This document shows positions 1-44,165 of a stretch of 44,165 bases of DNA, piece after piece. A program made the translations under genes and the position numbers. The stretch lies in NCBI GenBank assembly GCA_020353235.1, contig CP070693.1, positions 150,064 to 194,228 of the forward strand. The letters run 5' to 3'. This DNA is from Dehalococcoidia bacterium (GTDB lineage: Bacteria > Chloroflexota > Dehalococcoidia > Dehalococcoidales > JAUYDJ01). The notes beneath the pieces are model-generated. The model was not told the DNA's origin and made no database searches. It saw nothing but the letters and a program-made list of their open reading frames with translations. Each line of letters starts with the position of its first letter. Within the stretch, counting starts at the first letter, position 1.

Positions 1-147
1 ACGCCACTCTTCATGTTGTTAAACTTCGTTTATCTTAAAACTATTGAAGAGAAGGAGATGGAGAAGAAATTCGGTGAAGAATACCTCAAGTATAAGCAAA
101 ACGTGCCGATGTTCTTCCCCAGATTGGGTAGCAAGAAGGAGGTTTGA
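1..147 (+). CDS. C-terminal end of isoprenylcysteine carboxyl methyltransferase-like protein (partial)
   Basis: An open frame enters from the left edge and ends with TGA at 145-147, leaving about 48 codons. The visible end contains EEKEMEKKFGEEYLKYKQNV followed by PMFFPRL. This Glu-rich helix, then FGxEYxxYxxxVPxFxPRL, is typical of the C-terminus of the isoprenylcysteine carboxyl methyltransferase / phospholipid methyltransferase membrane family. The N-terminal membrane part lies outside the window. The mtnA ribosome binding site (136-142) lies inside its last codons, so the two genes are probably co-transcribed. Substrate cannot be assigned. Confidence 0.6.
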   Translation, partial: TPLFMLLNFVYLKTIEEKEMEKKFGEEYLKYKQNVPMFFPRLGSKKEV

Positions 148-149
148 GT

Positions 150-1190
150 TTGAAGAGGGCAAATTACCTGCCCATAGAATGGCTGGGCGACCGGGTCAGA
201 ATTCTGGACCAGACAAAACTTCCTCGGCAAGAGGTCTATCTGGAGCTCAGCGATGCTCAGAGCATAGCCTCTGCTATCAAAGAATTAAAGGTAAGGGGAG
301 CGCCCGCCATCGGGGTAATCGGCGCTTACGGCGTGGCGCTGGGCGCCTTGGGCATTGAGACCAGGGCTATTGCTGAATTCCACAAGAAGCTGGGTGATGT
401 GATTCAGACCATCACTGCCACCCGCCCCACCGCCCGCAACCTCTTCCGCATGCTGGAGCGCATGGAGCAGGTGGCTGACGCCGGCAGCAGTGTTGATGGG
501 ATTAAAAAGGCGCTTGTTGAAGAAGCCATAAAAATACACACCGAAGAGGCGGAGGCGACCCGAAAGTTAAGCGAGTTCGGTGCTGAGTTAATCAAGGATG
601 GCTTTACTGTGCTGACCCACTGCAATACCGGACCGCTGGCGACCACCGGCTACGGCACGGCGCTGGGCGTGATTATCCACGCTTTTGAGCAGGGCAAAAA
701 AATAAAAGTCCTGGCCACCGAGACTCGCCCGTTATTACAGGGGGCGCGCCTCACCGCCTGGGAATTAAAGCAGGCGGGCATCCCCTTTAATCTTATTACT
801 GATTCTATGGCGGGCTACTTTATGAAGCAAGGCGAGATTAACGGCGTCATTGTCGGCGCTGACCGCATCGCCGGCAACGGCGACACCGCCAACAAAATCG
901 GCACCTACAATTTAGCGGTGCTGGCCAAAGAGCACCGGATTCCCTTCTACGTTGCCGCCCCCACCACCACCATTGACCTTGGGCTTAAAACGGGGGCGGA
1001 AATTCCCATTGAGCAGCGGAGCCAGCATGAAGTGACCCATATCCAGGGGGTAGCCATCGCCCCCACCGGCACAAGCGTGCAGAACCCCGCCTTTGATGTC
1101 ACCCCGAATAAGTACATAACTGCCATCATCACCGAGGGTGGTATAATTAAACCGCCCTACGGGGAGGGGATTAAGAGTATCTGCAAGTGA
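150..1190 (+). CDS. mtnA: S-methyl-5-thioribose-1-phosphate isomerase
   Basis: Isomerises 5-methylthioribose-1-phosphate to 5-methylthioribulose-1-phosphate in the cytoplasm, the step after MtnP. The 346-residue protein has the family's RGAPAIG motif near residue 50, the THCNTGPLATTGYGTAL stretch holding the catalytic Cys (about residue 158) and VGADRIAGNGDTANKIGT with the catalytic Asp (about residue 238). Length is normal for the family. A TTG at 144 is also in frame, but AAGGAGG at 136-142 sits seven bases before the TTG at 150, which decides the start. It overlaps nothing downstream, and mtnP begins 12 bases later behind its own GGAGG. Related eIF2B-like or ribose-1,5-bisphosphate isomerases are less likely given the pairing with mtnP. 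Confidence 0.93.
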   Translation: MKRANYLPIEWLGDRVRILDQTKLPRQEVYLELSDAQSIASAIKELKVRGAPAIGVIGAYGVALGALGIETRAIAEFHKKLGDVIQTITATRPTARNLFRMLERMEQVADAGSSVDGIKKALVEEAIKIHTEEAEATRKLSEFGAELIKDGFTVLTHCNTGPLATTGYGTALGVIIHAFEQGKKIKVLATETRPLLQGARLTAWELKQAGIPFNLITDSMAGYFMKQGEINGVIVGADRIAGNGDTANKIGTYNLAVLAKEHRIPFYVAAPTTTIDLGLKTGAEIPIEQRSQHEVTHIQGVAIAPTGTSVQNPAFDVTPNKYITAIITEGGIIKPPYGEGIKSICK

Positions 1191-1202
1191 AGGAGGTCTC
1201 TA

Positions 1203-2066
1203 ATGCCTGAGGCTAAGATTGGGGTGATCGGGGGGACGGGACTTTATAATATTGAGGGGTTGACCGATATTGAGGAAGTTGAGATAGATACTCCCTTCGG
1301 CAAGCCGAGCAATAAGTTAATCGTGGGCCGGCTGGAGGGGGTGGGGATTGCCTTTCTGCCCCGCCATGGCTGGGGGCACCGCATTATGCCCACCGAGCTG
1401 CCGGTGAGAGCCAATATCTACGCCCTGAAGTCGCTGGGGGTGGAGCACATCATCGCTGTCTGCTCGGCGGGGAGCTTCAAGAAGGATATAAAGCCGGGAG
1501 AGCTGCTCATCCCGGACCAGATAATTGACCGCACCCGCCTCAGGGTGAACTCGTTCTTTGGCGAGGGCATCGTTGCCCATATCCCCTTTGCCGACCCGTT
1601 TTGCCCCGATTTGAGCCAGCTTATCTATCAGGCGGCGCAGGAGGTGGGGGCTAAGGTTCACCTCGGCGGCACCTATGTCTGTATGGAGGGGCCGGCTTTC
1701 TCCACCCGCGCCGAATCAAGGCTCTACCGCTCGTGGGGGGTGGATATTATCGGCATGACGGCGCTGCCCGAAGCCAAGCTGGCGCGGGAAGCCGAAATCT
1801 GCTATGCCGTTATCGGCTGTGTCACCGACTACGATAGCTGGCTGGAGCGAAGCCAGCCGGTGACCATTGAGGTCATTTTAAGCACCATGAGCAAAAATGT
1901 GGAGAATACCAAGCGGATTATCAAGCTGGCGGTGAGCCGGATACTCGGGAAGCGTGAGTGCGAGTGTGCCCATGCGCTGGCGACGGCCATTGTTACCGTG
2001 CCGGAGGCAATACCGCCCGAAGTGAAGAAAAAGCTAGCCCTGATAATCGGCAAGTATGTGAAGTAA
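1203..2066 (+). CDS. mtnP: S-methyl-5'-thioadenosine phosphorylase
   Basis: Phosphorolyses methylthioadenosine, the by-product of polyamine and related SAM-dependent reactions, to adenine and methylthioribose-1-phosphate, which MtnA then uses. The 287-residue protein shows the PNP/MTAP fold signatures: IGVIGGTGLYNIEGL at the N-terminus, the phosphate-site PRHGWGHRIMPTELPVRANI, and GGTYVCMEGPAFSTRAESR with the purine and ribose contacts, followed by GMTALPEAKLAREAEICYA. A GGAGG at 1192-1196 precedes the ATG. The mtnP-mtnA pairing supports MTA rather than a general purine nucleoside as substrate. No mtnB, mtnC, mtnD, mtnE or mtnK gene follows, so the rest of the classical salvage path is not encoded here. 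Confidence 0.92.
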   Translation: MPEAKIGVIGGTGLYNIEGLTDIEEVEIDTPFGKPSNKLIVGRLEGVGIAFLPRHGWGHRIMPTELPVRANIYALKSLGVEHIIAVCSAGSFKKDIKPGELLIPDQIIDRTRLRVNSFFGEGIVAHIPFADPFCPDLSQLIYQAAQEVGAKVHLGGTYVCMEGPAFSTRAESRLYRSWGVDIIGMTALPEAKLAREAEICYAVIGCVTDYDSWLERSQPVTIEVILSTMSKNVENTKRIIKLAVSRILGKRECECAHALATAIVTVPEAIPPEVKKKLALIIGKYVK

Positions 2067-2083
2067 GGAGAGTTAACCGGATT

Positions 2084-3118
2084 ATGCCTGCTATTGAATT
2101 TGGCTGCCGAGCCACCATTATCGGTAGCATGCCCCATACCGACCCAAAAGAAGCATGCTCATTGATTACCCGTTATCTCAGGGACTTCCCCTCCTGGCCC
2201 CAGCTACCCCAGCGCTCGCCCCTGGAGAATATGTGCGTCCAGTTCAGCGAGGGCTTTCCCGGGGTGGTGCCGGCCAGAGAGAGCGATGTCTATATTGACC
2301 ATAATCAGGACTGGGCGAAGCCCCTTGCCGAGCTTCTCACTGACTATGGTGAGGAGAAGGACATTGATAAATACGCCATCAGCCCTGACTATGCCGCCGG
2401 GCTGCACGCCTTTCTGGAGTTGAAGAATCTGGCGCCGCTGGCGGTGAAGGGGCAGGTCACCGGCCCAATTACCTGGGGGCTGACCGTTCCCGATGAGACC
2501 GGGCGGGCGATACTCCATGACGACAACTTTCAGGATGCGGTGGCCATGTTTCTGGGGCTGAAGGCGGGCTGGCAGGAGAAACAGCTAAAGAAGCTCTGTA
2601 AAAACACCATTATCTTGGTTGACGAGCCCTATATGGCTGCCTTCGGCTCGGCGGCGGTGCCCTCTGCCAAAGAGCGGGTTGTCGCCCTGCTGGATAAGGT
2701 CTTCGCCGCTATCAGGGGGCTCAAGGGAGTCCACTGCTGCGGCAATACCGACTGGTCGGTGCTGCTGGAGACCAAGGCTGATATTATCAGCTTTGATGCC
2801 TATCACTATGCCCGGTCGCTCAGCCTTTATACGGCAGAAGTAAAGAAGTTTCTGGACCGGGGTGGGGCGGTGGCTTGGGGGATAGTGCCCAACGATGAAG
2901 AATCTCTGGCCAAAGAATCGGCAGCCAGCCTCCAAGACCGCTTGGAAGAAGCAATGGCGCCGTTCACCCGGCATAATATTGAGTTCAGGCAATTAATTAG
3001 GCGGGGGCTGCTTACCCCCAGCTGCGGACTGGGTTTGATAAACAGTGAAGGTGCTGCCGAGCAGGCCTTGAAGCTGCTGGCCGAGCTCTCGGCGAGGATA
3101 AGAAAGCGCTATGGCTAG
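2084..3118 (+). CDS. Core MetE-like (UROD/MetE superfamily) methyltransferase, probable corrinoid-dependent methionine synthase
   Basis: A 344-residue protein equivalent to the catalytic C-terminal barrel of cobalamin-independent methionine synthase, without the N-terminal folate-binding half. It shows [12 protein letters not shown] (about residues 121-132), the zinc motif [10 protein letters not shown] with H217 and C219, SFDAY with D238 where canonical MetE has a zinc-ligand Glu, and a final TPSCGLG with C314. A bacterial core-MetE described in Dehalococcoides mccartyi transfers methyl groups from methylcobalamin to homocysteine; this gene's position between mtnP and ahcY/metK fits that job. 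The frame stays open upstream to 1958 inside mtnP, but the ATG at 2084, after AAGGAG at 2065-2070, gives the conserved start. A UROD-type methyltransferase acting on another substrate remains possible because of the Glu-to-Asp change. Confidence 0.72.
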
Positions 3119-3132
3119 AAGGGGAGCCAAGT

Positions 3133-3336
3133 ATGGAATGCCAGCTTGAAACCAATAAAGCCAGCTGCAACTGCACCTATGAGCCCTGTTCCCGGAAGGG
3201 CAAGTGCTGTGAGTGTATCGCCTATCACCTGAATTCTAACGAGCTTCCCGCCTGTGTCTTTCCTGACGAGGTGGAGAAGACCTTTGACCGCTCCTTTGCC
3301 CGCTTTGTGGCCGTATATGGTGGCGGCAAAGACTAG
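3133..3336 (+). CDS. Cys-rich DUF6485-type small protein
   Basis: A 67-residue protein with eight Cys, six of them packed into the first half as [21 protein letters not shown] followed by ELPACVFP. This pattern matches the small DUF6485 family, whose function is unknown. The Cys spacing suggests a bound metal such as zinc or an iron-sulfur cluster, but this is inference. There is no signal peptide or membrane segment. It starts 14 bases after the core MetE-like gene behind GGGGAG at 3120-3125, so co-transcription with the methionine genes is likely. The C-terminal half ([14 protein letters not shown]) looks like an ordinary helix. Confidence 0.75.
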
Positions 3337-3357
3337 TCTGGATTTATATTATCAGCC

Positions 3358-3459
3358 ATGAACAAGAAGAGAAGGGTAGCCATCTTCAAGCACCGGCGCC
3401 GGCGAAAGAAGCTGGAGTTAAAGCGAAAGCAAGCCCCCCGGTCTGAAGGGGAGAAATGA
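3358..3459 (+). CDS. Small, very basic 33-residue peptide, function unknown
   Basis: ATG at 3358 opens a 33-codon frame ending with TGA at 3457-3459, which overlaps the ATG of the next gene (ATGA at 3456-3459). The peptide starts MNKKRRVAIFKHRRRRKKLE and is about half Lys plus Arg, with few acidic residues. Such composition fits an RNA-binding or ribosome-associated peptide. No strong Shine-Dalgarno precedes the ATG, which lowers certainty, but the stop/start overlap with the NTPase gene suggests translational coupling. It lies in a gap of about 120 bases between two clear genes that would otherwise be empty. I do not recognise a named family. Confidence 0.5.
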   Translation: MNKKRRVAIFKHRRRRKKLELKRKQAPRSEGEK

Positions 3460-3971
3460 AGTCGGTTTATCTCCTCACCGGGAGACCGGGGACGGGGAAG
3501 ACGAGCCTTATCAAGCAGGCTTTAGCCGGGATGAAGGGCAGAGCCGGCGGGTTTTATACCGAGGAAATAAGAAGCCGGGGGGTAAGAGAGGGCTTTCGGC
3601 TGGTTACCTTGGACGGACAGACGACTATACTGGCTCACATTGATATCAAAAGCCCGTATCGGGTGAGCAAGTATGGGGTTGATATAGCCAGTTTAGACCA
3701 GACAGGTGTTTCGGCGCTCCGTCAGGCCGCCGAGCAGTGTGCTCTGGTGGTTATTGACGAAATCGGCAAGATGGAACTGTTCTCGGCAAACTTCCGGGAA
3801 GCCATCGGGCAGATAATGGGCAGTGGCAAGAGGGTTCTGGGCACGGTTATGCTCAATCCTAATCCCTTTGCCGATGACATCAAGCGCCAGCCCCAGGTGA
3901 AGCTGCTCACCGTAACCAGGGATAACCATGAGCCGGTGCTGGCCGAGCTAAAAGAGTGGCTGGGGGAGTGA
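3456..3971 (+). CDS. THEP1-type nucleoside-triphosphatase
   Basis: A 171-residue P-loop NTPase. The Walker A motif GRPGTGKTS is at residues 9-17 and the Walker B motif VVIDEIGKMEL near residues 96-106. The GGFYTEEIR strand after the P-loop and the C-terminal VKLLTVTRDNHEPVLAEL are typical of the NTPase_1 (THEP1 / human NTPCR-like) family, which hydrolyses nucleoside triphosphates with low specificity. Its cellular role is not established. GGGGAG at 3449-3454 lies almost against the ATG, so coupling to the preceding basic peptide is likely. Length is usual for the family. Confidence 0.85.
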   Translation: MKSVYLLTGRPGTGKTSLIKQALAGMKGRAGGFYTEEIRSRGVREGFRLVTLDGQTTILAHIDIKSPYRVSKYGVDIASLDQTGVSALRQAAEQCALVVIDEIGKMELFSANFREAIGQIMGSGKRVLGTVMLNPNPFADDIKRQPQVKLLTVTRDNHEPVLAELKEWLGE

Positions 3972-3981
3972 GGTAAACACT

Positions 3982-5535
3982 ATGTCGCCGTTACCAGAGT
4001 TAGTTCAGGCCTTACTGAACCCGAAAGCCTACCCTGAAATCCCACAGCAGATAGAGCTGGTACAGACCCAGATGTCCTTCGTCTTCCTCACCGATAGCCT
4101 GGTCTACAAGGTGAAGAAGCCGGTGAACCTGGGCTACCTCGACTATACCACCCTGGAGAAGCGTAAGTTCTACTGCCAGCGGGAGGTTGAGCTCAACCGG
4201 CGCCTCTGCCCCGATGCCTATCTCGGTGTCGTCCCCGTCACTCAGCATAAAAATAATATCGCTATCGGCGGTAAGGGCGAGGCTATTGAGTATGCCGTCA
4301 GGATGCGCCGCCTGCCTCAAAAAAAGATGATGGACGCGCTGCTGGGTCAGGATAAGGTGTCAGCGGAGATGATTGCCGGGGTGGCGGAGAGGCTGGCTCA
4401 GTTTCACCGGCAGGCCGAGACCAGTGATGCCATCAGCCAGTTCGGCGGTCTGGATACGATTACCCAGAATACCGAGGAGAACTTCACCCAGACCGAGAAG
4501 TATATCGAGCAGGCTATTTCGGAAAAGAAATACGGGCAGATTAAAGATTACACCGATGGCTTTATTTCCCGGAACGCCTCGCTGTTTCAGAAAAGGGTTA
4601 GAGAGGGCAGGATAAGGGACTGCCATGGCGACCTGCATGCTGCCCACATCTGCTTCTCAGATGGCATCTGCATCTATGATTGCATTGAGTTCAATGACCG
4701 CTTCCGCTACTGCGATGTCGCCTCGGAGGTCGCCTTCCTGGCCATGGACTTGGACCACTACGGGCGGGCTGACCTGTCCCGCAGCTTTGTCAAGACCTAT
4801 GTCGCCCAGAGCCGGGACAGCGAGCTGCTCCGGCTGCTTAATTTCTACAAGTGCTACCGGGCCTATGTGCGGGGCAAGGTAGCCTGCTTTCAGCTTGATG
4901 ACCCCTATATTAAAGAGAAAGAGCCGGTGCGGGAGACCGCCCGCAGCTATTTTGATTTAGCTCACGCCTACCTGAGGCCAAAGCCAGCCCTGTTTATCAC
5001 CGTCGGTCTGGTGGGCGCCGGCAAGACGGTTCTGGCTCAGGCGCTGGCCAGACAGTTGGGGTTGGCGGCTATACATTCTGATGTTACCCGCAAGCGGCTG
5101 GCAACTATCCCGCTGACCGAGCACCGCTTTGAGGAGTTTGACCACGGCATTTACTCGGCTGATTTTTCCCGCCTGACCTATGACACCATGCTCAATGAAG
5201 CCAGAGCTATCCTGACCGAGGGTGGCTCAGTCATTATTGATGCCTCTTTTATCAGGGCTAAGCACCGGCGGGAGGCAAAGCGGCTGGCTGAAGAGGTAAA
5301 GGCGGACTTCTTTGTTATTGAGTGCACTCTGGCGGAGGAAGTTGTCCGGCAACGTTTGCCGGAAAGGCTGAAGCAGGGGACGGTATCCGACGGGCGCTGG
5401 GAAATTTTTGAAGAGCAGAAGCGCCAATTTGAGGCGGTAACCGAGGTTTTAGAGGCAAATTATGCTATAATTGATACTTCACAGCCGGTGAGTGAGACCG
5501 TCCGCCAGGTTATGGCTAAGTTTGGCGTGGATTGA
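3982..5535 (+). CDS. Aminoglycoside phosphotransferase-like / P-loop kinase fusion protein
   Basis: A 517-residue two-domain protein. Residues about 1-320 form an APH-like kinase fold: YKVKKPVNLGYLDY early on, then RDCHGDLHAAHICF and IYDCIEFNDRFRYCD near residues 212-240. The catalytic Asp is kept in HGDLH, while the usual Asn of HGDxxxxN is a His. Residues about 335-517 form a separate P-loop kinase with ITVGLVGAGKTVLAQALA (Walker A at 342-349), of the COG0645 predicted-kinase type. This COG2187-COG0645 fusion occurs in many bacteria with no established substrate. It is unlikely to be an antibiotic resistance enzyme. It begins 10 bases after the NTPase gene and is followed 18 bases later by ahcY. 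Confidence 0.8.
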   Translation: MSPLPELVQALLNPKAYPEIPQQIELVQTQMSFVFLTDSLVYKVKKPVNLGYLDYTTLEKRKFYCQREVELNRRLCPDAYLGVVPVTQHKNNIAIGGKGEAIEYAVRMRRLPQKKMMDALLGQDKVSAEMIAGVAERLAQFHRQAETSDAISQFGGLDTITQNTEENFTQTEKYIEQAISEKKYGQIKDYTDGFISRNASLFQKRVREGRIRDCHGDLHAAHICFSDGICIYDCIEFNDRFRYCDVASEVAFLAMDLDHYGRADLSRSFVKTYVAQSRDSELLRLLNFYKCYRAYVRGKVACFQLDDPYIKEKEPVRETARSYFDLAHAYLRPKPALFITVGLVGAGKTVLAQALARQLGLAAIHSDVTRKRLATIPLTEHRFEEFDHGIYSADFSRLTYDTMLNEARAILTEGGSVIIDASFIRAKHRREAKRLAEEVKADFFVIECTLAEEVVRQRLPERLKQGTVSDGRWEIFEEQKRQFEAVTEVLEANYAIIDTSQPVSETVRQVMAKFGVD

Positions 5536-5553
5536 GATAAAAGAGGGGGGAAT

Positions 5554-6816
5554 ATGGCTAAGCCACAGTGTGAGGTTAAAGACCCGGTGCTAGCCGGTGA
5601 GGGTAAAGAACGAATCGAGTGGGCCTACCGGCAGATGCCGGTACTGAGGCTGATTAAAGAGAGGTTTGCCCGCGAGAAGCCGTTCCAGGGAGTCAGGATT
5701 TCGGCCTGTCTCCATGTGACCACCGAGACAGCCAGCCTGATGCTGGCCCTCAAGGGTGGTGGGGCGGAGGGGGTGCTCTGTGCCTCCAACCCGCTGAGCA
5801 CTCAGGACGATGTCGCCGCCGCCCTGGTGGAATACGGTATTCCCACTAATGCCATCAAGGGGGAAGACGAGGTAACCTACTACCGGCACCTTAATCTGAC
5901 CCTGGACCACCAGCCCCTGCTTACCGTGGATGACGGCGCTGACCTAGTGACTACCCTGCACACCAAGCGGACTGAATTAATCAAGAATGTCATCGGCGGC
6001 ACCGAGGAGACGACTACCGGCGTCACCCGGCTGCGCAGCCTGGCCAAAGCCGGCAAGCTGAAATACCCCCTGATTGCGGTTAATGATGCCCAGACCAAGT
6101 ATCTCTTTGATAATCGCTACGGCACCGGCCAGAGTACGATTGACGGCATTACCCGTGCCACCAATATTCTGTGGGCGGGGAAAAAGGTGGTCGTCTGCGG
6201 CTACGGCTGGTGCGGGCATGGTACCGCTTTGAGGGCGCAGGGGATGGGGGCTCAGGTGATTGTCGCCGAGGTGGAGCCGGTGCGGGCCCTGGAGGCGGTC
6301 ATGGACGGCTACCAGGTGATGTCGCTGACCGAAGCGGCTAGGGTGGGTGAAGTCTTCATTACCATCACCGGGGACAAGAATGTAATTGACAAGAAGCACC
6401 TTGAGGTGATGAAGGACGGCGCTATCCTGGCGAACAGCGGTCATTTCAATGTGGAGATTAATATTCCGGCTCTGGAGAGCCTGGCCAAAAGCAAGCGGCG
6501 GATAAGGTCATTTGTGGATGACTACACCCTGAAGGACGGGCGGCACATCTATCTACTGGGGGAGGGGCGGTTGATTAATCTGGCCGCCGCCGAGGGACAC
6601 CCAGCCAGTGTGATGGATATGAGCTTTGCCAATCAGGCGCTGTCTCTGGAGTATCTACTCAAGAATAAGGGAAAGCTGGAGAGAGAGGTTTACGCGGTGC
6701 CCCGGGAGATTGATAAAGAGATAGCTCGGCTGAAGCTGAAGTCGATGGGCATCGGTGTTGATAGTCTGACCACTGAACAGGAGAAATACATGACCAGTTG
6801 GGAAGAAGGGACATAG
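5554..6816 (+). CDS. ahcY: Adenosylhomocysteinase (SAH hydrolase)
   Basis: Reversibly splits S-adenosylhomocysteine to adenosine and homocysteine, removing the inhibitor made by SAM methyltransferases. The 420-residue protein has the substrate motif [13 protein letters not shown] (about residues 51-63), [42 protein letters not shown] with the conserved Lys/Asp/Asn, and the NAD-binding [20 protein letters not shown]. The C-terminus ends in the usual TSWEEGT form and keeps a Tyr just before it. The length is that of the shorter bacterial/archaeal type. RBS AGAGGGGGG (5542-5550) precedes the ATG. It is followed 11 bases later by metK, so both ends of the SAM cycle are co-expressed. Confidence 0.96.
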
Positions 6817-6827
6817 AAAGGAGAAAC

Positions 6828-8039
6828 TTGACCAACAGTTTTGCTAGCTCGCCCAAATACCTGCTTACCTCGGAGTCGGTGACGGAGGGGCATCCCGATA
6901 AGCTCTGTGACCAGGTATCGGATGCGGTACTGGATGCCATACTGACTAAAGACCCCAACGGTAGGGTAGCCTGCGAGACCGGGGTTACCAACGGCCTGGT
7001 GGTAGTGATGGGTGAGATTACGACCAAGTGCTATGTGGAAGTTGCTCAGGTGGTGCGGCAGGTAGTCCACGATGTCGGCTATGTTCGCCCCGAATATGGC
7101 TTCGACTATCAATCCTGTGGCGTAATAGTTTCCATCAAGGAGCAGTCCAGTGACATCTCCCTGGGGGTGAGTAAATCACAGGAGGCGAAGGCACGCTCTG
7201 ATGATGAGCTGGATAAAATCGGCGCCGGTGACCAGGGGATGATGGTCGGCTTTGCCTGCAATGAGACTCCCGAGCTTATGCCCCTGCCCATTTCCCTGGC
7301 ACACAAATTGTGTCAGCGCCTGGCTCAGGCGCGAAAAGAGAACATCCTGCCTTACCTTCGTCCCGATGGCAAATCACAGGTAACCGTGGAGTATCAAAAC
7401 GGTGTACCAAGGCGAATTGACAGCGTGGTCATCGGTGCCCAGCATGAGCCTGATGTCAGCCAGGATAAGATCAAACAGGACGTCACCGAGCAGGTCATCC
7501 GAACGGTAATACCCGCCTCAATGCTGGATAACGACACCAAGTTTTACGTAAATGCTACCGGTCGCTTTGTCATTGGTGGCCCGGTATCAGATACCGGTTT
7601 TACCGGTCGCAAGATTCTGGTTGATACCTATGGCGGGATTGCCCGCCATGGCGGTGGTTGTTTCTCGGGGAAAGACCCGACCAAGGTTGACCGTTCGGCG
7701 GCCTATGCCGCCCGCTATATTGCTAAGAATATCGTCGCTGCCGGACTGGCCGAGCGACTGGAGCTCCAGGTTTCCTATGCTATTGGCGTTGCCCATCCCC
7801 TTTCGGTTTCGTTTGAGACCTTTGGCACCGCCAAGGTTGATGAGAAAATCATCGTCGGGTTGATTGATAAGCACTTTGACCTCAGGCCGGAGGCGATTAT
7901 CCGGCACTTTGACCTCCGGCGCCCAATCTACCTGCCGACCGCCTGCTACGGGCACTTCGGGCGCACTGACCTTGACCTCCCCTGGGAGAGGACCGATAAA
8001 GCCGAGATTTTACGCCAGGAGGCGTCGGCTAAAAAGTAA
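6828..8039 (+). CDS. metK: S-adenosylmethionine synthetase
   Basis: Makes SAM from methionine and ATP. Clear MAT motifs are [20 protein letters not shown] at the N-terminus, [29 protein letters not shown], and [20 protein letters not shown] followed by [14 protein letters not shown] longer in-frame start exists at 6798 inside ahcY, but AAAGGAG at 6817-6823 and the family's usual N-terminus favour TTG at 6828, giving 403 residues. It sits directly after ahcY and before a sugar phosphomutase that starts 14 bases after its stop. Confidence 0.96.
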
Positions 8040-8053
8040 TCAAGGGGATAGGG

Positions 8054-9481
8054 TTGAAAAATAATCCTATTAAATTCGGTACCGATGGCTGGCGGGGGAT
8101 TATTGCCCAGGACTTCACCTTTGATAATGTGCGGGCTTGTGCCCAGGGGGTGGCTCATTATCTAAGGCAGGCAAATCTGGCCGATAGGGGGCTGATTATC
8201 GGCTATGATACCCGCTTTGCCTCGGAAGATTTTGCGTCAACCGCCGCTGAAGTGGTTGCCGGCAACGGTATTAAAGTCTATCTCTGTCCCAAGCCAACCC
8301 CCACACCGCTGGTGAGCTATGGGGTTCTGGCGCAGAAGGCGGGTGGGGCGATTATTATCACCGCCAGTCATAACGCGGGCAACTGGAACGGCTTTAAATA
8401 CAAGGATGAGCGGGGCTCCAGTGCCCCCGATGAGGTTACCGCCCGCATGGAAGCCCATACCAACCAGGCTCTGGACACCGGGAAAATAGCGCGCTTACTG
8501 CTGTCAGAAGCCCTTTCTCAGGGGTTGATAGAATACTGTGACCTGGACGCGGTCTACTTTGCACAGGTAGGCCGGCTCATCAATCTTGATGAGCTACGCC
8601 GAGCCAAGCTGAAGATAGTAGTTGACGCCATGTATGGCGCCGGGGTGGGCTATCTCAAGGCGTTGCTCGGCGGGGACAACATGGAGGTGGTGGAAATAAA
8701 TGGCGAGCGCAATCCTATCTTCCCCGGGATTCGCCCCGAGCCGATTGCGGTTAATTTAGGCAAGCTCTCGGCGACGATTAAAGAGCAGGGGGCGGGCGTC
8801 GGTCTGGCGACCGATGGTGATGCCGACCGGATGGGGGTGGTTGATGAGAAGGGGGTATTTTTAACTCAGCTTCAGGTCTTTGCCCTGCTTTGTCTCTATT
8901 TCCTGGAGGTGCGCGGAGAGCGCGGCCCGATTGTAAAAACGATAACTTCTTCCAATATGCTCAATCGGATGGGGGAGATGTTTGGCGTGCCGGTGTATGA
9001 AACTGCGGTGGGCTTCAAGTATATTGCCCCCATAATGCTTGCCCGCAAGGCGGTTATCGGTGGGGAGGAGAGCGGTGGCTACGGTTTCCGGGGGCATGTG
9101 CTGGAGCGCGATGGCATTCTGGCCAGCCTCTATTTCCTCGACCTGATACTCAAGACGGGGAAAACCCCCTCCCAGCTTCTGGACTATCTCTACAGCAAGG
9201 TAGGCCCTCACTATTATGAGCGGGTAGATGTGGAGTTTCCCGCCGAGCAGCGGGAGGCGATAACCAACCGGGTTAAAAAGAGCTCACCCAAGACGATTGA
9301 CGGGGTTAAAGTAGCCAAGATAGATACCACCGATGGCTTTCGCTTTGTCCTTGATGATGGCTCTTGGCTGCTCATCAGATTTTCGGGGACCGAGCCACTG
9401 CTACGCATCTACTCGGAAACCGATTCCGCTGACCGTGCCCAGAAACTGCTCAAAATAGGTCAGGAAATCGCCGGGGTTTGA
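8054..9481 (+). CDS. Phosphoglucomutase/phosphomannomutase family protein
   Basis: A 475-residue alpha-D-phosphohexomutase, interconverting hexose-1- and hexose-6-phosphates through a phosphoserine. The four family motifs are in order: IITASHNAGNWNGFKYK with the active-site Ser, the metal-binding TDGDADRMGVVDEKG, the sugar-binding GGEESGGYGF, and the phosphate-binding RFSGTEPLLRIYSE. The N-terminus KFGTDGWRGIIAQDFT is typical. Start is TTG at 8054 with AGGGGATAGGG just upstream. Whether it prefers glucose, mannose or glucosamine phosphate cannot be told from sequence. It is the last gene of the plus-strand run and converges on rpsI. Confidence 0.92.
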   Translation: MKNNPIKFGTDGWRGIIAQDFTFDNVRACAQGVAHYLRQANLADRGLIIGYDTRFASEDFASTAAEVVAGNGIKVYLCPKPTPTPLVSYGVLAQKAGGAIIITASHNAGNWNGFKYKDERGSSAPDEVTARMEAHTNQALDTGKIARLLLSEALSQGLIEYCDLDAVYFAQVGRLINLDELRRAKLKIVVDAMYGAGVGYLKALLGGDNMEVVEINGERNPIFPGIRPEPIAVNLGKLSATIKEQGAGVGLATDGDADRMGVVDEKGVFLTQLQVFALLCLYFLEVRGERGPIVKTITSSNMLNRMGEMFGVPVYETAVGFKYIAPIMLARKAVIGGEESGGYGFRGHVLERDGILASLYFLDLILKTGKTPSQLLDYLYSKVGPHYYERVDVEFPAEQREAITNRVKKSSPKTIDGVKVAKIDTTDGFRFVLDDGSWLLIRFSGTEPLLRIYSETDSADRAQKLLKIGQEIAGV

Positions 9482-9634
9482 AAGAATAGCTTTAAGCCGG
9501 TGACTTGGTAAATCCAAAGTTTTGCATATCCAATAATAGCAAACGTTCAAGAAAAGTCAAGCTTCTTCTGTTACAGCTAATGAAATATAGTTAAGTCAAG
9601 AGAGTCTAATAATTTTTCCTACCCAAGCTAAATT
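9482..9634. other. Intergenic gap between converging genes
   Basis: AT-rich 153-base gap between the phosphomutase (plus) and rpsI (minus). The only hairpin seen is a short imperfect one at 9503-9520 (ACTTGG / CCAAAGT, five-base loop) followed by TTT, which could be a weak terminator for the plus-strand run. No strong terminator was found for the ribosomal run. Confidence 0.3.
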
Positions 9635-10030
9635 TTACCGCTTGGTGTACTGCGGAGCTTTGCGAGCTCGTCTCAGACCGGCTTTCTTTCTTTCTTTAAC
9701 TCTGGGGTCGCGGGTAAGTAGCCCGTTCTCGCGCAGCGCCGGCTTGAAGTTCTCGTTGGCTCTGACTAGGGCGCGGGCAATGCCGTGGGCAATGGCGCCG
9801 TCCTGTCCGGAGATGCCGCCGCCGGCTACTTTAACGATGGCGTTGTACTTGGTTAGGGTCTCGGTAACCTGAAGGGGTTTCAATATCGCTTGGCGGTGCT
9901 CGGGGCGGGGGAACCGTTCCTCATAGGGCATGCCATTGATAATAATTTCCCCCTTGCCCGGTATCAGTCTGACCTGAGCTACCGCTGCCTTACGTCTGCC
10001 CGTGCCGTGAAAATAGCTTTGTTTATCCAT
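9635..10030 (-). CDS. rpsI: 30S ribosomal protein S9
   Basis: Binds 16S rRNA in the head of the small subunit; its basic tail reaches the P-site tRNA. The 131-residue protein begins FHGTGRRKAAVAQVRLIPG, has GGGISGQDGAIAHGIARALV in the middle, and ends in the conserved RKAPQYTKR with the terminal Arg that contacts tRNA. It is the last gene of the ribosomal run, nine bases after rplM, the usual L13-S9 pair. Confidence 0.97.
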   Translation of the reverse strand: MDKQSYFHGTGRRKAAVAQVRLIPGKGEIIINGMPYEERFPRPEHRQAILKPLQVTETLTKYNAIVKVAGGGISGQDGAIAHGIARALVRANENFKPALRENGLLTRDPRVKERKKAGLRRARKAPQYTKR

Positions 10031-10039
10031 TTAACCCCT

Positions 10040-10483
10040 TTAATCCTCTTTCGTTTTGCTATTGCCGGTGCTTACCTGAGCCAGGTGAGGGTGAGTATCA
10101 CCGGTATAGACCCTGAGCTTTTTTATCATTCTAGCCCCCAGCCGGTTATGCGGCAACATGCCCTTGACGGCATGTTCAATCACCCGGGTAGGGTCAGTCT
10201 GCATCATTTCTTCCATGCTGATGCTTTTCAGGGCTCCGGGGTATCCGGAATGCCGGTAGTACATTTTCTGCTTGGTTTTATTACCGCTAACCTGGACCTT
10301 GTCGGCATTGATGACCACCACGAAATCGCCCGCATCCAGATTGCGGCTGAATATCGGCTTGTGCTTGCCCATAAGCAGGCTGGCAGCCTGGGTAGCCAGC
10401 TTGCCCAGGATTTTACCCGAGGCATCAATCACATGCCACTCTCGCTTAATTTCAGATTCTTTGGTAACATAGGTCTTCATCAT
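10040..10483 (-). CDS. rplM: 50S ribosomal protein L13
   Basis: Early-assembling large-subunit protein. The 147-residue sequence has [40 protein letters not shown] and [20 protein letters not shown], all standard for L13. The start has two consecutive ATGs (10483 and 10480). The upstream AAGGTG fits the second slightly better. It overlaps the truA stop by one base, suggesting coupled translation. Confidence 0.97.
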
Positions 10484-11295
10484 TATTCACCTTCAAAACT
10501 ATGCGGGTAGTTTACCCGCATCAGACACAGCCCGTGGCTGGGGGCGGTTGGCCCGGCCAGGCCGGGTTTGCCTGATTCAATGATACTATGAAATTCATCC
10601 TGGCTCATCCGGCCCAGGCCAATCCTGATGAGGCAGCCTACTATATTGCGCACTTGGTGGGGCAGAAATGAGTTGGCCTCGATGTGAAATATGATCAGCT
10701 CTCCATCCCGCTTTACTCCGGCCTGGTACACCTGCCGTACAGTGTTTTTGAGGCTGCCCCCGATGCCACTGGCAAAAGAGATAAAGTCGTGCTGGCCGAT
10801 AAGGTCTTGGCTGGCTTGGTTCATGGCATCAATGTCCAGCAGCTCGCTTAACAGATGGGCAAAGCGGCTCTGGAGTGGGGAGCGGGTGGGGCTATTCAGG
10901 ATATAGTAGTTGTATTCCCGGCTGAGGGCACCGCCCCTAACCCGGAAAAAATCATCGGCTCTATGGGCTGCCCGCACCGCAATATCGGCGGGCAGATAGT
11001 AGTTTAGCCCGCTGGTAAACTTGGACGGGGGGAGGGTTGATTTGGTGCGGAAGCTGACTACCTGTCCCTTGGCATGAACGCCGGCATCAGTCCGGCTGGA
11101 CGCTATTACCCGGATACTATCTCCGGTAAGCTTTTTTAGGGCGGTTTCAAGCTCTTTTTGGATAGTGGGCAGTCCTGCCTGCCACTGGAAGCCGTGATAG
11201 CGTGTGCCATCATATTCCACCATCAGTACTATTTTGGTGGTGGTGACACGGGCGGATTTGTTTATCTCCGGGTTGACTGCTGTCGATACCATCAT
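10483..11295 (-). CDS. truA: tRNA pseudouridine(38-40) synthase
   Basis: Converts uridines 38-40 of the tRNA anticodon arm to pseudouridine. Motifs: [14 protein letters not shown] near residue 27, the catalytic-Asp segment [19 protein letters not shown], and [19 protein letters not shown] near the C-terminus. ATG at 11295 overlaps the rplQ stop (ATGA). With this start the protein is 270 residues with an extra 20 or so at the N-terminus, so a later GTG before [13 protein letters not shown] is possible. Location between rplQ and rplM is common in many bacteria. Confidence 0.95.
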
Positions 11296-11645
11296 TCGAT
11301 TAACTCAAGCTGGACCATAGGGGCGCCATCGCCCAGTCTGGGTCCTAATTTAGTAATACGGGTATATCCGCCGGAGCGCTCGGCATATTTGGTGGCCAGC
11401 TCACTGAACACCTTCTCGGTCACCCCTTCGTCCAGAATAAAGGACAGTGCCTGGCGACGGGCGTGAAGGCTGCCTGCTTTGCCCAGGGTAACCATCTTCT
11501 CCGCCAGGCCGCGCACCTCTTTTGCCTTGGCTTCGGTAGTGGTAATCTTGCCGTAGTTTAACAGGTCGGTTACCAGATTCCGCAACAGCGACCGGCGGTG
11601 GCCGGAAGACCGGCTCAATTTTCTACCGGCTACCTTATGTCTCAT
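11292..11645 (-). CDS. rplQ: 50S ribosomal protein L17
   Basis: Large-subunit protein near the exit tunnel. I start it at ATG 11645, giving the canonical [18 protein letters not shown] and 117 residues. The frame is open further upstream inside rpoA, but that part does not match L17. [20 protein letters not shown] is also conserved. It overlaps the rpoA end by 11 bases and the truA start by four. Confidence 0.95.
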
Positions 11646-12636
11646 CGGTCTCCTCTTCGGGTGGGGCGGGTTCTTCTTCCGCCGCGGGCTCAATGGGCTC
11701 GATAGCCTGTGTGCTCAGGGAGAGGTCCAGAGACTCCAGGCGTTCTTTTATTTCTTCCAGGGACTTCTGCCCGAAATTTCGCAGCCGGAGCAGGTCTTTC
11801 TCCTCTCGGCTGATGAGTTCCCCGACAGTGGCGATGTTAGCTCGCCTTAAGCAATTAATGGTGCGCACTGATAAATCAAGCTGTTCTACGGGCATATTGT
11901 ATTTCTCTTCGGGGATGGACAGGCGGAAGGCCTCCTTTTCCATCTCCAGCTGGGAAACCTCGGCGTATTCGGCAAACGGGGCAAGTTGCTTTATCATGAT
12001 GTCGGCGGCTTGGCTGAGTGCGTCTACCGGGGAAATGGTGCCGTCAGTCCATATCTCCAGAAACAGGCGCTCGCGGCTGAACTCCTGCCCGATGTGGGTC
12101 GGCTCAACGGTGAAGTTGACCTTCTGTATCGGGGTGAAGATACTGTCTATGGGGATAGTATCTATGGGGGGGTTATCACTGGAGATCGCTTCTTGATAGC
12201 CGGTACCCAGTTCCACGTCCAGCTCGACATAGAGCCTGGCTTCTGCTGAATCCAGAGTGGCCAGATAGAGCTCAGGGTTGGCAATTTCAAAGTCCACCGA
12301 GGGCTTGATGTCAGCGGCGGTAATCCGTCCCGCTCCTTCCATCTCCAGGGTTAGCTTAGCCGGTTGGCCGGAGAGTGATTTCAGCCTCAGCGCCTTCACA
12401 TTGAGCAGAAACTCGGTGGTATCCTCTTTTACATGAGGGATGGTGGAGAACTCGTGGTGAATACCCTCAATCTTAACCCGGGTTACCGCTGCCCCGGGGA
12501 GGTAACCAAGCAACACCCGACGCAAGGCGTTACCGAGGGTATTGCCAAAGCCCTTTTCCAGTGGCTCGACTAGAAAGCGGCCCGAGTTCGGGCTGCTTTC
12601 CACGCACTCAATTTTGGCTATTACCAGGGAGGACAA
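11635..12636 (-). CDS. rpoA: DNA-directed RNA polymerase subunit alpha
   Basis: Alpha subunit of RNA polymerase. The N-terminal assembly domain shows [20 protein letters not shown] and the C-terminal domain shows [16 protein letters not shown] and [19 protein letters not shown]. The Arg of SVRTINCL corresponds to the UP-element-binding Arg265 of E. coli. An ATG at 12672 is in frame, but AAAGGAGG (minus strand, at 12644-12651) lies seven bases before TTG at 12636, which I take as the start (333 residues). After the CTD there is an acidic, Pro-rich tail of about 20 residues ([17 protein letters not shown]) not present in typical alpha subunits. Confidence 0.96.
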
Positions 12637-12701
12637 AACGTTACCTCCTTTTAGCCCATTATCAAGGCTCATTTATTTTGCCTCAATACCCTTTCTTCAG
12701 C

Positions 12702-13325
12702 CTAGCGCGAGTAGTATTCCACAATTGCCTTAGCGTCAATTTTGGCCTCAATCTGGTCCGGGGTGGGCAGGGATAAGACTTGCCCCGCTAGCTTCTTTTT
12801 ATCCAGGCTGAGCCAGTCAGGTGCAGTTTTGCCCTTGATGCTCTCCACCAGCTGTTTATAATACTCAGTCTTGGTACCGGGTTCGGGCCAGCTGATTTTA
12901 TCGCCCTCTTTGACCAGGCAGGAGGGGATGTTGGTCTTGCGTTCATTTAACATAATGTGTCCATGCTCGACCAGCTGGCGGGCTTGGCGGCGGGAGTCGG
13001 CAAATCCAAGGCGGTAGACCACATTGTCCAACCGCCTCTCCAGGAGCACCAGCATATTTTCGCCGGTGATACCGGGCTGCCTCTCCGCTTCCGCGAACAG
13101 GCGGCGGAACTGCCTCTCCATGATGGAGTAGGTATAGCGGGCTTTCTGCTTCTCTCTTAGCTGCAGAGCCCGGTCTGAGATGCGGCGTCGCGAGGCGGCA
13201 TGTTGCCCCGGGGGCGCACTCCGCTTGTCTAGGATGCAGTTAGTAATACACTTCTCGCCCTTAAGCATTAATTTATCACTGCTTCGGCGACATAATCGAC
13301 AGGATGGTCCAGTATACTTTGCCAT
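12702..13325 (-). CDS. rpsD: 30S ribosomal protein S4, zinc-binding type
   Basis: Primary 16S rRNA-binding assembly protein. The 207-residue sequence has the S4 RNA-binding domain RRLDNVVYRLGFADSRRQAR and QLVEHGHIMLNERK. The N-terminus carries CRLC at residues 9-12 and Cys at 26 and 30 (KCITNC), the zinc-finger version of S4. A 65-base gap separates it from rpoA. Confidence 0.97.
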   Translation of the reverse strand: MAKYTGPSCRLCRRSSDKLMLKGEKCITNCILDKRSAPPGQHAASRRRISDRALQLREKQKARYTYSIMERQFRRLFAEAERQPGITGENMLVLLERRLDNVVYRLGFADSRRQARQLVEHGHIMLNERKTNIPSCLVKEGDKISWPEPGTKTEYYKQLVESIKGKTAPDWLSLDKKKLAGQVLSLPTPDQIEAKIDAKAIVEYYSR

Positions 13326-13334
13326 TAACTACCT

Positions 13335-13730
13335 CTAAACCCTTCTTCGCTTTGGGGGACGGCAACCGTTGTGCGGCACTGGGGTCACATCCCTGATGCC
13401 GGTAATGTAAAGCCCGGCCCCCTGTAGAGCCCGAATCGCCGCCTCACGACCGCTACCCGGACCCTTAACAAAAACCTCTATCTGGCGCAGTCCGTGTTCC
13501 ATACCTTTGCGGGCGGCATCGCGAGCCGCCAGCTGCGCCGCGTAGGGGGTACCTTTGCGTGAGCCCTTAAAGCCAGCTGTTCCTGAGCTTCCCCAGGCGA
13601 TAACATTCCCCTCTTGGTCGGTGAGTGTCACTATGGTGTTGTTAAAAGTAGCTTGGACATAGGCTTTCCCGGTAGGAACTGACTTTCGTTCCCGTCTTCT
13701 TCTGGCTTTAACTCTTTTCTTGGGCGACAT
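13335..13730 (-). CDS. rpsK: 30S ribosomal protein S11
   Basis: Small-subunit platform protein near the E site and the Shine-Dalgarno cleft. Conserved segments are [37 protein letters not shown] and the C-terminal [18 protein letters not shown]. At 131 residues it is standard. The rpsM-rpsK-rpsD-rpoA-rplQ order is the classical alpha operon. Confidence 0.97.
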
Positions 13731-13756
13731 TTTTACTCCTCTAAATAGTTAACTCT

Positions 13757-14146
13757 TTACTTCTTGGTCATGCCTCGCTTCTGCCCTCTGCCGGCGACTG
13801 TCTTGCGCGGGCCGCGCTTGGTGCGGGCATTAGTCCGGGTGCGTTGCCCCCTCGCTGGCAGGCTGTGGCGGTGCCGGACACCGCGGTAACTGCCAATCTC
13901 AATAAGGCGCTTGATATTGAGGGTAACCTCTTTTCTCAGCTTGCCTTCGGTATTATACTCCCGGTCAATAATCTCACGCAGGCGGTTAACCTCTTCCTCG
14001 GTAAGCTGGTCGGCCTTGGTATCATAGCTGACGCCAGCCTGGTCCAGCACTACCCGGCTTAAGGTAGAACCAATGCCGTGGATGTACTGCAGTGAGATCC
14101 AGATCGGTTTATTTTTCGGTATGTCGACTCCGGCGATACGTGGCAT
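13757..14146 (-). CDS. rpsM: 30S ribosomal protein S13
   Basis: Small-subunit head protein making the intersubunit bridge to L5 and touching P-site t[23 protein letters not shown] and [20 protein letters not shown] are diagnostic, with the basic tail [18 protein letters not shown]. Its 129 residues are normal. GGAGGG lies just upstream of the ATG. Confidence 0.97.
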
Positions 14147-14161
14147 TAAATACCCTCCTGT

Positions 14162-14275
14162 TTAGCCTTGCCGCTGTTTATGTCTGGGATTGGAACAGAT
14201 AACCCGGACCACGCCGCGGCGCTTTATTATCTTGCATTTATCACACCTGACTTTAACTGAAGCTTTAACTTTCAT
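14162..14275 (-). CDS. rpmJ: 50S ribosomal protein L36
   Basis: A 37-residue gene found by translating the gap between infA and rpsM. The product begins [20 protein letters not shown] and continues [17 protein letters not shown]. It has the zinc set CxxC...C...H of the metal-binding L36 form. Two ATGs are adjacent (14278 and 14275); the second gives the canonical start. The stop TAA is at 14162-14164. Position between infA and rpsM is the usual one. Confidence 0.95.
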
Positions 14276-14286
14276 CATAAATCCTG

Positions 14287-14505
14287 TTATTTAAAGCGAT
14301 AGGTTATTCTACCTCGATTCAGGTCATAGGGAGAGAGCTCAATCAACACCCGGTCACCAGCCAGTATTTTAATGTAGTGCATTCTTATCTTGCCCGAGAT
14401 GTGAGCTAGGACCCGGTGTCCGTTGGGCAAATCAACTCGAAACATGCCATTGGGTAGAGACTCCACTACGGTTCCCTCAACCTGAATCGCTTCCTTCTTA
14501 GCCAT
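14287..14505 (-). CDS. infA: Translation initiation factor IF-1
   Basis: Binds the A site of the 30S subunit during initiation. The 72-residue OB-fold protein reads [20 protein letters not shown] at the start and ends [16 protein letters not shown], with [20 protein letters not shown] between. It is three bases after adk. The methionine aminopeptidase gene that often sits between adk and infA is missing here. Confidence 0.97.
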
Positions 14506-14508
14506 GGA

Positions 14509-15174
14509 TTATGCTCGTCTAGCTCGAGACTCCTCCCGGATAACCGCCATTATTCTCCGGCTAACTTTATCTATACCCCCCTCCCCATCTATCTCCACCA
14601 GCTTACCGGCGGCGGTATAATAGTCGATAAGTGGGGCCGTCTCGCTAAAATAGACCTCCAGGCGTTTTTTTACCGCTTGGGGGGTATCGTCGGGTCGCTG
14701 GTAAAGTTCACCGCCACACTTATCGCATTTACCCTCACTCTCAGAGGGGGAGTTTACTATGTTATACGGAGCCTGACAATTTCGGCAGACCCACCGCTGG
14801 CTGAGCCGGCGCAGCAGCTCTGCTTCAGTGATCTTGATATATATTACCCGGTCTATGGACTTAAACTGCTCGGCTAGGGCCCTGTCTAGTGCCTTCGCCT
14901 GGGCTTGAGTCCGCGGGAAGCCGTCCAGTATTACTCCCCGCGCACAGTCCGGGGCGGCCAGGCGCTCCAGAACGACACGTATGGTCAGCTCATCGGGGAC
15001 CAGTGTTCCCCGGGCCACATGGGCGCCAACCTGTGTGCCTAGTTCAGTTTCCGCTTCCATTGCCTGCCGGAACAGGTCACCGGTAGCAACGTGGGCCAGA
15101 TTCAGTTCCCTGGCCACATTGGCCGCTTGTGTTCCCTTGCCGGCTCCGGGAGCGCCTAAAAATATAATATACAC
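14509..15174 (-). CDS. adk: Adenylate kinase, zinc-containing LID type
   Basis: Catalyses ATP + AMP to two ADP. P-loop LGAPGAGKGTQAANVA is at the N-terminus, ILDGFPRTQAQAKALD carries the AMP-site Arg, and the LID domain holds CRNCQAPYN and CDKCGGEL, a four-Cys zinc site found in many Gram-positive and other long-type enzymes. At 221 residues it is the long form. It lies eight bases after secY and ends three bases before infA, as in many spc operons. Confidence 0.96.
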   Translation of the reverse strand: MYIIFLGAPGAGKGTQAANVARELNLAHVATGDLFRQAMEAETELGTQVGAHVARGTLVPDELTIRVVLERLAAPDCARGVILDGFPRTQAQAKALDRALAEQFKSIDRVIYIKITEAELLRRLSQRWVCRNCQAPYNIVNSPSESEGKCDKCGGELYQRPDDTPQAVKKRLEVYFSETAPLIDYYTAAGKLVEIDGEGGIDKVSRRIMAVIREESRARRA

Positions 15175-15182
15175 CTTTTCGC

Positions 15183-16499
15183 CTATTTAATAAAACCTTC
15201 GTAGCGCCGCATTACCAGCTGCGCTTCTAATTGCTTCATGGTGTCTAAAGCGACACCAACCATAATAAGTAGCCCCATACTGGAAAGCTGTATCACCTGA
15301 ATATTGGTAAACTCTCGTGCCGCGAAGGGCATTATGGCGACCACGGCCAGAAAGAGGGCACCGCCCCAGGTAATACGTTTGATTACATTATTCAGGAAAT
15401 TGGTGGTCTGGCGTCCCGGTCTGATGCCGGGGATAAATCCTCCCTGCCGCTGCAGGACACCGGGCAGGTCCTGTTGCTGAAATACTATCATTGTCCAGAA
15501 GAAGGTAAAGCCAATCACCATAAAGAAGTAGAGACCCCAGTAAAATAGCCCCATCGGCAGTGGTGCCAGCGGGTCAAATAAGGTCATAATCCAGTTAGCA
15601 AAGTTGGGGTCAGCCCCGGTGGGATTGGCGAAGTAGCTGGCGACAATGCTGGGGAAAATTACCACTGACATGGCGAAGATGAGGGGAATCATGCCGGCGG
15701 TGTTTACCCGCAGTGGCAGGTGGGTAGCCCCGGCCTGCCTCAGCATACGGCTCCCCCGGATGACGGTACGGGCATATTGAATCGGAATACGGCGGTGAGC
15801 CTCGGTAAAGATAACAATCAGGGCAATGGTAGCTATGGCAATGACGATATACATTGCCAGACCGAGGAAGTTTTCCCGGGCCAGGAAGCCTTGGCCAATC
15901 ATCTGCGGTAGGCCGGCCACAATGCCGGCAAAGATTATCATCGAGATACCGTTACCAATGCCATATTCAGTGATAAGTTCACCCAGCCAGACACAGAACA
16001 TAGTACCGGCAATCAGCGACAGCACGATGGCGGCGGTGGGTAGAAAACCGGTACCGCTGACCACACCCTCTCGCTGGAGAAAGACGAGCTGCCCGTAGCC
16101 CTGTATGCCAGCTAAGGGCACGGTGATCCAGTGGGTAATCAGGTTGATCTTATGCTGTCCCGCTTCCCCCTCGGCGGCAATCGCCTGCAGGCGGGGGATA
16201 ACCGGTACCAGCAGCATCATAATAATAGAGGCGGTGATGTAGGGGAAAACCCCCATTGCCGCCACACTGAAGTTCCTCAGGGCACCGCCGCTGAACATGT
16301 CCAGCATGCCCAGCATGGCGTTGCGCTCAAAGAGCTGCTGCAGGGCAGTCGGCTCAACACCGGGCAGAGTGACATGAGCCACCAGGCGGAAGATTATCAG
16401 CAGGCTTACGGTGATAATAATCCGCCGTCTCAAGTCAGGCAGACTGAAGGCGTCAACCATCGCCTGCAGTAGTTTCGGTCTACCCTGTCTTGGCCTCAT
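15183..16499 (-). CDS. secY: Protein translocase subunit SecY
   Basis: Central channel of the Sec translocon in the cytoplasmic membrane. The 438-residue protein has about ten hydrophobic segments and SecY motifs including [39 protein letters not shown], and the cytoplasmic C5-loop segment [21 protein letters not shown] inside the end of rplO lies seven bases before the ATG; the two genes overlap by 20 bases. SecE and SecG are not in the window. Confidence 0.97.
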
Positions 16500-16944
16500 G
16501 GCCTATCTCCTCCACTTTACCTCCGGCGGCTTCAATCTTGGCTTTAGCCGACGCCGAGAACTTGTTTGCTTTCACTGAGAGGGGGTGTTTCAGATCACCC
16601 TCGCCCAGTATCTTGACTGGCTGGCGGAGCGACTTTATCACCCCGGCGGCGACTAGCTTTTCCGGGGTTACCTTGCTCCCCGTCTTAAATTGGTTCAGCC
16701 GGTCGATATTAACCAGGTTATACTCGATTCGGAAGGGGTTGGTGAAGCCCCGTTTCTGCGGCAGGCGCTTGATTAAGGGCAGCTGCCCACCCTCAAAGCC
16801 GGGGCGCATTTTGTAGCCGGAACGGGACTTCTGCCCCTTCGAGCCTCGCCCGCTGTAGGTGCCGTAACCGCTACCATCCCCCCGCCCGACTCGTTTTCGG
16901 TCTTTCTTGGCGCCAGGGACGGGGGCTAGTTCATCCTGCCTCAT
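16480..16944 (-). CDS. rplO: 50S ribosomal protein L15
   Basis: Late-assembling large-subunit protein. [40 protein letters not shown] and [16 protein letters not shown] are diagnostic. At 154 residues it is typical. It overlaps rpmD by 14 bases and secY by 20. Confidence 0.96.
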
Positions 16945-17125
16945 CGTCTGCCTCCTCCACTCTGACCAGGTGCTTCACCTTCTCAATCATGCCCCGAATT
17001 GACCTGGAGTCACTGTGGGTAACGCTCTGATTCAGCCGACGAAAACCGAGTGCCTTCAGGGTCTTCTTTTGCGGCTCTTTAGCACCGATGCCGCTCTTTA
17101 TCTGGGTGATGCGAAGCTTAGTCAC
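16931..17125 (-). CDS. rpmD: 50S ribosomal protein L30
   Basis: Small large-subunit protein. I start it at GTG 17125, six bases after GGGAG, giving 64 residues that begin [20 protein letters not shown], the canonical L30 form. The frame continues upstream inside rpsE, but those codons do not match L30. It overlaps the rpsE stop by eight bases. [17 protein letters not shown] is the typical C-terminal helix and strand. Confidence 0.94.
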
Positions 17126-17726
17126 CACTTTCTCCCGGTTCTTCTTCCTTCTCTTCGATATCTTCAACTTTATCTATGTCTTTATCGATAACCTTCTCTG
17201 CCGAAGGCGGTTTCTCGCTGGTTTTAGTCACCGTTGATTTCCGTTTGCCTATTTCTTTTTTCGGTTCTTTCAGCTGATTTAAGGCGATTATGGTCGCCTT
17301 GGCGACGTTAATTCGGTTCGGGCTGCCCAGAGATTTGGTCAGGATATCCTTGACGCCGGCGGCCTCCATAATAGGTCGGATGCTGCTGCCGGCGATGATA
17401 CCGGTGCCCGGTGCCGCCGGTCTCAGCAGCACCTTGGCGGCGCCAAATTTAACCACTGTCTCGTAGGGGATGGTAGACCCGGCCAGGGAGACTTTAATCA
17501 GGTTCTTCTTGGCATTGGCGCTGGCCTTGTTAATGGCTGAGGGCACCTCGTTGGCTTTACCCATGCCCACGCCGACATAACCGTTGCTGTCTCCGGTGAC
17601 CACCAGGGCACTGAAGCTGAGCCGTTTGCCGCCTTTTACCACTTTGGCGACACGGTTAATGTGGACCAGCTTATCGCTCAGTGCCAGTTCGTTGGGGTCT
17701 ATGTCAACACCAGTTTTCGGATTCAT
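17118..17726 (-). CDS. rpsE: 30S ribosomal protein S5 with acidic C-terminal tail
   Basis: Small-subunit protein of the decoding region, with helicase-like function at mRNA entry. [37 protein letters not shown] and [20 protein letters not shown] are diagnostic. After about residue 160 there is a tail of roughly 40 residues rich in Lys, then Glu and Asp ([19 protein letters not shown]), beyond the usual S5 length of about 165-170. Confidence 0.96.
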
Positions 17727-17746
17727 CTTATTACCAATCCCTTTGC

Positions 17747-18115
17747 TTAGAATTTCAAGCCCTCTTTTCGGGCTGCCTCGGCGAGAGCTTTAACCCTGCC
17801 GTGATACTTATAGCCTCCGCGGTCAAAAACCACCCCGCTTATTTCCTGGCCCAAGGCGCGCTTGGCGATTAGCGCGCCAACCAGCTTGGCTTTTTCGCTT
17901 TTGGCCTTGCCGTTGGCCTCGGCTTTTATTTCCTGGTCAAGGGTTGAGGCCACGGCAAGGGTGTTTCCGTTTGAATCATCAATAACCTGGGCATAAATAT
18001 GGTTCAGACTGCGGTAAACACACAGGCGCGGCTTGGTGCTAATGCCCTTTACTTTAGCCCTGACCCGGGCGTGTCTTCGCTTGCGGGCTAGTTGTTTGGT
18101 CGCACTGGCTATCAT
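17747..18115 (-). CDS. rplR: 50S ribosomal protein L18
   Basis: Binds 5S rRNA with L5. [37 protein letters not shown] and [20 protein letters not shown] identify it. The 122 residues are standard. ATG at 18115 overlaps the rplF stop by four bases. Confidence 0.96.
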
Positions 18116-18657
18116 TGCTTCTTACCTATCGCCTTACCCGCTTTCAGGTGGACTCTCTCGCCTAGATACCGGATTCCCTTGCCCTTGTAGGTATCGGGGG
18201 GACGGATCGCCCTGATTTCAGCGGCCATCTCACCGACTGTTTCTCTATTTGACCCGCTGACCTTGATGCGGTTGGCGCCTTCTACCTCTAGGATGACGCC
18301 GGGCAGGGGGGATACCTCTACCGGATGGGAATAGCCGACATTGATTACCAGCTTGTCCCCCTCTTTTTGGGCGCGGTAACCCACCCCGACTATTTCCAGT
18401 GTCTTTTCAAAACCTGTGGATACTCCCTGTACCATATTATCCAGGAGAGTGCGGGTCAGTCCGTGCAGGGAGCGGTGTTTCCGGTTATCGCTCGGCCGTG
18501 TTACCGACATGACATCGTTACTCAGGGTAATGGACATATCATGGTGAAACTGACGACGAAGCTCTCCTTTCGGTCCGCTTACGGTAACCTCGTTGTCCTT
18601 TATCTTCACGCTCACTCCCTGGGGAATGGTTATTGGCATCTGACCTACGCGGGACAT
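18112..18657 (-). CDS. rplF: 50S ribosomal protein L6
   Basis: Large-subunit protein near the factor-binding region. [52 protein letters not shown] and the C-terminal [17 protein letters not shown] are conserved. Its 181 residues are standard. Confidence 0.97.
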
Positions 18658-18676
18658 ATTCTATCCTTAAGCCTCC

Positions 18677-19075
18677 TTACCACACATAACAGAGCAATTC
18701 ACCGCCAATCCCCTGACGCCAGGCTTGATAGCCGGTCATCACCCCCTTGGAGGTAGACAGGATAGCGATGCCCAAACCCCCGTAAACGCGGGGGATTTCT
18801 TTCTGCTGGACGTATATTCTCAGCCCCGGCTTACTGGCCCGTTCTAACCCGGAGATAACCGACTGGTTTTTATCGGTATATCTGAGGTGGACCTTAATTA
18901 CCCGGTGTGACTTACCCCGGACTACTTCGTAATCGCTGATGAAGCCCTCTTCCTTCAGGATTCTGGCGACGGCCAGTTTCATCTTGGAGGCGGGTACCAG
19001 CACTGAGTCGTATCGCGCCATAATGGCGTTTCTTATTCGGGTTAGCATATCGGCTATTGGGTCAGTAACCGTCAC
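18677..19075 (-). CDS. rpsH: 30S ribosomal protein S8
   Basis: Central-domain 16S rRNA-binding protein and, in E. coli, translational regulator of the spc operon. [20 protein letters not shown] at the start and [20 protein letters not shown] near the end are diagnostic. It ends GGELLCYVW, as in many bacterial S8. Length 132. Confidence 0.97.
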
Positions 19076-19102
19076 TTTATTTCCTCCGCCAATTTCTGGT
19101 TA

Positions 19103-19288
19103 TTACCAGCTTGATTTTCTCACTCCGGGAATCTGTCCGGCTAGAGCCAGCTTACGGAAGCAGATACGACACAAGCCGAAGGTGCGAATATAAGCACGGG
19201 GTCGGCCGCACAGAAAACACCGGTTACGTTGCTGCACCCTATATCTTGGGGGGCGCTGTGACTTTATCACCATTGATTTTTTGGCCAT
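19103..19288 (-). CDS. rpsN: 30S ribosomal protein S14, zinc type (S14Z)
   Basis: The 61-residue short form of S14 with two CxxC pairs ([13 protein letters not shown] and [13 protein letters not shown]), the zinc-binding version, and the C-terminal [11 protein letters not shown]. The four Cys are intact. No zinc-independent paralogue is in the window. Confidence 0.97.
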
Positions 19289-19294
19289 TTACAC

Positions 19295-19837
19295 TCAGTC
19301 CTTGCTAAAGGGCATACCTAATGCTTCCAGTAGGTGTTTGCCTTCTTCATTGGTATTTGCCGTGGTAATGATGGACACTTCCAGTCCTCTGACCTTGTCT
19401 ATCTTATCATAGTCCACTTCGGGAAAGATAACTTGCTCCTTGACCCCCAGGGTGTAGTTACCCCGGCCATCAAAGCCGTCGGGGGAGACCCCCCCAAACT
19501 CGCGGATGCGGGGCAGAGCGGCATTTACCAGCTTGTCAAAGAAGTCATACATCCGCTCCCCGCGCAGGGTTACTTTCATCCCGATGGGCATCCCCGCTCT
19601 CAGTCTGAATGAAGCGATGGACTTCTTAGCGCGGGTAATCACCGGGTGCTGCCCCGAAATCGTGGTCAGGTCGCCTTCGGCGGCTTCCAGAGCCTTAGCA
19701 TCGCGGACGGCCTCACCCAGGCCAAAGTTAAGTACCACCTTGCTTAGTCGGGGCACCTGCATCACATTCTGGTACTTATAGCGCTCCATCAGCCGGGGGA
19801 CAATCTCGTTTTTATATCTTTTCTTGAGCTGTGACAT
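19295..19837 (-). CDS. rplE: 50S ribosomal protein L5
   Basis: 5S rRNA-binding protein that also contacts P-site tRNA and S13. [40 protein letters not shown], and [20 protein letters not shown] are conserved. Length 180 is standard. It starts two bases after rplX ends. Confidence 0.97.
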
Positions 19838-19839
19838 CT

Positions 19840-20151
19840 TCAGTCAATTACCTCACCGCAGGAGCGGCAGAAGCGGACCTTTCGGCCATCTTTTAGAGTG
19901 CGAAAGCCCACCCGGGTAGGGTGGTTACACTTGCTGCACAGCAGCATAACATTGGATATGCTAATCGGCGCCTCCAGTTCAATTATGCCGGCCTGTCGAG
20001 CGGCGCGTCGGGCTCTGGAGTGCCTTTTGATGAAGTTGATACCTTCCACCACCACCCGCTCGTGCTTGGGGTGGGAAAAGCGCACCTTCCCCTTCTTGCC
20101 TTTGTCCTTGCCGGCAATGACCACTACGGTATCATTCTTCCTGATTTTCAT
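19840..20151 (-). CDS. rplX: 50S ribosomal protein L24
   Basis: Assembly-initiator protein with a KOW motif ([19 protein letters not shown]). The C-terminal part has two Cys pairs, [14 protein letters not shown] and RFCRSCGEV, a potential zinc site present in many bacterial L24. Length 103. Confidence 0.96.
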
Positions 20152-20162
20152 TGCTTATTGCC

Positions 20163-20531
20163 TCATAAGACCTCGGGTGCCAGCGAGATAATCTTGGTGA
20201 AGTTTTTATCTCTTAACTCCCTGGCTACCGGGCCGAATATTCGGGTCCCTTTGGGGTTGTTCTTGTCGGTCAAAATCACCGCCGCATTCTCGTCGAACCT
20301 GATATAAGAGCCGTCCGGACGCCGGTATGGCTTGGCACTGCGCACAATCACCGCTCGGACTACTTCCCCCTTCTTTACCTGGGTGGCGGGGGTGGCTCTC
20401 TTTACCGAAGCCACAATGATATCGCCGACACGGGCGTATTTCTTCCTGGTGCCACCGAGTACGCCGATACACATAATCTGGCGGGCACCGGTATTATCGG
20501 CCGTCTTAAGTCTGGTATAGGGCTGAATCAT
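20163..20531 (-). CDS. rplN: 50S ribosomal protein L14
   Basis: Intersubunit-bridge protein. [60 protein letters not shown] and the C-terminal [10 protein letters not shown] are diagnostic. Length 122 is the standard bacterial size. Confidence 0.98.
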
Positions 20532-20559
20532 TTTCTATCACCGGGGTAACCGCCGCTTC

Positions 20560-20841
20560 TCAGGCTATTTCCTTAGGTTGAACCTCGGCTGTCTCCCCCT
20601 TGCTCTTTATCTCGACGACACGCCACCGCTTGTCCCTGGAGAGGGGGCGAGTTTCCATTATCCTGACCACATCCCCCAGCCCGCACTCATTGTTTTCATC
20701 GTGGGCTTTGAAGTTGGTCGTCTTGCGGATAGTCTTCTTATACCGGGGGTGGCGTCGCCGCGTTTCTATCCTGACCACTACCGTCTTGTCCATCTTGCTG
20801 CTGACGACACGGCCAGTCATAGTCTTATGCTTTCTTTCCAC
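20560..20841 (-). CDS. rpsQ: 30S ribosomal protein S17
   Basis: Primary 16S rRNA-binding OB-fold protein. [20 protein letters not shown] and [20 protein letters not shown] are the family signature. It has 93 residues with a short charged tail. Its start overlaps the end of rpmC by 17 bases. Confidence 0.97.
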
Positions 20842-21046
20842 TAGGAACCTGCCTTATCTCTGACTCTCTTTCCTTGATTATGGTGTTTAAGCGGGCAATT
20901 TTCTTTTTCACCCGCGGAATTTCGCGGTGGTTTACCAGCTGTCTGGTCTCCAGACGGAAACGAAGGTCAAGAAGCTCCTGATGGGCTTCCTCAAGCTGCT
21001 TTAATAAATCGGCCGCGCTGAGGGCTCTAATTTCTTTGGTCTTCAA
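20825..21046 (-). CDS. rpmC: 50S ribosomal protein L29
   Basis: Small helical protein at the exit tunnel, part of the SRP and trigger-factor docking site. [39 protein letters not shown] and [16 protein letters not shown] match L29. Length 73, slightly longer than the usual 63-69. Confidence 0.96.
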
Positions 21047-21070
21047 GCTGCCAATCCCCCTTTGCCGTCA

Positions 21071-21487
21071 TTAGCTACCAGCTTCCCTGGTGACAAATTT
21101 GGTCGCGATGGGAAGCTTATAGGCGGCCAGCCGCATTGCCCCTTTGGCAGCTTCCTCGCTTACGCCTCCCATCTCAAATATAATTCTGCCCGGTTTGACC
21201 ACGGCCACCCAGTGCTCCGGCGAGCCTTTACCACCGCCCATGCGGGTCTCGGCCGCCTTCTTGGTAACCGGTTTGTCCGGGAAAACCCGTATCCAGATGT
21301 TGGCGCCACGGCGAACATAGCGGGTAATCGCCCGCCGGGCGGCTTCAATCTGTCGACTGCTTATCCAGGCTGACTCCATCGCCCGCAAGCCGAATTCGCC
21401 GAAGGTAACCGTATTGCCTGCCTGGGCTTCGCCCCGGCGGCGCCCTTTATGAGTCTTGCGGTATTTAACTCTCTTTGGTTGTAGCAT
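21071..21487 (-). CDS. rplP: 50S ribosomal protein L16
   Basis: Organises the A-site tRNA region of the large subunit. [60 protein letters not shown] and the C-terminal [11 protein letters not shown] are diagnostic. Length 138. Its start codon lies 23 bases inside the end of the extended rpsC, so the long S3 tail runs right into this gene. Confidence 0.97.
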
Positions 21488-22544
21488 CCTGCTTCTTTTC
21501 CTTGGTAGTAGCCGTTTCTTTCTTGGTTACCGCTGGCTTTTCTTCTTTAGCCTTTACCTCAGCCTTTTTCTTGGCCACTGGCTTGTCTTCTTTGGGCTTG
21601 GCTACCGCCTTTTTCTTGGTTACCGCTGGCTTTTCTTCTTTAGCCTTTACCTCAGCCTTTTTCTTGGCCGCTGGTTTGGCTGGTTTCTTCTCCGCTTTTG
21701 CCTCAGGGGCTTCTTCTGGTTCTACCTTAGCCTCAGCCTTTTTCTTGGCCGCTGGTTTGGCTGGTTTCTTCTCCGCTTTTGCCTCAGGGGCTTCTTCCGG
21801 TTTTACCTCAGCCTCAGCTTCTACCTTTCCCACTGCAGCCACTTCAGCTGGTGTCTCAGCTTCCTCAGCAACCGCAACTTCCGGCGGTGCCTCCTCAATT
21901 TCAGCCAGCTCCTCGATTTCAGGAAGGACGTCGCCCTTGTATATCCATACCTTTACCCCAATCCGCCCCAGGGTGGTACGCGCCTCGGCAAAGCCGTAAT
22001 CAATATCGGCGCGCAGGGTATGTAGGGGCACCTGCCCCTCGTGCATCGTCTGGCGGCGGGCAATCTCGGCGCCACCTAGTCTGCCGGCGCAGTTGACTCT
22101 TATCCCCTTTGCCCCGGCCATAATGGTGCGCGAAATTGCTTGTTTCATCGCCCGGCGGTAGGAAATACGGCTTTCAATCTGGTCGCCGATTGCCCGGGCA
22201 ACCAGATAGGCATCAAGCTCGGGCTGTTGAATCTCTTGGATATTGAGCTGGATCTTCTTGCCGATAAGCGACTCCAGGTGAAGCCTCAGTTTATCGACTC
22301 TCTGTCCACCCCGCCCGATGACCACACCAGGTCGGGCAGTGTGGACGGTTACCGAGACCATATTTGCCTGGCGGTCAATCTGAATTTGAGAGGTGGCCGC
22401 CTTGGCATACTCTGCCTGGATGGCTTGCCTCAGCTTCAGGTCTTCCTGTAAAGGCTCGGCGTAGCTTTTGTCGGCAAACCACTTTGCCTGCCAGTCACGT
22501 ATGCCACCGATTCTAAAGCCGATAGGATGAACTTTGCGTCCCAT
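21465..22544 (-). CDS. rpsC: 30S ribosomal protein S3 with long repetitive C-terminal extension
   Basis: Head protein at the mRNA entry channel. The first 215 or so residues are a normal S3: [20 protein letters not shown], the KH-domain [37 protein letters not shown] and [17 protein letters not shown]. The protein then continues for about 145 residues of Lys, Ala, Glu and Pro-rich low-complexity sequence with internal repeats, reaching 359 residues against the usual 210-240. A 27-residue unit ([20 protein letters not shown] and PAKPAAKKK) occurs twice, and [15 protein letters not shown] occurs twice. The tail is in frame with good codons to its stop. It may bind rRNA or be disordered; its role is not known. 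Confidence 0.95.
21520..21830. repeat. Internal tandem repeats in the rpsC tail
   Basis: Two near-identical direct repeats are visible at DNA level. One has an 81-base period: the same block begins at about 21666 and again at 21747 and includes the segment GGCCGCTGGTTTGGCTGG. The other has a 93-base offset: blocks of about 58 bases begin at about 21520 and 21613 and include TTCTTGGTTACCGCTGGC. Both periods are multiples of three, so the repeats expand the protein in frame. Confidence 0.85.
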
Positions 22545-22883
22545 TTATTCTCCCTGCTCCGCAACAATAACGGTTATATGGCAAGAACGCCTGAGGATGG
22601 GGGTTATCCGGGCTCTAGGCTGGATACGATGTCTCCTCAGGGTCCGGGCTTTACCGGTAAAGATGTCGACAATCTTCAGCTTGTCCGGTTCCATCTGGAA
22701 GTTATTGTCGGCGTTGGCGGCGGCTGATTTCACCACCTTGGTCACTGTCCGAGCCGCTGGCGTCGTGGCAAACTTGAGTAGCGTCAATGCTTCGTCCACC
22801 GTCTTGCCCCGTATCATATCCACTAACGGTTGCACTTTCTGGGGCGGTAGGCCGGTATTTTTGACGACGGCTTTCACTTCCAT
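22545..22883 (-). CDS. rplV: 50S ribosomal protein L22
   Basis: Exit-tunnel protein. VVKNTGLPPQKVQPLVDMIR, ADNNFQMEPDKLKIVDIF and the C-terminal hairpin RITPILRRSCHITVIVAEQ match L22. Length 112. Its stop abuts the rpsC start directly. Confidence 0.97.
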   Translation of the reverse strand: MEVKAVVKNTGLPPQKVQPLVDMIRGKTVDEALTLLKFATTPAARTVTKVVKSAAANADNNFQMEPDKLKIVDIFTGKARTLRRHRIQPRARITPILRRSCHITVIVAEQGE

Positions 22884-22884
22884 T

Positions 22885-23178
22885 TTAGGCTTGCTTCCTT
22901 ACTTGAGAGGTTCTTTCCGCCTTGGTGACGTGTCCCTTAAAAGTCCGGGTCAAGGCAAACTCGCCCAACTTGTGCCCTACCATATTTTCGGTGATAAAGA
23001 TGGGCACGTGTCTCCGTCCATCATGCACCCCGATGGTCAGGCCGACCATCTCGGGCAGGATGGTTGACCAGCGTGACCAGGTCTTGATAACTGCCTTCTC
23101 ACCGGAGCGGCTGAGCCTCTCCACTTTCTTTACCAGCTTGGCATCTACGGCTGGCCCCTTTTTAGCTGACCGTGACAT
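22885..23178 (-). CDS. rpsS: 30S ribosomal protein S19
   Basis: Head protein contacting the A-site finger. [40 protein letters not shown], and [20 protein letters not shown] followed by [13 protein letters not shown] are diagnostic. Length 97. Confidence 0.98.
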
Positions 23179-23181
23179 TTA

Positions 23182-24012
23182 CTATTTCTCCCCTCGACGC
23201 TTAACAATCAGTTTATCTGACGCTTTCGGCTTGCGGGTGCGATAGCCCAGCGCTGGCTTACCCCACGGTGTTTTCGGTCCGGGCATACCTATCGGTGACC
23301 GGCCCTCGCCGCCGCCATGGGGGTGGTCGCGGGGACTCATCGCTGAGCCTCTGACGGTGGGCCGCCGGCCCAGCCATCGTGTGCGCCCGGCCTTACCCAG
23401 TTTAATATTCTGATGGTCAACGTTGCCCAGCTGGCCAACGGTGGCCAGACAATCAATGTGAATACGCCTCATTTCACTGGAGGGCAACCGGACCAAGGCG
23501 TAATCACCCTCTTTTACCATCAGTTGTGCCGCCACCCCGGCCCCCCGGGCCAGCTGTCCACCCCTCCCCCGCTTCATCTCAATGTTATGGATGAGGGTGC
23601 CGGTGGGAATCTGACTTAAAGGTAAAGCGTTGCCCGGTTTCACCTCAGCGTCACTACCGGACATTACGGTATCGCCCACATTGAGCTCCAGTGGCGCCAG
23701 GATGTAGCGTTTTTCACCATCGGCGTAGTGAATAAGGGCAATGCGTGCCGAGCGGTTGGGGTCATACTCAATAGCGGCCACTTTACCGGAAACGCTGAAC
23801 TTGTCCCGTTTAAAGTCAATAAGACGCAACCGCTGCTTTGACCCGCCACCACGGTGGCGCACTGTTATTTTCCCTTGGGTATTGCGCCCGCCCTTCTTCT
23901 TCAGCGGTCGGAGCAGCGATTTCTCGGGCTTGTCTCTGGTTATCTCGTCAAAGGTAGCGCCGCTCATGCCCCGTCTTCCCGGGGAGGTCGGGCGATATGT
24001 CTTTAAAGCCAC
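23182..24012 (-). CDS. rplB: 50S ribosomal protein L2
   Basis: Highly conserved protein needed for subunit association and peptidyl transfer. [40 protein letters not shown] and the signature [20 protein letters not shown] with the essential His are present. Length 276 is standard. Confidence 0.98.
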
Positions 24013-24030
24013 TGGATTCTCCTGAAACTG

Positions 24031-24315
24031 CTAAACATTTTCAAAGATCTCAATTTTATCGCCGGGCTTAAGGGTAACGATTGCCTTCCTCCAGGACGGC
24101 CTCTGTAGCTGTCGCTGGCCCACTCGTCTCGTCTTACCTGGTACCGTTATCATATTAACCGCGGTCACCTTGACCTTAAATGCCTTCTCCACGGCCTGGG
24201 TAACCTGGGGCTTGGTTGCCTCACTGGCTACCTCAAAGACATACTTGCCCTGAGCCTGGAGGAGGGCACTCTTCTCGGTTATTAGCGGGCGGCGCAGTGC
24301 TTCATAGAGGTGCAT
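24031..24315 (-). CDS. rplW: 50S ribosomal protein L23
   Basis: Exit-tunnel docking site for trigger factor and SRP. LYEALRRPLITEKSALLQAQ, GKYVFEVASEATKPQVTQAV and TVPGKTRRVGQRQLQRPSWR identify it. Length 94. It overlaps rplD by 14 bases. Confidence 0.97.
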   Translation of the reverse strand: MHLYEALRRPLITEKSALLQAQGKYVFEVASEATKPQVTQAVEKAFKVKVTAVNMITVPGKTRRVGQRQLQRPSWRKAIVTLKPGDKIEIFENV

Positions 24316-24958
24316 GGCTGCCTCCTCGGGATAGCTTCTGACCCCACAGCTCTTCGGTTTTGCGTACCGCCGCCTCGGTCATCAGCAGTATTTTGTAAGA
24401 AAACAGGTCAACTATATTGAGCAAGTTAGCCGGCATGGTCTTTATGCCGGGCAGGTTACGGGCCGATTTAACCAGGTTATCTTCCACCTCGGCGGTGGCG
24501 ATAATGGCCGGCGAATCAACCCCGACGGCGGCCAGAATCTGTGCCACCTCCTTGGTCTTGACCTGCTCCAGTTTCAATTCCTCCACTACCTTTAGCTCTC
24601 CGTCCCTTGCCTTGGCTGATAGCACGCACCTCAGCGCCAGCTGGCGCATCTTTTTAGGCATTGCCTGCCGGTAGTCCCTTGGCCGGGGACCGAAGGTAAT
24701 GCCGCCCCCCATGCGCAGGGGAGACCGCCGACTGCCGGCCCGGGCCAGCCCGGTGTGCTTCTGCCGGTATAGCTTCCGGGTGCTGCCGGCAACCTCACTG
24801 CGGGTTTTGGTACTAGCCGTGCCCTGACGGGCATTCGCCCGCTGTCTCACCAGCGCTTGGTGCACTACTGCCTGGTTAAAGGGCACGCCGAAGACCGAGT
24901 CGTTTATCTCAATCTTCTTGAGTACTTCCCCGTTCAGGCTGTACAGTGGTATCTTCAC
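24302..24958 (-). CDS. rplD: 50S ribosomal protein L4
   Basis: Exit-tunnel protein. IPLYSLNGEVLKKIEINDSV, RQGTASTKTRSEVAGSTRKL, YRQKHTGLARAGSRRSPLRM and GGITFGPRPRDYRQAMPKKM are diagnostic. The frame opens at a GTG at 24970, but GGAGG at 24964-24968 (minus strand) lies five bases before GTG 24958, so 218 residues is preferred. The start lies 50 bases inside rplC, an unusually long overlap for this cluster. Confidence 0.95.
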   Translation of the reverse strand: MKIPLYSLNGEVLKKIEINDSVFGVPFNQAVVHQALVRQRANARQGTASTKTRSEVAGSTRKLYRQKHTGLARAGSRRSPLRMGGGITFGPRPRDYRQAMPKKMRQLALRCVLSAKARDGELKVVEELKLEQVKTKEVAQILAAVGVDSPAIIATAEVEDNLVKSARNLPGIKTMPANLLNIVDLFSYKILLMTEAAVRKTEELWGQKLSRGGSHAPL

Positions 24959-25580
24959 TAGTTCCTCCACCCGATTTCTTTATCAGCACTAAGCCGTTTT
25001 TAGCCCCGGGCACGGCTCCCTTAATCAGCAGCAGGTTGCGTTCCGGGTCGGCTTTAATTACCTCTAGGTTGCGTACCGTTACCCGTTCATTGCCCATATG
25101 CCCGGCCATATGCATTCCCTTCCAGACTCTACCCGGTGAAGCCGATGCCCCGATTGAGCCGGCGGCACGGTGCCGGTCTGACTGGCCGTGCGTTTTGGGC
25201 CCGCCGGCGAAGTGATAGCGCTTGACGACGCCGGCAAAGCCTTTACCCTTTGATATCCCGCTGACATCAACCAGGTCGCCGGCTTTAAACAGGCTGGCGT
25301 CTATCTTCTGCCCCACTTCAACCGACCCCGCATCTTCTATCCTGAATTCGCGGAGGTACTTGAACTCGCCTAGCTCTTTTAGGTGTCCCCGCTGTGGCGA
25401 CTTGAGCCGTTTCGCTTTGCCGAAGCCGAGCTGAACGGCGTTATAGCCCTCTTTGGCGGCCGTCTTAACCTGGATTACCGTGCAAGGTCCCGCCTCGATG
25501 GCGGTTACCGCCTCCGCTTTAGCATTTTCGCTAAATGTCTGGGTCATACCCAATTTTCGACCAATAATACCCAAAGCCAT
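24909..25580 (-). CDS. rplC: 50S ribosomal protein L3
   Basis: Early-assembly protein reaching toward the peptidyl transferase centre. MALGIIGRKLGMTQTFSENA, VDVSGISKGKGFAGVVKRYH, RHRAAGSIGASASPGRVWKG and MAGHMGNERVTVRNLEV are diagnostic. Length 223 exceeds the usual 205-210 because of a C-terminal tail, KKSGGGTSEDTTVQPERG, which is the part overlapping rplD. Confidence 0.97.
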   Translation of the reverse strand: MALGIIGRKLGMTQTFSENAKAEAVTAIEAGPCTVIQVKTAAKEGYNAVQLGFGKAKRLKSPQRGHLKELGEFKYLREFRIEDAGSVEVGQKIDASLFKAGDLVDVSGISKGKGFAGVVKRYHFAGGPKTHGQSDRHRAAGSIGASASPGRVWKGMHMAGHMGNERVTVRNLEVIKADPERNLLLIKGAVPGAKNGLVLIKKSGGGTSEDTTVQPERGSTQED

Positions 25581-25592
25581 GTCCTTTGCCTT

Positions 25593-25901
25593 TTATAGCT
25601 TGATGTCTATTTCCACCCCCGGGGGCAGGTTCAGGTTAGCCAGGGCGTCTATCGTTTTGGAAGTGGTGTCAACAATATAGATAAGACGCTTATGGGTTCG
25701 AATTTCAAACTGCTCCTGGGAGTCCTTGTCAATAAACGGGGAGCGGATAACGCTGAACTTCTTAATTCGGGTGGGCAGTGGTACCGGTCCCACCACCACC
25801 GCCCCGGTTCGCTCTACCGCTTCTACAATCTGTCCCGCCGATTGGTCAAGCAACTTGTGGTCATAGCCCTTCAACTTGATGCGAATCTTTTGTCTTGGCA
25901 T
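25593..25901 (-). CDS. rpsJ: 30S ribosomal protein S10
   Basis: Head protein and, with NusB, transcription antitermination factor. [40 protein letters not shown] and [18 protein letters not shown] are diagnostic. Length 102. First gene of the S10 block, four bases after fusA. Confidence 0.98.
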
Positions 25902-25905
25902 CTTC

Positions 25906-28035
25906 TTATCTTTTCACTCCAGTTTTGCCCCAGATTTGGTCAGCCAGTTCGCCGGGCACTTCCTGATAGCGATATACCTCTAGGGAATGGGTGGCTCTAC
26001 CCTGGGTTACTGACCTGAGATTGGTGGCGTAACCAAAGGTCTCGGCCAGGGGGATAATGCCGTGGATAACACAGGTTTCCCCCTCGGTCTCAACCGCCTC
26101 AATGCGGCTCCGTCTTGAATTGAGGTCGTCAATTATATCACCGAGGAACTCTTTTGGTGCCAGCACCTCCAGCTTCATAATCGGCTCAAGAAGCACCGGC
26201 TTGGCTTTAATCACTCCGTCTCTGACCGCTATTGAGCCAGCCATCTTGAAGGCCAAGTCAGAGGAGTCAACTTCGTGATAGCTGCCGTCATAGAGGCTCG
26301 CCTTGATGTCAACCAGGGGATAGCCGCCGGCTACCCCGGTCTCTACGGCTTCTTGAATGCCGGCCTTCACCGGGGCAATATATTGCCTGGGTATCGCCCC
26401 GCTCTTGATATTATCGACAAACAGGAAGCCGCTGCCGCGCTCCATGGGCTCAAGCTCGACAAAGACGTGGCCGTATTGGCCCCGCCCCCCGCTCTGGCGG
26501 ATAAATTTGCCTTCCGCCTTGACGGGAACGGCAATAGTTTCCTTGTAGGCGACCTGCGGCTTGCCTACCTTGGCTTCAACTCTAAATTCGCTCAGCAGCC
26601 GGCCCACGATAACCTCAAGGTGAAGCTCGCCCATACCGGAAACAATGGTCTGGCCGGTCTCTTCATTGAAGTCCACCTTGAAGGTGGGGTCCTCCTCGGT
26701 CAGCTTGTGCAGGGCATCCGTCATCTTGTCATTGTCCACTTTGGTCCGGGGCTCAATGGCAATAGAAAGCACCGGCTGCGGGAAGCGGATGGATTCCAGA
26801 AGCAGCGGGTGGGACGGGTCGCACAGGGTGTCGCCGGTGAAGGTATGCCTCAGCCCCAGGCTGCCCACGATATCGCCGGCGCTGGCTTCGGCTACTTCCT
26901 CACGGCGGTTGGCATGCATTAAAAGTAGCCGCCCGATGCGCTCTCTTTCGTCCCGGGCGGCGTTAAATATCTGAGCTCTCGCTTTTACTCTACCGGAGTA
27001 GACCCTCAGGTAGACCAGCCGGCCTACAAAGGGGTCGGTGACCACCTTGAAGGCTAGCGCCGAAAGAGGCGCATCATCGCTGGCCGGGCGGGTAACTTCG
27101 GTGCCCTTACGGCTGTCAATCGCCTTTACCGGCGGCATATCCAGCGGTGAGGGCAGGTAGTTGATAACAGCCTCAAGTAACGGCTGGACGCCTTTATTCC
27201 TTAAGGCGCTACCACAAAGAACGGGTACTATCTTGTTGGCTAGGGTTAGCCTTCTTAAGGCGGCTCTTAGCTCGGTAGAGGTGATTTTATCCTCGTTGAG
27301 GTAGGCGGTCATAATCCACTCGTCTTCTTCAGCCAGCTTTTCAATTAATGCCTGGCGAAACTCAGCACATCTGGCTTGCTCTTGCTTGGAAATGGCTACC
27401 TCGGTTGGCTCTGACTTGGGGTCCTCATCAAAGTGCCATGCCTTGTTTTCTACCAGGTCAATAATGCCTTCAAAAGAGGCTTCACTGCCCAGGGGGATTT
27501 GTATGGGCAGGGCTTTGGCTTTGAGACGCTTTTCAATCATAGCGATAGTGCGGTTGAAATTAGCTCCGACGCGGTCCATCTTGTTGATAAAGCAGATACG
27601 GGGCACACGATAGCGGTCTGCCTGACGCCATACTGTCTCTGACTGGGCTTCAACCCCGGCGACGGCATCAAAGACAACCACCCCGCCATCGAGCACTCTG
27701 AGGCTGCGCTCAACTTCAGCGGTAAAGTCCACATGGCCCGGGGTATCAATAATATTGATGCGGTGCTCCTGCCAGTAGCAGGTGGTCGCCGCCGAGGTGA
27801 TGGTAATACCGCGTTCCCGCTCTTCTTTCATCCAGTCCATCACCGTGGTGCCTTCGTCCACATCACCGATTTTATAGGTCCGTCCGGTGTAATACAGTAT
27901 CCTCTCGGTGACGGTGGTCTTACCGGCATCAATATGGGCAATAATGCCAATGTTGCGCACCCGCTCCAGCGGGAAACGCCCGGGCATAAGTCTGTCATCT
28001 ACTTTAAGTGTTGTTGGCATTGGATTTCTGACCAT
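25906..28035 (-). CDS. fusA: Elongation factor G
   Basis: Translocation GTPase. The GTP-binding motifs are [19 protein letters not shown] (G1), [14 protein letters not shown] (G2), [18 protein letters not shown] (G3) and [13 protein letters not shown] (G4). Domain IV and V segments such as [18 protein letters not shown] and [20 protein letters not shown] complete a full-length protein. The frame is open to a GTG at 28068 overlapping rpsG; I prefer ATG 28035 (709 residues), downstream of AGAGGGA, though ATG 28020 is possible. No tuf gene follows, unlike the classical str operon. Confidence 0.97.
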
Positions 28036-28061
28036 TGAATCTATATTCCCTCTATATCCCC

Positions 28062-28532
28062 TCACCACCGGTAATGGGCAAAGGCCCGGTTAGCCTCAGC
28101 CATTTTGTGGGTGTCATCGCGCTTTTTAATAGTGGCGCCTTGCTCATTGGAGGCATCAATAAATTCTGCCGCCAGCTTCTCGGCCATTGATTTACCGGCT
28201 CTGGTTGTGGCTGATTTCAGCAGCCAGCGCAGGGCTAGCGAGGTGCCCCGCTCCGGGCGGACCTCTATCGGTACTTGGTAGGTAGCCCCACCAACCCGGC
28301 GTGGTTTCACCTCAAGAAGGGGGGTGGCATTACGCACCGCCTGCTCCACCACACTGACCGGGGACTTGGCGCCCCGCTGTTCTATAATGTCCAGGGCATC
28401 GTAGATAATACTCTCCGCAGTGGACTTTTTGCCCCGCTTCATTATCTTATTAATCAGCTTGGCTAGGGTGGCATTGTTATATTTGGCCTCGGGGAATTTT
28501 TCCCTTTTAAAAACTCTGGCTCGCCTTGGCAT
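28062..28532 (-). CDS. rpsG: 30S ribosomal protein S7
   Basis: Head assembly protein contacting E-site t[43 protein letters not shown] and [20 protein letters not shown] are diagnostic. Length 156 is standard. Second gene of the str block. Confidence 0.98.
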
Positions 28533-28560
28533 TTTACCTCTCCGAAACTCCTTCAGCTAA

Positions 28561-28992
28561 TTAGGTTTCCTCAGCCACGGCTTTGGCTCGTTTGGCACCA
28601 TAGCGGCTGCGGCTCTGGCGCCGGTTAGACACCCCGCTGGCATCCAGTGCCCCGCGGACGATATGGTAGCGCACGCCAGGCAGGTCCTTTACCCGCCCGC
28701 CCCGAAGCAGGACTACCGAATGCTCTTGCAGTTCGTGTCCCTCACCGGGAATATAGGCGGTAACCTCTATGCCATTGGACAGCCTTACCCGGGCAATCTT
28801 GCGCAATGCCGAATTGGGCTTCTTCGGGGTAGTAGTCTTGACCTGTACACAGACCCCTCGCTTCTGCGGAGAACCCTTGCCCTCCCGGGTTCGGTTTTTC
28901 AGGGTATTATAGATCAGCCGCAGCGCGGGCACGGTGGTCTTGCTACCCAGCTTTTTGCGCTTTTTACGGACAAGCTGATTAACTGTCGGCAA
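28561..28992 (-). CDS. rpsL: 30S ribosomal protein S12
   Basis: Decoding-centre protein. I start it at TTG 28992, four bases after AAAGGAG, giving [20 protein letters not shown] and 143 residues. The open frame reaches 29040, but those extra codons read through the leader hairpin and do not match S12. [20 protein letters not shown] keeps the Lys of streptomycin-sensitive S12, and [20 protein letters not shown] keeps the Asp that is methylthiolated in some bacteria. It is the first gene of the 36-gene run. Confidence 0.96.
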
Positions 28993-29019
28993 TCTTCTCC
29001 TTTCTGCCCACACAATATC

Positions 29020-29091
29020 AATGGATGAGCTTTGGCTCATCCATTAACCATCGATAGATTGGGCCTTAGACTTTAATCTACCGATTAATGG
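29020..29091 (-). promoter_or_regulatory. rpsL leader RNA with two overlapping hairpins
   Basis: The 5' leader of the ribosomal run contains two inverted repeats. The proximal one is perfect: 11-base arms at 29020-29030 and 29035-29045 with a four-base loop. The distal one pairs 29050-29060 with 29075-29085 (10 of 11, the exception able to form G-U) and can extend by pairing 29041-29046 with 29086-29091. The segment 29041-29045 belongs to both, so the two full structures exclude each other. No T-run follows, so it is not a simple terminator. Autoregulation by a ribosomal protein is a reasonable guess. Confidence 0.55.
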
Positions 29092-29116
29092 CCAAACTAA
29101 TGGGCAGTAATTTGTT

Positions 29117-29146
29117 AGTTTACCATAAGCCGAAGTCAGCTGTCAA
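29117..29146 (-). promoter_or_regulatory. Promoter of the ribosomal protein run
   Basis: On the minus strand there is a perfect -35 TTGACA (29141-29146), an 18-base spacer, and -10 TAAACT (29117-29122) preceded directly by TGG, an extended -10. Transcription would begin near 29110, leaving a leader of about 118 bases before the rpsL TTG. Confidence 0.7.
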
Positions 29147-29205
29147 TAATTTAAAGGGGTATATCAGGCTAAAGTTGATAGGAGGGACGGAGTGATTGGG
29201 CTGAC

Positions 29206-29235
29206 TTGTCAGCTCTGCTGTTCTGGTGTTAGAAT
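29206..29235 (+). promoter_or_regulatory. Promoter of tRNA-Lys
   Basis: Plus-strand TTGTCA (29206-29211), 18-base spacer, TAGAAT (29230-29235) preceded by TGT, an extended -10 element. The expected start near 29242 lies about 18 bases before the tRNA. It is divergent from the ribosomal promoter. Confidence 0.65.
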
Positions 29236-29259
29236 AGTGGGCAGTAAAATTCAAGTAAC

Positions 29260-29335
29260 GGGCCGCTAGCTCAACTGGCAGAGCAGCTGACTCTTAATCA
29301 GCCGGTTGGAGGTTCGAGTCCTCCGCGGCTCACCA
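29260..29335 (+). tRNA. tRNA-Lys (CTT anticodon)
   Basis: A complete 76-base cloverleaf: acceptor GGGCCGC (29260-29266) pairs with GCGGCTC (29325-29331) with one G-U; anticodon stem GCTGA / TCAGC encloses loop CTCTTAA with CTT at 29293-29295; T arm GGAGG TTCGAGT CCTCC. The 3' CCA is encoded. Confidence 0.97.
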
Positions 29336-29368
29336 TAGTTTATGATGCAGATAACCAGCTACACCATT

Positions 29369-29436
29369 AAAGGTGACCGCCGACGGAAAACAGGGATAAG
29401 CTTTCCCAAGACCCTCTCTTCGGCAGTCACCTTTTC
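29369..29436 (+). terminator. Probable terminator after tRNA-Lys
   Basis: A 15-base stem (29369-29383 with 29420-29434, one mismatch) encloses a 36-base loop and runs into TTTTCT. It lies 33 bases after the tRNA. It could instead be a leader structure of the downstream CLC gene, since the loop is long for a terminator. Confidence 0.5.
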
Positions 29437-29493
29437 TATCTTGGCGATGCCACCCTATCTGGTCTTATGAATTAACAGGAGATAGCACATCCC

Positions 29494-30915
29494 GTGCAAA
29501 CTGATTCAGCTAGAGAAGCGATACCGAGCCGAGCCGATGAGCCCAAAAGCAGACTAGACTATTCTGCCCTCGGTTGGGGCAAGATATGCTTGTTTGCCGT
29601 TTTTGCTGGTGTGGGTGGTGGCGCCGGCGCCATTATTTTTCGGAAGATGATTGAAGCCTTTTACTGGGTCTTCTTTGAGCGTATTTTTCCGTTCACCTCG
29701 GCACTTAATCTCAATGGATTCCACTTTGGTTTGGTTCTTGTGCCAATTCTGGGCGGGCTGATAATCGGACCGATTATATTTACCCTGGCCAGAGAGGCAA
29801 AAGGGCATGGCGTACCCGAGATTATGGAGTCGGTCCATTTCCTGAATGGAATGGTGAGAAAAAGGGTAGCCATCATTAAAGTTATCGTTTCCAGTATCAC
29901 GCTGGGCAGTGGTGGTAGTGCCGGCAGAGAGGGACCAGTGGCTCAAATTGGCGGGGGAATTGGTTCCACGCTTGGCCAATTTTTTAAACTGGACAAGGAG
30001 ATGTGCCGCTTGTTGACCGCCTGCGGCGCGGCGGCGGGCATAGCCGGGACATTTAACGCCCCAATAGGGGGCGCTTTCTTTGGGGCGGAAGTAATTCTGC
30101 GCAAGATTAATTTCCGATATCTGATTCCGTGCTTTATTGCCTCGGTAACTGGTGCTTGGGTGGCGTCTTTTGTCCTCGGCACTAGGCCGTCTTTTCAGAC
30201 CACACTCTCCAATTTAACCTGTACGCCGGCAGATTTAATTAGCTTCGCCTTTTTGGGCTTGATTTTTGGCGTGCTTTCCTATATATGGGTCAGGGTATTT
30301 TATTATGTTGAAGACCGCTTTGATAATCTGCGCAAGGTTCCCGATTTTCTAAAGGTGCCCATCGGCATGTCGGTAGCCGGAATATTAACAGCCATATTTG
30401 CCTGGCATTACACCATGAGCACGGGCGACAGTATTGAGCCAATGTACTACGGAATAATGGGTGTTGGCTATGGCGGGATGGATCTGGCCCTGATGGGCAA
30501 GTTCTCCATAATTATGTTGCTGCTGCTAAGTATATCCAAGATTATAGCTACTTCATTTACCATCGGTTCCGGCGGGAGTGGGGGGATTTTTGCGCCGAGC
30601 CTTTACATCGGAACCCTGTTTGGCTTAGGTTGTGGCTACGCGCTTCACGCCGTTGTGCCTTCAGCGAATTTGCTCGGCTCGCCACTGGCGTACGGCATAG
30701 GTGGCATGGCGGCCCTTTTTGCCGGGGCTGCCCGAGCTCCCCTGACCGCCATGTTCCAGGTGCCTGAGATGGCTCGTTGCTTTGAGCTGTTCCCGGCAAT
30801 AGTAATCATATGCGTGGTGAGCTATATTGTGTCCAGTCTCTTACTGAAAGGCTCCTCGATTTATACCATCAAGCTGGAGAGGCGGGGCCGACCGCCGATA
30901 GATAGTGCCATCTAA
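29494..30915 (+). CDS. CLC-family chloride/proton antiporter (ClcA-like)
   Basis: A 473-residue membrane protein with about ten or more hydrophobic segments and no C-terminal CBS domains. The three ion-path motifs are KGHGVPEIMESV (about residue 108), GSGGSAGREGPVAQIGGG (about 138-155) with the external gating Glu of GREGP, and GSGGSGGIFAPSLYIG (about 358-373). The gating Glu suggests proton-coupled exchange rather than a channel. The first motif has His where E. coli ClcA has the chloride-coordinating Ser, as in many bacterial homologues. It is not the fluoride-exporting CLC-F type. Start is GTG at 29494 with AGGAG about 12 bases upstream, a wide spacing, so the start is a little uncertain. 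Confidence 0.9.
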   Translation: MQTDSAREAIPSRADEPKSRLDYSALGWGKICLFAVFAGVGGGAGAIIFRKMIEAFYWVFFERIFPFTSALNLNGFHFGLVLVPILGGLIIGPIIFTLAREAKGHGVPEIMESVHFLNGMVRKRVAIIKVIVSSITLGSGGSAGREGPVAQIGGGIGSTLGQFFKLDKEMCRLLTACGAAAGIAGTFNAPIGGAFFGAEVILRKINFRYLIPCFIASVTGAWVASFVLGTRPSFQTTLSNLTCTPADLISFAFLGLIFGVLSYIWVRVFYYVEDRFDNLRKVPDFLKVPIGMSVAGILTAIFAWHYTMSTGDSIEPMYYGIMGVGYGGMDLALMGKFSIIMLLLLSISKIIATSFTIGSGGSGGIFAPSLYIGTLFGLGCGYALHAVVPSANLLGSPLAYGIGGMAALFAGAARAPLTAMFQVPEMARCFELFPAIVIICVVSYIVSSLLLKGSSIYTIKLERRGRPPIDSAI

Positions 30916-30930
30916 TATAGACGGGGTTGG

Positions 30931-31497
30931 CTAGCCTTGAGCTAACCTCTGACCCAGCTTGAAGGCATCGGACAGGGCGGTGGGGTGAGTTTTAATTTCC
31001 CCCTTTTTGTCCACACCAGGGATAAGCAGCTCGGCGCTGTATTCAACATTGATGGCTTTAAAAAAGTACTTCAGGGTTAATCTTGAGCCATCAAACAGTT
31101 TCTTGCCCCGGGTCGCGCCGACGGCGATAAAGGCGCCCTTTCTTCCCGAGTCGGGCAGTTTCTGCTTGAGTATATACTTTCTGGCCCAGGTCGCCTGGCA
31201 ACGGTCAATGAGTGCCTTGAGCTGGGCGGTGAGCCCGTAGAAAAATATCGGCGAGGCGACGATTATCCGGTCGGCATTAAGCAGCTTGACGTATATCTCG
31301 TCCATGTCGTCCCTGATGGCGCAGTTACCTTCCTTCAGGCAGACATAGTATTCCCGGCAGGGGGCGATATTGAGTTTATCCACCACCAGCTTCTCCACCT
31401 CCGCACCCTCACCTTGGGCGCCACGCAGCGCTTCATCCAGAAGCAGGTCGGTATTACCCCTTATTCTCGGACTGCCCAAAATGCCCAGAACTTTCAC
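30931..31497 (-). CDS. Flavodoxin-fold NADPH-dependent FMN reductase family protein
   Basis: A 188-residue protein with the FMN-binding loop LGSPRIRGNTDLLL at the N-terminus, then APCREYYVCLKEGNCAIRDD with Cys residues arranged as in iron-sulfur flavoproteins and related reductases, and ASPIFFYGLTAQLKALIDR for the flavin. The frame opens much further upstream inside the rhomboid gene, but GGAGG five bases before GTG 31497 and the motif position fix the start. The first CxxC of that segment is reduced (Cys-Arg-Glu-Tyr-Tyr-Val-Cys), so an iron-sulfur cluster is uncertain. It probably reduces quinones, nitro compounds or other acceptors, but the substrate is unknown. It follows the rhomboid gene by 11 bases. 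Confidence 0.85.
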   Translation of the reverse strand: MKVLGILGSPRIRGNTDLLLDEALRGAQGEGAEVEKLVVDKLNIAPCREYYVCLKEGNCAIRDDMDEIYVKLLNADRIIVASPIFFYGLTAQLKALIDRCQATWARKYILKQKLPDSGRKGAFIAVGATRGKKLFDGSRLTLKYFFKAINVEYSAELLIPGVDKKGEIKTHPTALSDAFKLGQRLAQG

Positions 31498-31508
31498 CTG
31501 AACCTCCG

Positions 31509-32078
31509 CTACCAGATGATATTGCGCTGCCTCTTTTTGAAGAAGTAGCTGGCGCTGAGACCGAAAACCAGGCCGCCAAGGTGTGCCTGCCAGCCAACAT
31601 GGGGGAGGAAGGAGAGGATGATAAAGCCGCCGATGACTGCTATCCACAGCGGGATGGGGGCGGGTATCGGGAAGATGATAACCCTGATGCGGGGTTGCAT
31701 TACTGCCAGGGCGCCACCCAGGGCGAAAACGGCTCCGGAGGCACCGATGGCGATGGCAAACGGATCCCCCAGAATTATGTAGAAAATATTACCCAGTATC
31801 CCGCCGGCGAAGTATATGATGAGAAAGCGGCGGTCGCCGATTAAGCGGGACAGATAGCTACCGAAGAAATAGAGGGTCAGCATGTTGGCCAGGATGTGCC
31901 ACAGCCCAGAATGAACAAAGAGATTGGTCACTATTGTCCATGGCTGTTCCAGCAGGGCGGCGGGTATTAATCCGAGAAAGAGGACAAGCCCGGGAAGGAT
32001 GAGAGTGGCGATATAAACGAGTAAATTCAGGATTATGATGGTCAGTATCGGGGTCAGCTGGAAGCTTTGGTATCTCAT
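31509..32078 (-). CDS. Rhomboid family intramembrane serine protease
   Basis: A six-helix membrane protease of about 189 residues. FVHSGLWHILANMLTLYFFG carries the oxyanion His/Asn, IGASGAVFALGGALAVM carries the catalytic Ser of GASG, and HVGWQAHLGGLVFGLSASYF carries the catalytic His. Both catalytic residues are present, so it should be active. An in-frame TTG at 32108 would leave a leader of about 13 bases from the predicted promoter; I prefer ATG 32078 (MRYQSFQLTPILT). Neither has a strong Shine-Dalgarno. Confidence 0.9.
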   Translation of the reverse strand: MRYQSFQLTPILTIIILNLLVYIATLILPGLVLFLGLIPAALLEQPWTIVTNLFVHSGLWHILANMLTLYFFGSYLSRLIGDRRFLIIYFAGGILGNIFYIILGDPFAIAIGASGAVFALGGALAVMQPRIRVIIFPIPAPIPLWIAVIGGFIILSFLPHVGWQAHLGGLVFGLSASYFFKKRQRNIIW

Positions 32079-32127
32079 CCTATTCTTGTCCCGTAAACTA
32101 AAAGCCAAATTAACCCGATTTCACCCT

Positions 32128-32156
32128 ATTAAAGCACAGTCCTCTTCTTTTGTCAT
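32128..32156 (-). promoter_or_regulatory. Promoter of the rhomboid / FMN reductase pair
   Basis: Minus-strand ATGACA (32151-32156), 17-base spacer, TTTAAT (32128-32133) preceded by TGC, an extended -10. Both hexamers match five of six consensus bases. Confidence 0.55.
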
Positions 32157-32179
32157 CTCTTATCGGTGATTATTTTGGC

Positions 32180-32208
32180 TTGAGACAGCCCTGGCAAAAT
32201 GCTATAGT
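32180..32208 (+). promoter_or_regulatory. Promoter of tRNA-Leu
   Basis: Plus-strand TTGAGA (32180-32185), 17-base spacer, TATAGT (32203-32208) preceded by TGC. The start would fall near 32215, about 24 bases before the tRNA. Confidence 0.65.
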
Positions 32209-32238
32209 ATTAGCGTCCTGATTCTGAGAGATTAATCG

Positions 32239-32323
32239 GGGGAAGTGCCGGAACTGGCAGACGGGCATGACTTAGGATCATGTGTCGCAAGGCGTGGGGG
32301 TTCGAGTCCCCCCTTCCCCACCA
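32239..32323 (+). tRNA. tRNA-Leu (TAG anticodon)
   Basis: An 85-base class II tRNA. Acceptor GGGGAAG (32239-32245) pairs with CTTCCCC (32313-32319). Anticodon stem CATGA / TCATG encloses CTTAGGA with TAG at 32273-32275. The long variable arm (TGTCGCAAGGCGT region) and T arm GGGGG TTCGAGT CCCCC follow. The CCA end is encoded. Confidence 0.97.
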
Positions 32324-32343
32324 AAATAGTAATTTCCCTCTTT

Positions 32344-33495
32344 CTAACCCCCCGGTTTCACCAGGCGTTTGCCCAGAAGGTTCATTTTAAATTGGCGGAT
32401 GCTCTCCGGGGGTATTACCTCCCCCTTGGGGCTCCTGAAGTAGAGGGCATCAAAGGGGCACTGCACAATGCAGGCGCCGCACCGGATACACTGTTCGGCC
32501 CGGGGCATGGTGGCGGTGTGCTTTTCTTTATTTGCCTGATAGCAATTTCGGGGGCAGACCTGCTCGCAGAAAGCGGCCCCCCGGCATTTTGTCTTATCAA
32601 GATAGACTTTGAGCAGTCTATCTTCACTCAGGCTGCTATGAAATGTCGGGGTGCTACCGGCCAGGTCCATGCTCAAAACGATAATAACGACTAGGGAGGC
32701 AAAGCCCCAGCGCAGGATGAATCCCCCGCTGAACTGGTCGGTGGCCAAGCTGTAAGCAATAAGACCGATGAGGACAACACCCCACAGAACCAGTTGAAAC
32801 CCGCCCCGCCCGAAATCGAAAAAGATGAAGCCGATTCTTCTGCCTTTAGCGGTTAGCCATCGGCTGTAGAGGGGGAAGGCTAAAAACATCAGCAGGGCCA
32901 TACCCCAGACCAGGGCGGCCAGGTAGGGGATAGACTGGCGCCAGAAGGGGAGGGCGATAAGGACGGCAATGAGGGAAATGGGGAAAGCCCAGGCAATAGC
33001 CATCTCCAAGCGTGCCGTCCCGGGAAAGCTGGCTTCTCTCATTTGAGGCGTTTTCTTCAGCCCGTTATGCAAAAATTCAGGGATGTCTTTGGCGTAGACC
33101 GGCCCCCAGATTACCTTCCATCCCGTCTTGCTATGGATAGCCCTGGTTTCAACACCGGTAGCCGCCAGCTGGGGCAGAATCACATTGCGGTGGTTCACCA
33201 GCTTTTCGATGTCGCTGGTTTTCAGAGCTGAAATAACGCTGTGATTGTTAAAGTGACCGCCGGCCGAGGCACACCAGATGTTGATTCCCCGGCTGTTGGC
33301 GACCAGAAGATAGGCATCTATCCCCTTTAAGGCTCTCTTTACCCGGGCGATGGTCAGGTGGTAGTTGCCGGTCAGCAGCACCGGTGAGTCTTTACCGGGG
33401 TGGCCCATCCTGATGATACCGGTGCGGGTGGGGAGGGGCATCATTCTGAGCAGGGTTTCCACGATGTTGATGATGATATAGCTCAGTAAATTCAT
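32344..33495 (-). CDS. HgcA-HgcB-like fusion: membrane corrinoid protein with C-terminal ferredoxin
   Basis: A 383-residue protein. Residues about 20-160 match the HgcA/CdhD corrinoid-binding domain: GHPGKDSPVLLTGNYHLTI, then INIWCASAGGHFNN with C75 at the place of the cobalt-ligating cap-helix Cys, then VNHRNVILPQLAATGVE and KVIWGPVYAKDIPEFL. Residues about 165-280 form four or five membrane helices, ending MDLAGSTPTFHSS as HgcA does. Residues 300-350 are an HgcB-like ferredoxin: C304, C310, C314, C318, then a full CIRCGACIVQCP (C336, C339, C342, C346). In HgcA the cap motif is N(V/I)WCA(A/G)GK; here the Lys is lost. HgcAB methylates mercury, whereas fused relatives have not been linked to that activity. 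Role is probably corrinoid methyl transfer at the membrane with an unknown acceptor. Start ATG 33495 is one base after the methyltransferase stop. Confidence 0.85.
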   Translation of the reverse strand: MNLLSYIIINIVETLLRMMPLPTRTGIIRMGHPGKDSPVLLTGNYHLTIARVKRALKGIDAYLLVANSRGINIWCASAGGHFNNHSVISALKTSDIEKLVNHRNVILPQLAATGVETRAIHSKTGWKVIWGPVYAKDIPEFLHNGLKKTPQMREASFPGTARLEMAIAWAFPISLIAVLIALPFWRQSIPYLAALVWGMALLMFLAFPLYSRWLTAKGRRIGFIFFDFGRGGFQLVLWGVVLIGLIAYSLATDQFSGGFILRWGFASLVVIIVLSMDLAGSTPTFHSSLSEDRLLKVYLDKTKCRGAAFCEQVCPRNCYQANKEKHTATMPRAEQCIRCGACIVQCPFDALYFRSPKGEVIPPESIRQFKMNLLGKRLVKPGG

Positions 33496-33496
33496 C

Positions 33497-34159
33497 CTAT
33501 TGTCTCTCCGGTTTTCGGGCGACCAGCTCAACAAAATCCCCCAGCTTATTGGGCTTAAGTGACTTTATTATCAGGCCCGCCTCCCTTACTTTCTCCGGCA
33601 GGTCTTTTACGGCGTGAGTTGTGGTCTGGGTAATAATATAGGTGATTACGACCAGCGGGATTCTGATTAAGCCGTGGGCCAGCCACTTGAGGGGGTTTTG
33701 CGGCCTTACTTCATCGGCGACGAGAAGCCAGCCGCCCGGCTTCAGGATTCTATTTATTTCTTTCAGGGTATAGGCGAGCTCGTCTGCGGTCAGTTCGGAG
33801 AAGCAGAGCCCGCTCATCACCACGTCGTAGCTTTCCGGTGGCTCACTGCCGAGCTCAGCCACCCCCATCTCAGCGAATTCTATCTCCGGGCTGAACCGGG
33901 CGGCTTCGGCCCGCCGGCGGGCGACGGACAGCATCTCGGGGTTAACATCGATCCCTTTGACGGTGGCTCCCTTGGCGGCGGCCCGCAGCGTCAGGCTGCC
34001 GGTGCCGCAGCCGATATCCAGCACCTTCTGCCCCCTTTTAATCGGCGAAGTCAAATGCTCATAAATCCGGTCTAATCTGCCCAGTGTCAGCAGGCGGAGG
34101 CCACGGTCATACCGGCTGGCCGTGGATTCCAGTATCTTCATTAAGACATAGGTGCTCAT
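33497..34159 (-). CDS. CpaM-like corrinoid protein-associated SAM methyltransferase
   Basis: A 220-residue class I SAM-dependent methyltransferase. Motif I is VLDIGCGTGSLTLRAAAKG (about residues 46-64), followed by VKGIDVNPEMLSVARRRAE and the post-motif INRILKPGGWLLVADEV. The N-terminus MKILESTASRYDRGLRLLTL resembles the family named for association with HgcAB-like corrinoid proteins. A hydrophobic stretch RIPLVVITYIITQTT (about residues 169-183) may touch the membrane. It is the first gene of a two-gene operon with the HgcAB-like fusion, one base apart, behind the promoter at 34192-34219. A UbiE-like quinone methyltransferase is the main alternative; the pairing argues against it. Confidence 0.75.
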   Translation of the reverse strand: MSTYVLMKILESTASRYDRGLRLLTLGRLDRIYEHLTSPIKRGQKVLDIGCGTGSLTLRAAAKGATVKGIDVNPEMLSVARRRAEAARFSPEIEFAEMGVAELGSEPPESYDVVMSGLCFSELTADELAYTLKEINRILKPGGWLLVADEVRPQNPLKWLAHGLIRIPLVVITYIITQTTTHAVKDLPEKVREAGLIIKSLKPNKLGDFVELVARKPERQ

Positions 34160-34187
34160 ATTGATATCTTAACACCAGCCGTTGCGG

Positions 34188-34193
34188 TATAAT
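34188..34193 (+). promoter_or_regulatory. Possible -10 element for the PepSY-like lipoprotein gene
   Basis: A consensus TATAAT lies 44 bases before the lipoprotein ATG, but no good -35 is found at 16-18 bases upstream (TTGATA at 34161-34166 is 21 bases away). The sequence overlaps the minus-strand -10, which is better supported. Confidence 0.3.
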
Positions 34194-34219
34194 TATAACC
34201 ACAATGACCAGCGGGTCAA
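34192..34219 (-). promoter_or_regulatory. Promoter of the cpaM-like / HgcAB-like operon
   Basis: Minus-strand TTGACC (34214-34219), 16-base spacer, perfect TATAAT (34192-34197). Transcription would begin near 34185, giving a short leader of about 26 bases to the ATG at 34159. Confidence 0.7.
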
Positions 34220-34237
34220 CCATAGGAGGGGATGGTG

Positions 34238-34948
34238 ATGAAAAAGAGAGTGACTATGGCTTGTCTTCTGGTAACCCTGCTGCTGGTGGTGGGGTTGGGT
34301 GCTCTGGGCTGTGCTGCCCAGCCGGAGCCACTGCCTGAGTATTCCTATCCACCCTATGCCGGACCGGGTGGGATGATGGGCCCCGGCGGGATAGCCTGCC
34401 CCGGTGGCCAGGTTGGGCCGGGCTGCCCCTATACTGCTGATGGCGAGCGGTTGAGCATGGCGCAGGCGGTCGAGATTGTGGAGAACTATCTTCATGAGCG
34501 CGGTGACGCCGACCTCACCGTGGCTGAGATAATGGAGTTTGATTACAACTTCTATGTTGACTTCGTCGAGAAGAGCACCGGCATTCACGCCTTCGAGGCG
34601 CTGATTGATCCCTATACCGGAGATTTATACCCTGAGCCGGGCCCCAATATGATGTGGAATGCCAAGTATGGCATGATGTCAGGCATGATGTGGGGGCCGC
34701 GCTATACCAGCGAGGAGATGACGGTAAGCGCGGAAGAGGCGATAGGGTATGCCCAGGAGTTCATCGATGGCTATCTACCCGGCGCCGAGGTGGAGGATGC
34801 GGAGCGCTTCTACGGTTATTACACCCTCCATGTTATCCAGGATGGTGAAATATACGGGATGTTGAGTGTCAACGGCTACACCGGGCAGGTCTGGTATCAC
34901 TCCTGGCACGGTCTTTTCCTGGGTATGGAAGAATTTGCCGAACACTGA
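34238..34948 (+). CDS. PepSY-like lipoprotein, Met/Gly-rich
   Basis: A 236-residue exported protein. The N-terminus MKKRVTMACLLVTLLLVVGL followed by GALGC is a lipoprotein-like signal with C25 as the likely lipidated residue; the box ALGC is a loose match. A Pro/Gly/Met linker (PGGMMGPGG) follows. Two repeats of a PepSY-type unit come next, the first ending LIDPYTGDLYPE and the second ending SVNGYTGQVWYHSWHG; between them is a Met-rich stretch (GMMSGMMWGP). ATG 34238 is eight bases after AGGAGGG, better than ATG 34232. PepSY domains occur in inhibitory propeptides and membrane regulators; the exact role here is unknown. Met and His content hints at copper or other metal binding, which is inference. 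Confidence 0.65.
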   Translation: MKKRVTMACLLVTLLLVVGLGALGCAAQPEPLPEYSYPPYAGPGGMMGPGGIACPGGQVGPGCPYTADGERLSMAQAVEIVENYLHERGDADLTVAEIMEFDYNFYVDFVEKSTGIHAFEALIDPYTGDLYPEPGPNMMWNAKYGMMSGMMWGPRYTSEEMTVSAEEAIGYAQEFIDGYLPGAEVEDAERFYGYYTLHVIQDGEIYGMLSVNGYTGQVWYHSWHGLFLGMEEFAEH

Positions 34949-35000
34949 TATTCTTAAGTCGGCTGACGCGAGTCAGCCCGGAGTTCAGGGGGTAAAAACC

Positions 35001-36407
35001 ATGTCTCTTAAGCTGAGTTTTCTGGGTGCCGCTCAGAATGTCACCGGCTCCCGCTATCTGGTGGAGGCCGGTGGCGTTAGATTTCTGGTGGACTGTGGGC
35101 TCTACCAGGAGAGGGAGTTCAGGGAGAGAAACTGGGCGCCATTTGCGGTGCCGCCGGAGACACTGGACGCCGTCCTGCTGACCCATGCTCACCTTGACCA
35201 TTGCGGGCTGCTGCCGAAACTGGTGCGCGAGGGGTTCAAGGGGAAGATTTACGGCACGCCGGCCACCGCCGAGATTGCCGAGATAATGCTGATGGATTCG
35301 GCCAAAATCCAGCAGGAAGATGCCGAATTCAAGAAAAAGAGACACGAGAGTGAGGGCAGGAAGGGCCCCTACCCCGAAGTTCCGCTCTATACCACCGAGG
35401 ATGCCCAGGCGTCTTTCCCGCTGTTTGCGCCGGCCCGCTATGGTGAGCCGGTTGACCTGGGGGGTGGGGTTAGCGCCACCTTCCATGATGCCGGTCATGT
35501 GCTCGGTTCGGCGATGGTAAAGGTGGCGGTGAGTAAAAATGACGACCAGCGGTCAATTCTCTTCTCGGGGGATGCCGGTCGCTGGCATAAGCCGATACTG
35601 TGTGACCCGACCCTTTTTGATGAGGCGGACTATGTGGTGGTGGAGTCCACCTATGGCGATAGATTGCACGAGGGCTCAGGGGGAATTGCCGACCAGCTGG
35701 CCGAGGTAATCAACGCCACCCTGGAGGCAGGCGGGAATATCGTTATCCCCAGCTTCGCCCTGGAGCGCGCTCAGGAAGTCCTCTACTACCTGAACCAGTT
35801 GCTCTATAAGGACACTATCCGGCACATGATGGTTTTCCTGGACAGCCCTATGGCGGTAAGCCTTACCGAGGTGTTCCAGCATCACCCGGAGCTTTTTGAT
35901 AAAGAGACGCTTGAGCTTATCAAAAAGGGTAATTCCCCCTTTAGCTTCCCCGGTCTGAGTATGGTCAGGACGGTGGATGAATCGAAAGCAATAAACCACA
36001 TCACCGGTTCGGTGATGATAATCGCCGGCTCCGGGATGTGCACTGGGGGGCGGATAAAGTACCACCTGGTGCGGAATATCACCCGACCGGAGAGCACCAT
36101 TCTCTTCGTGGGCTATCAGGCGGTGGGTACTCTGGGGAGGCAGATTGTCGATGGTAATAAAGAGGTCAGGATACTGGGGCGGCAGCACAAGGTCAAGGCG
36201 AGAATCGCCCAGATAAGCGGTTTTTCCGCCCACGCCGACCAGAGTGAGCTCTTCAGGTGGCTTTCCGGACTGAAAAAGCCGCCCAGACACCTTTTCGTGA
36301 CCCACGGGGAGCCTGAGGTGGCACAGCAGTTTGGTAATTTACTGAAGGAGAAAATGGGCTGGGAAGTATCGGTGCCGGAGTACCGGACTGAAGTCCAGCT
36401 CGATTAG
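35001..36407 (+). CDS. Beta-CASP metallo-beta-lactamase-fold RNA hydrolase
   Basis: A 468-residue protein of the CPSF73/RNase-like beta-CASP group. The MBL metal motif is LLTHAHLDHCGLLPKLV with H62, H64, D66 and H67. Further ligands are in HDAGHVLGSAMV and SGDAGRW. The beta-CASP motifs follow: VVESTYGDRLH, IAGSGMCTGGRIKYHL and SGFSAHADQSELFRWL, with a final VTHGEPEVAQQF. Likely endo- and/or exoribonuclease in the cytoplasm, processing or degrading RNA. The frame is open back to 34866 inside the lipoprotein gene, but AGGGGG eight bases before ATG 35001 and the normal N-terminus decide the start. Confidence 0.92.
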   Translation: MSLKLSFLGAAQNVTGSRYLVEAGGVRFLVDCGLYQEREFRERNWAPFAVPPETLDAVLLTHAHLDHCGLLPKLVREGFKGKIYGTPATAEIAEIMLMDSAKIQQEDAEFKKKRHESEGRKGPYPEVPLYTTEDAQASFPLFAPARYGEPVDLGGGVSATFHDAGHVLGSAMVKVAVSKNDDQRSILFSGDAGRWHKPILCDPTLFDEADYVVVESTYGDRLHEGSGGIADQLAEVINATLEAGGNIVIPSFALERAQEVLYYLNQLLYKDTIRHMMVFLDSPMAVSLTEVFQHHPELFDKETLELIKKGNSPFSFPGLSMVRTVDESKAINHITGSVMIIAGSGMCTGGRIKYHLVRNITRPESTILFVGYQAVGTLGRQIVDGNKEVRILGRQHKVKARIAQISGFSAHADQSELFRWLSGLKKPPRHLFVTHGEPEVAQQFGNLLKEKMGWEVSVPEYRTEVQLD

Positions 36408-36445
36408 TCGGTCAGGTTAGTTTTAATATCTTTGGGGAGGTCAAT

Positions 36446-37135
36446 ATGCGGTACGGATATGAGATAAATGAGTTAGCCAAGGAAGAGTCCTGGCGCATGT
36501 TTCGTATCATTGGGGAGCTGGTGGAGGGTTTTGACGAATTAGCCGGGGTGGAACCGGCGGTGAGCATATACGGTTCGGCCCGGGTTAAAGAGGGCGACGA
36601 GCTGTATAAGCAGACTCAGGAAATTGCCCGAGGGGTGGGTGAGATGGGCTTTTCCATCATTACCGGGGGTGGTCCCGGGGTTATGGAGGCGGCCAATCGG
36701 GGTGCCCTTGAAGCCGGGGTTACTTCAGTGGGGCTGAATATTGAGCTACCCGAGCAGCAGTCGGCCAATGTCTACGCCACCCACTCAGTGACCTTTCATC
36801 ACTTCTTTGTCCGCAAAATCATGCTGGTGAAGTATGCCACTGCCTTTGTCATCATGCCGGGTGGGCTGGGCACCCTTGATGAGGTAACCGAGCTATTAAC
36901 CCTGATGCAGACCCATAAGATAAAACCATTTCCGGTGGTATTGTTTGATGGCCAGTACTGGGAGGGGTTCCTAGACTGGCTCAGGAATTGCACCCTGGCT
37001 AAAGGTTATATTTCCGAGGAGGACCTTGACCTGCTCAGGGTTTCTGATGACCCTGGAGAGGTAATCGAGGCGGTCCAGAAGTGGTACCAGAAGCAGGAGG
37101 TAGTGGGCCGGAAGGCGTTAGTCAGGCGAGATTGA
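36446..37135 (+). CDS. LOG family protein (TIGR00730-type)
   Basis: A 229-residue Rossmann-fold protein. SIYGSARVKEGDELY, IITGGGPGVMEAANRGALEA (about residues 72-91) and VIMPGGLGTLDEVTELLTLM (about 136-155) are the LOG/lysine-decarboxylase-like signatures. Members with PGGxGTxxE hydrolyse nucleoside 5'-monophosphates to base and ribose-5-phosphate (cytokinin-activating or PpnN-like). Substrate here is not known. GGGGAGG lies five bases before the ATG. Confidence 0.88.
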   Translation: MRYGYEINELAKEESWRMFRIIGELVEGFDELAGVEPAVSIYGSARVKEGDELYKQTQEIARGVGEMGFSIITGGGPGVMEAANRGALEAGVTSVGLNIELPEQQSANVYATHSVTFHHFFVRKIMLVKYATAFVIMPGGLGTLDEVTELLTLMQTHKIKPFPVVLFDGQYWEGFLDWLRNCTLAKGYISEEDLDLLRVSDDPGEVIEAVQKWYQKQEVVGRKALVRRD

Positions 37136-37163
37136 CTACTTTAATATTTTTTAGGAGGTTGAT

Positions 37164-37427
37164 ATGGGAGGTAAAAAGCACTTCACCGCCGAAGAAGCTA
37201 AAAAAGTGGGGGAGGCTCTGGGCATTGATTGGAGCCAGTTCGATGTCGAGCAGTTCAGGATGGGTATGGATGTTGAGCTGGAGCACGGGCTGGTTGACCC
37301 GCATACCAATGTGACCAGCGATGACCCGATAATGACCGGCAAGATTGCCCTGGCGCATCTCAACGAATTTGCCGACTATTACACCAGACTGGACGAGATG
37401 GAGGCAGAAGCCGAAGCGGGGAAGTAA
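37164..37427 (+). CDS. DUF5661 family protein
   Basis: An 87-residue acidic protein. KHFTAEEAKKVGEALGIDWS, then FDVEQFRMGMDVELEHGLVD and IALAHLNEFADYYTRLDEME match the small DUF5661 family of unknown function. No signal peptide or membrane segment is seen. A strong AGGAGG is just upstream of the ATG. It follows the LOG gene by 28 bases and ends at the hairpin terminator. Confidence 0.75.
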   Translation: MGGKKHFTAEEAKKVGEALGIDWSQFDVEQFRMGMDVELEHGLVDPHTNVTSDDPIMTGKIALAHLNEFADYYTRLDEMEAEAEAGK

Positions 37428-37431
37428 CCGG

Positions 37432-37456
37432 AATAAGGACTAGCGGTGTCCTTATT
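37432..37456. terminator. Hairpin terminator between converging operons
   Basis: Perfect nine-base stem (AATAAGGAC at 37432-37440 with GTCCTTATT at 37448-37456), seven-base loop, then ATTTATTT on the plus strand. It lies between the ends of the DUF5661 gene (plus) and tusA (minus). The plus-strand side has the better T-rich tail. Confidence 0.75.
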
Positions 37457-37458
37457 AT

Positions 37459-37680
37459 TTATTTACCGGGTGGGGTGAGAGTGAGGCGGTACTCTCCGTC
37501 GGTTTCGGTTGCTTCTACGGAATAGCCTTTGCTTTCAGCGAGGCGGGATACATTCTCTCTGGAGACGGCAGTTTCCACCAGCACGCTCAGCACTTCTTTC
37601 GGGTTTGCCTCTATGGCTTGCTTGGTTTTGACCACCGGAATGGGGCAGGAAAAGCCCCGCACATCCACTTCAATCACCAT
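37459..37680 (-). CDS. TusA-family sulfur carrier protein
   Basis: A 73-residue protein with the TusA fold signature: VDVRGFSCPIPVVKTKQAI, with C12 as the persulfide (or selenide) carrying Cys in CPxP. It starts directly after the kinase-like gene (AAGGAG, stop, ATG) and is the last gene of the minus-strand operon. Together with a YedE-type membrane protein this resembles thiosulfate-uptake and selenium-metabolism sets. It is a short single-domain protein, not the fused YedF type. Confidence 0.88.
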   Translation of the reverse strand: MVIEVDVRGFSCPIPVVKTKQAIEANPKEVLSVLVETAVSRENVSRLAESKGYSVEATETDGEYRLTLTPPGK

Positions 37681-38568
37681 TTACTCCTTCCAGTGCCAAG
37701 TGCTGCCCCTTTGATATAGATTTTCCCGAAACACATCGGGATACCGGGCAATAACCTGCCTGACTTTGGTGGCTGGGGTTACTTTGGCTAGCTGCCCGAC
37801 GCTCCGGTTGGCTCTGGCAGCGATAATGGCTGCCTGGGCAAGTTCCAGCCCGGCATAGGCAAGGGCGGCAACCAGTCCGGTAATGGTATCGCCGGTACCA
37901 CCGATGGCTTCCAGCGCCGGTATATCGGGCTCAGTGATGGTAGCCACGATATTGCCGTCATTGATAATATAATCAATGGCGCCCTTGACCAGCAGTAGTT
38001 TGGCGGCGCTGTTATCGTGGTAAGCGGCTTCAGCCAGCCTCGGCGTCCGAGTGATATCGGTATCAAATAGATGCCGGTTGATATAGGCGGGGTGGGTAAC
38101 CTTAGGGTCAGCCAGAAAAGCCATCTCGGTGGCATCGGGGGTGAAGATGTCAAATTCGCTGGCCAGCCCGGCGGCTTTAGCCGAGTACATTGAAGCCGCA
38201 TCCGCAATCATTAGCGGTCGGCGCGGGCATTTATTAACCGCCTCACAGAGTCTTTTCGTCTGCCTCATATCGGGCAGCCAGTAGTGCAGCACCAGTACTT
38301 CCGGGGAAAGCTCGGCGATATGTTCAATGAGATACTCATAAATCTGGCGGCTGCCCTTGCCCTGCCCGATGTCTCCGGCGAGCAGTATCTGGGGGGCGTC
38401 CCGCCCCAGATAGCTCGTGGTGGCCAGAGCCGCACTGATAGTAGCCGTGGTCCCCTGGGTGCAGGGAATAAGCTGCCCGTCAACAACCAGGGATTCGTCT
38501 TCTGTTCTGGCGGTGGTCAGGGTCAGGGGTAGTTCTTTGGCGGGGACGGTCCCGGCAATGAGCATCAT
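37681..38568 (-). CDS. Ribokinase-fold, NNRD-like protein of the YedE cluster
   Basis: A 295-residue protein related to the C-terminal domain of NAD(P)H-hydrate dehydratase and to sugar kinases. Visible motifs are VVDGQLIPCTQGTTATISAA (about residues 28-47), LLAGDIGQGKGSRQIYEYL, FDIFTPDATEMAFLADP, LLLVKGAIDYIINDG and the catalytic-type EAIGGTGDTITGLVAALAYA with GTGD near 224-227. ATG 38568 overlaps the DUF3343 gene's stop; the frame is open further upstream but is not supported there. The substrate is unknown. The fixed place beside YedE, DUF3343 and TusA suggests a selenium/sulfur role rather than repair of hydrated NAD. Confidence 0.7.
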   Translation of the reverse strand: MMLIAGTVPAKELPLTLTTARTEDESLVVDGQLIPCTQGTTATISAALATTSYLGRDAPQILLAGDIGQGKGSRQIYEYLIEHIAELSPEVLVLHYWLPDMRQTKRLCEAVNKCPRRPLMIADAASMYSAKAAGLASEFDIFTPDATEMAFLADPKVTHPAYINRHLFDTDITRTPRLAEAAYHDNSAAKLLLVKGAIDYIINDGNIVATITEPDIPALEAIGGTGDTITGLVAALAYAGLELAQAAIIAARANRSVGQLAKVTPATKVRQVIARYPDVFRENLYQRGSTWHWKE

Positions 38569-39101
38569 TCTGTTTCGTCTCCCCTCCAGAGGCGGAGGCA
38601 CTCCTCCAGGGCGCGGTCTAACATCAGGGCGCACAGGGTGAAGCCGACATCCCTCGGCCGGGGCGCTTCGGTTAGCGGTTTATCAATCAGCTCGGCATGC
38701 AGCTGGGGAATATCGGGGCAGCCACCACCGGAGGTATTGACGATAACACCGCTCTTTTTAGCAAAGGTGAGCTTCATATTGGCTGCCTTGACCATGGTCC
38801 AGTCGCCGAAATCGGTTATTTTGACGATTTCCAGTATTCCCTCAGTGCCCGCTTTCAGCGGAGTTACCCTGACGTAGCCGACCTCTTTTTCCTTGAGGAC
38901 GCGCTCAATACCGGGCTGCTCCACCAGATTTATGGCTACCGCCAGGTCGCAGCCCCTGCGCAGCTCGGGTGGCGGTGCCACCAGCTTGACCAGATAGCCG
39001 GCCCGGCTGAGGACTTTCTCTGCCTGCATGGCATCATGGACATCCATGAAAAGCACCAGCCCATCGCCAGCAAAACTTGGCTTCTTTCTGAAAAATGCCA
39101 T
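38565..39101 (-). CDS. DUF3343 domain protein, two-domain
   Basis: A 178-residue protein. Residues about 12-80 match DUF3343, a small domain found next to TusA/YedF and selenium genes: LVLFMDVHDAMQAEKVLSRA and KLVAPPPELRRGCDLAVAIN. Residues about 85-178 form a second segment (DFGDWTMVKAANMKLTFAKK, VNTSGGGCPDIPQLHAEL, DVGFTLCALMLDRALEE) that I do not recognise. Cys at GGGCPD and TLCALM may be functional. It overlaps the kinase-like gene by four bases. It may handle selenium or sulfur, which is inference from context. Confidence 0.65.
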   Translation of the reverse strand: MAFFRKKPSFAGDGLVLFMDVHDAMQAEKVLSRAGYLVKLVAPPPELRRGCDLAVAINLVEQPGIERVLKEKEVGYVRVTPLKAGTEGILEIVKITDFGDWTMVKAANMKLTFAKKSGVIVNTSGGGCPDIPQLHAELIDKPLTEAPRPRDVGFTLCALMLDRALEECLRLWRGDETE

Positions 39102-39114
39102 TGCTAGTTCCTGA

Positions 39115-40185
39115 TTACTCTCTCATTACCAGACCGATTATTACACAGAAGACCAGCCCGATAGTAACCGCCAGCGGACCCCAGGCGCCGGTGCCGTTCG
39201 GGCTTGAGGCGAGGAGGAAGTTATGGGCGATGGCTGCCCCGGCCAGAAAACCCAGTACTGTCACCCCGGCATCGGTATCGCCCTCCCCGGCGAGTATTAA
39301 ATTGCGTAGCGGGCAGCCACCGATTAGTGTCGCCGCCAGCCCGAGCAGCCCCATACCGAGAAAGTTCCAGAGGTGATTATCATGGGCTATCGGCTGGCTG
39401 GTAAAGCCCCAGTGGTAGATGCCCGTGGCGCCGAAGTTACCGACCACGTAATTGGTCACTAAAGCGGCGATGAAGAAGGCGATTACCCCGCTGAGGAGGT
39501 AGAAGTCCCTGACCAGAAAGACATCACGCCAGGCGCCGACGAAGCACATTCTGGTCCTCTGGGCGAGAAAGCTGACCACCAGACCGATAACCAGTGAAAC
39601 GGCCAGCGGGGCGTACATCGCCCCCGGGCCGGTCTCGCTGGCGAAGATGAAGCCGGGCTTGAATATAGCCAGCAGCAGCAGCCCCAGCATCAGGGCGGGC
39701 ATCGTCCAGCCGACCAGGGGGTGTATCCTGGTGGCGCGTCCCAGGTTGAAGCCTCTTTTCAGGAAGAGAATGCCCACCAATACCCCGGTGATTAATCCGG
39801 CCAGGGCGACCATGCCGTTCAGGTCGCCGCCGGCGATGCGCAGCATCATGCGAATCGGGCAGCCCAGAAAGACCAGAGCGCCAATCATAACCAGGGCACC
39901 CAGGATAAAGCGAACCAGGGGTGAAGCGCCACCCCGGGAACGAAACTCGCCGAAGGCGTAGGCGGTGATAAAAGCACCTAATAAAAAGCCGATGATTTCG
40001 GGACGGAGGTACTGGACTACCGCAGCCCGGTGCAGTCCGAGCGCACCGGCAACATCACGGAGGAAACAGGCTACGCAGATACCCATATTGGGCGGGTTGC
40101 CCCAGTTGGTCATCAGCGCCGCCAGGACTCCAAAAACGAGCCCGGCAATAATAATCCGAAACCTCGGCGTCAGCAGTAGCTTCAA
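39115..40185 (-). CDS. YedE/YeeE-family transporter (selenium or thiosulfate)
   Basis: A 356-residue membrane protein with about nine or ten helices. It has four conserved Cys regions: GNPPNMGICVACFLRDVAGA (C37 and C40), LGCPIRMMLRIAGGD, RTRMCFVGAWRDVFLV and IGGCPLRNLILAGEGDTDAG. These are typical of YeeE/TsuA thiosulfate transporters and of the seleno-YedE branch; the latter best fits the DUF3343-TusA neighbours. Start is TTG at 40185 overlapping the lgt stop. Substrate could be a reduced selenium or sulfur species. Confidence 0.85.
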   Translation of the reverse strand: MKLLLTPRFRIIIAGLVFGVLAALMTNWGNPPNMGICVACFLRDVAGALGLHRAAVVQYLRPEIIGFLLGAFITAYAFGEFRSRGGASPLVRFILGALVMIGALVFLGCPIRMMLRIAGGDLNGMVALAGLITGVLVGILFLKRGFNLGRATRIHPLVGWTMPALMLGLLLLAIFKPGFIFASETGPGAMYAPLAVSLVIGLVVSFLAQRTRMCFVGAWRDVFLVRDFYLLSGVIAFFIAALVTNYVVGNFGATGIYHWGFTSQPIAHDNHLWNFLGMGLLGLAATLIGGCPLRNLILAGEGDTDAGVTVLGFLAGAAIAHNFLLASSPNGTGAWGPLAVTIGLVFCVIIGLVMRE

Positions 40186-40979
40186 GTCTTTTCGCCTTCT
40201 CTGGGCACCCAGTGGGTGCGGTAAGCCAGCCGGGAGACAGCAATAGCCAGCACGATTATGGCAATCACCTGTGCTTGGTGCAGCCCAAAGAGGAAGGGTG
40301 CCCCCTCCCGTATGAAATCAAGGCCAATCCGCCACAGGGAGTACAGGCTGAGGTAGACCAGGAAGATTGAGCCCGCCGGCTCCAGCCGCCCCCTGAGTTT
40401 GAGCAGGACGGCAAACATTATCAGCAGGAAGATAATCTCGTAAATCTGGGTGGGGTGCACCGGGCCGAAGCCGTAGTCTATCCCCCAGGGCAGGGAGCAG
40501 GCAGTACCGTAGCAGCAGCCATTAAGGGTGCAGCCGATTCTACCGATAGCCTGGGCTAAGATAATGCCCGGTGTGACCACATCGGCGAAGTAACCAAACT
40601 GGAAGTCGCTGAACTTACTGTAAATCCAGATACCCAGGGCGGCGCCCAGCACGGCACCATAGATAGTTAGCCCTTGCCCGCTTAATATCAGCTCGGGGTG
40701 CTGGGTATAGTCAATGATATAGGTCGGACCGGCGGAGATAAGCTCGGGGTGCAGTTTGGCAATCACGATGTTATCAATGACGTGGAGCAGTTTGGCGACT
40801 ATCACCCCGGAGGGAATGCCGACCAGGGCGGCCGTTATCACCGTATCATAGGATAATTTAGCTCCCTTCTTTACCTCCCACAGTGTCCACAGAACCAGGA
40901 CGGAGACACCGAGGGCAACAAAGATGCCATACCATCTCACGTTTAAAAAGGCGACCAGGGGGGCGTCAATCGTTATCAT
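40182..40979 (-). CDS. lgt: Prolipoprotein diacylglyceryl transferase
   Basis: Transfers diacylglyceryl from phosphatidylglycerol to the lipobox Cys of prolipoproteins, in the cytoplasmic membrane. The 265-residue protein has about seven helices, FLNVRWYGIFVALGV at the start, GQGLTIYGAVLGAALGI, the signature AIGRIGCTLNGCCYGTA and FGPVHPTQIYEIIFLLI. In the GxxxxGGxxG region E. coli Lgt has His103 where a Tyr is found here. It overlaps genes on both sides by four bases. It could lipidate the product at 34238-34948. Confidence 0.93.
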   Translation of the reverse strand: MITIDAPLVAFLNVRWYGIFVALGVSVLVLWTLWEVKKGAKLSYDTVITAALVGIPSGVIVAKLLHVIDNIVIAKLHPELISAGPTYIIDYTQHPELILSGQGLTIYGAVLGAALGIWIYSKFSDFQFGYFADVVTPGIILAQAIGRIGCTLNGCCYGTACSLPWGIDYGFGPVHPTQIYEIIFLLIMFAVLLKLRGRLEPAGSIFLVYLSLYSLWRIGLDFIREGAPFLFGLHQAQVIAIIVLAIAVSRLAYRTHWVPREGEKT

Positions 40980-42169
40980 AATTTCTCCTGCCTTGTTTCC
41001 TTAAATAACCAGTTTCTAAAGATAAGCGGTGGTATCAGCGTTGTCAAAAGGCTCATCAGGACCAGAGCCGCATATGTGTCCTGCATGATAATCTTATTGC
41101 TGAAGCCGATGAGGGCAACAATCATGGCTATTTCCCCTCGGGGCGCCATGCCGATACCGATAATCAGCGAGTCTTTCCGGTTTATCTTACCTAATATGGC
41201 GGGCAGACCGCAACCGATAATCTTGGTCAACATGGCTACCACGGTTAAAGCCAGAATAAACCAGATGAGTTCCAGGGTGATTATGTGGAGGTCAATTAAT
41301 ACTCCCAGAGAGATGAAAAAAATGGAGGCAAAGATAATCTGCAGGTGTTCGGCGCCCTCTTTGAAGATTTTACCACTCTTTAGTTTGATGCCGGCGAAGC
41401 AGGTCCCGGCCAGGAATGAGCCGACAATGGCGGATAGCCCGACGAACTCGGCCGCCATGCTGTAGAGAAAGGCAATCATCATGGCATAGATAAAGACAGA
41501 CTCAGGGTACTTATGGGCTATCTTGGTGGCGTCTATTTTTACTAGGCTCTTGCAGATGACCGCCCTGCCCAGGAAAATGGCGGCGGCGATGAACACCACT
41601 GCCTTGGCTACCATGATAAGGATAAGGCCTGGCGAGATCATCTGGGCGACAATTTCCTCGGAGATGGTGAGGGCAAATAGGGCAAGCACATCATCAATTA
41701 TGGCGGCGCCGATTATGGCTTGCCCCGCCGGGCTTCTCAGTTTGCCCATCTCCTGGAGCACATTGGCGGTGATGGCGATACTGGTTGCGGTCAGGGCGGT
41801 GCCCACAAAAATAGAGGCGGCATAATCAAAGCCGAATAGCTCCGCCAGGAAGAAGCCACCGACCCAGGGTAGAATAATCCCCATCAGGGCGATAAAGAAG
41901 TATTTGAGATTGATTATCTCTCTTATCTCAAATTCCAGCCCGATGGTAAAGAGCAGAACAACGGCGCCGATGTGGGCCAAGGTGGCCACAAAGTCGGTAT
42001 AGGTGACCAGCCCCAGTAAGCTCGGGCCGACGAGTATACCGGCTAAAATTATGCCGACGACGGCTGACTGGTTTATACGGTAGGCAATGAGATAGCCCGC
42101 CAGGGCGACAAACAGTAGCAGGCTCATCTGAAATTCGGTGGAAGCCAGTATGCCTTGTTCTGCCACCAA
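40976..42169 (-). CDS. Cation:proton antiporter (CPA2, KefB/Na+-H+ exchanger type)
   Basis: A 397-residue membrane protein with about 12 hydrophobic segments. Family features are LLFTIGLEFEIREIINLKYF, FVGTALTATSIAITANVLQE and AIIGAAIIDDVLALFALTIS with the two Asp (IIDD) of the ion site. No TrkA-N or USP domain follows. TTG at 42169 immediately follows the helicase stop, with GGAGG five bases upstream; GTG at 42166 is an alternative. Exports Na+ or K+ in exchange for protons; the ion is not determined. Confidence 0.88.
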   Translation of the reverse strand: MVAEQGILASTEFQMSLLLFVALAGYLIAYRINQSAVVGIILAGILVGPSLLGLVTYTDFVATLAHIGAVVLLFTIGLEFEIREIINLKYFFIALMGIILPWVGGFFLAELFGFDYAASIFVGTALTATSIAITANVLQEMGKLRSPAGQAIIGAAIIDDVLALFALTISEEIVAQMISPGLILIMVAKAVVFIAAAIFLGRAVICKSLVKIDATKIAHKYPESVFIYAMMIAFLYSMAAEFVGLSAIVGSFLAGTCFAGIKLKSGKIFKEGAEHLQIIFASIFFISLGVLIDLHIITLELIWFILALTVVAMLTKIIGCGLPAILGKINRKDSLIIGIGMAPRGEIAMIVALIGFSNKIIMQDTYAALVLMSLLTTLIPPLIFRNWLFKETRQEKL

Positions 42170-44165
42170 TTAAGCCTCCGTCAGGTTGACTAACCCCTGG
42201 AGCAACACCAAAGCGGCTTTCTTGTCCAGGGGTTTATTATTATTGCCACACTTGGGTGACTGGATGCAACTGGGGCAGCCCTCAAGGCAGGGGCACTCGG
42301 CAATCGCTTTCAAGGTAGCCTGCCAGAGTGAGGCGATTAAAGCAAAGCCCTTTTCGGCGATGCCGATACCGCCGGGGTAGGCATCATAGATAAATATCTG
42401 GGCTTTACCGGTGTCGGGGTGCAGGGGGGTGGATACGCCGCCGATATCGTTGCGGTCGCAGAGGGCAAACAGGGGCAGGATGGCGATGGCGGCATGCTCG
42501 GCGGCATGCAGCCCGCCGGCGAAGTCCAGCTGGTCTTTGACCAGCTGATTAACTGCTTTGGCGGGGAGGTCAAACCAGAGCGCTACGGTGGGGAAGCGCT
42601 GGGGGGGCAAATCCAGGGGCTCCTCCCCGATGACCTCCTCGGTGAACTGGGCCTTTTTCTTGAAGCCGACCACGCTGGTGGTGACCTCAACCTGACCCAG
42701 ATGTATCTTGACCTGCCCTAGACTCTGGCTGCGGATGGTCTTGATAATATGCAAATCGGTGAGCTCCTTGGTCTGGGTGTAGTAGGTGGCGTCGCTGGGC
42801 TCAACGTAGGCAATATAGTCATTCAGGTCAAACTTGGTTACCAGGTAGGCTTCACCCTGATGGAGGTAAATAGCCCCCGGGTGCACCTGGAAGAAGGCGA
42901 TGCTACCCTCAATCGTCTCCAGCAGGGAGCCGGTGCTGGTATTAATAATGGCGTAGTTCTGCCAGGAGGTGGAGCGGATATTTATGTCCCGGGCCGGCTG
43001 GGCGATGGAGGGGGAGAGATACCAGCGGCGGTGGCGCTCCCGGAGCAGCTTTTGCTCCGCCAGCCCGCTTACTTCCTGGCTCAGGGTGGCGCCGAAGATT
43101 TCGGCGTCATTTTCGGTTAGCGGCAGCTCCCAGGCGGCACAGAGCAGGTGGGTTCTCAAGATGTAGGGGTTAGCCGGGTTGACCAGGGCATTCTCCACGA
43201 TTTTCTGAAAAAAGAATTCGGGGTGGCGCATGAAGTACTGGTCAAGGGGGTTGTCCAGCCCAATCAGGAAGCTGATTGACTCTGCCTTGCCCCGTCCGCT
43301 CCGGCCAGCCTGCTGCCAGGTGCTGGCGATGCTTCCCGGATAGCCGGTAAGCACCGTTGCCTCCAGGTCACCGATATCAATGCCGAGCTCCAGAGCGGTC
43401 GTCGCCACCGCACCGAGGAGCTGACCGCTGAACAGCGCCTGCTCAATCTGGCGGCGCTCCTCAGCCAGATAGCCCGCCCGGTAGGGCTTGATTCTCTCCG
43501 CCAGTGCCGGTGTGGTCTCCGCCAGACGGCGCCGGGAATAGGCATAAATCAGCTCGGTCAGCCGGCGGCTGCGGGTAAAGGTGAGAGTGCGGATACGCTG
43601 ACTCACCAGCTCGGTAAATAAACTGGTCGCCTCGCTGTTGGCGCTGCGCCGGGTGCTTTTGGCCTCGTCAATGAGGGGCGGGTTCCAGAAGGCAAAGTCC
43701 TTGCCGCCGTGGGGAGAGCCGTCGTTTTCCACCACCGCAAAGGGCACTCCCACCAGCCTCTCGGCATGCTCACCGGGGTTGGCCACGGTAGCCGAGCAGC
43801 AGATGAACTGGGGGGTGGCGCCGTAATGCTGGCACAGCCGGCGCAAACGGCGGAGCACATTACCGACATGGGAGCCGAAGATACCGCGGTAGGTATGGGC
43901 TTCGTCAACGACCACAAATTTCAGGTGGCGCAGCAGCCTTGACCAGTACTGGTGGTTGGGCAGGATGCCGACGTGGAGCATATCCGGGTTGGTGAGGATT
44001 ATCCGGGCCCGTTTCCTGATGGCCGCCCGCTCCGACGACGGGGTGTCGCCATCAAAGGTGGCGAAGTCCTCTATCTGGAGCAGGTCGGGGTAAAAAAGCT
44101 CCTGTAGTCCGCGAAGCTGGTCCTGAGCCAGGGCTTTGGTCGGGAAAAGATAAAGGGCACTGCTG
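42170..44165 (-). CDS. MrfA-like DEAD/DEAH-box helicase with DUF1998-type zinc site (5' end outside window)
   Basis: The frame is open through the right edge, so the N-terminus with the P-loop is missing. Present motifs, in order: FPTKALAQDQLRGLQ and ILTNPDMLH, the Walker B VVVDEAHTYRGIF, CSATVANPGEHAERL (motif III), FTRSRRLTELIYA, TTALELGIDIGDLEATVL and GSIASTWQQAGRSGRGKAE (motif VI). The C-terminus has CPCLEGCPSCIQSPKCGNN, the four-Cys cluster of the MrfA/DUF1998 group, which in Bacillus acts in mitomycin-damage repair. About 665 codons are visible. A role in DNA repair is likely from family; the link to the downstream membrane and selenium genes may only be co-transcription. Confidence 0.88.
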   Translation of the reverse strand, partial: SSALYLFPTKALAQDQLRGLQELFYPDLLQIEDFATFDGDTPSSERAAIRKRARIILTNPDMLHVGILPNHQYWSRLLRHLKFVVVDEAHTYRGIFGSHVGNVLRRLRRLCQHYGATPQFICCSATVANPGEHAERLVGVPFAVVENDGSPHGGKDFAFWNPPLIDEAKSTRRSANSEATSLFTELVSQRIRTLTFTRSRRLTELIYAYSRRRLAETTPALAERIKPYRAGYLAEERRQIEQALFSGQLLGAVATTALELGIDIGDLEATVLTGYPGSIASTWQQAGRSGRGKAESISFLIGLDNPLDQYFMRHPEFFFQKIVENALVNPANPYILRTHLLCAAWELPLTENDAEIFGATLSQEVSGLAEQKLLRERHRRWYLSPSIAQPARDINIRSTSWQNYAIINTSTGSLLETIEGSIAFFQVHPGAIYLHQGEAYLVTKFDLNDYIAYVEPSDATYYTQTKELTDLHIIKTIRSQSLGQVKIHLGQVEVTTSVVGFKKKAQFTEEVIGEEPLDLPPQRFPTVALWFDLPAKAVNQLVKDQLDFAGGLHAAEHAAIAILPLFALCDRNDIGGVSTPLHPDTGKAQIFIYDAYPGGIGIAEKGFALIASLWQATLKAIAECPCLEGCPSCIQSPKCGNNNKPLDKKAALVLLQGLVNLTEA

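Follow-up and report, generated by a model that had tools for sequence, protein, structure and literature searches.

The window, the whole stretch of 44,165 nucleotides of the Dehalococcoidia bacterium contig CP070693.1 that was analysed, encodes two adjoining genes on its minus strand. The downstream gene (32344..33495) begins with an ATG at 33495 and its stop ends at 32344, as placed by the first-pass annotation. It specifies a protein of 383 aa that is an ordinary member of the uncharacterised NCBIfam family HgcAB-like fusion protein, the NF043039 HgcAB_like profile matching residues 9-352 with 464.6 bits (cut-off 285), a whole-chain match well above chance level that covers nearly the full length and discloses no important difference from the family. 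The upstream gene (33497..34159, minus strand) encodes a class I SAM-dependent methyltransferase of 220 aa, CpaM, which scores 290.6 bits against the family profile NF043040 (cut-off 180) with no difference seen, and its stop lies one base ahead of the ATG of the HgcAB-like gene (TAG-G-ATG). The pair belongs to two families that NCBI has already named and associated; the name CpaM (corrinoid protein-associated methyltransferase) records this association, but neither fusions nor a function.

On the plus strand a tRNA-Leu gene (32239-32323) ends 20 bases from the HgcAB-like stop and is a possible insertion point of an acquired pair. Elsewhere in the window, a gene for a YedE-family putative selenium transporter (39115-40185, minus strand; TIGR04112, 478 bits) is adjoined by uncharacterised genes at 38565-39101 and 37681-38634. 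Near the operon no riboswitch was found, whether in the window itself or among 13 relatives. At one related locus (L038:4524-4746) a HEARO RNA element lies between cpaM and the hgcAB-like gene, with a second copy at 8825-9048.

Domain architecture and cap motif of the HgcAB-like protein

Pfam and the NF043039 score confirm that a single gene joins a corrinoid domain of the HgcA type to membrane helices and a ferredoxin of the HgcB type, as had been proposed. The predicted corrinoid-binding domain (residues 20-146; 33058..33438, minus strand) contains a Pfam CdhD match (PF03599, residues 20-141, E 1.4e-16). It is followed by a membrane region of four to five helices (residues 159-275; 32671..33021, minus strand), predicted in the structure model and by its match to the published HgcA model 9a0b, itself computed (Z 16.5, 260 residues), and by the ferredoxin domain (residues 296-356; 32428..32610, minus strand), in which Pfam recognizes two 4Fe-4S motifs at about 296-352. 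Confidence in the protein's AlphaFold model (pLDDT 86.6, pTM 0.85) is low around Cys75 (block mean 55), so that the corrinoid pocket is not resolved in it. Structure prediction had been put forward as a check on the corrinoid assignment, and at the level of the fold the outcome is favorable: the domain resembles that of the CFeSP large subunit, with a Z of about 18 to 2ycl, 4c1n and 2h9a and an rmsd of 1.7 A over 126 residues. Taken together, profile matches and model support membership of the HgcA/CdhE superfamily of corrinoid proteins, with binding of a corrinoid predicted.

The CFeSP large subunit (CdhE/AcsC) and its methyltransferase MeTr share with the window pair the corrinoid fold and the proposed logic of a separate methyltransferase that charges a corrinoid protein. 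However, the match to CFeSP is confined to its C-terminal ~125 residues, CFeSP has no Cys at the HgcA cobalt-ligand position (PMC7305189), unlike the window protein, and MeTr is a TIM barrel whereas CpaM has the class I SAM fold.

With canonical HgcA and HgcB the window protein has in common the corrinoid domain, the N-x-W-C-A cap core with the cobalt-ligand Cys, the membrane helices and the ferredoxin. It differs from them in being a single chain, in having a cap Gly for Lys, in its CpaM partner and in falling below the cut-offs of both profiles (NF040863 for HgcA, 166.5 bits versus 275; NF040864 for HgcB, 43.3 bits versus 99). The cap motif NIWCASAGGH (residues 72-81; 33253..33282, minus strand) keeps Cys75, the proposed cobalt ligand, and carries Gly79 at the Lys position (+4 after the Cys) of the canonical motif N(V/I)WCA(A/G)GK. 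NIWCASAGGHF and NVWCAAGKGTF align column for column with no gap; the retained Cys and the lost Lys of the first-pass annotation are thus upheld, and no residue is inserted in the motif. Also discarded was the idea that the change is an oddity of the window gene, since Gly occupies this position in 72/77 HgcAB-like relatives and is the family norm. The cap Lys occurs in 30 of 34 canonical HgcA and in none of 77 CpaM-linked proteins (Fisher p 4e-23, a value that overstates independence, the compared sequences being kin).

Pairing and fusion of CpaM with HgcA-like proteins

The neighborhood of the gene was analysed in 80 relatives' loci from species-representative genomes of Desulfobacterota, Acidobacteriota, Chloroflexota, Aminicenantes, Neomarinimicrobiota, KSB1, Binatota, Myxococcota, Archaeoglobus, Heimdallarchaeota, Thermoproteota and others; pairing counts include the window locus and a few extra Chloroflexota loci. 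Of the 71 loci whose upstream DNA reaches far enough, 69 have CpaM, as the adjoining upstream gene on the same strand in 61 and as a fusion in 8; seven other loci that lack a complete CpaM are situated at contig ends. Only two of the 71 have no CpaM, namely L098, a divergent Spirochaete member with none upstream, and L061, where the first ~13 cpaM codons run into the hgcAB-like gene (L061:5012-5101), a deletion or misassembly having taken the rest of cpaM. A CpaM-to-ferredoxin join resembling that of L061 was also observed at L158. No third conserved neighbor recurs across the ~80 loci.

The reverse association was assessed in a sample of 400 Chloroflexota and 118 Desulfobacterota genomes. CpaM is encoded by 12 of these 518, nearly always beside an HgcA-like gene or as a fusion with it. 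Two genomes depart from this: G192 holds only a CpaM-ferredoxin deletion remnant, and in G424 a truncated CpaM and an HgcA-like gene are on separate contigs. Among the Desulfobacterota genomes above the canonical HgcA cut-off (n=28), CpaM is found only in G416, which also has an HgcAB-like pair, and G499 combines HgcA fragments below the cut-off with a CpaM pair. CpaM was found beside canonical hgcA in 0/30 Desulfobacterota loci and in 0/28 loci of the archaeal phylum to which Archaeoglobus belongs; both HgcAB-like genes of this phylum do adjoin one. None scored above the cut-off in six canonical-HgcA genomes searched whole. Distances among CpaM proteins follow those among their HgcA-like partners (r 0.85, 63 pairs; best of 2000 permutations 0.32), a co-variation that partly reflects shared descent of linked genes.

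CpaM and HgcA form a single polypeptide at L006, L007/L099, L100, L104, L106, L109 and L165, and also in the distant and very divergent L009 and L010 of Chloroflexota (cap NVWCASDAG). The L104 fusion lies on a complete chromosome, which makes an assembly error unlikely. Its model (pLDDT 84.4, pTM 0.78, with a low-confidence linker at residues 223-250) has a methyltransferase domain that matches SAM-bound class I methyltransferases with Z 20-23. A triple fusion, CpaM-HgcA-HgcB, occupies one frame of at least 553 aa at L163 (G480). The fusion of the Deltaproteobacteria genome RBG_13_61_14 (L165:739-2597; G570) has the cap NVWCSAGEGTF and is followed by a separate, canonical-type HgcB with GVAC and a CACAC C-terminus; it looks like an intermediate between the CpaM-linked proteins and canonical HgcAB. 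That of Candidatus Poribacteria (L109:4254-6475) has the cap NVWCAAGEGNF and a separate HgcB (GPGC, no Cys tail), in a genome that additionally carries a canonical HgcA (L164). Searches of three genomes per phylum in the phyla of these two loci recovered no more fusions of the L165 type.

Pairing and fusion bear on the site at which CpaM acts. HgcAB takes its methyl group from SAM via methyl-Co(III), with Co-thiolate ligation (PMC11588087). As this cobalt methylation needs no separate methyltransferase, CpaM might act on the acceptor instead, the HgcAB-like protein charging itself from SAM as HgcAB does and both proteins methylating the same substrate in successive steps. The resemblance of CpaM to UbiE/ArsM-type small-molecule methyltransferases is consistent with this arrangement. 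However, canonical HgcA is precisely the type that lacks CpaM, and the cap has Gly for Lys when CpaM is present, as expected for action at the corrinoid, and in several lineages CpaM is fused to the corrinoid domain itself.

ArsM binds the metalloid through conserved cysteines. CpaM shares the class I fold of ArsM (Z 20.1 to CrArsM 5evj), has an intact SAM motif and scores 66 bits against an ArsM-type model, but that score is far below the ArsM cut-offs and the metalloid-binding Cys set is lacking: among 63 CpaM only the generic Cys51 of GCGTG is well conserved, Cys119 being present in 34/63. With no well-conserved Cys beyond GCGTG, CpaM cannot bind a metalloid in the ArsM manner, and successive methylation of one acceptor appears rather doubtful. 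Transfer by CpaM to the cobalt of its partner is the reading preferred here.

Phylogeny and acquisition

In a tree of 274 columns rooted on CdhE, the window gene falls inside the HgcA/CdhE superfamily, the placement on which the first-pass reading depended. Canonical HgcA forms one clade (100/100) with the window gene outside, and CdhE a separate one (100/99) that likewise does not include it. L109 and L165 are sister to canonical HgcA (99/92), followed by the other CpaM-linked proteins and, deepest, by L009/L010 (96/90). With this rooting CpaM would be ancestral and lost in mercury methylators. A firm claim to this effect was dropped, given that the outcome of the AU test depends on columns and taxa: a single CpaM-linked clade is not rejected on 157 columns (p 0.60), is marginally rejected with more columns and L165 (p 0.044), and is not rejected when the long-branched L009/L010 are left out (p 0.56). 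It is only as a tentative proposal that the substrate of CpaM, as a class I SAM methyltransferase, would be corrinoid cobalt and that mercury-methylating HgcA would stem from a CpaM-dependent ancestor that lost its partner, L165 and L109 being relics of the stage in between.

The window gene groups with L060 of Desulfurococcales (99/96), and its nearest kin are archaeal and Desulfobacterales members. No HgcAB-like gene was found in 30 relatives of the source lineage (29 sharing its order and 1 its family). The grouping with L060 and the absence from these relatives, nearly all of the same order, make horizontal acquisition likely; vertical inheritance in the source lineage was rejected on the 0/30 count. 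Fused HgcAB sequences from Thermococci, Atribacteria, Aminicenantes and Chloroflexi already appear in published trees (PMC7573106).

This distribution also bears on a possible role in demethylation or C1 metabolism, in which methyl-corrinoid would pass its methyl group to SAH, homocysteine or the CODH/ACS pathway of the genome. The genome does have two further PF03599 (CdhD family) genes, read as CdhE and CdhD, and the corrinoid domain is CFeSP-like. Yet no linkage to C1 genes is seen in ~80 loci, the HgcAB-like gene is missing from the 30 relatives, many Chloroflexota genomes have CdhE-type matches without it, and moving a methyl group from a corrinoid onto SAH is uphill. Such a role is considered improbable.

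The ferredoxin, mercury and a putative methyl-transfer module

The window ferredoxin differs from HgcB in having neither Cys73, nor the C-terminal Cys, nor one cluster Cys. Where HgcB is defined by two CxxCxxCxxxCP motifs, its first motif reads C304-x2-A307-x2-C310-x3-C314-P, with Ala in place of the second Cys; the second motif, C336-x2-C339-x2-C342-x3-C346-P, is complete. The same Cys is replaced in 54/68 relatives, and a first motif of this kind is predicted to hold a 3Fe or an unusual 4Fe cluster. No equivalent of HgcB Cys73 or of the C-terminal Cys occurs in the window protein, which has no Cys beyond residue 346, while both are present in 26/26 canonical HgcB. Among relatives a clear Cys73-type residue is limited to L109 and L165, and Cys-rich tails are seen in L165 and in the L093/L094/L097 group. 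Mutation of Cys73 abolishes mercury methylation by HgcB, double mutation of the C-terminal Cys pair costs 95% of it, and full activity requires Cys73 plus at least one C-terminal Cys (PMC7305189).

These residues bear directly on the simplest reading of the name, that of a mercury methylase like HgcAB with its two proteins joined. The same domains, the kept cobalt-ligand Cys and the overall match to the HgcAB model speak for it. Against it stand the absent cap Lys and the lack in the window gene of the two Cys equivalents that all 26 canonical HgcB possess. In addition, no MeHg was made by Methanococcoides methylutens or Pyrococcus furiosus, described as carriers of a fused hgcAB (PMC5893877) that may belong to the NF043039 family. 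Because the ferredoxin is without the Hg-handling cysteines and these two reported organisms made no methylmercury, Hg is unlikely as acceptor, and a mercury methylase of the HgcAB kind is very improbable. The earlier statement that fused homologues have no proven function accords with the same report (PMC5893877).

With moderate confidence it is proposed instead that CpaM and the HgcAB-like protein make up a self-contained SAM-to-corrinoid methyl-transfer module whose acceptor is other than mercury. CpaM would bind SAM and donate its methyl, as a cation, to a Co(I) corrinoid in the HgcA-like domain, with Cys75 as the presumed lower cobalt ligand, and the fused ferredoxin may provide the low-potential electrons that make and regenerate Co(I). 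The resulting membrane-anchored methyl-Co(III) protein would methylate a small acceptor, for which a soft metal(loid), arsenic for example, is the most plausible candidate, possibly for its detoxification or volatilisation. The clearest pointer to such an acceptor is one locus (L087:3-4148) where the CpaM/HgcAB-like pair borders genes for ACR3, ArsG, ArsF and an efflux permease, together with that of an ArsR regulator, a full arsenic cluster present in only 1 of ~80 loci; no arsenic gene was found among the genes examined near the window pair. ArsR-type regulators lie upstream of L097 and L109 and an ArsR-type sequence upstream of L094, and ArsR-like genes also precede the canonical L108, L112 and L113. 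L093, L094 and L097 form a subgroup of the CpaM-linked proteins whose ferredoxin tails are very rich in Cys, and a DsbD/CcdA-like membrane gene is found downstream of L093.

The first-pass interpretation survives in that the protein is of the HgcA/CdhE corrinoid type with a retained Cys; its view of the cap change as peculiar to this gene does not, and CpaM, the absent HgcB cysteines and the existing NCBI family had been overlooked. No description of the CpaM-HgcA pairing was found within open-licence papers, and an earlier mention is possible. Within that literature, the near-obligate pairing and the figures for its exclusivity, the fusions of CpaM with HgcA alone or with HgcA and HgcB, the rule relating cap Lys to CpaM and the L109/L165 intermediates appear to be undescribed.

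SAM was reported as the methyl donor of HgcAB only in 2024. A related family, in which a dedicated SAM methyltransferase nearly always accompanies the same corrinoid domain and may even be fused to it, offers an assayable donor route and, for the question of how and why HgcAB arose, an ancestral function to seek. In surveys, likely mercury methylators can be told from look-alikes by a cap Lys, Cys73, a C-terminal Cys and the absence of CpaM. Finally, as the two CpaM-HgcA fusions L109 and L165 group with canonical HgcA, a placement that is rooting-dependent, mercury methylators may derive from CpaM-dependent ancestors.
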